Shown in pieces: positions 1 through 36,140 of a stretch of 36,140 nt of DNA. The stretch comes from an uncultured Spartobacteria bacterium. Lineage in GTDB: Bacteria > Verrucomicrobiota > Verrucomicrobiia > Chthoniobacterales > Chthoniobacteraceae. How positions within the stretch are numbered: position 1 is the first letter of the stretch; every line of letters begins with the position of its first letter. The DNA lies in contig CAIRYQ010000003.1 in NCBI GenBank assembly GCA_903882875.1, forward strand, positions 1 through 36,140, written 5' to 3'. The position numbers and the translations under genes were made by a program. The notes below the pieces were generated by a model that saw nothing but the letters and a program-made list of their open reading frames with translations, was not told the origin of the DNA and did not search any database.

Positions 1-10
1 GAGGTGAATA

Positions 11-64
11 GCCACCGCCACCGCCACCGCCACCGCCACCGCCACCGCCACCGCCACCGCCACC
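11..64. repeat. (GCCACC)9 hexanucleotide microsatellite
   Basis: Nine uninterrupted copies of GCCACC. On the minus strand one frame reads poly-Gly preceded by DDYSSS, and another reads alternating Val-Ala after an ATG at 90, but the window edge cuts both, so no gene is called. The rest of 65-176 shows no supported gene. Perfect short repeats of this kind are prone to slippage. Confidence 0.9.
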
Positions 65-176
65 ACCCGATGAAGAGTAATCATCGACATGCAATGCCAC
101 GACCAAGCGCCTATGCGCTGCAGCGAACCGCTCCGTGTGTCGCTGAGCCTGGGGTCGGCGAATCCTCAAGCGCACT

Positions 177-749
177 ATGAAAGACGAACCTCCCAAACTC
201 CCGTCGCTCGACGAATTCATGAAGTCCGATGTGTTCCAAGCACACGTCGCCGAATCCAACAGCGGCATCACCCACGATGACTTTGTCGCCGGTGTGCGGA
301 GCGCCTCTCTTGGCGTCAACTTTCTTTGCGAGCCTAGCCAGCTCCTTCGTGGCGCACGACACGCTCCGTTTCTCTTCTACATGCTGCTTTACTCAGTGGC
401 ACCGCTAATCGCTATCCCCATTTGGGCTTACCATGCCGGCAGTTGGTGGCTTTTGCTCGGCATTCCAGTTACCTATCTCGCAGCAATTCTCGCGGCCTAT
501 CACTCTAAGCTCATTAATCTTTTCACCTGTATTTGTATCGGCGTTTGGATTCGCCTCGGTTTCAGCATCCACCAATACATTACCTTCTACTTTATTTGTG
601 CCATTTGGGGGCACATCTTTTTTCTGTGCGCCGAGGACTCACAAAGAACCGCAGCACTGGACGCGCTTATCGAGGATGCCGATCTTTTTGACCGCGCGAT
701 TGCTCAGAACCAAATTATTATTGTCCATAAGGATGCCAACGTCGGCTAA
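177..749 (+). CDS. Unknown multi-pass membrane protein
   Basis: A 190-aa protein that I do not recognise. Residues 1-60 are polar. About four hydrophobic segments follow (roughly 66-87, 90-107, 113-129 and 132-152), and then an acidic soluble tail. The ATG at 177 is chosen because it opens the longest plausible frame; no good Shine-Dalgarno sequence is visible. Base composition is clearly more AT-rich than the housekeeping genes that follow, which suggests acquisition by transfer. The next unknown gene starts about 17 bp downstream on the same strand, so the two may be co-transcribed. No function can be assigned. Confidence 0.7.
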   Translation: MKDEPPKLPSLDEFMKSDVFQAHVAESNSGITHDDFVAGVRSASLGVNFLCEPSQLLRGARHAPFLFYMLLYSVAPLIAIPIWAYHAGSWWLLLGIPVTYLAAILAAYHSKLINLFTCICIGVWIRLGFSIHQYITFYFICAIWGHIFFLCAEDSQRTAALDALIEDADLFDRAIAQNQIIIVHKDANVG

Positions 750-766
750 CCCTTAGGCGATTGAAC

Positions 767-1201
767 ATGGCAGACATTGATCCAGTATCGCGGTTCCTGA
801 CGTGGTGGGGCGCAGGCCTTTCCACCGTGCTGGCCTCAATTAAAATTTGTGAGCTTTGGAGAGATCGCTTCCGGTTGGACGTTAGCTTCTACTTCACCAG
901 TGCCGAGGATATTGGAAACGACATCCTACTCCGCAACTTATCAGGCAAACCGGTCATTCTTACGTATTGGGAAGTCTTTTATCGCTCAGGCCGTTGGCCC
1001 AGACGAAAGGACGACGACATAGAGAGCGCGGATCCCGATTCCGGTGACACGAGGATAGAGCCGCATTCAACCCTTACACTGCACTTTGCAGACGCAGCAT
1101 ACTTCAAATCGCACCATATCGCTCTTGCAGGCCGAAGAATCTATATTCGCTTGCACCTCGCAGGTCGGAGGCCTCAATGTCGGTTGGTTTATCCAAAATG
1201 A
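767..1201 (+). CDS. Unknown small protein
   Basis: A 144-aa protein from the ATG at 767; an in-frame TTG lies two codons upstream at 761. The N-terminus has a short hydrophobic stretch (WWGAGLSTVLASIKI) that could be a membrane anchor or signal anchor. The remainder looks like a soluble beta-rich domain ending in an Arg-rich tail. No family is recognised. Composition is AT-richer than the region average, like the gene just upstream, and the two probably form one acquired unit. The stretch 1202-1376 downstream holds no gene that I can support. Confidence 0.6.
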   Translation: MADIDPVSRFLTWWGAGLSTVLASIKICELWRDRFRLDVSFYFTSAEDIGNDILLRNLSGKPVILTYWEVFYRSGRWPRRKDDDIESADPDSGDTRIEPHSTLTLHFADAAYFKSHHIALAGRRIYIRLHLAGRRPQCRLVYPK

Positions 1202-1376
1202 CGCCCAGCCTCTATGAGGTGGTCAAGATGGAAGTTGGGCGAACTGAGTGGAATGGTTTGGGGTGGGGTTCCTGTTGGATGCACGGGTTAGGAGTTGCGT
1301 GGAGCTTGGGAATGTTTCCGCTTCGGTGGATGTGGCTGAGGGCTTCAGCGTCCAATTCCCGCACGGCGCGCAGGGC

Positions 1377-2261
1377 TCAATGCACCACCTTGTTCAGCGG
1401 ATACTCGATGATGCCCTCCGCGCCGAGCGCCTTGAGCTGCGGGATGATTTCGCGGACGACCTTTTCATTGATGATCGTCTCGATCGCGACCCAGCCGGGG
1501 ATGGCGAGGTGCGCGACGGTGGGATTCCGCAGCGCGGGGAGTGCGGAGAGGAGGCCCTGCAATTTTTCCTCGGGGAGATTCATCTTCAGGCCGACGAGGT
1601 CGCGCGCGGCGAGCGCGCCCTGGAGCAGCAGGACGATGCGGTCCATCTTCGCGCGCTTCCACGCATCGGCGTAGGCGGCCTTGTTGGAAATGAACTGCGG
1701 CACGCTCTCCATGATCGTCTCCACGATGCGCAGCTTGTTTGCGCGCAGCGAGGAGCCGGTCTCGGTCACGTCCACGATGGCATCCACGAGGTCGGGCACT
1801 TTCACCTCGGTCGCGCCCCAGGAAAATTCCACCTCGGCGGTGACGCCGTGCTTCGCGAGGAAAGCGCGCGTCATTTCCACGGCCTCGGTGGCGATCACTT
1901 TTCCCTGCAAGTCCTTCACGCTTTGCACCGGCGAATCCTCCGGCACGCAGAGCACCCAGCGTGTGGGGCGCGCGCTGGTCTTGCTGAAGACGAGATCGCA
2001 CAGGCGCTCGACGTCGCTGCCGTTGTTCTCGATCCAGTCGCGGCCCGTGAGCCCGCAGTCGAGGAAGCCGTGCTCGACGTAACGCGAAATTTCCTGTGCG
2101 CGCAGCAGGCGGATCACCAGCTCGGGATCGTCCACTGCAGGCTTGTAGCTGCGCGAGGAGACGGCGATGGAGAAGCCGGCTTTTGCAAAGAGGGCGATGG
2201 TCGGCTCCTGGAGGCTGCCCGAGGGCAGGCCGATGCGGAGCTGGCGGTTTTCGTCTGGCAT
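1377..2261 (-). CDS. hisG: ATP phosphoribosyltransferase HisG (long form)
   Basis: HisG catalyses the first step of histidine synthesis: ATP plus PRPP gives phosphoribosyl-ATP. The 294-aa product begins at the CAT at 2259-2261 with [17 protein letters not shown], the usual HisG start. It keeps the [10 protein letters not shown] segment and the PRPP-binding-like stretch [20 protein letters not shown]-terminal ACT-like regulatory domain (about residues 215-290) ends near [20 protein letters not shown], so this is the homohexameric, histidine-feedback-inhibited long form that does not need HisZ. The longer open frame upstream is rejected because it extends beyond the family start and into the intergenic region. 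It is divergent from folE2, with about 130 bp between the two starts. Confidence 0.95.
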
Positions 2262-2388
2262 AAGAGCGCGCGGTTCTAGCGCGCACGGGCGGTGATGCGA
2301 GGAAATTCCCGGCGCGCGAAGCGGGACAGCAGCCCCGCTCGCGCACTCCCGCCTTGCGCGAATGTGCGTGAACCGGCTCATTGCGCGC

Positions 2389-3201
2389 ATGGAGTTGCAG
2401 CCGATCCAGAAATTGCACGACACACAGGGCCAGCGCGACCGGCGCGGGATCGCGATCGATCGCGTGGGCGTGCGCGGCCTGCGCTATCCGATCCAGGTGC
2501 GCGACAAGGCCCGCAAACTCCAGCATACCGTCGCGACGGCCACGCTCACGGTGGATTTGCCGCACCACTTCAAGGGCACGCACATGAGCCGCTTCGTCGA
2601 GGTGCTGAACGAGTTTGGCCCCGTGCTGCATGTGGACAATATCCAGACGATCCTCCGCGATCTCGCGAAGCGGCTGGATGCGGAAAATTCCCACGTCACG
2701 TTCGAGTTTCCCTTCTTCCTCGAAAAGTGCGCGCCAGCGACGAAGGCAGTCGGGCTGATGGACTATGTCGTGCGATTCGATGCGACGCTGGAAAAGCAAC
2801 GCCGGGATTTCATCGTCACCGTCATCGTGCCCGTGGCGACCCTCTGCCCGTGCTCGAAGGCCATCTCCGATCGCGGCGCGCACAACCAGCGCGGCCAGGT
2901 GACTTACAGCGTGCGAAGCGTGAAGCCGATCTGGATCGAGGACATGATCGCGCTCGTCGAGCAGAGCGCGAGCTGCGAACTTTTCAGCCTGCTGAAGCGG
3001 CCGGACGAGAAGGCCGTGACCGAGCGCGCCTACGACAATCCGGTCTTCGTCGAGGATCTCGTGCGCAACGTCGCCGCACGCTCGAACCGCGACCGCAACA
3101 TCACATGGTACCGAGTGGAGGCGGAGAATTTCGAGAGCATCCACAACCACAACGCCTACGCGCTCGTGGAAAAGCGCGTGAAGCGCGCTGCACGGAAATG
3201 A
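2389..3201 (+). CDS. folE2: GTP cyclohydrolase FolE2 (type IB)
   Basis: GTP cyclohydrolase IB converts GTP to dihydroneopterin triphosphate, the entry to folate synthesis. It belongs to the T-fold, metal-flexible COG1469/DUF198 family rather than zinc-dependent FolE. The family hallmarks are present: [16 protein letters not shown] near the N-terminus, [21 protein letters not shown] carrying the metal-ligand Cys, and the C-terminal [13 protein letters not shown]. The 270-aa start at 2389 ([11 protein letters not shown]) fits the family; an ATG nine codons upstream at 2362 is also possible, and neither has a clear ribosome binding site. It is transcribed divergently from hisG. Confidence 0.93.
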
Positions 3202-3237
3202 TGATCGCGCGCGGGAATTGCTGCTAGGCCCATCGCG

Positions 3238-3990
3238 ATGCTGCACCGACTCACCATCATCCTGATCACCGGCTTCTGGCTGGTGATGACTTCGCTGCTC
3301 GTCGTGCGCGAGCTGTACCCGGAGTCCACGCGCCTGAACCAAGTGCCGCTCGGCTACGTCGCGCAGGTCGCGTTTCAGCACCAGCAGTCGTCCGACCTGC
3401 GCGTCCATACGTCGGAAAAGGATCCCGGCTTCCTGCACATCCAGCCCCGCACATTGCCGGGCACGGGACGGCGCGTGATCGAATTCAACGGCAGCGTGAA
3501 CTTCACCATGCCCACTGGCAAAAAGCAGCACGTCTCATGGATCGGCACGCACGAGATGAGCCCGGCATTTTCACCCGAGCGGCTGCACGTTGACATCACG
3601 ACACCCGAGATCGGGCAGCACATTGATGTCGTCGTGGATTTCACCGCGAACAAGGCCACGTTCGGCACGAAGGTCGGCGAGCAGGTCATGAACGAGACTG
3701 CATTCACGCTCGACGAAGCGGGCTTCGGCACGCTGATGACCCGCGCCGGAGTGGACCCGGTGATGCTGGCGCAGCTCAAGGCGTCGCAGCGCGAGATTCC
3801 GAAGTTTGAAATTTCCGCGCAGTCGTCCTCGCTCGTCATCGGCGGCCAGAAGCTCGAAACCTTCCTGCTTTCGATCAAGGCAGGCGGGCAGAGCGTGGTG
3901 GAGGCGCATCTCAGCCAGCTCGGGCAGGTGCTCTCCGCGCAGGTGCCCATGCTCGGGTGGACGCTCACGCCCACGAATCTCGCGCGATGA
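3238..3990 (+). CDS. Membrane-anchored unknown protein
   Basis: A 250-aa protein with one N-terminal hydrophobic segment (about residues 5-24, LTIILITGFWLVMTSLLVV) followed by a soluble, probably periplasmic, beta-rich region. I do not recognise the family. Its stop codon overlaps the start of the ABC ATPase gene (ATGA at 3987-3990), which implies translational coupling and a shared process, perhaps as an accessory part of the transporter. No ABC permease gene lies next to it. Confidence 0.75.
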   Translation: MLHRLTIILITGFWLVMTSLLVVRELYPESTRLNQVPLGYVAQVAFQHQQSSDLRVHTSEKDPGFLHIQPRTLPGTGRRVIEFNGSVNFTMPTGKKQHVSWIGTHEMSPAFSPERLHVDITTPEIGQHIDVVVDFTANKATFGTKVGEQVMNETAFTLDEAGFGTLMTRAGVDPVMLAQLKASQREIPKFEISAQSSSLVIGGQKLETFLLSIKAGGQSVVEAHLSQLGQVLSAQVPMLGWTLTPTNLAR

Positions 3991-4733
3991 TCCAGACAAA
4001 GGGCCTCTCAAAAAAATTCGGCGCGCTGACTGCGGTGGATTCGCTCGATCTCGAAGTTCCGCAGGGTGAATTCTTCGCGTTCCTCGGGCCGAACGGCGCG
4101 GGCAAGACGACGACGATCAAGATGCTCGCCGGCCTGCTGAAGCCGAGCGGCGGCTCCGCATCGGTCGCGGGTTTCGACGTGCAAAAATATCCCGAGGAAT
4201 CGAAAGCGCGGCTCGCCTACGTGCCCGATTTTCCCTACACGTACGACAAGCTTACCGCGGTCGAGTTCATGCAGTTTGTCGGCGACATTTTCGGCATGGA
4301 ACCGCGCGTGATTGAGGAGCGGATGGAGGCGCTGTTCGACCGCTTCCATCTCCACGACTACCGCCACGAACTCACGGAGAACCTCCGCCACGGCACGCGG
4401 CAGCGGCTGGTGATCAGCAGCGCGCTGCTGCACGATCCGAAAGTGCTGGTGATTGACGAGCCGATGGTCGGCCTCGACCCGATGCACGCGCGGATCGTGA
4501 AGGATGAATTCAAGACGCGGTCACGCGCGGGCATGACGATTTTCCTCAGCACGCACCAGCTCAGCGTCGCGGAGGAACTCGCGGATCGCGTGGGCATCAT
4601 CCACGCAGGCCGGCTCATCGCGCTCGGCACCGTCGAGGAGCTGCGCGCGATGAGCGTCGCGAAGGGCGGGCTCGAAAATGTCTTCCTCTCGCTCGTGGAC
4701 GCGGAGGAACGCGCGCGCGAACTGCGGAAGTGA
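3987..4733 (+). CDS. ABC transporter ATP-binding protein
   Basis: A 248-aa nucleotide-binding subunit that energises an ABC (probably ABC-2 type export) system. Visible motifs are Walker A GPNGAGKTT (residues 34-42), Walker B VLVIDEP followed by the D-loop VGLDP, and the H-loop STHQL. The signature motif is unusual: LRHGTRQRL stands where LSGGxxQR is normal; SHGxxQ variants are known in ABC-2-type ATPases. The start at 3987 is fixed by the 4-bp overlap with the upstream stop and by the family N-terminus (MIQTKGLSKKFG). The cognate permease is not in the window, and the substrate cannot be inferred. Confidence 0.92.
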   Translation: MIQTKGLSKKFGALTAVDSLDLEVPQGEFFAFLGPNGAGKTTTIKMLAGLLKPSGGSASVAGFDVQKYPEESKARLAYVPDFPYTYDKLTAVEFMQFVGDIFGMEPRVIEERMEALFDRFHLHDYRHELTENLRHGTRQRLVISSALLHDPKVLVIDEPMVGLDPMHARIVKDEFKTRSRAGMTIFLSTHQLSVAEELADRVGIIHAGRLIALGTVEELRAMSVAKGGLENVFLSLVDAEERARELRK

Positions 4734-4788
4734 ACGGGCTTGCACTCCGCGCCTAAGCCAGCACGCTGCGCGCGCTCATTCACCACAC

Positions 4789-6060
4789 ATGAAAACCCCG
4801 CTCGCCCTCACCTCCCTGTTCACGCTCGCAGCATTCGGCATCGCCGCCGAGCCCGCAAAAAATGCGCCCGCGATTTCCACCGCTCCGCCGCCGCTCACGG
4901 GCGAATGGAAGAAGCAGCAGCTCACTGACAAGTTCTGGGCCGAGGGCGCATGCGTGGGCGATGTGAACAAGGACGGCAAGATGGACATCCTCAGCGGGCC
5001 GTATTGGTACGAGGGGCCGGACTTCACGAAGCGGCACACGATTTACCAGATGGAGAAGTCGTTCACGGTGAAAAAGCAGGACGGCACCGAAGAGAAAATC
5101 GAGGGCTTCGAGGGATTCCTGAGCGGGAAGAATGCGTACTCGAACAACTTCATCAGCTACGCGTACGACATCAATGGCGACGGCTGGGTGGACTACGTGG
5201 TGATCGGTTTTCCGGGGCAGGAGACGTTCTGGTTCGAGAACCCGAAGGGCAAGGATGAGCCGTGGCAGCGGCACACGATCCTCGCGTCCACGGATAATGA
5301 ATCGCCGATGTTTGTGGACATCACGGGCGACGGAAAGCCCGAGCTGCTGTGCATGAACGGCGGCTTCATCGGCTACGCGGAGGCGGACTGGAGCCACCCA
5401 GAGGAGCCGTGGAAATTCCACGCCGTCTCGCCGAAGGGCTCGTATGCGAAATTCACGCACGGCATCGGCTACGGCGACGTGAACGGCGACGGGCGCATTG
5501 ACATCCTCGAATCCAAAGGCTGGTGGGAGCAGCCTGCGAAATGGGACGGTGTCACGCCGTGGACCTTCCACCCCGCGCCGTTCGGCGGCGGCGGCGCGCA
5601 GATGTACGCCTACGATGTGAACGGCGACGGCAAGGCCGATGTGATCACGAGCCTCGCGGCGCACGGCTACGGCCTCGCGTGGTTCGAGCAGACCGCGGAC
5701 GGCTGGACGAAGCACCTCATCACCGGCACGCAGCCGGGCGAAGGCGAGACCGGCATCATTTTTTCACAAATCCACGCAATCGATCTGGTGGACATGAACG
5801 GCGACGGACTCAAGGACATCGTGACCGGAAAACGCTGCTGGGCGCACGGCCCCGGCGGCGACCCCGAGCCGAACGCGCCGCACGTCCTGTATTGGTTCGA
5901 GCTGAAGCGCGAGGGCGGCAAGGCGACATTCATCCCGCACATCATTGACGACAACAGCGGCGTCGGCACGCAGGTCATGGCCGCAGATGTGAACGGCGAC
6001 GGCAAGCTCGACGTGGTCGTCGGCAACAAGAAGGGCGTCTTCGTCCACACGCGGAAGTAG
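4789..6060 (+). CDS. Secreted FG-GAP/VCBS-repeat beta-propeller protein
   Basis: A 423-aa exported protein with a signal peptide at residues 1 to about 19 (MKTPLALTSLFTLAAFGIAA). The mature part has seven calcium-loop repeats of the DxNGDGxxD type (for example DVNKDGKMD, DINGDGWVD, DVNGDGRID, DMNGDGLKD, DVNGDGKLD), which indicates a seven-bladed beta-propeller of the FG-GAP/VCBS class. Such proteins are abundant in Verrucomicrobia and Planctomycetes and are thought to bind carbohydrates or other surface ligands. No catalytic residues are evident. The ATG at 4789 is chosen because it gives the signal peptide; the frame is open further upstream only by overlap with the ABC gene. Confidence 0.9.
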   Translation: MKTPLALTSLFTLAAFGIAAEPAKNAPAISTAPPPLTGEWKKQQLTDKFWAEGACVGDVNKDGKMDILSGPYWYEGPDFTKRHTIYQMEKSFTVKKQDGTEEKIEGFEGFLSGKNAYSNNFISYAYDINGDGWVDYVVIGFPGQETFWFENPKGKDEPWQRHTILASTDNESPMFVDITGDGKPELLCMNGGFIGYAEADWSHPEEPWKFHAVSPKGSYAKFTHGIGYGDVNGDGRIDILESKGWWEQPAKWDGVTPWTFHPAPFGGGGAQMYAYDVNGDGKADVITSLAAHGYGLAWFEQTADGWTKHLITGTQPGEGETGIIFSQIHAIDLVDMNGDGLKDIVTGKRCWAHGPGGDPEPNAPHVLYWFELKREGGKATFIPHIIDDNSGVGTQVMAADVNGDGKLDVVVGNKKGVFVHTRK

Positions 6061-6246
6061 CACGCGCCGCCACAACACACGCGACGGAAAACGCGAAGCC
6101 GAATCCGTCCACGCCCGCACGGGCGCGGGCGCATCACCGGCGTTCCTTTTTGCAGAAAGACGGTCGGCCGCGTGAAAATCAGATTTTGCGAATGGTGAAA
6201 TTACCGCTCGTTAGTTTGCCCGTGTCGTGAAAGTCTCCGTACACAC

Positions 6247-6393
6247 ATGGCAAAACCCAACTACCAGTTTGAAAAGCGTCGGCGTGAAATGGACAAGAAG
6301 GCGAAGAAGGCGGAAAAGCTGAAGCGCAAGGATGCGCCCGCAACGCCCTCGGAGTCCGACGCAACGCCTGACGCAACGCCCGGACCTGTTTAG
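6247..6393 (+). CDS. Conserved small basic protein (48 aa)
   Basis: A short ORF starting MAKPNYQFEKRRREMDKK and running through a Lys/Glu-rich helix to a tail with three ATP(D/S) repeats. The N-terminal pattern (M-x-K-P-N-Y-x-F-E-K-R-x-R-E) is one I recall from small uncharacterised proteins in many Gram-negative bacteria. Helix-favouring charge patterning suggests a nucleic-acid or ribosome-associated peptide, but no function is known to me. It stands alone, downstream of a 186-bp region with no gene. It is too short for usual ORF length cut-offs and easily missed. Confidence 0.8.
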   Translation: MAKPNYQFEKRRREMDKKAKKAEKLKRKDAPATPSESDATPDATPGPV

Positions 6394-6418
6394 GCGCACG
6401 GAACGCCGCCGGGATTTT

Positions 6419-6441
6419 TTGGGACACGGAGGATGTCCCAA
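6419..6441. repeat. Perfect 8-bp inverted repeat (hairpin)
   Basis: TTGGGACA and TGTCCCAA flank a 7-nt loop. The right arm overlaps a second possible pairing between AGGATGT and ACGTCCT (about 6430-6455), so two exclusive hairpins are possible. It sits in the gene-free stretch 6394-6561 between the 48-aa gene and the 3' end of the DnaJ-like gene. It could act as a transcript end or be a dispersed palindromic repeat; the T-run lies upstream of it on the plus strand. Confidence 0.6.
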
Positions 6442-6561
6442 GGCAGGAACGTCCTCTTTTCAGCGCGGCGACGCTGAGATAAATTGGAGTGAATCGAAGG
6501 GAATTTTTTCCGGTTTCTTTGCCGGGAGCATTATTCCATTTCTGCGTCCCTGCGCTTTCGC

Positions 6562-7317
6562 TCAACGCCCGCCAAGGCGGGACGAGCGCACCTCGGGCCG
6601 GTAGGTGATTCGCACAAGCAGGTCACCGCGCCCGCCGCGCGGCTTCGGCAGGCCTTCGTTTGCAATGCGCAGCACTGCACCACGGCCGACGCCCGCAGGA
6701 ATCTGCACCCGGAGCATCGCGCCGGTGATTCCCTGGATCATCTCGCTGCCGCCTTGCGTCGCGCGCTGCGTGCTGATCCGCAGATCGCAGCGCAAGTCCG
6801 AGCCGCGCGGTTTGAAACGGAAATTCGGCGCGGCCTTCACGCGCACCGTCACTGTTCCGCCCTCGAAAGGCTCCGCGCGCGGAATGCGAAAGCGCGCACC
6901 CGGTGCGGTGCCCGGCGGGATTTCGAGAAGGAAAATCTCCGTGCCATTGGGATTCGCGGGATCAGTCACGCGCACTTCGATGGTCGCACCGCGCAAGAAA
7001 TCCTCCAGCCGCACGCGCGCGTCGTGCGAGATGTTGCGCTCGAATTTTCCGGGCTCGCGTTCACGCGGCTTCGCGTCGTCCGTGTTTGCGTCCAGTTCGC
7101 GATCATAGGCCCGCCGGCGCGCGGGATCGATCAGCGTCTCGTGCGCCGCATTCAGCGCCCGCATCTGCGCCACGGCATCAGGCGAGCCGCTGTTCACGTC
7201 AGGGTGATGTCGTTTCGAGAGAACCCGGTAAGCGGCGCGGATTTGCGCAGTCGTGCAGCGCCGGTCGAGACCGAGCGTGGCGTAGTGGTCGTGGTCGTCG
7301 CTTTCCAAAGTGCGCAA
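6562..7317 (-). CDS. DnaJ/CbpA-like co-chaperone without zinc finger
   Basis: A 251-aa J-domain protein. The J domain (about residues 11-72) contains the HPD motif within KRHHPDVN, which stimulates Hsp70 (DnaK) ATPase. There is no Cys-rich zinc finger; the linker passes directly to two beta-sandwich substrate-binding domains (about 95-245) as in CbpA-type proteins, for example GTEIFLLEIPPGTAPGARFR. The start is uncertain: the frame opens with TTG at 7317 (MRTLESDDHDHYATLG) and no ATG precedes the J domain. The C-terminus ends in a palindromic stretch (CCCGCC AA GGCGGG). Confidence 0.88.
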   Translation of the reverse strand: MRTLESDDHDHYATLGLDRRCTTAQIRAAYRVLSKRHHPDVNSGSPDAVAQMRALNAAHETLIDPARRRAYDRELDANTDDAKPREREPGKFERNISHDARVRLEDFLRGATIEVRVTDPANPNGTEIFLLEIPPGTAPGARFRIPRAEPFEGGTVTVRVKAAPNFRFKPRGSDLRCDLRISTQRATQGGSEMIQGITGAMLRVQIPAGVGRGAVLRIANEGLPKPRGGRGDLLVRITYRPEVRSSRLGGR

Positions 7318-7319
7318 CC

Positions 7320-7635
7320 TTAGCGCGAGTGCCGCGTGCGGCCAGCCCCAAGAGCGACCGGCACGATGAGCGCGACGGCCGGTGCCGGCTTCCCATCGGT
7401 GCGATTCGCCCGCTGCCCCGCGATGAACGTCGCCAGGTCCGCCTCAAACTTCGTCACACCCGCCGCACCGGCAAACGACTCGTTGACCCCATACCCCCTA
7501 CCCCGCCAGCACCACATCCGCCTTCACCTCCGCGAGCTGCGCATGCATGTCCCCGTAATTTTCCGGACGCGGCTGCACCGTGATCTCATCCCCCGGCCAA
7601 GCTGTGCTCTCCCATCTCAGACTCCGCCTCCCTCT
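7320..7635 (-). pseudogene. Remnant of PVC-type SGNH/GDSL hydrolase domain
   Basis: On the minus strand, AWPGDEITVQPRPENYGDMH and AEVKADVVLA are read in one frame, and then YGVNESFAGAAGVTKFEADL and PAPAVALIVPVALGAG in another. This matches the SGNH-hydrolase-like domain found at the N-terminus of many Planctomycete and Verrucomicrobial secreted proteins, where the segment KADVVxACFGxNESFxGxxGxxKF is contiguous. A frameshift near 7490-7505, and missing sequence on both sides, show it is a dead fragment. It lies between the DnaJ-like gene and the 21-bp repeat array. Confidence 0.7.
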
Positions 7636-7665
7636 GAACAACTGGTTGAGCCTCCAAAGCTAGAG

Positions 7666-7846
7666 GTCTGCCGCATCTCCGATCGGGTATGCGACGTTCC
7701 CGATCGGAGATGCCGCATTTCCGATCGGATATGCGGCGCTTCCGATCGGATATGCGACGTTCCCGATCGGATATGCCGCGTTTCCGATCGGATATGCGGC
7801 ATTTCCGATCGGGTATGCGGCGTTTCCGAGCGGATATGCGGTGTCA
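7666..7846. repeat. Tandem array of 21-bp palindrome-bearing repeats
   Basis: Eight consecutive units of exactly 21 bp start at 7679, 7700, 7721, 7742, 7763, 7784, 7805 and 7826, and a partial unit precedes them (7666-7678). Seven of the eight begin with the perfect palindrome CCGATCGG, followed mostly by ATATGCGGC and a T-rich end. The last unit is degenerate (CCGAGCGG). Because 21 is a multiple of three and no stops occur, the repeats stay open in several frames and can look like heptapeptide repeats (MPHIRSE-like or PIGYAAF-like), but no start codon and gene context supports translation. Confidence 0.95.
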
Positions 7847-7863
7847 GATGGAGGGGCTAATGT

Positions 7864-7890
7864 AAAAACAGGCCGTTTCGCGGCCTTTTT
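7864..7890 (+). terminator. Rho-independent terminator-like hairpin
   Basis: The stem AGGCCG / CGGCCT closes a 5-nt TTTCG loop and is followed by five T residues, preceded by an A-run, so it could work in both directions. It lies just past the 21-bp array and before the 3' end of the broken DUF1080-like gene on the minus strand, so it is likely the terminator of that gene (minus direction) or of a transcript through the array. Confidence 0.65.
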
Positions 7891-7947
7891 GCCCTCTTTC
7901 CAACCTTCGCGCCCTTCGTGCCCTTTGTAGTGAAAAATCCCCCGCCC

Positions 7948-8617
7948 CTACTTCACCGGTTGCCAGTGCCCTCCGGTGCTGCCCTTCGGGCTGCCTGCGG
8001 CAGGCTATCTCGCTCCGCTCGGTTCCGCGTTCCAGATTTTGAGGTTGTCGAAGAGCCCATCCTTCCCCATGCAGCCGAATTCCACCTTCGACTTCGTCGG
8101 ATGCGCGATGCCGGGCGATTGCAGATACGCGACCGCCTTTCCATCCACCGAGGCACGCATCGCGTCGCCCACCGTCTCCAGCACGAAGGTGTGCCACTGC
8201 TCCGGGTCGATCTCCACGGGGAAGGTGGCGTTCTTCCTCCCGGCGGCCGGCGGCGGCTCGCCGGTCGCGCCTTCGGGCCGGGCCACCGCGAGCCCCTTCT
8301 GGTCCACGAGGATGACCGCCTTGGCCGAGATGCGCGCCATGCAGAGGTGCCCGTAGTGCGAGCCGTTGAACGCCCGGTCGTCAAACTCCGCCGTGACCGA
8401 CTGCGCGCCCCCGAGCCGGAACCGGAACTCGATCACGCTGTCCTTCGTCGGGAGGTCGTTGCCGATCACCGCCTGATGCCCCTTCACCGCCGGCTTTCCT
8501 TTCGCTTGCGGCTTAGCCTTCACATCCCCCGCTGCCTCCACCGCCTGACGCTTCAACGTCGGCCTGTCCTTCGCCACCCGATGCTTCACCGCCCGACGAT
8601 CCACCGCTGGTTTTCCG
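7948..8617 (-). pseudogene. 3' half of interrupted DUF1080/LamG-like secreted protein
   Basis: This is the C-terminal half of a jelly-roll domain protein of the DUF1080 (3-keto-disaccharide hydrolase-like) type. Readable segments include HQAVIGNDLPTKDSVIEFRF, DPEQWHTFVLETVGDAMRAS and KDGLFDNLKIWNAEP. The frame meets TAG at 8005, within a GC-rich palindromic stretch, but continues in the same frame to GGHWQPVK and a second TAG at 7948, so the first stop may be premature. Residues read from 8480-8610 are Lys/Ala-rich and poorly conserved. The 5' half is at 9298-9478; the RAYT element separates them. Confidence 0.75.
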
Positions 8618-8713
8618 AATCCCAACGGGATTCCATCATCCAGCCTAGGGTTGCCCGCTTCGGGCTACCCTGGGAACCCGCACACCAACAAACATCAACC
8701 CTGAAAGGGTTGA
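8618..8713 (+). repeat. Left 96-bp inverted REP-like end
   Basis: Three hairpins lie at 8618-8632, 8647-8671 and 8695-8713. The reverse complement of 9202-9297 aligns along its whole length with only scattered differences; the 8672-8694 linker is the least conserved part. Confidence 0.9.
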
Positions 8714-8744
8714 ATCTGGCCGCACGAATCCCCATCCTCCCGCC

Positions 8745-9200
8745 ATAGCGCAATCGCTCGCAAAGATCCTTTTGCACACGGTCTTCTCGACCAAGGAACG
8801 TCACCCATTCCTTCGCGACAAACCGCTCCGCGACGAACTCCACCGCTACCTCGGCGGCATCCTCTCGAATCTCGATTGCCAGCCCCTCATCATCGGCGGC
8901 GTGGAGGATCATGTGCATCTCCTCTTCACCCATTCCCGCACCGCCACCGTGGCGGATGTGGTGAAGGAACTAAAGCGCAGTTCATCCGCATGGCTCAAGG
9001 CGAAGGAGTCGGACCTCGCCGGCTTCACATGGCAGGCCGGCTACGGCGTTTTCTCCATCGGACAATCGCAGGTGGATGACGTGCGCACCTGCATCGCGGG
9101 ACAGGAAGAGCATCACAGGAAGGTTTCGTTTCAGGATGAATTCCGCCGCCTGCTGGAACGCTACGACATCGCCTTCGACGAACGCTATGTATGGGATTGA
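8745..9200 (+). pseudogene. REP-associated tyrosine transposase, degenerate
   Basis: An HUH-family single-strand transposase of about 151 aa (IS200/RAYT type). The frame reads AQSLAKILLHTVFSTKERHP, the family N-terminus, but the expected ATG is ATA at 8745-8747; the first usable alternative is a TTG at 8772. The HUH motif is present in GGVEDHVHLLF. The catalytic Tyr expected in the YIxNQEEHH motif is replaced by Cys (TCIAGQEEHH, TGC at 9090-9092). The C-terminus (ERYDIAFDERYVWD) is intact. Two point changes at key sites suggest the protein is not made or not active, although a TTG-started product remains possible. Confidence 0.85.
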
Positions 9201-9201
9201 T

Positions 9202-9297
9202 TCAACCCTTTCAGGGTTGATGCCCGTTTGCGAACGCAACCCCAGGGTAGCCCGCAGCGGGCAACCCTGGGCTGGATGATTCAATCCCGTTGGGATT
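9202..9297 (-). repeat. Right 96-bp inverted REP-like end
   Basis: The mirrored hairpins lie at 9202-9220 (TCAACCCTTTCAGGGTTGA), 9244-9268 and 9283-9297 (AATCCCGTTGGGATT). The end starts directly after the transposase stop codon and is the same length as the left end. Confidence 0.9.
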
Positions 9298-9478
9298 GTG
9301 AAGCCGCTACCTCGATGGCCCACGCCTTCCCCAGTTCCGCCTTCTCGAAGTCATCCGCAAACACCAGCTCCTTCTTCTGCGCAATCAGCTGTTCGGGAAT
9401 GGCCGGAAGCTTCGGCGCATCCGCGGCGAAGGTGGTGGCGGTGACGAGGCAGGCGAGGGCGAAGAGGCGGGTGGACAT
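9298..9478 (-). pseudogene. 5' half of interrupted DUF1080/LamG-like secreted protein
   Basis: The fragment begins at the CAT at 9476-9478 with a Sec signal peptide (MSTRLFALACLVTATTFAA). It continues with KKELVFADDFEKAELGKAW, the typical opening of the DUF1080/LamG-like jelly roll. The frame then runs into the right end of the RAYT insertion, after AIEVAAS. The matching C-terminal half lies at 7948-8617 on the same strand. Proteins of this type are exported and often linked to carbohydrate use in Verrucomicrobia; this copy is broken. Confidence 0.8.
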
Positions 9479-9582
9479 GGTGGGGTGGGGTAAAGAATTC
9501 CGAAAGATTTGCACCCTCTCGTTCTAAAAAGCGAATTCTACTTTTCGACGGCAGCGACCAATGTCGCCCACCGCTACCGAAA

Positions 9583-11217
9583 CTAGATTTTGTGATGCTT
9601 GTCCTCGAACACGGAAGTTCGAGCAATACCCGAATAGCCAATGAGCCGAAGAACGAATACATTGATGGCACCAGCGATTCTGCCAATCGCAGTAAAATGG
9701 GTATCGATTTTCTGTTTCTTTTCCTTTCGGAGAATGTCGTGTGCACCTTTGTTCCGAACCTTATCCCAGATCGCCCATGCTTCCTTCATGAGACCCTCCC
9801 ACTGAAGCCCAAGGTCGTCTGAAACTGCCTTATACTTGTCCTTGGCCCGATCCAACCGAGCACTAGCAATCATATTTTGAAACCTCTGAAGCCCACTGCC
9901 ATCGCTCGGTTTCTTCTCCTCGATCCACTTAAGCAATTCTGCACGTGCCTCGTCAAATGAAGTGGCGCTCTGAATTGATGAAAGTTTTTTATTATCGAAG
10001 ATGAGCCCCGCAAGGCTCTCAAGAAGCACACACAGCGACATGAGCGTGATCTCACCAGGAACATTCTTGGCGTCGCACGAACGCAATAGCCATAACGCTT
10101 GAGAAGCCGCCTCGGAGAGTTCTGAGCCTGATTGAAAAAATCGTGTCGCCTGCCCCAGAAAATCACCGAATTTCCATTCGATTTGGCCCACAGTTGCGTT
10201 GAAACCGATTCTCTCGCTGAACGGAGCAAGAGCTGTCCGGTCGAGCTTTCGGACTGCATGCAACTTATCCAAAAGCTGAGCGCCATTTCTCCGAATCGAA
10301 ACGCGATATGGCCAGCAATGCTGTCCTGTGGCAAAAGCAAGCGCCGTAAGGAATGAAGCTAGGAATCGCTCATGCGTTGCAACCGGGGTGCTTTCATCCG
10401 CTTGGGTCGGCAGAAACAAATATACGTTTAAGTCTTCGCCGCGCCGCACCAGGCCGAACTCTACGTCTTCAAACTTCCCTGAAAATGTATCCGCGTCGAA
10501 CTTACTGGATTCGCCCAGGAAACTATTTTTCTCAACAATGTCGGTTCTGCCGTTGGTATGAATGAGTGGGAAGTCAGGAACGAGAGCATGAATCCAAGTG
10601 CCATTCGCGTAAGGTGATGGCTTGTGCGATTCTTCATTCGTTTCGGACGTCGGCGCGGGGATTTTTTCGGGACTCGCTTCAGGGACCGAATTCGGATCCG
10701 CATCTGGCTCTATGGGTGAAACTGCACTCGGCTCTTTACTATCCATCTCACCCGCTTCCCATGCAAAGCTTTCAGGCAATTCCCCGTCGTTGGTTTTGAC
10801 TTTGTTCTCAAGGCTATCTAGCAGCGAACCAAGTTGCCTTACGGAGAACTGATCAAGCCCGACTGCATCCAGACTAATAGTATCAGTATTGTATTCCTGC
10901 GAGGTAATGCCATTATTCCAGTGCTGGGTTCCGCCCAAACCGAGATACTCGACGACAATTGGGAGATTCGCGCCGATAACCCCTTGGAATCGCGGAAAAT
11001 CCTCGCGCCGATAAGTCCCACGCTCCACCTGGGGTAACTTTGTTCCCGCAGGGAATGCTAGATGAAGAACGAACGCATTATCAGAACGCCGGATAGTTCC
11101 CTCCCCGATGAAAACTCTACCATCCTTCTGGTAAACGCTTCCGCCGATCGGAAAGCTCGACCCCACAATCCGGAGCTGTTTTGCGACCTCATTGGCTGTC
11201 AAATGCGTGTTGCTCAT
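9583..11217 (-). CDS. Large unknown protein with C-terminal HEPN-like motif
   Basis: A 544-aa soluble protein with no signal peptide. Residues 1-130 form one domain, followed by a Pro/Glu/Ser-rich linker (about 150-205) and a mostly helical C-terminal half. Near the end, WDKVRNKGAHDILRK contains RNKGAH (R488, H493), the R-x4-H pattern typical of HEPN ribonuclease or HEPN-fold domains. Base composition is much more AT-rich than the neighbours, and it sits among a transposase element and broken toxin-antitoxin genes, consistent with a horizontally acquired defence-type gene. The architecture recalls ApeA-like HEPN proteins, but the N-terminal assignment is only a guess. The ATG at 11217 is the first in frame. 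Confidence 0.75.
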   Translation of the reverse strand: MSNTHLTANEVAKQLRIVGSSFPIGGSVYQKDGRVFIGEGTIRRSDNAFVLHLAFPAGTKLPQVERGTYRREDFPRFQGVIGANLPIVVEYLGLGGTQHWNNGITSQEYNTDTISLDAVGLDQFSVRQLGSLLDSLENKVKTNDGELPESFAWEAGEMDSKEPSAVSPIEPDADPNSVPEASPEKIPAPTSETNEESHKPSPYANGTWIHALVPDFPLIHTNGRTDIVEKNSFLGESSKFDADTFSGKFEDVEFGLVRRGEDLNVYLFLPTQADESTPVATHERFLASFLTALAFATGQHCWPYRVSIRRNGAQLLDKLHAVRKLDRTALAPFSERIGFNATVGQIEWKFGDFLGQATRFFQSGSELSEAASQALWLLRSCDAKNVPGEITLMSLCVLLESLAGLIFDNKKLSSIQSATSFDEARAELLKWIEEKKPSDGSGLQRFQNMIASARLDRAKDKYKAVSDDLGLQWEGLMKEAWAIWDKVRNKGAHDILRKEKKQKIDTHFTAIGRIAGAINVFVLRLIGYSGIARTSVFEDKHHKI

Positions 11218-11255
11218 CTCAGGACGGTTTTGGGCGCTTATGATTAAGCCTTAGC

Positions 11256-11475
11256 GTAAACCTCCGCTCCCTTCTCCACGAATTGGCATCGGCTGCTCCC
11301 GCAGCCCTGGCCTTCGGCCTTTTGCTGCGCAAGCTCCTTCCCGCCCGCCTCCCGGCGGCCCGAATCCCCGGCGCATGGGCGGACCTCTTCGGCGAATTCG
11401 GGCGGGGTGTCGGTCATGGCTGGAGTTCCGGCCCGCAGGCTAGGCAGCGCGAGTCCCGCCGTCCAGCGCGCGATG
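11256..11475 (+). repeat. ~220-bp direct repeat, copy A
   Basis: About 90% identical by eye to 12343-12561 in the same orientation. Shared anchors include ACGAATT, CATCGGCTGCTCCCGCAGCC, CTCCCGGCGGCCCGAAT and CGAATTCGGGCGGGGTGTCG. It is rich in short palindromes. It fills most of the gap between the HEPN-like gene and the frameshifted DUF5615 toxin gene. Both copies keep the same minus-strand reading frame open, but no start codon or family supports translation. Confidence 0.9.
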
Positions 11476-11515
11476 CGCGGATTCCCAAGCGCGATGCTTC
11501 GCTGGCTTCATGCGG

Positions 11516-11834
11516 TCACGGTATTTCGAGGTGCCGGAAATCGCCCGCCTTGATGTCGGCCACCGCGGCTTGGATTTCTTCGGCTGCGGCGAGGATGCGT
11601 CTGAGATCATTGGTGGAGAACTCGATGATCGCGATGCGGCGACCATCGAGGTTTTGCTGGTAACGGATGTTCTGGTCGGACGTGATGAACAGGTCGAACT
11701 CCAATTCCGCCAGCCGCAGGAGGTCGCCGTTCTTGATTCCGCCCCATCCCCGTTTCTGCGCCGTGGTGCAGGCGTGGCCGGCGAACAGCCGTGTGCATCG
11801 GCCACGGCACGCATTCGTCCAGCAGGACGTTCAT
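11516..11834 (-). pseudogene. DUF5615 (PIN-like) toxin, frameshifted
   Basis: The gene starts MNVLLDECVPWPMH at 11834, overlapping the DUF433 antitoxin stop by 4 bp (ATGA). After about codon 14 the correct frame is shifted by one base. It resumes as LFAGHACTTAQKRGWGGIKN, then LAELEFDLFITSDQNIRYQQ and RRILAAAEEIQAAVAD, ending at TGA 11516. The joined product matches DUF5615, a Mut7-C/PIN-fold putative RNase toxin of about 105 aa that pairs with DUF433 antitoxins. One extra base near 11790 explains the break, so toxin activity is probably lost unless this is a sequencing error. Confidence 0.8.
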
Positions 11835-12043
11835 GCGGGAGCCAGCAGCGCGGATTCCGAGCGCTCCAAAACGGCGCAGGCCATGGCGCGCGTGACGGAC
11901 GGGAAACACTCCAGAAACTCTTCGAGCGTGTAGTCGTTTTCGAGATAGTCGAAGAGCGATTTCACCGGAACGCGCGTGCCTTTGAAGACCGGCATCCCGC
12001 CAAGGATGTCGGGGTCAATGGTGATCAGGTCCGTGGCGTTCAT
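11831..12043 (-). CDS. DUF433 antitoxin
   Basis: A 70-aa protein of the DUF433 family, a small winged-helix-like DNA-binding antitoxin. Diagnostic segments are ITIDPDILGGMPVFKGTRVP, VKSLFDYLENDYTLEEFL and ECFPSVTRAMACAVLE. Such proteins pair with DUF5615 toxins as type II toxin-antitoxin modules and usually repress their own operon. The gene is intact and overlaps its frameshifted toxin partner by 4 bp. Upstream lies the truncated remnant of a second toxin-antitoxin pair. Confidence 0.9.
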   Translation of the reverse strand: MNATDLITIDPDILGGMPVFKGTRVPVKSLFDYLENDYTLEEFLECFPSVTRAMACAVLERSESALLAPA

Positions 12044-12086
12044 GCGAAGACAGTAAGCGGATCAGGCGGTGATGTAAACCTCCACG

Positions 12087-12134
12087 CCGAGGCAAGGGCA
12101 GCGCCACGACATCGCCTGCTACAGGCTTGCCCAT
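12087..12134 (-). pseudogene. 5' remnant of PemK/MazF-like toxin
   Basis: Only about 16 codons remain: MGKPVAGDVVALPLPR from the ATG at 12134. This matches the start of PemK/MazF-type endoribonucleases (MGKPxxGDVVxLPFPFSD). After it the similarity stops at the sequence GGAGGTTTACATCACC. The start codon overlaps the end of the upstream antitoxin reading frame (once its frameshift is restored) by 16 bp, the usual arrangement of such modules. The toxin core is absent. Confidence 0.65.
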
Positions 12135-12312
12135 GCTTCATCCTCCCCAGGTGCATTCCATCACGGGCCAGCACGGCTTCGCTGACCAGAAGGCTGTCGA
12201 AGTGTTCATCCTGCGTCTTGATGCGGAGGAACCGGGCGAAGTCATAGACCTCGCGCTGCTGCGACTCGGGCAGACTGGCGATCTCCTTTTCGATCAACTG
12301 TATCGTGCTCAT
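12119..12312 (-). pseudogene. MazE/DUF2281-like antitoxin with C-terminal frameshift
   Basis: The N-terminal part reads MSTIQLIEKEIASLPESQQR then EVYDFARFLRIKTQDEHFDS and LLVSEAVLARD, which resembles small antitoxins of the DUF2281/VapB-MazE type. After the Asp codon at 12160-12162 a missing base shifts the frame. Restoring one T gives WNAPGEDEAWASL and a stop at 12119, the family-typical EDEAWASL end. As sequenced, the frame reads on to 12040 with an unrelated tail. The partner toxin is truncated, so the module is dead or only the antitoxin domain survives. Confidence 0.65.
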
Positions 12313-12342
12313 GGCGGAACAATATTGGGTTCAAATGGTGGT

Positions 12343-12561
12343 GTAAATCTCCGGGTCTGCTCCACGAATTACCATCGGCTGCTCCCGCAGCCGTGGCCCT
12401 CGGCCGTTTGCTTCGCAAGCTCCTTCCCGCCCGCCTCCCGGCGGCCCGAATTCCCGGCGCATGGGCGGACGCCCTCGGCGAATTCGGGCGGGGTGTCGGT
12501 CGTGGCTGGATGTCCGGCCCGCAGGCTAGGCAGCCCGAGTCCCGCCGTCCAGCGCGCGATG
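12343..12561 (+). repeat. ~220-bp direct repeat, copy B
   Basis: The second copy of the element at 11256-11475, in the same orientation, starting and ending at equivalent bases (GTAAA to CGCGATG). The roughly 870 bp between the copies is exactly the block of broken toxin-antitoxin genes. Confidence 0.9.
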
Positions 12562-12619
12562 AGGCGGGGGATGTGCCGTCGCCTTCGGTGAGTTTCATAG
12601 GACGCGCCGGCGTCGCGGG

Positions 12620-12706
12620 TTATTTCCCCGTTTCGCCCGAAGGTTTGCCAGCCATCGCCGGGCAAACCAAGCCGGCCAGAGCGGCACCGACAATGGTGCG
12701 CTTCAT
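12620..12706 (-). pseudogene. 28-aa signal-peptide ORF, probable truncated secreted protein
   Basis: MKRTIVGAALAGLVCPAMAG followed by KPSGETGK and a TAA stop. It has a positively charged N-terminus, a hydrophobic core and an AMA-like cleavage site. It starts 9 bp after the stop of the di-heme oxidoreductase gene, so it is likely on the same transcript. Either it is a very small exported peptide or, more likely, the start of a gene cut short next to repeat B. Confidence 0.45.
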
Positions 12707-12715
12707 GATGGTATG

Positions 12716-14599
12716 TCAGAGAGATTGCAAAAACTTGATCAACGCTGCGCGGTCGGCGGCAGGCATGTTACGGAATAATTCCTTAGCGCGCTCGCCTTCA
12801 CCGCCGTGCCACAGGATGGCTTCCTCCAGCGTGCGCGCGCGACCGTCGTGCAGATACGCTTCGCCGCCGCTCACGCCAGCCGTGAGGCCGATGCTCCACA
12901 GCGGCGACGTGCGCCACTCGGCTCCGGTGGCCTCGTGCTCGCCGAGGTTGTCGGCGAGGCCAGCACCCATGTCGTGTAGCAGGAGGTCGGTGAAGGGCTG
13001 TATCTTTTGTGCGCGAAGTTCGGCAAAGGGGTGATGCTTGCCCGTGGTGAGGCTCGGAGTGTGGCACGCGGTGCAGTTGGCTTTTGCGAAGAGCGGCTCG
13101 CCGCGCTGCGCTTCCGTGTCGTCGAGGTCGCGGCGCGCGCTGACGCCGAGCGTGCTGATGTAGCGCGTGATGTTGGCGAGGTCGGCGTCGGAGAGTTCCG
13201 GCTTGCCGCCAGTGCCATCGTCAAGTTTAGCGAAGAGCGAAGTCGTAACGCCCATGTCGCTGTTGAACGCGCCCGCGATTTGATGCCGCACGCTCGGCTG
13301 GCCGGCTTTGTAGCCGAAGCGTCCAAGGCGCGGCTGGCCGTTCTCGTCCTTCACGATTTGCGCGCGTCCGCGGATGCCGTCGTCTCGTTTGCGGTTCGCC
13401 TCTGCGAGCGCGAGCATGTCGGCTTCATCAATGGCCTCCAGCAAGCCGAGGCCGACGAGTTGCGGCGTGAGTCGCACGGAGAAATGCGAAGGCGTCTCGC
13501 CTGTGAAGGCATACACCGGCTTGCGCAGCGTGAACGGTGTGCCATCGGCATATTTACCCTCGACGGTTTGCCAGCTTGCGATGTTCGCGCCAGCTTCGGG
13601 TTTGCCGTCCGTGGATTGCGGCTGCAATGCGCTGCCGAGTTTCGGATGCGGCGTGCCTTTCGCGTCCGAGCCGACTTTGATGACCGTCTGAAACATCGGC
13701 TTTCCGATGTCCGGCGGCAGCGCGCGGCCATTATTGATGTGACACGCGATGCAACTGTGCGCGACGAACTGCGGCCCGAGCTTGCCGCGTTGTTCCCCGA
13801 AAACCGGATTGCCTTTCTCCGAATGTGCGCCATCCGCGAAGTCCGTGTGATGCAGCCGCCGCCCGAGCATGAACGGCTGCGCGCTCACCGGCGCGATGTT
13901 GCCGGCCATCTGCTTGAAACGATGCGCCGGCTCGTTGGAGTACTGATACGGCAGCGTCGTCTGCCCGCCGAGCCACGCCTGATCCGGCAGAGGGAACGAG
14001 TCGAGCTTCTCGCCCTTGGCCTCCCACGGCACGACACCGCGCCCGACGACGTAGAGGAATGCGGTGCCGTAGTAGTTCTTCTGGCCGTGCAGCGGCGCTT
14101 TCATGAACTGGCTGATTTCCACCTCGATGCGGTCGCCGACCTGCAGCGGGCGCTTCTCCATCACGTTGTGCGTCACTTTTACGGAGCGGCGGTTCGGCGC
14201 AACGAGCGGCGCGGGCGTGTTGAACTGATACTCGGCCTCCGTATTGATGCCGCGGAAGAAGCAGCGGAACTCCGGCGCGCTCAGCTCGGTGAGCGTTTCG
14301 TAGGTGAAGACCACGTCCTTCCCGCCCTTCGCGACGTGGTCCGCAATCTCGATGCCGATGGTGCGCTGCTCCCAATAGAAGGTGGCGTAGAGATCATACG
14401 AATGAAACCGCGCCTCGCGCGCGTGACGGCTGCGCGCGCGATCGGCGAGCCGTGTGATAAGCGCGTCGGACGTTTCCTCCAGCGTGGCGGGTTCGAGTTT
14501 CGTTGTTGAATCAAAGAGCGGCACCACCTGCGGCGCAGCGTGTGCGGAAAATGTGAGAGCAAGAGCGAGGGCAGATGTGAGGAGCAATGGCTGTTTCAT
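12716..14599 (-). CDS. Di-heme oxidoreductase (DHOR/DUF1111 family)
   Basis: A 627-aa periplasmic c-type cytochrome with signal peptide MKQPLLLTSALALALTFSAHA. Two heme-attachment motifs are present, CIACH (about residues 283-287) and CTACH (about 509-513). The C-terminal two thirds match the DHOR (putative thiol oxidoreductase, distantly MauG/di-heme peroxidase-like) family, with GLGLLEAID, EAYLHDGRARTLEEAILWHG and the ending MPAADRAALIKFLQSL. About 190 extra residues before the first heme (with VEISQFMKAPL) form an N-terminal domain that I do not recognise and make the protein longer than usual. It lies 66 bp downstream of the FecR-LamG gene on the same strand, so it may belong to that sigma-factor-controlled operon. 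Confidence 0.88.
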   Translation of the reverse strand: MKQPLLLTSALALALTFSAHAAPQVVPLFDSTTKLEPATLEETSDALITRLADRARSRHAREARFHSYDLYATFYWEQRTIGIEIADHVAKGGKDVVFTYETLTELSAPEFRCFFRGINTEAEYQFNTPAPLVAPNRRSVKVTHNVMEKRPLQVGDRIEVEISQFMKAPLHGQKNYYGTAFLYVVGRGVVPWEAKGEKLDSFPLPDQAWLGGQTTLPYQYSNEPAHRFKQMAGNIAPVSAQPFMLGRRLHHTDFADGAHSEKGNPVFGEQRGKLGPQFVAHSCIACHINNGRALPPDIGKPMFQTVIKVGSDAKGTPHPKLGSALQPQSTDGKPEAGANIASWQTVEGKYADGTPFTLRKPVYAFTGETPSHFSVRLTPQLVGLGLLEAIDEADMLALAEANRKRDDGIRGRAQIVKDENGQPRLGRFGYKAGQPSVRHQIAGAFNSDMGVTTSLFAKLDDGTGGKPELSDADLANITRYISTLGVSARRDLDDTEAQRGEPLFAKANCTACHTPSLTTGKHHPFAELRAQKIQPFTDLLLHDMGAGLADNLGEHEATGAEWRTSPLWSIGLTAGVSGGEAYLHDGRARTLEEAILWHGGEGERAKELFRNMPAADRAALIKFLQSL

Positions 14600-14665
14600 G
14601 TCGCAAGGAAATGTGCGGCACCCATTTGATTTACCGGAGAGATCGGCGACACGCGCAAAAGCGGC

Positions 14666-16234
14666 TCACGGTTTTCCCGCCTCATAAGCCGCGCGCACCT
14701 CGTCCTCGCTCATCACGCGAGACAGGACGGCGAACTCGTCCAGCGCGGCTGCGAGGTGTCGTTGCGTCCCTCCGCGCCAGTTGCCGATTTCGGCGGTGCC
14801 GATGATGACGGACGGCGGAGTGAATGACGCCCCGCTGCCGATCAATTCACCGTTGGCGTAGTGGCGGATGGTCTTTCCATCGAAGGTCGTGGCGAGCAGC
14901 AGCCACTGCCCGAAACGATCCGATGTGACGAACGGCGCGCTGTTCACCGCCTCCCAGTCGGCGTGCAGCCGCCCGAGGTCGCGGGCGATTTCCAATCGCA
15001 ACTCACCGCGATTCGTGAGCAGCCAGTGCAGTGCGCCAGTCTGCTTCGAGTCGGCGGAGAGCAGCACGTTTTGCCCGCGCGAAAGCGAATCCACGCGCAG
15101 CCAGGCGAGGAGCGTCACGGCATTCATCGGCTGCGGCGAGGAGAAGCGGATGCGGTCTCCCTGGCCGCGGAACTGCAGCGCGCGTTTGCCCGGCCACCGT
15201 CCGTCGATCCATGCGCTGCCGACGATCGTACCGTGGGATTGGAACGCGGCGTCCGTGCCGTGATTTGTGATCCTGCGTTCCGGAGAGTCCTCTTCGTCAA
15301 AAGTGAAATGCACCGCGGTTCCGGGATCCTCACTCAGCACACGGCTCGCCCTCAGCCAGACGGAAAACCTCTCCAACGCGGATGCGGCATCGCGCCGCCC
15401 GAGTTCCTCCTCGGAGAGAAACGCGGCGCGCGATGCGGGGATTGGGCTGGGCGACCCTGCGTCGAAGCGCACAGCCTCGCCTTCGCTCATCGCACGGGGC
15501 GCGAGTTTCGCGGAGGCGACTTCCACCTTGCCCGTGAAGACATGCACTTCGGGCGCTGTGTCGCGGCCGACGGAAAATCCAAAATCCGTCCCGAAGTCCA
15601 CAACCTTGATCTCGGACGAGCCCACGGTGAAGCCACGCGCCTGCGGCGGAACGTGCGCGCTGATTTTCCCGGAGAGCAGAAACGCCTCGCCCGACGACAC
15701 GAGCCGGAACTCCGCCGGACCTTCCAGCACAACACGTGCGCCGCTGAAGAACTCGACCAGCGCCGCGCCGGATTTCAAACGCAGGGTTCCCGGTTCCAGC
15801 ACCGCGCCCGATGCGCGCTCCACACCATCCGTCCACTCCACGCCGACGGCGCGCGCCAGCACCGCGACTCCGTTTGCCTTCGGTTCCTCGAACACCGCAT
15901 CCGCAGTCAAAGACCGTTTGCCGTGGTCGCGCATCCACCAGGCAGCCGTCAACATGATCACCGCAGCGGTCGCGAGCCACCACCACGCTGAGCGCGCAGG
16001 ACGCCGCGAGGCCGGTTCAAATGCCACAACATTTTGCAAACCCGACTCGCGTTTCATCGCGGCCCAGTCGGCCAAACCGGTCTCGATGTCGCATTGCAGG
16101 AACCACAGCCGCCGCGCCTCCGCACTGGCTGCCAGAATTCCCTCCAATCGGGAATGGTCCGCCTGCGAGATCGCCCCGTCGTTCAGGGCGGCAAAAAGTG
16201 TCCTCAATTCGTCTCTGTCAAAATCCCCGTTCAT
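14666..16234 (-). CDS. FecR-like anti-sigma/LamG domain membrane protein
   Basis: A 522-aa protein. Residues 1-75 form a cytoplasmic part (MNGDFDRDELRTLFAALNDG) of the type that binds the sigma factor. A transmembrane helix lies at about 83-101. A FecR-like beta-rich domain follows at about 120-235 (SGARVVLEGPAEFRLVSSGE, HVPPQARGFTVGSSEIKVVD). A LamG/concanavalin-like domain occupies about 310-515 (LQFRGQGDRIRFSSP, EIGNWRGG, LDEFAVLSRVMSEDEV). Its start overlaps the ECF sigma gene stop by 4 bp (ATGA), so the two are translationally coupled. This sigma/FecR-LamG pair is a Verrucomicrobia and Planctomycete hallmark. Confidence 0.92.
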   Translation of the reverse strand: MNGDFDRDELRTLFAALNDGAISQADHSRLEGILAASAEARRLWFLQCDIETGLADWAAMKRESGLQNVVAFEPASRRPARSAWWWLATAAVIMLTAAWWMRDHGKRSLTADAVFEEPKANGVAVLARAVGVEWTDGVERASGAVLEPGTLRLKSGAALVEFFSGARVVLEGPAEFRLVSSGEAFLLSGKISAHVPPQARGFTVGSSEIKVVDFGTDFGFSVGRDTAPEVHVFTGKVEVASAKLAPRAMSEGEAVRFDAGSPSPIPASRAAFLSEEELGRRDAASALERFSVWLRASRVLSEDPGTAVHFTFDEEDSPERRITNHGTDAAFQSHGTIVGSAWIDGRWPGKRALQFRGQGDRIRFSSPQPMNAVTLLAWLRVDSLSRGQNVLLSADSKQTGALHWLLTNRGELRLEIARDLGRLHADWEAVNSAPFVTSDRFGQWLLLATTFDGKTIRHYANGELIGSGASFTPPSVIIGTAEIGNWRGGTQRHLAAALDEFAVLSRVMSEDEVRAAYEAGKP

Positions 16235-16770
16235 CGGCCCGCCTCCCCGGCAAGCCGCCGTGTCACACAGTCCGCAAGCGCGCGGCGGATGATGTTCAAT
16301 TTGTTGTAGAGCGTCTGCCTTGCACGGCCCATCTGCTCGGCGAGCACGCCGATGTCTCCGCCTTCGCCATAGACGGCCTCGATCAGTTTGCGTCCCGTTT
16401 CATCTACCTTCTGCAGGCAATGCTCCAGCGCATCAATGCGGCCGTTGGTGTTTCCGAGATCTTCCAAGCGTTCCGCCGCGAGCGTTTCGAGCAACTCGTC
16501 GCTAAACCGGAGGCGCGACCGGGCCGCCATGCGCTGAAAATTTTTTGCCTCGTAGAACGCCACCGTGCTCGCCCACGCGATGAAATCCGTCCCTTGCTCG
16601 AACGTCCCGAATTTCCGCCACAGGGTAACACTGGTCCGCTGCAACACATCCTCCGCATCATGACGGTTCCCAAGGAGCGACACGAGATAGCCCAGCAACC
16701 GCCGATGCGCGGCATTGAGCAGCCGGACGAATATGTCGTTCCGGTCAGGTGGATTTTCCGAAAGGTGCAT
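16231..16770 (-). CDS. ECF-type RNA polymerase sigma factor
   Basis: A 179-aa sigma-70 family factor. Region 2 lies at about residues 15-80 (LLGNRHDAEDVLQRTSVTLW, FIAWASTVAFYEAKNF). Region 4 (about 120-170) has a helix-turn-helix in IGVLAEQMGRARQTLYNKLN. There is no region 3, as expected of ECF factors; it is of the Rhodopirellula/Verrucomicrobium-type ECF group. ATG 16770 is preferred because AAGGTG sits just upstream; a GTG one codon earlier is possible. It overlaps the FecR-LamG gene by 4 bp, which probably sequesters it at the membrane. Confidence 0.93.
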   Translation of the reverse strand: MHLSENPPDRNDIFVRLLNAAHRRLLGYLVSLLGNRHDAEDVLQRTSVTLWRKFGTFEQGTDFIAWASTVAFYEAKNFQRMAARSRLRFSDELLETLAAERLEDLGNTNGRIDALEHCLQKVDETGRKLIEAVYGEGGDIGVLAEQMGRARQTLYNKLNIIRRALADCVTRRLAGEAGR

Positions 16771-16834
16771 CACCTTAGAATGTGCGAAGCCGCCGAATCT
16801 TACCGATGAAATCTGCCGGCTGTTCGCCGGCGCG

Positions 16835-17578
16835 TCACGCGCGTAGCAGCAGCGAGCGGACTTCGGCGTGGAGATCGCGGGCGAGGGTCTTGCGGTCGCC
16901 GGCGCGGGGCGAGGAGGGGCCGAAGCGGATGTCGAGCGTGAGGCCGCTTTTTCCGAGAAGGTTCAGCAGATGCGGGGCGAGGGTCATGTCGCGCCAGTAG
17001 GCCACTTCGTCCTCGACGCTGCCGCCGTCGTCGAGTGAGTAGCGCAGCGCGCACGCGGTGACTGGGCAGCCGAGTTTCACGACGGGTTCGAAGAGCGAAC
17101 TGCGGAAGGGCAGCACATCGTCGCCGCCGGTGCTGGTGCCCTCGGGAAAAAGGGTGAGAGGCACCCCGGCACCGAGGCGTTCGCGCATTTCCTCCGTGAC
17201 ATCGGCGACTGCGCCGCGGCGCTCGCGGTCCACGAAAATCGTCGCGCCGAGCCGCGCGTAGAGGCCGAAGAGCGGCCAGCGGGCGACCTCCTTTTTCGAG
17301 ACGAATGCGCAGCGGGCGACGGCGCTGAACGCGACGATGTCGAGGTAGCTCACATGGTTTGCGACGATGAGGCCGGCGTGCGGGATTTCGCCGCGGACGC
17401 GGATGCGCAGGCCGAGCCATTTCGCGTGGCGGACGGCGACGCGCTGGAGCCAGCGCACGCGTTCGCGGATGTTCTTTCCCGCGCCGCTGAAAAGAAAATC
17501 ACCGAGGCACCCGGATGCCAGCGGAGGGAGCAGCAGCGTGCGCATCGCGGTGCGCGCGGCACCGGAGAGGGCGCCCAT
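16835..17578 (-). CDS. olsA: PlsC-type acyltransferase, probable OlsA
   Basis: A 247-aa 1-acyl-glycerol-3-phosphate acyltransferase family protein. The catalytic NHVSYLD (H-x4-D) and the substrate-binding FPEGTSTGG motifs are present, along with an N-terminal membrane-associated segment. It starts 3 bp after the stop of a GNAT-fold OlsB-like gene. OlsB N-acylates ornithine and OlsA adds the second acyl chain, so the pair most likely makes phosphorus-free ornithine lipids. The alternative is a conventional PlsC for phosphatidic acid; the gene pairing favours OlsA. Confidence 0.82.
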   Translation of the reverse strand: MGALSGAARTAMRTLLLPPLASGCLGDFLFSGAGKNIRERVRWLQRVAVRHAKWLGLRIRVRGEIPHAGLIVANHVSYLDIVAFSAVARCAFVSKKEVARWPLFGLYARLGATIFVDRERRGAVADVTEEMRERLGAGVPLTLFPEGTSTGGDDVLPFRSSLFEPVVKLGCPVTACALRYSLDDGGSVEDEVAYWRDMTLAPHLLNLLGKSGLTLDIRFGPSSPRAGDRKTLARDLHAEVRSLLLRA

Positions 17579-17581
17579 TTT

Positions 17582-18397
17582 TTACGAAAGGAAACGCGCG
17601 GAGGTCGCCGCGGGGAGCGTGGTGAGATCGATCAAGGTGAGGAAGTCAATCGTGCCGAATTCGCGATCCAGCGCGGGCGCTCCGCAGATTTTCGAGCCGA
17701 CGGTAAGGTAGGTGCGGAGAAGGCGCGGCGGCTTCGGGCACTCGGCGAGCGGCGCGGCTTCGGGCAGTGCGTATGCGGGGAGCGGCGCGGTGCGGAAGGG
17801 CTCGGGGGCGAGGAATTCCGGCGCAAGCTGCGCGAACATGGCGTGGCCGAGCGCGGCGTCCTGCGAAGTGAGCGAACTGCAGCCGAGGAGGTAACGCGCG
17901 CCGCGTTCGCGCGCATAAGCGGCGATGCCGCGCCAGAGCATGTCGAGCACGGTGCCGCGGCGGTGTTCCTGATGGACGCACGCGCGGCCGAGCTCGACGA
18001 TTTCGCCGCGGAAGGGCTCGAAGGGCGTGAAGTCAAACTCCTGCTCGCTGTAGTAGCCTTGCCCCGCGGCGGCTCCCGAGCCGGTCTGGAGGCGGTAGGT
18101 GCCGACGATTTTTCCCGTGGAGATGTGCTCGATGATGAGGTGATCGCACACGGCATCGAAGCGATCCGAGTCGCGCTGCGTGCGCCAGCTTTCGCTCAGG
18201 CCTTCCTGAAGCTCGACATTGAACACCTCGAAGCGCAGGCGCTGGGCGGCGAGGATGTCCTCCTCGGTCGTGGCGAGGCGCGTGCGGTAGTTCACGCGGG
18301 GCACGGGCGCTTGCGACGCGGGCATCCGGGCGATGCGTGGCGGCACAGCGGCGTTCGGCGGTGTTCCGGGTTGCGGGATTTGTGCGGCGGAGATCAT
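17582..18397 (-). CDS. olsB: Ornithine N-acyltransferase (OlsB-like, GNAT fold)
   Basis: A 271-aa protein of the Acetyltransf_5/OlsB family, which transfers a 3-hydroxyacyl group from acyl carrier protein to the amino group of ornithine. Characteristic segments are AAQRLRFEVFNVE, DAVCDHLIIEH, GKIVGTYRLQT, EIVELGRACVHQEHRRG and LLGCSSL. The N-terminal 35 residues are Pro/Ala-rich, and an internal Met at residue 25 is an alternative start. The olsA-like gene follows after 3 bp. A hemolysin-like name is often given to relatives, but no toxin role is implied. Confidence 0.85.
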   Translation of the reverse strand: MISAAQIPQPGTPPNAAVPPRIARMPASQAPVPRVNYRTRLATTEEDILAAQRLRFEVFNVELQEGLSESWRTQRDSDRFDAVCDHLIIEHISTGKIVGTYRLQTGSGAAAGQGYYSEQEFDFTPFEPFRGEIVELGRACVHQEHRRGTVLDMLWRGIAAYARERGARYLLGCSSLTSQDAALGHAMFAQLAPEFLAPEPFRTAPLPAYALPEAAPLAECPKPPRLLRTYLTVGSKICGAPALDREFGTIDFLTLIDLTTLPAATSARFLS

Positions 18398-18524
18398 GCG
18401 GGATGCGTTTGTTCAGCATACCGCGCCGGAGGGCGGATCAAAAGTGAAGATTGGGTGTCCGACCGGTGCCGTCCAGGTGAACCGGATGCGCATGAACGGG
18501 ACACGCGGCGATGCGCGCGCGGGG

Positions 18525-18695
18525 TCAGCGGCTTTGCTGCATCATCCCGCCGAATGCGCCCTGCCCCTGCCAGCTTTCCGGCTTTGCCCACGGGATTTGG
18601 GAGACGCGCTCGTCCTCGTTGCGCTTGTCGGTGGTGGCGCAGCCGACGATGCCGAAGGCGAGGATGACGAGAAGGATGCGAATGACAGAGATCAT
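18525..18695 (-). CDS. Small lipoprotein (56 aa)
   Basis: MISVIRILLVILAFGIVGC carries a lipobox (IVGC) with the Cys at residue 19. The short mature part includes RVSQIPWAKPESWQGQGAFG, which looks conserved rather than random. It lies 13 bp downstream of the coiled-coil protein gene on the same strand. It would be lipidated by Lgt (encoded at 29471-30415). Function unknown; too short for common ORF cut-offs. Confidence 0.78.
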   Translation of the reverse strand: MISVIRILLVILAFGIVGCATTDKRNEDERVSQIPWAKPESWQGQGAFGGMMQQSR

Positions 18696-18708
18696 GGAAA
18701 ACTGATTC

Positions 18709-19635
18709 CTACTGCGTGGGAAGAGTCAAGCCGGGAACGGACGGGGGCGCAGTCGGCGATGGTGCAGGAGGTGTAATGTTCGCCGGCGGGGTCTGGCCGG
18801 CGGGCGCGGGTTCCTCGCGAACCTTGTCCTCGCCGGTGTAGATGACTCCGTCGCCGGGCTGGACATACACGCCCTTCGCAAAGGTTGACGGGATGATGTC
18901 CGCGACGGACTGCGAGGCTTCGACGTTGATGATGCGCACCTTGCCGATGGCCTGGCCACCGCGGGTGACGATGAGAATCTTGTTCGCAGCGGCGCCCCGC
19001 TTGTCGCCGATGCTCAACACGCAAAAGCCCCAGCCTGCATTGACCGCGAGCACCTGGCCGCTCGTGCCGTTTTGCATGACGCCTTTTCTGTAACGATCCA
19101 CGACCTTCGCTTGCTCGACGATCTTGCTTTCCGTTTCCTTCTTCTGCCTGGTGAGTTCTTCGACCGCGAGTTTCTGCTCCGTCACCTTGATTTCCATCTC
19201 GGCGACTTTCGCGGTGAGTTCCTTGTTGGCCGTCTGCATGTCGGCGATCTCCTTCGTAATCTGTTCAGGAGTCTTGTCGCCGAACGAGGCTTTCAAGTCG
19301 TCGTAGTTTTTCTTGATGGCCGCATACTGAGTTTCGGCATCGGTCTTTTTCTGCAACGCATCCGCGAGTTCGGTCTTCGACTTGGCGAGATCCGCCTCGG
19401 TCATCGCCAGCTTGTCCTGGGCGGTCTTCAAATCGCCCTTCACCGTCTCGAGTTCAGCCTTCGTGTCATCGAGTTCCTTCTGTGTCTTCTTCAGCTTTGC
19501 CTGCGTCTCCACCAGCTCCGTGTGCTGCTTCTTGCCCTTGTCTTGGAGCGTCTCCACCAGCTCCTTCGTCTTGAAGCCGAAGAAGATCGCGGCCAGCGCA
19601 ACGAGGAGGGTGAGGCCGGAGAAAATTTTTGCCAT
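18709..19635 (-). CDS. Membrane-anchored coiled-coil protein
   Basis: A 308-aa protein. One N-terminal transmembrane helix (residues 5-23) is followed by a long Lys/Glu/Ala-rich coiled coil (about 25-190) with heptad-like repeats. A compact beta-domain follows at about 195-285 (GQVLAVNAGWGFCVLSIGDK, VYVQPGDGVIYTGEDKV), and then a Pro-rich tail (about 285-308). The beta-domain resembles those after coiled coils in envelope-associated proteins of the PVC group, so a periplasmic scaffold role is plausible, but the function is unknown. The start at 19635 (MAKIFSG) is chosen as the first ATG before the helix. The small lipoprotein gene follows. Confidence 0.82.
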   Translation of the reverse strand: MAKIFSGLTLLVALAAIFFGFKTKELVETLQDKGKKQHTELVETQAKLKKTQKELDDTKAELETVKGDLKTAQDKLAMTEADLAKSKTELADALQKKTDAETQYAAIKKNYDDLKASFGDKTPEQITKEIADMQTANKELTAKVAEMEIKVTEQKLAVEELTRQKKETESKIVEQAKVVDRYRKGVMQNGTSGQVLAVNAGWGFCVLSIGDKRGAAANKILIVTRGGQAIGKVRIINVEASQSVADIIPSTFAKGVYVQPGDGVIYTGEDKVREEPAPAGQTPPANITPPAPSPTAPPSVPGLTLPTQ

Positions 19636-19781
19636 AAGATCAGTGCAGGTGGTGGGTGGGTGTCGGGGACATGTGACAATCATGACGCCGGGGTGCAACG
19701 TCAAAACTGCGGGAAGGGCGTTTTTATGCGGCTGGGATTTTTATTGGCAAGGGCTTTTGCAAAAATTCCAACGATTTCATT

Positions 19782-19810
19782 TTGTCAGCGCACCTCCCGT
19801 GTGCTTTTCT
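19782..19810 (+). promoter_or_regulatory. Candidate promoter of ffs
   Basis: TTGTCA (19782-19787), a 17-bp spacer and TTTTCT (19805-19810) would start transcription at about 19818, exactly where the SRP RNA closing stem begins. The -35 hexamer is good (5/6) and the -10 hexamer poor (3/6), so this is tentative. Confidence 0.4.
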
Positions 19811-19817
19811 CCGCGCT

Positions 19818-19911
19818 CCGTCAGGGGCCATGGATGGAAGGCTGGCGAACCCCGCCAGAGCCGGAAGGCAGCAACGGCAGCCTGCCCTTCCTTGTCGTGG
19901 TTCCCTGACGG
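19818..19911 (+). ncRNA. ffs: Bacterial SRP RNA (4.5S-like, small type)
   Basis: This is the RNA scaffold of the signal recognition particle, which binds Ffh. The conserved core is present: GGCGAACCCCGCCAG, then the GGAA tetraloop within GCCGGAAGGC, then AGCAACGGC. The ends pair perfectly (CCGTCAGGG with CCCTGACGG), giving a 94-nt hairpin without an Alu domain, as in most Gram-negative bacteria. A T-run follows at once, so the terminal stem doubles as terminator. It is flanked by the divergently transcribed coiled-coil gene and the convergent dapL. Open frames across this site are spurious. Confidence 0.93.
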
Positions 19912-19920
19912 AACTTTTTT
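19903..19920 (+). terminator. Terminator of ffs
   Basis: The 3' arm of the SRP RNA closing stem (CCCTGACGG) is followed by AAC and six T residues. The gene-free stretch 19921-20106 after it shows nothing further that I can support. Confidence 0.7.
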
Positions 19921-20106
19921 CGACGCAAGTCCGGATGTGAAGTGAGGGGCGGACAATCTTTCGGAACGAACTGTTCTGGACAGGATGCGGAATGCGGCGC
20001 GTCCGCAAACCATCACGCCACATGCGCCCAACTTGCCAGCCGTCAGGATTGTCGGCTCCACATTGCCGCACCGCGTAAACGGAGAAGGTCATCTTTTTGA
20101 ACCGAG

Positions 20107-21345
20107 CTAGATTTTCAGCGCCTTGATGCGGCGTCCGACTTCCTCCGCATTCGCGCGCGAGTTGAACGCGCTGATGCGGAAGTAGCCCTCGCCTCCGGCA
20201 CCGAATCCCGCACCGGGCGTGATGACGACGTTTGCCTCGTGCAGCATCTTGTCGAACATCTCCCACGAGCCGAGCGAACCGGGGCACTTCACCCAAATGT
20301 AAGGCGCGTTCACACCGCCCCAAGTCTTCCAGCCCACGGACTGCGCCGCATCGCGGAGGATGCGCGCGTTGCCCATGTAGTGTTCGACGAGCGCGCGCAC
20401 TTGCGCCTTTCCATCTGCGGAATATAGCGCCTCGGCGGCGCGCTGGATGATGTAGGCGACGCCGTTGAATTTTGTCGTCTGCCGCCGCAGCCAGAGCGGA
20501 TGCAGCGGCTTCTTTTCGCCGGAGGCAGTCGTGGCCAACAGCGTCTTCGGCACGACGACAAATCCGCAACGCACGCCGGTGAACCCGCCGCTCTTCGAGT
20601 AGCTGCGAAACTCGATCGCGCACTCGCGCGCGCCGGGAATTTCGTAGATCGAATGCGGAATCCCGGGCTCGCTGATGTAAGTCTCGTAGGCCGCATCGAA
20701 GAGGATCAGCGTGCCATTCGCGCGGGCGTACGCGACCCATGCTTCGAGTTGCGCGCGCGTCGCGGCGGCACCGGTCGGGTTGTTCGGCGAGCAGAGGTAA
20801 ATGACGTCCACGTGCTGCTTCGGCGGCGCGGGCACGAAGCCGTTCGCCTCGTTGCCTTCCAAATACACGAGGCCCGCGTATGCGCCGCGCGCGTCGGCGT
20901 CGCCGGTGTTTCCGGCCATCACGTTCGTGTCCACATACACGGGATACACGGGATCGGTGACGGCGATGACGTTCTTCGCGCCGAGGATGTCGAGGATGTT
21001 GCCGGTGTCGCACTTCGTGCCGTCGCTCACGATGATCTCATCGTCCGCGACCTCAATGCCGTGCGCGCGGAAATCATTTTCCGCGATCGCCTTTCGCAGC
21101 CACTCGTAGCCCTGCTCGGGGCCGTAGCCCTTGAAAGTCTCGCGCACTCCCATTTCATCCACCGCCTTGTGCAGCGCGGCACGCACCGCTTCGGGCAACG
21201 GCTCGGTCACGTCGCCGATGCCGCAGCGGATCATGCGCTTCGCCGCGTCGGCATTGGAGTCCGTGAACGCCTTCACGCGGCGCGCGATTTCGGGAAAGAG
21301 GTAGCCGGCCTTGAGCTTGGAGTAGTTGTCGTTGAGAAATGCCAT
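20107..21345 (-). CDS. dapL: LL-diaminopimelate aminotransferase
   Basis: DapL converts tetrahydrodipicolinate directly to LL-diaminopimelate with glutamate as amino donor, a one-step route to lysine and peptidoglycan precursors known in Verrucomicrobia, Chlamydiae, cyanobacteria and plants. The 412-aa length matches the family. It starts [20 protein letters not shown]. Fold-type I PLP features include [23 protein letters not shown] and the PLP-lysine motif [15 protein letters not shown]. The start at 21345 is chosen on the conserved N-terminus; the upstream extension is rejected. It is transcribed towards ffs. Confidence 0.96.
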
Positions 21346-21489
21346 GGTGCTGGTGTGATTTGCGGGAGGCGCGGTGTAGTGGCGGAACGCGCGCCGGTCA
21401 ACCGCTCTGCGAGGTTCACGCGGGTGTTTTCCATTGTCCGCCGCCCGCCACGGCGAATAGCTTCCGCGCCCCATGACACCCGCATCCCA

Positions 21490-22689
21490 ATGGCAGAGCC
21501 GCTAGCCGACACGGACAAGCGCACGCGCAACGCGTGGCTCACCGTCGACACGCTGTGGTTCGCGCTTATCATCGGCGTGCTCATCCGCTCGCTGCTGAAA
21601 CCGAACAGCGGCACCGTGTTTCCGATTTTCCAAACCGCCGGCGGACGCTGGCTGCACGGCGAGAACCTCTACTCCGGTGGCACCGACTATCTCTACAGCC
21701 CGCTCGTCGCCGCGCTGTTTTCTCCGCTCGCACTCCTTCCCTATTGGCTCGCAAACATCGTCTGGCGCCTCGGCGTCGTCGCCGCGTATCTCGCTGCGGT
21801 GCGCGTATGGTTGCGCGATGGTGCAGCCCGAATTCCTGCGAAAAATCACGCGCTCGTCTTCCTCATCCTGCTCCCGCTTTCCGTCGGTAGCATCAACAAC
21901 GCGCAGGCCAACCCGCTCGTCGTCGCGCTCGTGATGTTCGCGATCATCGCCGTGCGCTCCACACGCTGGGCCGTGGCCGCCGTGTGCGTCGGCATCATTG
22001 CTTACCTGAAAATCTACCCGCTCGCCGCGGGCCTGCTGCTCTGCGTGATTTTTCCGCGGAAGCTTTCATGGCGGATCTTCGCCGTGCTGTTCGCATTCGG
22101 CGCGCTTTCGTTCGTGCTGCAAAAACCCGCCTACGTCGCCGAACAATACCACAACTGGGTCGCGACGCGACGCGTGGACGAGCGCCACTTCGATGTGATG
22201 AACCGCCCGCGCGACCTGTGGACGCTGCTCGCCGCATGCGGCATCGAGCTGAATCTGCACCTTTATTTTTTCATCCAAATCCTCGGCGGCGGCATCATCG
22301 CTGCGCTTTGTTTCGTCGGACGTTTGAAAAAGTGGGGCAATGACCGGCTGCTCACGCTCATCTTCACACTCGTGTGCTGCTGGATGCTCCTGCTCGGCCC
22401 CGCGACGGAATCCTCGACCTACATCCTGCTCGCACCCGCCATCTCGCTCGCAGCGGTCGAGGCATTCAGCCGCCCATTCCCGCAATGGATGCGCGCGCTC
22501 GTCGCAGCCGCACTCACAATTCTCATCGGCGGCGCAGCGTTCATCGCATTCGCCGGACGGCGGCGCGACCTGTGGTCCATGTCCGTCCAGCAAATCGGCA
22601 CGGTGATGTTCGCCGTGTTCGCCCTCGCGTGGGTGTTCCGGGATTCGCTCTGGCAAAGCGAGAAAGATGTCGCGAAGCCAGTGGCGTAA
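21490..22689 (+). CDS. GT87/DUF2029-like membrane glycosyltransferase
   Basis: A 399-aa polytopic membrane protein with about nine to ten hydrophobic helices. The first loop motif [20 protein letters not shown] is typical of DUF2029/GT87 polyprenyl-phosphate-dependent mannosyltransferase-like proteins, which use lipid-linked sugars and act on the outer face of the membrane. The ATG at 21490 gives a short polar N-terminus before the first helix. It is divergent from dapL, with about 145 bp between the two starts. The acceptor is unknown. Confidence 0.82.
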
Positions 22690-22722
22690 CGCTGCAATTT
22701 ACGCGGTGGCCGCAGGTCGGCA

Positions 22723-22736
22723 GGCTGGTGCCAGCC
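22723..22736. repeat. Short perfect hairpin between convergent genes
   Basis: GGCTGG TG CCAGCC lies in the 47-bp gap between the GT87-like gene and the convergent secreted-protein gene, right next to the stop of the latter. There is no T-run, so it may aid termination or be a small palindromic repeat. Confidence 0.4.
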
Positions 22737-23246
22737 CTACCGGTTCGCGTCCGCGAGCGCCTTGGCATCTGCATCCTCGGTCGCGCCCTGAGTGTGGCCG
22801 ATGATCTTCGAGTTCGCGCCGTCGAGCTTGATGACCAGGAGCCGCGAGATCCGTTTGTTGTTTTCGGGACTCGTGCTGTTGATCCGGTAAATGACCGCGT
22901 AAGGCCGGAATCCCTTCGCGGTGTGAACGCCGCGCCACTCGACGACATCGTTCGCCTTGGCCGGAAACTGCCCGCCCGCATGGCTCATGGTGGCACCATA
23001 GAGGTCCACCACGGTGTTGCCATATTTGACACTGATCCACGAGCGGTCATCACCGGCCGACAGCACGAGCTGGTAGCCACCCAAGCCAGGGCATGTCTGC
23101 GTGAACCCATCCGTGTCGTAAGTTTTATAACTCAGCGCATTCTTCCGCGCCGAACTGGTATATTCGGAGGTGGCTTTGTCCGCAGCAAATGCGACGGAGA
23201 GAAGAAGGATGCCAGCGACAACCGCACGGAGGATTGATTTGTTCAC
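22737..23246 (-). CDS. Unknown secreted protein
   Basis: A 169-aa protein with a Sec signal peptide (MNKSILRAVVAGILLLSVAFA, cleavage near residue 21). The mature domain is about 145 aa and includes YQLVLSAGDDRSWISVKYGN and WRGVHTAKGFRPYAVIYRIN. No family is recognised. It lies about 100 bp downstream of the VF530 gene on the same strand and is probably a separate unit, since a signal peptide fits poorly with the cytoplasmic redox operon upstream. Confidence 0.78.
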   Translation of the reverse strand: MNKSILRAVVAGILLLSVAFAADKATSEYTSSARKNALSYKTYDTDGFTQTCPGLGGYQLVLSAGDDRSWISVKYGNTVVDLYGATMSHAGGQFPAKANDVVEWRGVHTAKGFRPYAVIYRINSTSPENNKRISRLLVIKLDGANSKIIGHTQGATEDADAKALADANR

Positions 23247-23350
23247 GACTTCAACGAACCAAGAGACTCCTGTTCATTTCAAGCGATAAACGCGCTCCAT
23301 CACGAAGCGTCCGACCCGCTGTGGAATCCGAGGAGATCTGCCGCCTGCGA

Positions 23351-23587
23351 TTATTTTTCCTCCCGCGGAAGCTCCGCGACGAACCACGCCTCCACCTTCT
23401 GCCGCGCCCAAGGCGTCTTGCGCAAAAAGGTGAGGCTCGACTTCACGCTCGGATCGAACTGGAAGCACCGGATCGGGATGCGCCGCCCCATTTCCTCCCA
23501 GCCATGCCGGTGGACGAGCACGTTCAAAATTTTCTCCAGCGTGATGCCGTGCAGCGGATCGCGGGGATGGGAGGCGGGAGTGGTCAC
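23351..23587 (-). CDS. VF530 / DUF2132 family protein
   Basis: A 78-aa protein from a GTG start at 23587 that overlaps the stop of the 833-aa redox protein (GTGA). The core [20 protein letters not shown] followed by [20 protein letters not shown] and [20 protein letters not shown] is the VF530/DUF2132 family. It is a small helical fold, suggested to bind DNA, whose function is unknown. Overlap makes it the last gene of the cNMP/diaphorase operon, although VF530 genes occur elsewhere alone, so a functional link is not certain. Confidence 0.88.
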
Positions 23588-26085
23588 GCATCCTTCCCCG
23601 CGCCGTACAACACACGCTGCAGGATCTGCTCGCCGGTGAGCCGGTGGGCCGCGTCGTGCGGGCAGGAGGAGACGCATGTGGGCGCTGGCGAGGAGCGCGT
23701 GCTCGCCGAGTCGCAAAGGTCGCACGTCGCGGCCTTGGGCTGCGCGATTGCGACGGTGCGGCCCGGATTCGCATCGTCCGGCGCCATGTAGATCCGGTTC
23801 TGGTTCGGCACCATGAAAATGCTGCCGTACGGACAATTCGACGCGCACAGCCCGCAGCCGATGCAGTGATCCTCGATGACGATCTGGAGGTGCTTGCCGC
23901 GGTGGATCGCGTCCACGGGGCAGCCCGTCATGCAGTGCGGATCGGCACACGAGCGGCAGGACGTGGCGATGAGCATGTTGCCAAACTGCATGCCGTCGCG
24001 GAGCAGGCGCGTGACAGGCACGCCGTGCGAATCCGTGCCGTGCCGCTGCACGCAGCCGCGCGTGCATTCATCGCACCGCGTGCAGAGATCCAGATCCAAC
24101 GCGAGGATGCTCCTGCCCTCGTAAAGTCCCTGCGCCACGAATTCCGCACGCAACGGATCGGCCTCAAGATTTTCGCGCAGCCGCGCGAGGGAGATCTCCA
24201 CGAGCCTCCGCCGCACGGAGGGAAATTCGCGGATCATTTCCAGAAAGGTCATCCGCTTCACGCGAGCGAGTTCGACGAAGTTCAGCGCCGAGCATGTGGC
24301 CATGCGCTGGCCGGCGGGGATCGCGTCCTTCAGGTTTTCCCCGGCTTCGTCGAGGCGACGCCCGAGCAGCGATTCGACCTCGTCGGGCGTCCGGCGCAAA
24401 TCGTCTGCGGAAAGCGCGAGCAGCCCGATCTCGCCGAGGATCGAACCGGGGCCGCGAGGGAGGACTTTCGTCTCGCGCCCGAGCCTGCGGACGCCGACAC
24501 GCACATGCCCGAGGCGGACGACATACATCGCATCCGCATCGTCGCCCTGACGGAAAATTTCCTGCCCCGGACTCACGCCGACGAAGCTGATCCGCGGGCG
24601 GAGAAATTCCACGACGCGCTTGAAGTCGGCATCGCCGATGCCCTCGAACAAATCCGAATTTCGCAGCACGGTATCAAGCGCCCGCTGCCGGTACTTCGCC
24701 TCGAACATGTCGCGCAGGCTCGGCAGGCGCATGAGCCGATCGAGCACGTTGCGGCGCAATTCCCAGACCTCGCCTGACTCGATCGCATTCACCGTCGCAT
24801 TGCGCGGAGCACCCGTCAGGCACGCCATTTCGCCGAAGATCAAATCCTTCGGCCCCAGCTCGAATGTCGCGCCCGAATTCGCCGCCTTGCTCCCCTTCCC
24901 ACCTTGCGCACCGACTTTCACCGCGAGCCGTCCGCCTTTGATCAGGAATGCCGTGTTCCCCGGATCGCCCTCGCGGAACAGCACGTCACCCGCGCTCAAT
25001 TTTCTGCGGATGACGAGCCCCTGCTGCCACAGCAGGAACTTCGGCGGGATGCCGGCGAAGAGCGGATCGACGATCAGTTCCGCCGCCGACAACACTTCCT
25101 TCGACTTGTCACCCGGCGAGACTTGGATCCTCGCTCCGGGCTGGAATGTGATCGCGCTCGTCGGGCACGACACCATGCACTCGCCGCACTGCACGCAGTC
25201 CGAATTTCCCATCGCATCATTCAGATCGAAGCTGATGCCTGCGTTGATCCCCTTGCCCGTGCGGCCGACCACGTCGTTCGCGCGCACCTCGCCGCAGCCG
25301 CGGATGCACCGCTCGCACAGGATGCACGCGCTATGATCCACCGTGAAGACCGGCGATGAAGTGTCGAGCCCGCGCCTGCCGACATTCGGCGGCGGCTGCG
25401 GCGCGGGATTGGAAAAAACATCCAGCGCGATCCGCGAAGGCACCGCGTGGCAGCGCCCGACCATGCGGCCGAGTTCGTTGAAAGGCGCGAGTTCCTTTTC
25501 GAGCGAAGGCGGCTCGGCGGGCTTGAGATGATCCACGGCGAGAAGCTCCGTGAGCACTTTTACCGTCTGGCGCACACGGTCGCCATCCGCGCCCTCGGCG
25601 TTCATCGTGAAGACCTCCATGCCGTCCTTCACCTGATGCTGGCACGCTGGAAGCAGTTTGCGCTCGGCGGCTCGCTTGCCGCGCTTCTGCCCGTAAATCT
25701 GCACGACGCACAGGCGGCAAACGCCGACCGGCGTCATGTGCGGCTGGTGGCACAGCGTCGGGATTGGGATCTTCGCCTCGTCACCCACGTCCTTCACGTA
25801 GAGCTGCGCGGCGGCGGCGTAGATCGTCGTATAGACGGGCGTCGTGCGCCCCTCGATGTCCTGCACGATGTTGCCGTCCGCGTCCTTCCGCGGCTCGGCG
25901 AGTGGGACCGTGACGGGCTGGCCGTCAATTTGAAGCGTGACGGTCTTGCGGTAGTCCGACTCCGTCGGCGAATCGAGACGGACGAGCTGGCCGTCAATGT
26001 CGCGGCTGAAGAGTCCCTCGTCGTCATCGCGGACGAAAAGCCCCTCCGGCTCGGGCATGAATGATCCGTCGTCTGTCCCAGGCAT
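23584..26085 (-). CDS. NuoG/HoxU-like, twin cNMP-binding, polyferredoxin fusion
   Basis: An 833-aa cytoplasmic multi-domain redox protein. Residues 45-150 hold a plant-type [2Fe-2S] site (C112, C123, C126, C148). The following region keeps His186 of the Complex I N5 site, but its Cys ligands are absent. Two [4Fe-4S] sites follow (C254/257/260/264 and C297/300/303/307). A cNMP-binding domain occupies about 350-470 ([16 protein letters not shown]) and a second about 478-645 (GEIGLL, then RMATCSAL after a roughly 40-residue insertion). Residues 660-820 form a DmsB/HybA-like polyferredoxin with four Cys groups ([41 protein letters not shown]...CVSSCP). The start overlaps the NuoEF stop (TAATG). 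It probably passes electrons from NAD(P)H under nucleotide control; the ligand and acceptor are unknown. Confidence 0.88.
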
Positions 26086-28139
26086 TATTGCGCGTCTCCT
26101 TTCGGTTGCCCCGCGGCGGCGAGATGCCGCGCGATGTCATCGGGGAAAAATGTGATCAGCGTGCGCCACGGCATCGGCACCGAGCGGCCGAGCCCGCAGA
26201 TCGAAGCCATCTCGATCGCCTTGCCGAGTTCCGTGATGAGCGGAGTCAATTCGTTCTTCCAGCGATCCGCCGCGATTCCGCCGTCGAGCAGATGCGCGCC
26301 GAGCGACGCAAATTTCTGCGAGCCCGTGCGGCACGGCACGCATTTGCCGCACGATTCGTTGCGGAAAAATTCCGCGGACTTCACCGCTTCCGCAGCCATG
26401 TCGCGGCCCTCGGCATACACGACGAGCCCCGCGCCGAGCGCCTGCGTGGGGCTCAGCGCGCGGAAAAGATTCAGCTCCAGTTCGAGATCGAGGATGTCGA
26501 GTTCCGTCACCGCAGGATCGAATCCGCGCCGCGCCGCGAGCGCCTGCCATTCCTTTTTCTCGGTGTGCCCGCGCGGCAGTCCGCGCGCCGCCGTGAGCTT
26601 CGCCGGCAGGAATCCGCCCGATGGGCCGGACGGCGCGAGCGCCTTCAGCTTCCGGTCGCCCGCCATGCCTCCGCAGTACTGCTCGCCGTGGATGAGTTCG
26701 CGCAGCGTGAGGCCCATCGGCACTTCGAAGACGCCGGGCCTTTTCACATCGCCCGAGATCGAAAAAAAACGGCATCCCTGCCAGCCGTTCACGCCCTGCG
26801 CGGCGTAACTTTTTCCACCGTGGATCAAAATGTACGGCACCCACGCAAACGTCTCGACATTGCTCACGAGCGTCGGGAGATCGATCAGGCCGTTCGTCTC
26901 CAGCTTCGGCGGCATGTTGCGCGGCTCGCCACGGCGGTCGGACATCGCCTCGATGAGCGCGCTCTGCTCGCCGCAGATGTAGCCGCCAGGACTCACGAAA
27001 ACCGAGACCGGAAACGGCCTGCCGAGAGCCGTCGCATTTGCACCGCAGAAACCCATCGCCTCCGCACGGCGGATCTCCGCTTCGCACGCGGCGATCTGCT
27101 CGGCGTATTCGTGCCGGATGTAGATGAAGCCCTGTGACGCCTCGGTGATCAGCCCCGCGAGGATCACGCCCTCGACAATCGTGTGCGGCGCGCGAAGCAG
27201 CAGCTCGCGATCCTTGAAGGTCGCGGGCTCGCTCTCGTCGCCGTTCACGACGATGAACGCACGGTCGTCGCCTCCGCGTGCGCGCGCATTGCGCACCGCA
27301 TCGCGCACGTCCTTCCACTTTTGCACCGCGGGAATTCCCGCGCCGCCCATGCCCCGGAGATCCGCGGCTTTGATCTCGTCGAGCAGCGCGTCGGCCCATC
27401 CGCCGAGCGACGGATCGTTCGCCCAGTCCGCCGCCGTCTGCCACTCGATCACCGCGTCGGAAACCACGTCGCCCAACGACGGCTCAGGAATGGGCTGGCC
27501 GATCGCGCCGCGGCGGAACTGCTCGATCTTGTCCGTCCCCCATTTGCGCGTTTCGGCGAGCACCTGTCCGGCGGATGCGATGGATGCATCGCGCGCCGCG
27601 ATCACCTTTTTCACGGCAAGATACTCCGGCGGAGCGCCGCGATACGGATCGATCGCCCACTCGTGCGAGGGAAATTTTTGATCCGCGTCGTGATCGCACG
27701 CAGGCGGGGAATCGTCCCGGCACGCGTCGAGGATCGTCTTCATCTCCGCAGCCGAGCGCCCGAGAAAATACGTCTCGTGTTCCGCTCCGCGGATCTCCAC
27801 GCACGCCGCCGGCGCGCGGTCGCAGCGCCCGAGGCACGACACGCCCTCCACAGAAATCTGGTCGTCCGCCGTCGCCCCGATGTCGCGCAGGATCGCCGCC
27901 GATCCCGCGAGATGGCACGACATGTCGCGGCACACGCGCAGGGTGATTTTTTTCGGGGGAGAAAGGCGGAAGTGCGGGAAAAAACTCGCGACCGCCTGCA
28001 GCCGGTGCAGCGGCACGCCGGAGTCCTTCGCGAATTCCTCCAGCGCCTCGCGCTTCAGGAATCCGTGCTCATGCTGGATGCGCGTGAGCGCCGGGACGAG
28101 CGTCGCCTCGTATGGAACGCGCACATTGCGGCCGCTCAT
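26085..28139 (-). CDS. NuoE-NuoF (HoxE-HoxF-like) fusion diaphorase
   Basis: A 684-aa flavoprotein that should oxidise NAD(P)H or reduce NAD(P)+. Residues 1-140 are NuoE-like with a thioredoxin-fold [2Fe-2S] site (C70, C75, C102, C106). Residues about 160-684 are NuoF-like: RGMGGAGIPAVQKW (261-275), NGDESEPATFKDREL (299 on), and GGYICGEQSALIEAM for FMN and NADH. The N3 [4Fe-4S] ligands are C597, C600, C603 and C648 (SCGKCVPC, SICGLG). All cofactor sites look intact. The start MSGRNVRVPYEATL at 28139 fits NuoE; the longer frame is rejected. It overlaps the next gene by one base. There is no Complex I membrane subunit nearby, so it is a soluble diaphorase. Confidence 0.92.
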   Translation of the reverse strand: MSGRNVRVPYEATLVPALTRIQHEHGFLKREALEEFAKDSGVPLHRLQAVASFFPHFRLSPPKKITLRVCRDMSCHLAGSAAILRDIGATADDQISVEGVSCLGRCDRAPAACVEIRGAEHETYFLGRSAAEMKTILDACRDDSPPACDHDADQKFPSHEWAIDPYRGAPPEYLAVKKVIAARDASIASAGQVLAETRKWGTDKIEQFRRGAIGQPIPEPSLGDVVSDAVIEWQTAADWANDPSLGGWADALLDEIKAADLRGMGGAGIPAVQKWKDVRDAVRNARARGGDDRAFIVVNGDESEPATFKDRELLLRAPHTIVEGVILAGLITEASQGFIYIRHEYAEQIAACEAEIRRAEAMGFCGANATALGRPFPVSVFVSPGGYICGEQSALIEAMSDRRGEPRNMPPKLETNGLIDLPTLVSNVETFAWVPYILIHGGKSYAAQGVNGWQGCRFFSISGDVKRPGVFEVPMGLTLRELIHGEQYCGGMAGDRKLKALAPSGPSGGFLPAKLTAARGLPRGHTEKKEWQALAARRGFDPAVTELDILDLELELNLFRALSPTQALGAGLVVYAEGRDMAAEAVKSAEFFRNESCGKCVPCRTGSQKFASLGAHLLDGGIAADRWKNELTPLITELGKAIEMASICGLGRSVPMPWRTLITFFPDDIARHLAAAGQPKGDAQ

Positions 28140-28269
28140 GCGCGCGCACCTCCCCGCGCGGCATGGCTTCCCTGCGAAGCGGCACATGCACGCTGCGATT
28201 TGCACTCGGGGAAATTTTCTCGTGCGCCGGACGACACGCCCGCGTTTCTAGCGACGCGGCGAAAGGCGG

Positions 28270-29376
28270 TCAAAGTGATTTCACCAGCGGCAGCACGATC
28301 ACAAAGATCGCGCCGCGCCCCGGCTCCGAACGCGCGCGGATGCGCCCTTTGTGCGCCTCGATGATCCGCTTGCAAATCGAGAGCCCGAGCCCGGTGCCCG
28401 TCCTTTTTCCGAACGTCGCGAACGGCTGGAACAGCCGCTCCGCGATTTCCGGCGCGATGCCCGTGCCCGAGTCCTCAACCTCGACCTGCAATTCATCGTC
28501 CGAGAGTGAAAACCGCAGCGTCACCGTGCCGCCGTCGGGCATGAAGTCCGCGGCGTTGTTGATCAGATTGTAGAACGCCTGCACGAGCCGCCGCTCATCA
28601 ATGTTCACCGGCACGCCGGGCGGCCGCGTTTCGCACACGATCTTCACCCCGCGGTCGCCTGCGAGCGGGCCGACCTCGTCGAGCAGCACGCGCACAAAAT
28701 CACGGAACGCCATCGGCGCGAGCACGACCGTGCCCGGCGTCTGCCGCGTGAAGTCGAGCACCTCGTTCACCATCGTCGTCAGCCGTTTCACCTCACGGCG
28801 GATCATGCCCGCGGCCATCGTGCGGGTCTCGCCCGGTGTGTCGTCCGCGCCCGCGAGATCGGTGGCGACGCTGATGATGTTCAGCGGATTTTTCAGATCG
28901 TGTACGACGGACTGCGCAAACCGCCCGACAAGCGAAAGCCGCCCCGCCTCGAGCAGTTCCTCGACATGCCGCGCATTCGACTCACGCATGCGGTTGGAAA
29001 AATCACGCATCAGCGCAAACATCAGATCCGGCGACTGCGAGAAGACCCGGTGGACATCGTCAATCGGCAGGAAGCGCAGCACCGAGTCAGCATCCGCGCG
29101 CGCCGAGGCGGAGCGGGGCTTGCCGTCAATGATCGCCATCTCGCCAAAAATCCCTCCCCGCCCGATGCGTGAGAGCACGCGCTGCTCCGCATCCTTCGCC
29201 CCGATCACGATGTCCACGCGGCCGCCGTCCACGACATACATCCCGTCGCCCGCGTCACCTTCCTGGAAAATGATTTCACCCGCAGGCACGCGGAGCGCCT
29301 TCACGCCACCGAGGTTTTTGCGCAGCTCGGCGTCGAGCAATGCAATGAAGGATTCGGCTGGTGAAACGGCGGCCAT
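28270..29376 (-). CDS. cNMP-binding-domain sensor histidine kinase
   Basis: A 368-aa soluble kinase with no transmembrane helix. The N-terminal cNMP-binding fold spans about 15-125 (FGEMAIIDGKPRSASARA is the phosphate-binding cassette). A dimerisation/phospho-acceptor helix has H159 in VVHDLKNPLN. The ATPase domain shows the N-box NLINNAADF (270-278), DSGTGI (302-307) and GTGLGL (327-332). No response regulator is encoded near it, so it is an orphan kinase. It lies 130 bp upstream of the NuoEF gene on the same strand, and its input domain is of the same type as the two in the 833-aa protein, which suggests a shared signal. Confidence 0.93.
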   Translation of the reverse strand: MAAVSPAESFIALLDAELRKNLGGVKALRVPAGEIIFQEGDAGDGMYVVDGGRVDIVIGAKDAEQRVLSRIGRGGIFGEMAIIDGKPRSASARADADSVLRFLPIDDVHRVFSQSPDLMFALMRDFSNRMRESNARHVEELLEAGRLSLVGRFAQSVVHDLKNPLNIISVATDLAGADDTPGETRTMAAGMIRREVKRLTTMVNEVLDFTRQTPGTVVLAPMAFRDFVRVLLDEVGPLAGDRGVKIVCETRPPGVPVNIDERRLVQAFYNLINNAADFMPDGGTVTLRFSLSDDELQVEVEDSGTGIAPEIAERLFQPFATFGKRTGTGLGLSICKRIIEAHKGRIRARSEPGRGAIFVIVLPLVKSL

Positions 29377-29470
29377 CGGCGTGGATGCGGCGCGAATCTG
29401 GTTCGGACCGCAGGCACAGACAAGCCCGAAGCCCGCCGGTGCCAGACTTGCGGCTCAACCGCGGGGCATC

Positions 29471-30415
29471 CTACCCGGCGCGCTGATCCGCCTTTTCAAA
29501 ATGCCGCGCCTTCACGCCCCATACGATGAACACCGCGCCGATCCCGTACATGAAGAGCGAGAGGAACTGGCCCGCGGAAAACGATCCGACGGCCCACGCG
29601 GGATCGGGTTCGCGGAACATCTCGCCGATGATCCGCGTCGTGGCGTAGAGAATGAAAAACGATCCCGTGAGCACGCCGCGCGGCATGCGGCAGCGCGTGC
29701 GCAGGAGCCAGAGGACGGTGAACATCAGCACGCCTTCGAGCAGCGCCTCGTAGAGCTGCGACGGATGGCGGGGCGTGAGATTTTCCCGCAGCACGCGCTC
29801 GGTCTCCGCGTCGCGCGGAATGGTCTCCACGATTTCTCCGATGGGACGCTGCAGCGCGTCTGCGACCTTCGGCGCGATGTCGTCGCGGCCGACCGGCGTG
29901 TCGAGCAGCTCGCGCGGGAATTGCACGGCCCACGGACACGATGCGGGCGCGGGTTTGCCGATGAGTTCGCCGTTGATGAAATTGGCGCAGCGCACGAGGA
30001 ACAGCCCGGTGGTCGCGACGACGCAAAGCGTGTCGCCGATGCTCGTCCACGAGACCTTCCATTTCCGCGAGAGCACGAAGGTAACGATCACGAGCGCGAG
30101 GATTCCGCCGTGGCTCGCCATGCCGCCTTTCCACACCTCGAACATCCACCACGGATTTTCGTGCGGCTCCTTGAAGCCGTAAAAAAGGATCCACCCGACA
30201 CGCCCGCCGAGCAGAACACCAAAGAGTCCCGCCCATGTGATGAAGTCCGCGACTTTTTCCGGCGGGATATCCGTGTAGCCGCGCCTCGCGAGATGACGGT
30301 AGAGCCAGAATCCGACGAGCGCGGAGAGCACGTACGAAAGGCCGTACCAGCGCGGCCCGTAGCCGTGGAAGCTGAAGACAAACGGGCCGAATGAGTGGAG
30401 AAAGGTGGCGAGCAC
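29471..30415 (-). CDS. lgt: Prolipoprotein diacylglyceryl transferase
   Basis: Lgt transfers diacylglyceryl from phosphatidylglycerol to the lipobox Cys of prolipoproteins in the inner membrane. The 314-aa protein has about seven hydrophobic helices. Conserved features are MASHGGILA (catalytic-type His at 102), the Lgt signature RCANFINGELIG (from residue 142), HPSQLYEALLEG and TTRIIGEMFREPD. A periplasmic loop of about 40 extra residues (DDIAPKVADALQRPIGEIVE) separates the signature from HPSQ, longer than in E. coli Lgt. It lies upstream of the kinase gene on the same strand. Confidence 0.95.
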   Translation of the reverse strand: MLATFLHSFGPFVFSFHGYGPRWYGLSYVLSALVGFWLYRHLARRGYTDIPPEKVADFITWAGLFGVLLGGRVGWILFYGFKEPHENPWWMFEVWKGGMASHGGILALVIVTFVLSRKWKVSWTSIGDTLCVVATTGLFLVRCANFINGELIGKPAPASCPWAVQFPRELLDTPVGRDDIAPKVADALQRPIGEIVETIPRDAETERVLRENLTPRHPSQLYEALLEGVLMFTVLWLLRTRCRMPRGVLTGSFFILYATTRIIGEMFREPDPAWAVGSFSAGQFLSLFMYGIGAVFIVWGVKARHFEKADQRAG

Positions 30416-30467
30416 GCGTGGCTTCTGCCACAGCGCGGCGGGGCGTGTCAGCGACTTTGCGCGCCGG

Positions 30468-32063
30468 TCACTTCGCGAGCTTCAGATTCGCGAGGACGGT
30501 CGGGAGCGCCTCGGCTCTCAGCGGCACCGCTGCGGCCGCGGGAGCGGGTGCTGCGACTGTCGAAAGCGGAGCTGCGGCCGCGGGGACGGCTGCGGGAGCC
30601 GGGGTCTTCTTTTTCTCGTGCTCATCTTCCGGCGCGAGCTTGAAGGAATGCGGGCCTTCGTCGTCGTGGCCGAGCATCTTTTTCCGCCGGTCGAGTGCCT
30701 GCCGCATCTTCGCCTTGTTCACTGCGAGCAGCATCGCGGTCTCCTCGGTGATCTTCTTTTCCTCGTAGGCCTGGCAGAGGCTGCCATCGAAGGTGGTCCA
30801 GCCCTCCTGACTCGACTGCGTGATGATGTCGTGCAGGCTGCGCACGTCGTTTTCACCGAGCTGGACTGCCTCGCGCGAGCGCATGTTGCTGCCCATGATT
30901 TCGGGGATCATCACGCGGCCGCCGCCGATCTTCGGCGCGAGGCGCTGGCTCACGACCCAGCGCAGCGTCTCGGCGAGGCGCTCGCGCACCTGCGATTCCT
31001 CCTCCTTGCTGAACATGCCGAGCACGCGGTTGATGGACTGCGTGGCGCTGATCGTATGCAGCGTGGAAAAAACCGTGTGCCCCGTTTCCGCGGCGGTGAG
31101 CGCGATCTCCATCGTCTCGCGGTCGCGGATTTCGCCGACGAGGATCACCTTCGGCGCCTGCCGGAGCGCCGCGCGCAGGCCCATTGCGAAGCTGGAAAAA
31201 TCCTTGCCCATCTCGCGCTGGCAGAAGGTCGCCTGCTTGTGCGGGTGCATGAATTCCACGGGGTCTTCGAGTGTGACAATGTGCATCGCGTGCTCCTCGT
31301 TGAGGCCGTTCAGCATCGCGGCGAGCGTGGTCGTCTTGCCGCTGCCCGTCGCGCCGGTCACGAAGATGAGCCCGTTTTTCTCGGCGATGATTTTTTTGAA
31401 GACAGGCGCGAGCTTCAGATCGTCCATCGTCGGGATCTTCGTGTTCAGCTTGCGCAGCACCATCGCGAAGGTGCCCTTCTGCTTGAAGACATTTACGCGG
31501 AAGCGCGCGAGGCCCTCGACGAAATACGAGCAGTCGCACGAGCCTGTGTTGCGCAGATCGTCGAGCAGGCGCTGGGCTGTGCCGACGAGCGAATGCGCGA
31601 GCCCCTCCGTCTGCTGCGCGGTGAATGCGGGCGAAAACTTCGTGCCGTCCACCGCGGTGAGCTTGCCGAAATTTTCCACCTGCGGCGGACGCCCGACCAT
31701 GAAGAACAGGTCGCTCACGCCTTCGCCCACTCCGAGCATCGCGCGGAGCAGATCGTCAATCGGGATCGGCGGCACGGAAAAAATCGGCGCTCGAGGATCG
31801 CCGATGCCGGACGCGACAGGCGCCTGCGCCAGTGCAGGCGCGGGCGCGGGCGGCGTGTGGCTGACTGGCGGAGCGGCCGGTGCCGATGCGGGCGCAGGTG
31901 TACTTTGAATGGGCACATGGATCGTCCGCGCAGCGGGTGCGTGGACCTGCGGGTGAAGTTGTGCGGCGGGCGCGGGCTGGATTGTCCGGGCGGCCGGGGT
32001 TTCGTTGTTTGCGACGCCCGTGGGCGCCCCGATGATCTTACCGTTCTTGTCGTAGAGTGGCAT
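30468..32063 (-). CDS. PilT-like type IV pilus/secretion ATPase
   Basis: A 531-aa hexameric ATPase of the PilT/GspE superfamily, probably powering pilus retraction (twitching). The central 350 residues carry Walker A GATGSGKTTTLAAML, the Asp box TLEDPVEFMHP, Walker B-type RQAPKVILVGEIRD and the His box GHTVFSTLHT. The PilT C-terminal AIRNLIRE motif is not found; RSREAVQLGEND stands in its place, so this may be a PilU-like or specialised paralogue. Long Pro/Ala-rich N-terminal (about 20-110) and C-terminal (about 485-525) extensions are unusual. The start at 32063 (MPLYDKNGK) is the first ATG before the low-complexity segment. It is divergent from rpmI. Confidence 0.9.
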   Translation of the reverse strand: MPLYDKNGKIIGAPTGVANNETPAARTIQPAPAAQLHPQVHAPAARTIHVPIQSTPAPASAPAAPPVSHTPPAPAPALAQAPVASGIGDPRAPIFSVPPIPIDDLLRAMLGVGEGVSDLFFMVGRPPQVENFGKLTAVDGTKFSPAFTAQQTEGLAHSLVGTAQRLLDDLRNTGSCDCSYFVEGLARFRVNVFKQKGTFAMVLRKLNTKIPTMDDLKLAPVFKKIIAEKNGLIFVTGATGSGKTTTLAAMLNGLNEEHAMHIVTLEDPVEFMHPHKQATFCQREMGKDFSSFAMGLRAALRQAPKVILVGEIRDRETMEIALTAAETGHTVFSTLHTISATQSINRVLGMFSKEEESQVRERLAETLRWVVSQRLAPKIGGGRVMIPEIMGSNMRSREAVQLGENDVRSLHDIITQSSQEGWTTFDGSLCQAYEEKKITEETAMLLAVNKAKMRQALDRRKKMLGHDDEGPHSFKLAPEDEHEKKKTPAPAAVPAAAAPLSTVAAPAPAAAAVPLRAEALPTVLANLKLAK

Positions 32064-32224
32064 GGTTGGCGGCGCTTGCGATTGCAGGTTCCGTGCCTCT
32101 GCACAAAGTTGAGCGTCGAGAGGACCCGCCGTTTTTCCGATCTCCCAACCTTCAACTTTCAACCCCCAGCCTGCCCTGAGAAAGTGGTTGCCATCCGCAC
32201 TTCGACCGCTACTTTCCGCGCCCC

Positions 32225-32434
32225 ATGCCAAGAGCCATCGCACGTCGCAAGACGAAAAAATCAGCTTCCAAGCGGTTCAAAGTGACCGCGACGGGGAAGA
32301 TCATGCGCCGTAAGCCGGGCCTTCGCCACCTCGCATCGAGCAAGAGCTCGAAGCGCAAGCGCAAGCTCGGCAAAGACGGCCAGGTCCACGAGACAATGGT
32401 GGACCGTATCAAAGAGTGCCTCCCGTTCGCGTAA
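32225..32434 (+). CDS. rpmI: Ribosomal protein bL35
   Basis: A 69-aa large-subunit ribosomal protein, very basic, with the L35 pattern RRKTKKSASKRFKVTATGKI and RRKPGLRHLASSKSSKRKRK. It is followed by rplT in the usual order. infC, often the first gene of this operon, is not upstream here; the neighbour is a divergent PilT-like gene, so transcription must start in the 32064-32224 gap, where no convincing promoter could be picked. Confidence 0.95.
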   Translation: MPRAIARRKTKKSASKRFKVTATGKIMRRKPGLRHLASSKSSKRKRKLGKDGQVHETMVDRIKECLPFA

Positions 32435-32457
32435 GCGACGCGTCACATCGGTTCGGG

Positions 32458-32491
32458 CGCCTGTCCTCCTCGGAGGACTCACCGGCAGGCG
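32458..32491 (+). promoter_or_regulatory. Hairpin in the rpmI-rplT spacer
   Basis: An outer stem CGCCTG/CAGGCG encloses an inner stem TCCTCC-TC-GGAGGA. It lies in the 117-bp spacer between bL35 and bL20. L20 is known to repress its own operon by binding mRNA in other bacteria, and this structured spacer is a candidate site. There is no T-run, so it is not a simple terminator. Confidence 0.45.
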
Positions 32492-32551
32492 AGGCAGCCC
32501 GGCCATTTAACCACAAACCCAAACAGCCAGCCGGGCAACCAAACCAAGACC

Positions 32552-32941
32552 ATGCCAAGAGCCACTAATGCTCCCGCGTCGCGCGAGCGCCGCAAGAAAA
32601 CACTCGACGCCGCCAAGGGATTCCGGGGCCGCCGATCCAAACTGTTCCGCTACGCAAAGAACGCGGTGATGAAAGCCCAGTACTGGGCGTTCCGCGACCG
32701 CAAGACGCGCAAGCGCATGTTTGGCAAACTCTGGAACCAGCGCATCAACGCCGCCGCACGCGCGAACGGCCTCACCTACAGCCGATTCATGGAAGGCATC
32801 AAGGCCGCCGGAATCACGCTCGACCGCAAGGTGCTCTCCGGCCTCGCGTATGAGGACGAAGCCGCATTCAAGGCGCTCGTTGAAAAGGCGAAGGCCGCGC
32901 TCGCCAGCAAGCCCGGTGTGACGTTGCCGAAAGCTGCGTAA
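32552..32941 (+). CDS. rplT: Ribosomal protein bL20
   Basis: A 129-aa large-subunit assembly protein. The L20 features [40 protein letters not shown] and [20 protein letters not shown] are clear. It has an Ala/Lys-rich C-terminal extension. It is downstream of rpmI and is closed by a strong terminator. Confidence 0.96.
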
Positions 32942-32964
32942 CCCGCGTACCAGCCATTTTCACA

Positions 32965-32999
32965 AAACCCCGGATGTCCGAAAGGCGTCCGGGGTTTTT
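32965..32999 (+). terminator. Rho-independent terminator of rpmI-rplT
   Basis: Stem CCCCGGATG (32968-32976) / CGTCCGGGG (32986-32994) with one G-T pair, loop TCCGAAAGG, followed by five T residues and preceded by an A-run. Confidence 0.9.
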
Positions 33000-33040
33000 G
33001 CTTTTCATCGCAAAATAGGCGCGAACTGACGAGCTCGGCG

Positions 33041-33121
33041 GATTCAGGATTTTTGATTCGAAATTTCTCGGCGCGTCACAGCCGCGCCAAATCGCAAATC
33101 TGAAATCCTAAATCTTGAATT
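33041..33121. repeat. Imperfect AT-rich inverted repeat between convergent genes
   Basis: A central stem GGCGCG/CGCGCC (33070-33075 and 33083-33088) is flanked by imperfectly complementary A/T-rich arms (GATTCAGGATTT on the left, AAATCCTAAATCTTGAAT on the right). It lies just past the end of the pyrophosphatase gene and probably serves as its terminator on the minus strand. Confidence 0.6.
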
Positions 33122-33124
33122 TCC

Positions 33125-34783
33125 TCACGGCACCATGCGCCCGAGGCATTCGATGAGATAGGGCAGCAGTTGCTTCTTGCGCGAGACGACTCCGTCGAGC
33201 TGCCAGATGTGCGGGGCGTGTGCGACGGGCGAGGCGATGGTGCTCAGGAAGCGTTCGTCACCGCGCACGAGCAGCAGGCTGCTCTGCGTGGTGATATCCG
33301 TCACAAGCAGGGCGGCGAAAAGCAGCGCATCGCGTTTCTGCCGTGCGTCGAGCGCATCGAGGAGCGCGTCGCGTTTCTCCGCAAAGTGAGAGAATGTCAG
33401 CTCCTCGACCTGCGCGACGACGAAGCGGAATCCGTTTTCGGTGTAGGGCTTCGAGTCGGCGGTGATCGCCTCCTCCGCGGTGAGCGTGAGCAGCGGGCTG
33501 CCGACGCTGAAGAGCTCCTGCGCGTACACGTCAGCGTCCACGTTTGCGGCGCTCGCGAGTTCGTCGCGGATTTTGCGATCCACCGCCGTCGTCGTCGGCG
33601 AAGTGAGGTTCAGCGTGTCGCTGATCAGGCCCGAGAGCAGGATGCCCGCGATTTTCCGCGGCACCTCGATGCCCGCATGCTGGAAGCAGAGCGCGACGAT
33701 CGTGCTCGTGCTGCCGACGGGGTTGTTCCAGAAATGCATGGGCGCTGTGCTCGTGAAGCCGCCGATCCGGTGGTGGTCGTAGATCTCGATGATGGGCACC
33801 TGGTCCGCGCCGCGCACGGCTTGATCGAGTTCGTTGTGATCCACGAGGATGAGCTGGCGCGGGATGGACTTGATGAAGTCCGACTTCGACAGGATGCCGC
33901 AGAGCTTGCCGTGATCGTCCACGACGGGAAAGACGAACGCGCTCGTGTCCGCAGCACGCTGGCGTGCCTCGGCGAGCCGCGTGTCCTTTTGGAAGGAAAG
34001 AAAATCCGTCTCGACCATGCGGCCCGCACGCACTGCGCCGCGGCTCATGAGCACGGTGGTCGCGGTGTCGCTCGGCGAGGTGATGAGCGTCACGCCCGCG
34101 GCGCGCGCGGCGATTTCCACTTCGGGATCGATCGCGTAGCCGCCAGTGACGACGACCGCGTGCGCGCGCAGCTCGATCGCGAGCTGCTGGATGTGCGGTC
34201 GGTCGCCGACGAAGACGACGACCTTGCGCCCGGCATCGCGGTAATTCTTCAGCCGCGGTCCGAAGCTGTCCTGCCGCATCGCACCCACGAGGAGAAACAG
34301 CTCCTCCTCCGCCGTGGAGAGCTGGCCGCAGACGAGCTGCCCATGCACCGTGCGCGCGATGTCCGCGAGCGACGCGGTGACGGTGCGCGCCGCGCCCGCC
34401 TCCTCGTGCGGCGGGATCAGATGGTGCATGATTTTGAAGGAATTCAGCAGGCCCGTGCAGCGGTGGCGGTCGTCCACGACGGGCAGGCCGCGCAGGCGGC
34501 GGCGGTCAATGAGCTGCACGGCCTCGTAGATCGGCGTGTCCACATGCACGCTCACGACGTTCGGCTGCATCACGTCCTTCACTCGCGGGCTCAGGTCGGT
34601 GAGCAGCGCGGGCGGCTCGACGCCGAAACGCTGCAGCGCAAAGTCAATCCGCGGATTTGTCGGCCCGCAGCGCGCGGCGATCACATCCTGCCAGCCGGTG
34701 AGCCGCTTGAGTTCCGCACAGCCGATGGCCGAGCAGATCGAATCCATGTCGGGATTCCGGTGGCCGATGACGATGGTTTGCAC
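33125..34783 (-). CDS. ppaC: Family II Mn-dependent pyrophosphatase with CBS-DRTGG-CBS insert
   Basis: Hydrolyses pyrophosphate to phosphate in the cytoplasm. DHH-superfamily active-site motifs are GHRNPDMDS at the N-terminus and YDHHRIGG, with a C-terminal DHHA2 domain (about 370-552). Between them lie CBS1 (about 70-120, RRLRGLPVVDDRHRCTGLLN), a DRTGG domain (about 135-240, VTGGYAIDPEVEIAARAAGV) and CBS2 (FVFPVVDDHGKLCGILSKSD). Such CBS-PPases are inhibited by AMP/ADP and activated by ATP or diadenosine polyphosphates. GTG 34783 (VQTIVIGHRNPD) is preferred because it gives the usual N-terminus and about 552 aa; the frame opens earlier at 34870. Confidence 0.9.
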   Translation of the reverse strand: MQTIVIGHRNPDMDSICSAIGCAELKRLTGWQDVIAARCGPTNPRIDFALQRFGVEPPALLTDLSPRVKDVMQPNVVSVHVDTPIYEAVQLIDRRRLRGLPVVDDRHRCTGLLNSFKIMHHLIPPHEEAGAARTVTASLADIARTVHGQLVCGQLSTAEEELFLLVGAMRQDSFGPRLKNYRDAGRKVVVFVGDRPHIQQLAIELRAHAVVVTGGYAIDPEVEIAARAAGVTLITSPSDTATTVLMSRGAVRAGRMVETDFLSFQKDTRLAEARQRAADTSAFVFPVVDDHGKLCGILSKSDFIKSIPRQLILVDHNELDQAVRGADQVPIIEIYDHHRIGGFTSTAPMHFWNNPVGSTSTIVALCFQHAGIEVPRKIAGILLSGLISDTLNLTSPTTTAVDRKIRDELASAANVDADVYAQELFSVGSPLLTLTAEEAITADSKPYTENGFRFVVAQVEELTFSHFAEKRDALLDALDARQKRDALLFAALLVTDITTQSSLLLVRGDERFLSTIASPVAHAPHIWQLDGVVSRKKQLLPYLIECLGRMVP

Positions 34784-34987
34784 GGCGCGGAGGAAAGCAC
34801 GGTTTGTTCCGGCGGAAAGGGAAAACGGCGTGCGCGGCCCGTGGCGGACGTGATTTGTTCCGCATCCCAAAAAAACGCGCCTGTGCTGCGGTTCACGCGG
34901 CCTCCCGCCGCGCTTACGCGGAGAAAGATCGCGGCACGCGAGGCTGGCAAAACACGGTGCGCTGTGATTCTTCGTCCGCCCTTGCTT

Positions 34988-35812
34988 ATGAAATCTGCCA
35001 TCACCATCTCACTCGTCACACAGGCAAAAGGCGGGCCGTTCGTCTATTGGGACGGGCTTGCGGACGGCTGCGCGCGCGCCGCTGCGCTCGGCTTCGGCGC
35101 CGTCGAAATTTTCCCGCCGTCCGCCCACGCGCTCGACATCGCGGAACTGCAAGGGCTGCTCGATCATCACAAGCTGAAGGTCGCCGCCATCGGCACCGGC
35201 GGCGGCTGGCTCGTCCACAAATGGACGCTCACGCATCCCGACGCCGCCATCCGCAAACAGGCGCGCGAATTCATCCGCGAGATCGTGGACTTCGCGGGCG
35301 GCTTCGGCGCACCGGCGATCCTCGGCTCCATGCAGGGACGCTGGGAAAATGATCTCACGCGCGAGCAGGCACTCGCATGGCTCGGCGAAGCACTCGACGA
35401 TCTCGGCGAACACGCCGCACGCCACGGCACCGTCTTCCTCTACGAGCCGCTGAACCGCTACGAGACGAACCTCTTCAACCGCCAGACCGCCGCCGCCGCC
35501 TGGCTACGCACGCTGAAGACGCAAAACGTCCGCCTCCTCTGCGACCTCTACCACATGAACATCGAGGAGTCCGACCTTGCCGCCGCGCTCCGCGAGTGCG
35601 GCCCGCTCGTCGGCCACATCCATTTCGCCGACTCAAACCGCCGCGCCATCGGCATGGGCCACACGGACATCGCGCCCATCATCGCCGCGCTGCGCGACAT
35701 CAGCTACAAAGGGTACCTCTCCGCGGAGATACTCCCGCTTCCGGATTCCGATGCGGCGGCGAAGCGGACGATTGAGAGCTTTCACAAGGTCTCGGAAATG
35801 ACTGGTGACTGA
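34988..35812 (+). CDS. Sugar isomerase/epimerase (xylose-isomerase-like TIM barrel)
   Basis: A 274-aa AP-endonuclease-2/xylose-isomerase-like barrel. Likely metal ligands are the Glu in LYEPLNRYETN, Asp and His in LLCDLYHMNIEE, His in GHIHFADSNR and the Glu in YLSAEILPLP, as in ketose 3-epimerases and hydroxypyruvate isomerases. It is cytoplasmic. The start MKSAITISLVTQ at 34988 is a good fit. The next gene is a RbsD/FucU-family mutarotase, which supports a role in free-sugar metabolism. The exact substrate is unknown. Confidence 0.88.
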   Translation: MKSAITISLVTQAKGGPFVYWDGLADGCARAAALGFGAVEIFPPSAHALDIAELQGLLDHHKLKVAAIGTGGGWLVHKWTLTHPDAAIRKQAREFIREIVDFAGGFGAPAILGSMQGRWENDLTREQALAWLGEALDDLGEHAARHGTVFLYEPLNRYETNLFNRQTAAAAWLRTLKTQNVRLLCDLYHMNIEESDLAAALRECGPLVGHIHFADSNRRAIGMGHTDIAPIIAALRDISYKGYLSAEILPLPDSDAAAKRTIESFHKVSEMTGD

Positions 35813-35862
35813 TGACTGGTGTTCGGAACCGTTTTACCAGTCACAATTCACCAGTCACCAAT
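35799..35862. repeat. TGACTGGTG repeats and matching inverted arm
   Basis: TGACTGGTGACTGATGACTGGT overlaps the end of the isomerase gene as two nearby direct copies; CCAGTCACAATTCACCAGTC lies about 15 bp further on as the inverted arm. It can fold into a long imperfect hairpin in the 94-bp gap before the mutarotase gene, and may be a processing or attenuation structure. Confidence 0.5.
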
Positions 35863-35906
35863 CACACTTCGCTCCGCATTCCGCCGCTCAATCCTCACCT
35901 CTCACC

Positions 35907-36140
35907 ATGCTAAATACCCCACTCCTCCACCCCGACATCCTCGCCATCGCCGCGCGCTGCGGACACCACGCGAAAATCCTCATCGCCGACGGCAACTATC
36001 CCGCCTCCACGGCCAAGGGCCCGAACGCCCAGCAGGTCTGCCTCCAGCTCATCCCCGGCGTGCCCACCGTCGCGCAAGTCCTCCGCGCGCTCATGAGCGT
36101 GCTGCCCTTCGACGCCATCAACACCATGGGCATCCCCGCC
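35907..36140 (+). CDS. RbsD/FucU-family sugar mutarotase (5' part)
   Basis: 78 codons are visible before the window ends. MLNTPLLHPDILAIAARCGH followed by KILIADGNYPAST and CLQLIPGVPTVAQVL matches the RbsD/FucU family (D-ribose pyranase or L-fucose mutarotase, about 140 aa), which interconverts sugar anomers. The His in the RCGHHAKILIADGNYP segment is the conserved catalytic-type residue. It is downstream of the isomerase/epimerase gene, probably in one operon. Choosing between RbsD and FucU is not possible from this part. Confidence 0.88.
   Translation, partial: MLNTPLLHPDILAIAARCGHHAKILIADGNYPASTAKGPNAQQVCLQLIPGVPTVAQVLRALMSVLPFDAINTMGIPA

Follow-up and report, generated by a model that had tools for sequence, protein, structure and literature searches.

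The window analysed here, a stretch of 36,140 nucleotides from contig CAIRYQ010000003.1 of an uncultured Spartobacteria bacterium (Chthoniobacteraceae), carries at 23351-29376 a cNMP-histidine kinase, a NuoE-NuoF fusion (hereafter NuoEF), an 833-aa protein (P833) and a VF530 gene, all on the minus strand. The coordinates and domains that an earlier note had given for the kinase, NuoEF and P833, the latter with tandem cNMP domains and a polyferredoxin, proved right when assessed by Pfam and sequence, and the TAATG and GTGA gene overlaps are both present. The last three genes do overlap, the third being the VF530 gene, which the title of that note left unnamed. The features, given from low to high coordinates, are:

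23351..23587, minus strand: VF530 (PF09905), small putative DNA-binding protein (Pfam E 3.3e-31); overlaps P833 by GTGA
23584..26085, minus strand: P833 (833 aa), with a NuoG/HydA-like head, tandem cNMP domains and a four-cluster polyferredoxin (Fer2_4, two Fer4 clusters, PF00027 twice)
23641..24108, minus strand: P833 polyferredoxin, ~aa 660-815, four 4Fe-4S clusters (C668...C808), DmsB/HydN-like
24166..24663, minus strand: P833 cNMP domain B, ~aa 475-640; E552, R594
24706..25053, minus strand: P833 cNMP domain A, ~aa 345-460; phosphate-binding cassette E419, R428
25132..25968, minus strand: P833 head, ~aa 40-318, clusters assigned by motif
26085..28205, minus strand: NuoE-NuoF fusion, NADH:FMN module (PF01257, PF01512, SLBB, PF10589)
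28270..29376, minus strand: soluble histidine kinase with an N-terminal cNMP domain, 368 aa (Pfam, sequence)

The locus is flanked by lgt, pilT, an aminotransferase and a glycosyltransferase. Across the nine proteins scanned over 20107-32243, we found no respiratory complex I membrane Nuo subunit and, beside NuoEF and the NuoG-like part, no catalytic hydrogenase or molybdopterin subunit, bearing out the earlier statement that the locus lacks a hydrogenase, a formate dehydrogenase (FDH) and complex I membrane subunits (0/9). Two further NuoF genes lie elsewhere in the genome, on contigs C72 and C69: the former adjoins a formate-dehydrogenase-like alpha subunit, a separate FDH-like pair, and the latter is part of a second NuoE-NuoF fusion.

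Conservation of the NuoEF-P833 pair

NuoEF is a NuoEF-type NADH:FMN module, with its NuoE and NuoF domains scoring above the curated Pfam cut-offs (PF01257, 81.1 against 24.8; PF01512, 125.4 against 31.2; PF10589, 64.6 against 23.5). It carries ligands for one 2Fe-2S cluster in its NuoE part and one 4Fe-4S cluster in its NuoF part, plus an FMN fold. The in-frame ATG at 28139 is the likelier start codon, giving 684 aa: in 15 of 22 relatives the alignment begins only at residue 21-35, and the two same-genus relatives are called at 684 and 700 aa. In relatives' loci, where some genes were masked by longer overlapping open reading frames, tblastn and genome-search coordinates were used instead. 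In 22 of 23 loci NuoEF immediately precedes P833 (in the 23rd, the contig begins inside the gene), a pairing that supports the earlier proposal that NADH electrons enter P833 via NuoEF.

The head of P833 was described previously as NuoG-like. This description stands for one 2Fe-2S site (C112, C123, C126, C148) and two 4Fe-4S sites (C254/257/260/264 and C297/300/303/307), but not for the His-Cys cluster motif of NuoG/HydA-type heads, which is missing in 18/18 full-length P833 homologues while the other three sites are kept. Since all 28 Fe-S cysteines of P833 are retained in each of these 18 homologues, the design of the protein is not a product of chance. Its gene is found in 23 of the 213 genomes of the order and is rare, occurring at full length in 2 of 387 genomes of the phylum; the P833-type pairing is a feature of one group of bacteria from soil and fresh water. 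Several matches were set aside: those on Nonomuraea and Tritonibacter plasmids, where NuoEF-like genes lie beside proteins of 924-997 aa whose similarity is mostly to the P833 head; a further plasmid match, annotated fdhF; and, among 24 contig matches, one from Actinomycetospora (35% over 58 residues), a chance ferredoxin match.

By their sequence, both central domains of P833 fit the CRP/PKA-type cNMP-binding class, with PF00027 above cut-off and a cassette Glu and Arg. In domain A these two residues are invariant in 22/22 aligned rows. In domain B, the Glu is kept in 18/18 and the Arg in 17/18 full-length rows, and an insert keeps E552 and R594 36-42 residues apart throughout the 18 full-length homologues; the spacing is 8 residues in two short homologues, and the Glu was not seen in two distant short ones. 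The structure model of P833 (mean pLDDT 54) is poor outside the cNMP part and usable only there, where the two domains are similar in fold to PKA regulatory subunits (Foldseek E 1.6e-15). Most likely, the tandem domains bind a cyclic nucleotide and switch electron transfer, and nucleotide gating of NADH electron flow, as the earlier note had imagined it, is plausible. A class III cyclase lies less than 8 kb from P833 in at least 7 of 23 genomes, where 0.73 would be expected; five of the seven listed genomes belong to one genus, and cyclases near the locus occur in three genera.

The two outer genes of the locus are not conserved with the pair. The kinase (PF00027 at aa 29-114, HisKA at 151-214, HATPase at 260-364; putative phospho-acceptor His159) had been thought to report the same signal. 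Because a single one of the 23 relatives' loci has an orthologue beside the pair (several contigs end upstream of NuoEF), this role is not supported and we rejected the kinase as a member of the system; it is a lineage-specific neighbour. VF530, present at the P833 loci of 0/23 relatives, was likewise rejected and is probably not part of the system.

Candidate cytochrome partners and apparent exchange of input modules

The acceptor, which the earlier note left open, now has a specific candidate: co-occurrence and linkage point to a set comprising a cytochrome-b-like membrane protein, a decahaem cytochrome and a trihaem cytochrome. In the 213-genome order set, the cytochrome b gene was found in 22/23 P833 genomes versus 27/190 others (Fisher 2e-15, uncorrected for kinship). 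Only G393 departs from this among the P833 genomes; its assembly is 68% complete and the contig carrying the pair stops ~0.5 kb upstream of NuoEF. Many of the genomes are fragmentary MAGs, making absences soft. Cytochrome b lies within the flank covered around NuoEF-P833 in 9/23 loci and was not found in the DNA covered at the other 14, in some of them because contigs end. The decahaem cytochrome adjoins cytochrome b wherever the surroundings were read, and in 7/22 loci (L041, L045, L049, L050, L051, L055 and L056) its gene immediately precedes NuoEF in the same orientation. In the source genome, the decahaem, cytochrome b and trihaem genes lie together on contig C89 rather than on the window's contig, cytochrome b and the multihaem c being separate genes. 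Of the 48 genomes (of 213) carrying an LVIVD-decahaem protein, 43 also have cytochrome b, and a barrel-like protein, c9, adjoins a ten-CXXCH protein.

The C89 cytochrome b has four histidines arranged as two H-x13-H pairs (H99/H113 and H282/H296), invariant where aligned among 47 homologues (47/47, 47/47, 46/46 and 43/43). This spacing fits the His-pair rule of b-type cytochromes; the protein thus has the His pairs of a di-haem cytochrome b and would bind haem b. Hydrophobic segments cover both His-pair regions in several homologues, the first not in all. Pfam gave no match above cut-off for the C89 protein, and its Sphingobium homologue matches PF01292 at E 1.4e-4, under the cut-off. A Foldseek search with the low-confidence AlphaFold model (9 sequences, mean pLDDT 71) gave nothing at an E-value of 0.001 or below; the 50 listed VIA matches were receptors, helical sensor domains and similar proteins, none of them a cytochrome b. 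As the structural comparison gave no convincing match, the cytochrome b identification is based on the His pairs together with homology to the Sphingobium protein and its weak PF01292 match.

Related genomes suggest that P833 stands in for a shorter cNMP-ferredoxin. The short protein's gene adjoins cytochrome b in 24 of the 27 genomes that have cytochrome b without P833, and is missing from P833 genomes, one doubtful contig excepted. Among sisters of one genus, it lies between cytochrome b and c554 in L155 and is missing there in L088 and L089. A cytochrome-b tree requires a minimum of 6 changes between the two states, 4 of them forced by well-supported branches. The tree holds 43 of 47 rows, the second G414 copy, G140, G320 and Sphingobium having been dropped; outside it, their cytochrome b absent or fragmentary, are the P833 genomes G393, G458, G461 and G514 and the others G489, G494 and G517. 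Other lineages combine the same conserved core with NAD(P)H modules unrelated to NuoEF: on Sphingobium plasmids, a fusion of TrxR-like, cNMP and polyferredoxin parts, and in six other Verrucomicrobiota, an NqrF/FNR-like gene that precedes the ferredoxin. No NAD(P)H module was found beside the short ferredoxin in the P833-less relatives inspected; therefore NADH need not be the universal donor. Searches of the open-licence PMC literature yielded no name for the operon of short cNMP-ferredoxin, cytochrome b and decahaem, nor a paper combining 'cyclic nucleotide-binding' with 'multiheme'.

A possible gated route from NADH to the cell exterior

Taken together, the gene content, motifs, co-occurrence and complementarity observed here lead us to favour, with moderate confidence, the reading that NuoEF-P833 feeds electrons from NADH into a multihaem conduit across the envelope, plausibly under the control of a cyclic nucleotide. 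NuoEF would form a complex with P833 and oxidise NADH at FMN, and the electrons would travel through the P833 head to the polyferredoxin and from there to the di-haem cytochrome b in the inner membrane. They would then pass to the membrane-anchored decahaem cytochrome, on to the trihaem c554-like cytochrome and, probably, to the barrel-like protein and LVIVD-decahaem pair in the outer envelope, with a final acceptor presumably outside the cell; in this genome the putative partners lie on other contigs, C89 and C120. The PKA-like tandem cNMP domains, placed between head and polyferredoxin, would switch the transfer. The label 'soluble diaphorase' used earlier is thus probably incomplete, since the ferredoxin end seems to deliver to a membrane complex. 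A broader version, which we offer only tentatively, is that of a cyclic-nucleotide valve in a wire leading from NADH past the quinone pool to the cytochromes and the cell exterior: a second messenger bound by the tandem domains would directly start or stop the flow. In this version valve and conduit stay constant and the input (NuoEF-NuoG, TrxR-like, NqrF-like or none seen) was swapped repeatedly.

The wiring could be right and the flow nonetheless ungated, the cNMP domains being structural relics without ligand. Ligand-free domains of the cNMP fold are well known, site B carries the long spacer, and among the cyclase matches listed (3 of the 4 counted in the genome) none is on the window's contig. 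The conserved cassettes of both sites and the cyclases near the locus in three genera speak against such relics, and we hold this reading to be possible but on the unlikely side. A conduit running inward, from the multihaem cytochromes via cytochrome b and P833 to a NuoF that reduces NAD+, seems quite unlikely. FeS-flavin diaphorases are reversible in principle. The comparable membrane cytochromes CymA and CbcL/MtoC/MtrH have been proposed to run in either direction (PMC6295460). Raising electrons to NAD+ would need an energy input, for which the loci read appear to hold no gene. Furthermore, the Chthoniobacteraceae treated in one paper, which may or may not carry P833, are polysaccharide-using heterotrophs without Wood-Ljungdahl or Calvin pathways (PMC11596606).

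That the pair is instead a soluble NADH:ferredoxin-type diaphorase for another metabolic enzyme, its cytochrome link reflecting shared ancestry only, would agree with the window and the 14 loci in which no cytochrome b was found near the pair, though some contigs end nearby. The linkage in the remaining loci, the near-complete co-occurrence and the repeated alternation of P833 and the short ferredoxin across the cytochrome-b tree make it decidedly improbable. An electron-bifurcating Bfu (HydABC-like) enzyme with a new third substrate is suggested by the NuoE/NuoF/NuoG-like make-up and by the best PDB match of NuoEF, a bifurcating HydB. Bfu enzymes are described as needing five clusters (B1-B5) in BfuB and C1 in BfuC, non-bifurcating homologues being without B2-B5 (PMC9304861). 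As NuoEF shows just one 4Fe-4S domain, at which its NuoF part ends, and one 2Fe-2S cluster in its NuoE part, we rejected bifurcation, which is very improbable here.

If the favoured reading is true, an FeS chain connects NADH to a conduit of cytochrome b and multihaem proteins, and the chain itself contains a second-messenger receptor, which would join signalling to respiration without transcription. Sphingobium plasmids and other Verrucomicrobiota carry the conserved core as well, so that this can be tested in cultured bacteria, e.g., Sphingobium herbicidovorans.

Comparison with known systems

The pair shares with the NuoEF/HoxFU/HydABC modules its NuoE and NuoF domains and a NuoG/HydA-like head with a 2Fe-2S and two 4Fe-4S sites. 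Unlike in those modules, the P833 head lacks the His-Cys cluster and is fused to cNMP domains and a polyferredoxin, at a locus that has neither a hydrogenase or FDH nor a quinone module. The combination of multihaem cytochromes and a barrel-like protein recalls porin-cytochrome extracellular electron transfer and the porin-multihaem clusters of Verrucomicrobia described by He et al. 2017 (PMC5615132), whose periplasmic cytochrome has eight haem sites where ours have 10 or 3, a comparison by description only. The model presented there leaves 'ET in IM' unspecified for Verrucomicrobia (PMC5615132), and the present system, if it works as proposed, would be a concrete candidate for this step.

CbcL/MtoC/MtrH, CymA and ImcH are likewise inner-membrane cytochromes feeding periplasmic multihaem c, but are proposed to exchange electrons with quinones; CymA, CbcL and ImcH are treated as quinone-linked inner-membrane entries to extracellular electron transfer (PMC6295460). 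Here NADH would be the source via the FeS chain. CbcL, judged by architecture, also unites multihaem c and membrane b in one protein, unlike the separate genes found here. Like a PKA regulatory subunit, P833 has two consecutive cNMP domains with canonical cassette residues; unlike it, P833 is prokaryotic, its domains have FeS modules on either side where PKA has a kinase inhibitor, and site B bears an insert. The joining of cNMP and redox domains has been published before, in cNMP-thioredoxin reductase fusions, where a cNMP domain sits on an NADPH flavoprotein (PMC6544261). These fusions are described with one cNMP domain and without FeS clusters or cytochromes (PMC6544261), and the Sphingobium fusion stands nearer to them than P833 does. 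The short cNMP-ferredoxin operon has cNMP-polyferredoxin, cytochrome b and decahaem in common with the P833 system but is without the NuoEF/NuoG part, its input being an NqrF-like protein, a TrxR-like fusion or none identified.

The diaphorase locus, its relatives and its nucleotide-binding domains

The locus under study comprises four genes in the window:

28270-29376, minus strand: soluble cNMP-histidine kinase
26085-28205, minus strand: NuoE-NuoF fusion (NuoEF), probable start ATG 28139
23584-26085, minus strand: 833-aa protein (P833)
23351-23587, minus strand: VF530 (PF09905) gene, with a GTGA overlap with the P833 stop

The TAATG and GTGA overlaps claimed by the earlier note are both present in the sequence. 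Its NuoG/HoxU-like module in P833 stands in part: the N-terminal part carries HydA/HoxU-like 2Fe-2S (one) and 4Fe-4S (two) sites, but the His-Cys cluster is absent. This head is followed by two cNMP domains and then by four DmsB/HydN-like 4Fe-4S sites, and in the alignment all 28 cluster cysteines are kept in 18/18 full-length homologues. Downstream of the locus lies a 169-aa reading frame (window 22737-23246), for which Pfam and NCBIfam gave no match at E 0.001.

Full-length P833 was found in 2/387 genomes sampled across the phylum, and in 23/213 genomes (10 of 45 genera) of the window's order, Chthoniobacterales. Scanning a contig collection yielded 24 loci, 23 of them true relatives, from Verrucomicrobiota, many being Spartobacteria, Chthoniobacterales or Chthoniobacteraceae. 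NuoEF lies immediately upstream of P833 in 22 of these 23 loci; the remaining contig starts within P833. The idea that the kinase is conserved with the NuoEF-P833 pair did not hold up, as it adjoins the pair in only 1/23 relatives' loci, and VF530 does so in 0/23 (several contigs end near the pair).

In a Foldseek comparison, PKA regulatory subunits were the best match of the P833 cNMP pair (E 1.6e-15). Both cassette residues of domain A, Glu and Arg, are conserved in 22/22 rows; in domain B, Glu is kept in 18/18 and Arg in 17/18 full-length rows, 36-42 residues apart. At least 7/23 genomes have a class III cyclase no more than 8 kb from P833 (0.73 expected), five of the seven belonging to one genus. 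The window's genome has four cyclase matches, and the three among the matches listed are on other contigs. Taken together, the cyclase matches and kept cassette residues suggest that the cell probably makes a cyclic nucleotide, and render a putative nucleotide pocket in P833 plausible.

Candidate cytochrome partners and the exchange of ferredoxins

In 9/23 relatives' loci, the DNA examined on the flank of the pair holds a gene for a cytochrome-b-like membrane protein (c2), accompanied by c3, a membrane-anchored decahaem cytochrome with ten CXXCH and a single hydrophobic segment, and mostly also by c4, a trihaem c554-like cytochrome. Among 47 c2 homologues, Sphingobium included, four His are invariant in the aligned rows (47/47, 47/47, 46/46, 43/43) and form two H-x13-H pairs, a spacing that fits the haem ligands of b-type cytochromes and makes c2 a putative di-haem cytochrome b. 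The predicted structure of c2 resembled no known structure convincingly. By profile, c2 occurs in 22/23 P833 genomes versus 27/190 others (Fisher 2e-15, a guide only, since it ignores kinship), the sole P833 genome without it being a MAG of 68% completeness. In the window's genome, c3, c2 and c4 cluster on another contig, C89 (~48.4-52.3 kb, L085).

In 24 of the 27 c2 genomes lacking P833, c2 is immediately adjoined by a short cNMP-ferredoxin (~560 aa or longer), a cNMP-polyferredoxin without the NuoG-like head. Of the other three, G427 carries it on a different contig, and it was not found in G489 and G517 (78% and 76% complete). Conversely, querying the 23 P833 genomes with the short form (E 1e-20) matched P833 alone, bar one match in G414, and gave no match in one 62% complete MAG; the G414 copy sits on a small extra contig with a second c2, in a MAG with 7% contamination. 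Closely related species within one genus differ at the position separating c2 from c4: L155 has the short gene there, and L088 and L089, whose species carry NuoEF-P833 elsewhere, do not. On a tree built by a quick method from the c2 of 43 genomes (19 P833, 24 short ferredoxin), at least 6 switches between the two states are needed, and well-supported branches impose 4 of these. The best explanation for such repeated swapping on one and the same cytochrome b is that P833 acts as the ferredoxin subunit of the c2 complex.

Other NAD(P)H modules and the proposed far end of the chain

Sphingobium carries a fusion of the cNMP-polyferredoxin with a thioredoxin-reductase-like flavoprotein; after the fusion gene come genes for a c2 homologue (hhalign probability 99.1) and for a decahaem cytochrome. 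In six other Verrucomicrobiota (L016, L017, L190, L193, L194, L195), the gene just before the cNMP-ferredoxin is NqrF/FNR-like. Five of the six (not L017) continue with decahaem and LVIVD-decahaem genes in that cluster; the ORF selection missed a single gene in each of L190 and L195 (cytochrome b; barrel-like gene). The NAD(P)H modules on the shared core, NuoEF included, are three and mutually unrelated. Pointing the other way, none was seen beside the short ferredoxins of the window's order in the loci examined. The convergence of three unrelated modules supports NAD(P)H as a redox partner of the core, though not as its only one. The L017 NqrF/FNR-like protein (6166-7824), immediately upstream of the cNMP-ferredoxin, carries in addition an FHA domain (E 6.4e-19), a possible sign of a connection with phospho-peptides.

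LVIVD-decahaem proteins (~1300-1400 aa) combine LVIVD repeats with ten CXXCH. They occur in 48/213 genomes of the order (61-92% identity to the L049 query copy), 43 of which belong to the 49 c2 genomes, and share a contig with P833 in five relatives (G395, G398, G404, G524, G564). The window's genome has one:

L171 6226-10410, contig C120: LVIVD and ten-CXXCH cytochrome

Upstream of LVIVD-decahaem lies c9, a barrel-like protein with a C-terminal tyrosine and no Pfam match; together they suggest a possible route across the outer envelope. LVIVD-decahaem also occurs on Sphingobium and Sphingopyxis plasmids (13/72,556 records). Two plasmids typed as conjugative carry genes of the conserved set: Sphingobium herbicidovorans pMSHV (L010 8849-21293), with the TrxR-cNMP-ferredoxin fusion, cytochrome b, decahaem, barrel-like protein and LVIVD-decahaem, and Sphingopyxis indica pMC4 (L196 8405-18104), with LVIVD-decahaem, barrel-like, HbpS-like and c554-like genes. 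An HbpS-like haem-binding protein (PF03928) recurs near the barrel-like and LVIVD-decahaem genes (L172 3729-5384, L016 873-2405, others).

Proposed electron path and known systems

We propose that NADH would feed electrons via FMN into the FeS chain of NuoEF and P833, whence they would pass to cytochrome b, the decahaem, and then the trihaem and LVIVD-decahaem cytochromes; the cNMP pair, placed between the P833 head and ferredoxin tail, would switch this flow. We consider the wiring of NuoEF-P833 into the cytochrome chain likely and, given that wiring, an outward direction of electrons somewhat more firmly so; gating by the cNMP pair is an even bet.

Our search of the open-licence PMC literature found no paper that brings cyclic nucleotide-binding domains and multiheme cytochromes together. 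A published cNMP-redox flavoprotein fusion is a thioredoxin reductase with a cNMP domain (PMC6544261). Contig C72 of the window's own genome (L002 1-2718) has another NuoE-NuoF fusion, accompanied by an alpha subunit of formate-dehydrogenase type that retains the His-Cys cluster motif. The system in the window has a NuoEF-type module, yet, judging by the nine proteins at 20107-32243, is not complex I, a hydrogenase or a formate dehydrogenase, and is set apart from Bfu enzymes by cluster count, as PMC9304861 describes them. Its working may resemble the step at which electrons enter the membrane in porin-cytochrome export systems (PMC6295460, PMC5615132), from which it would differ in taking NADH, not quinol.
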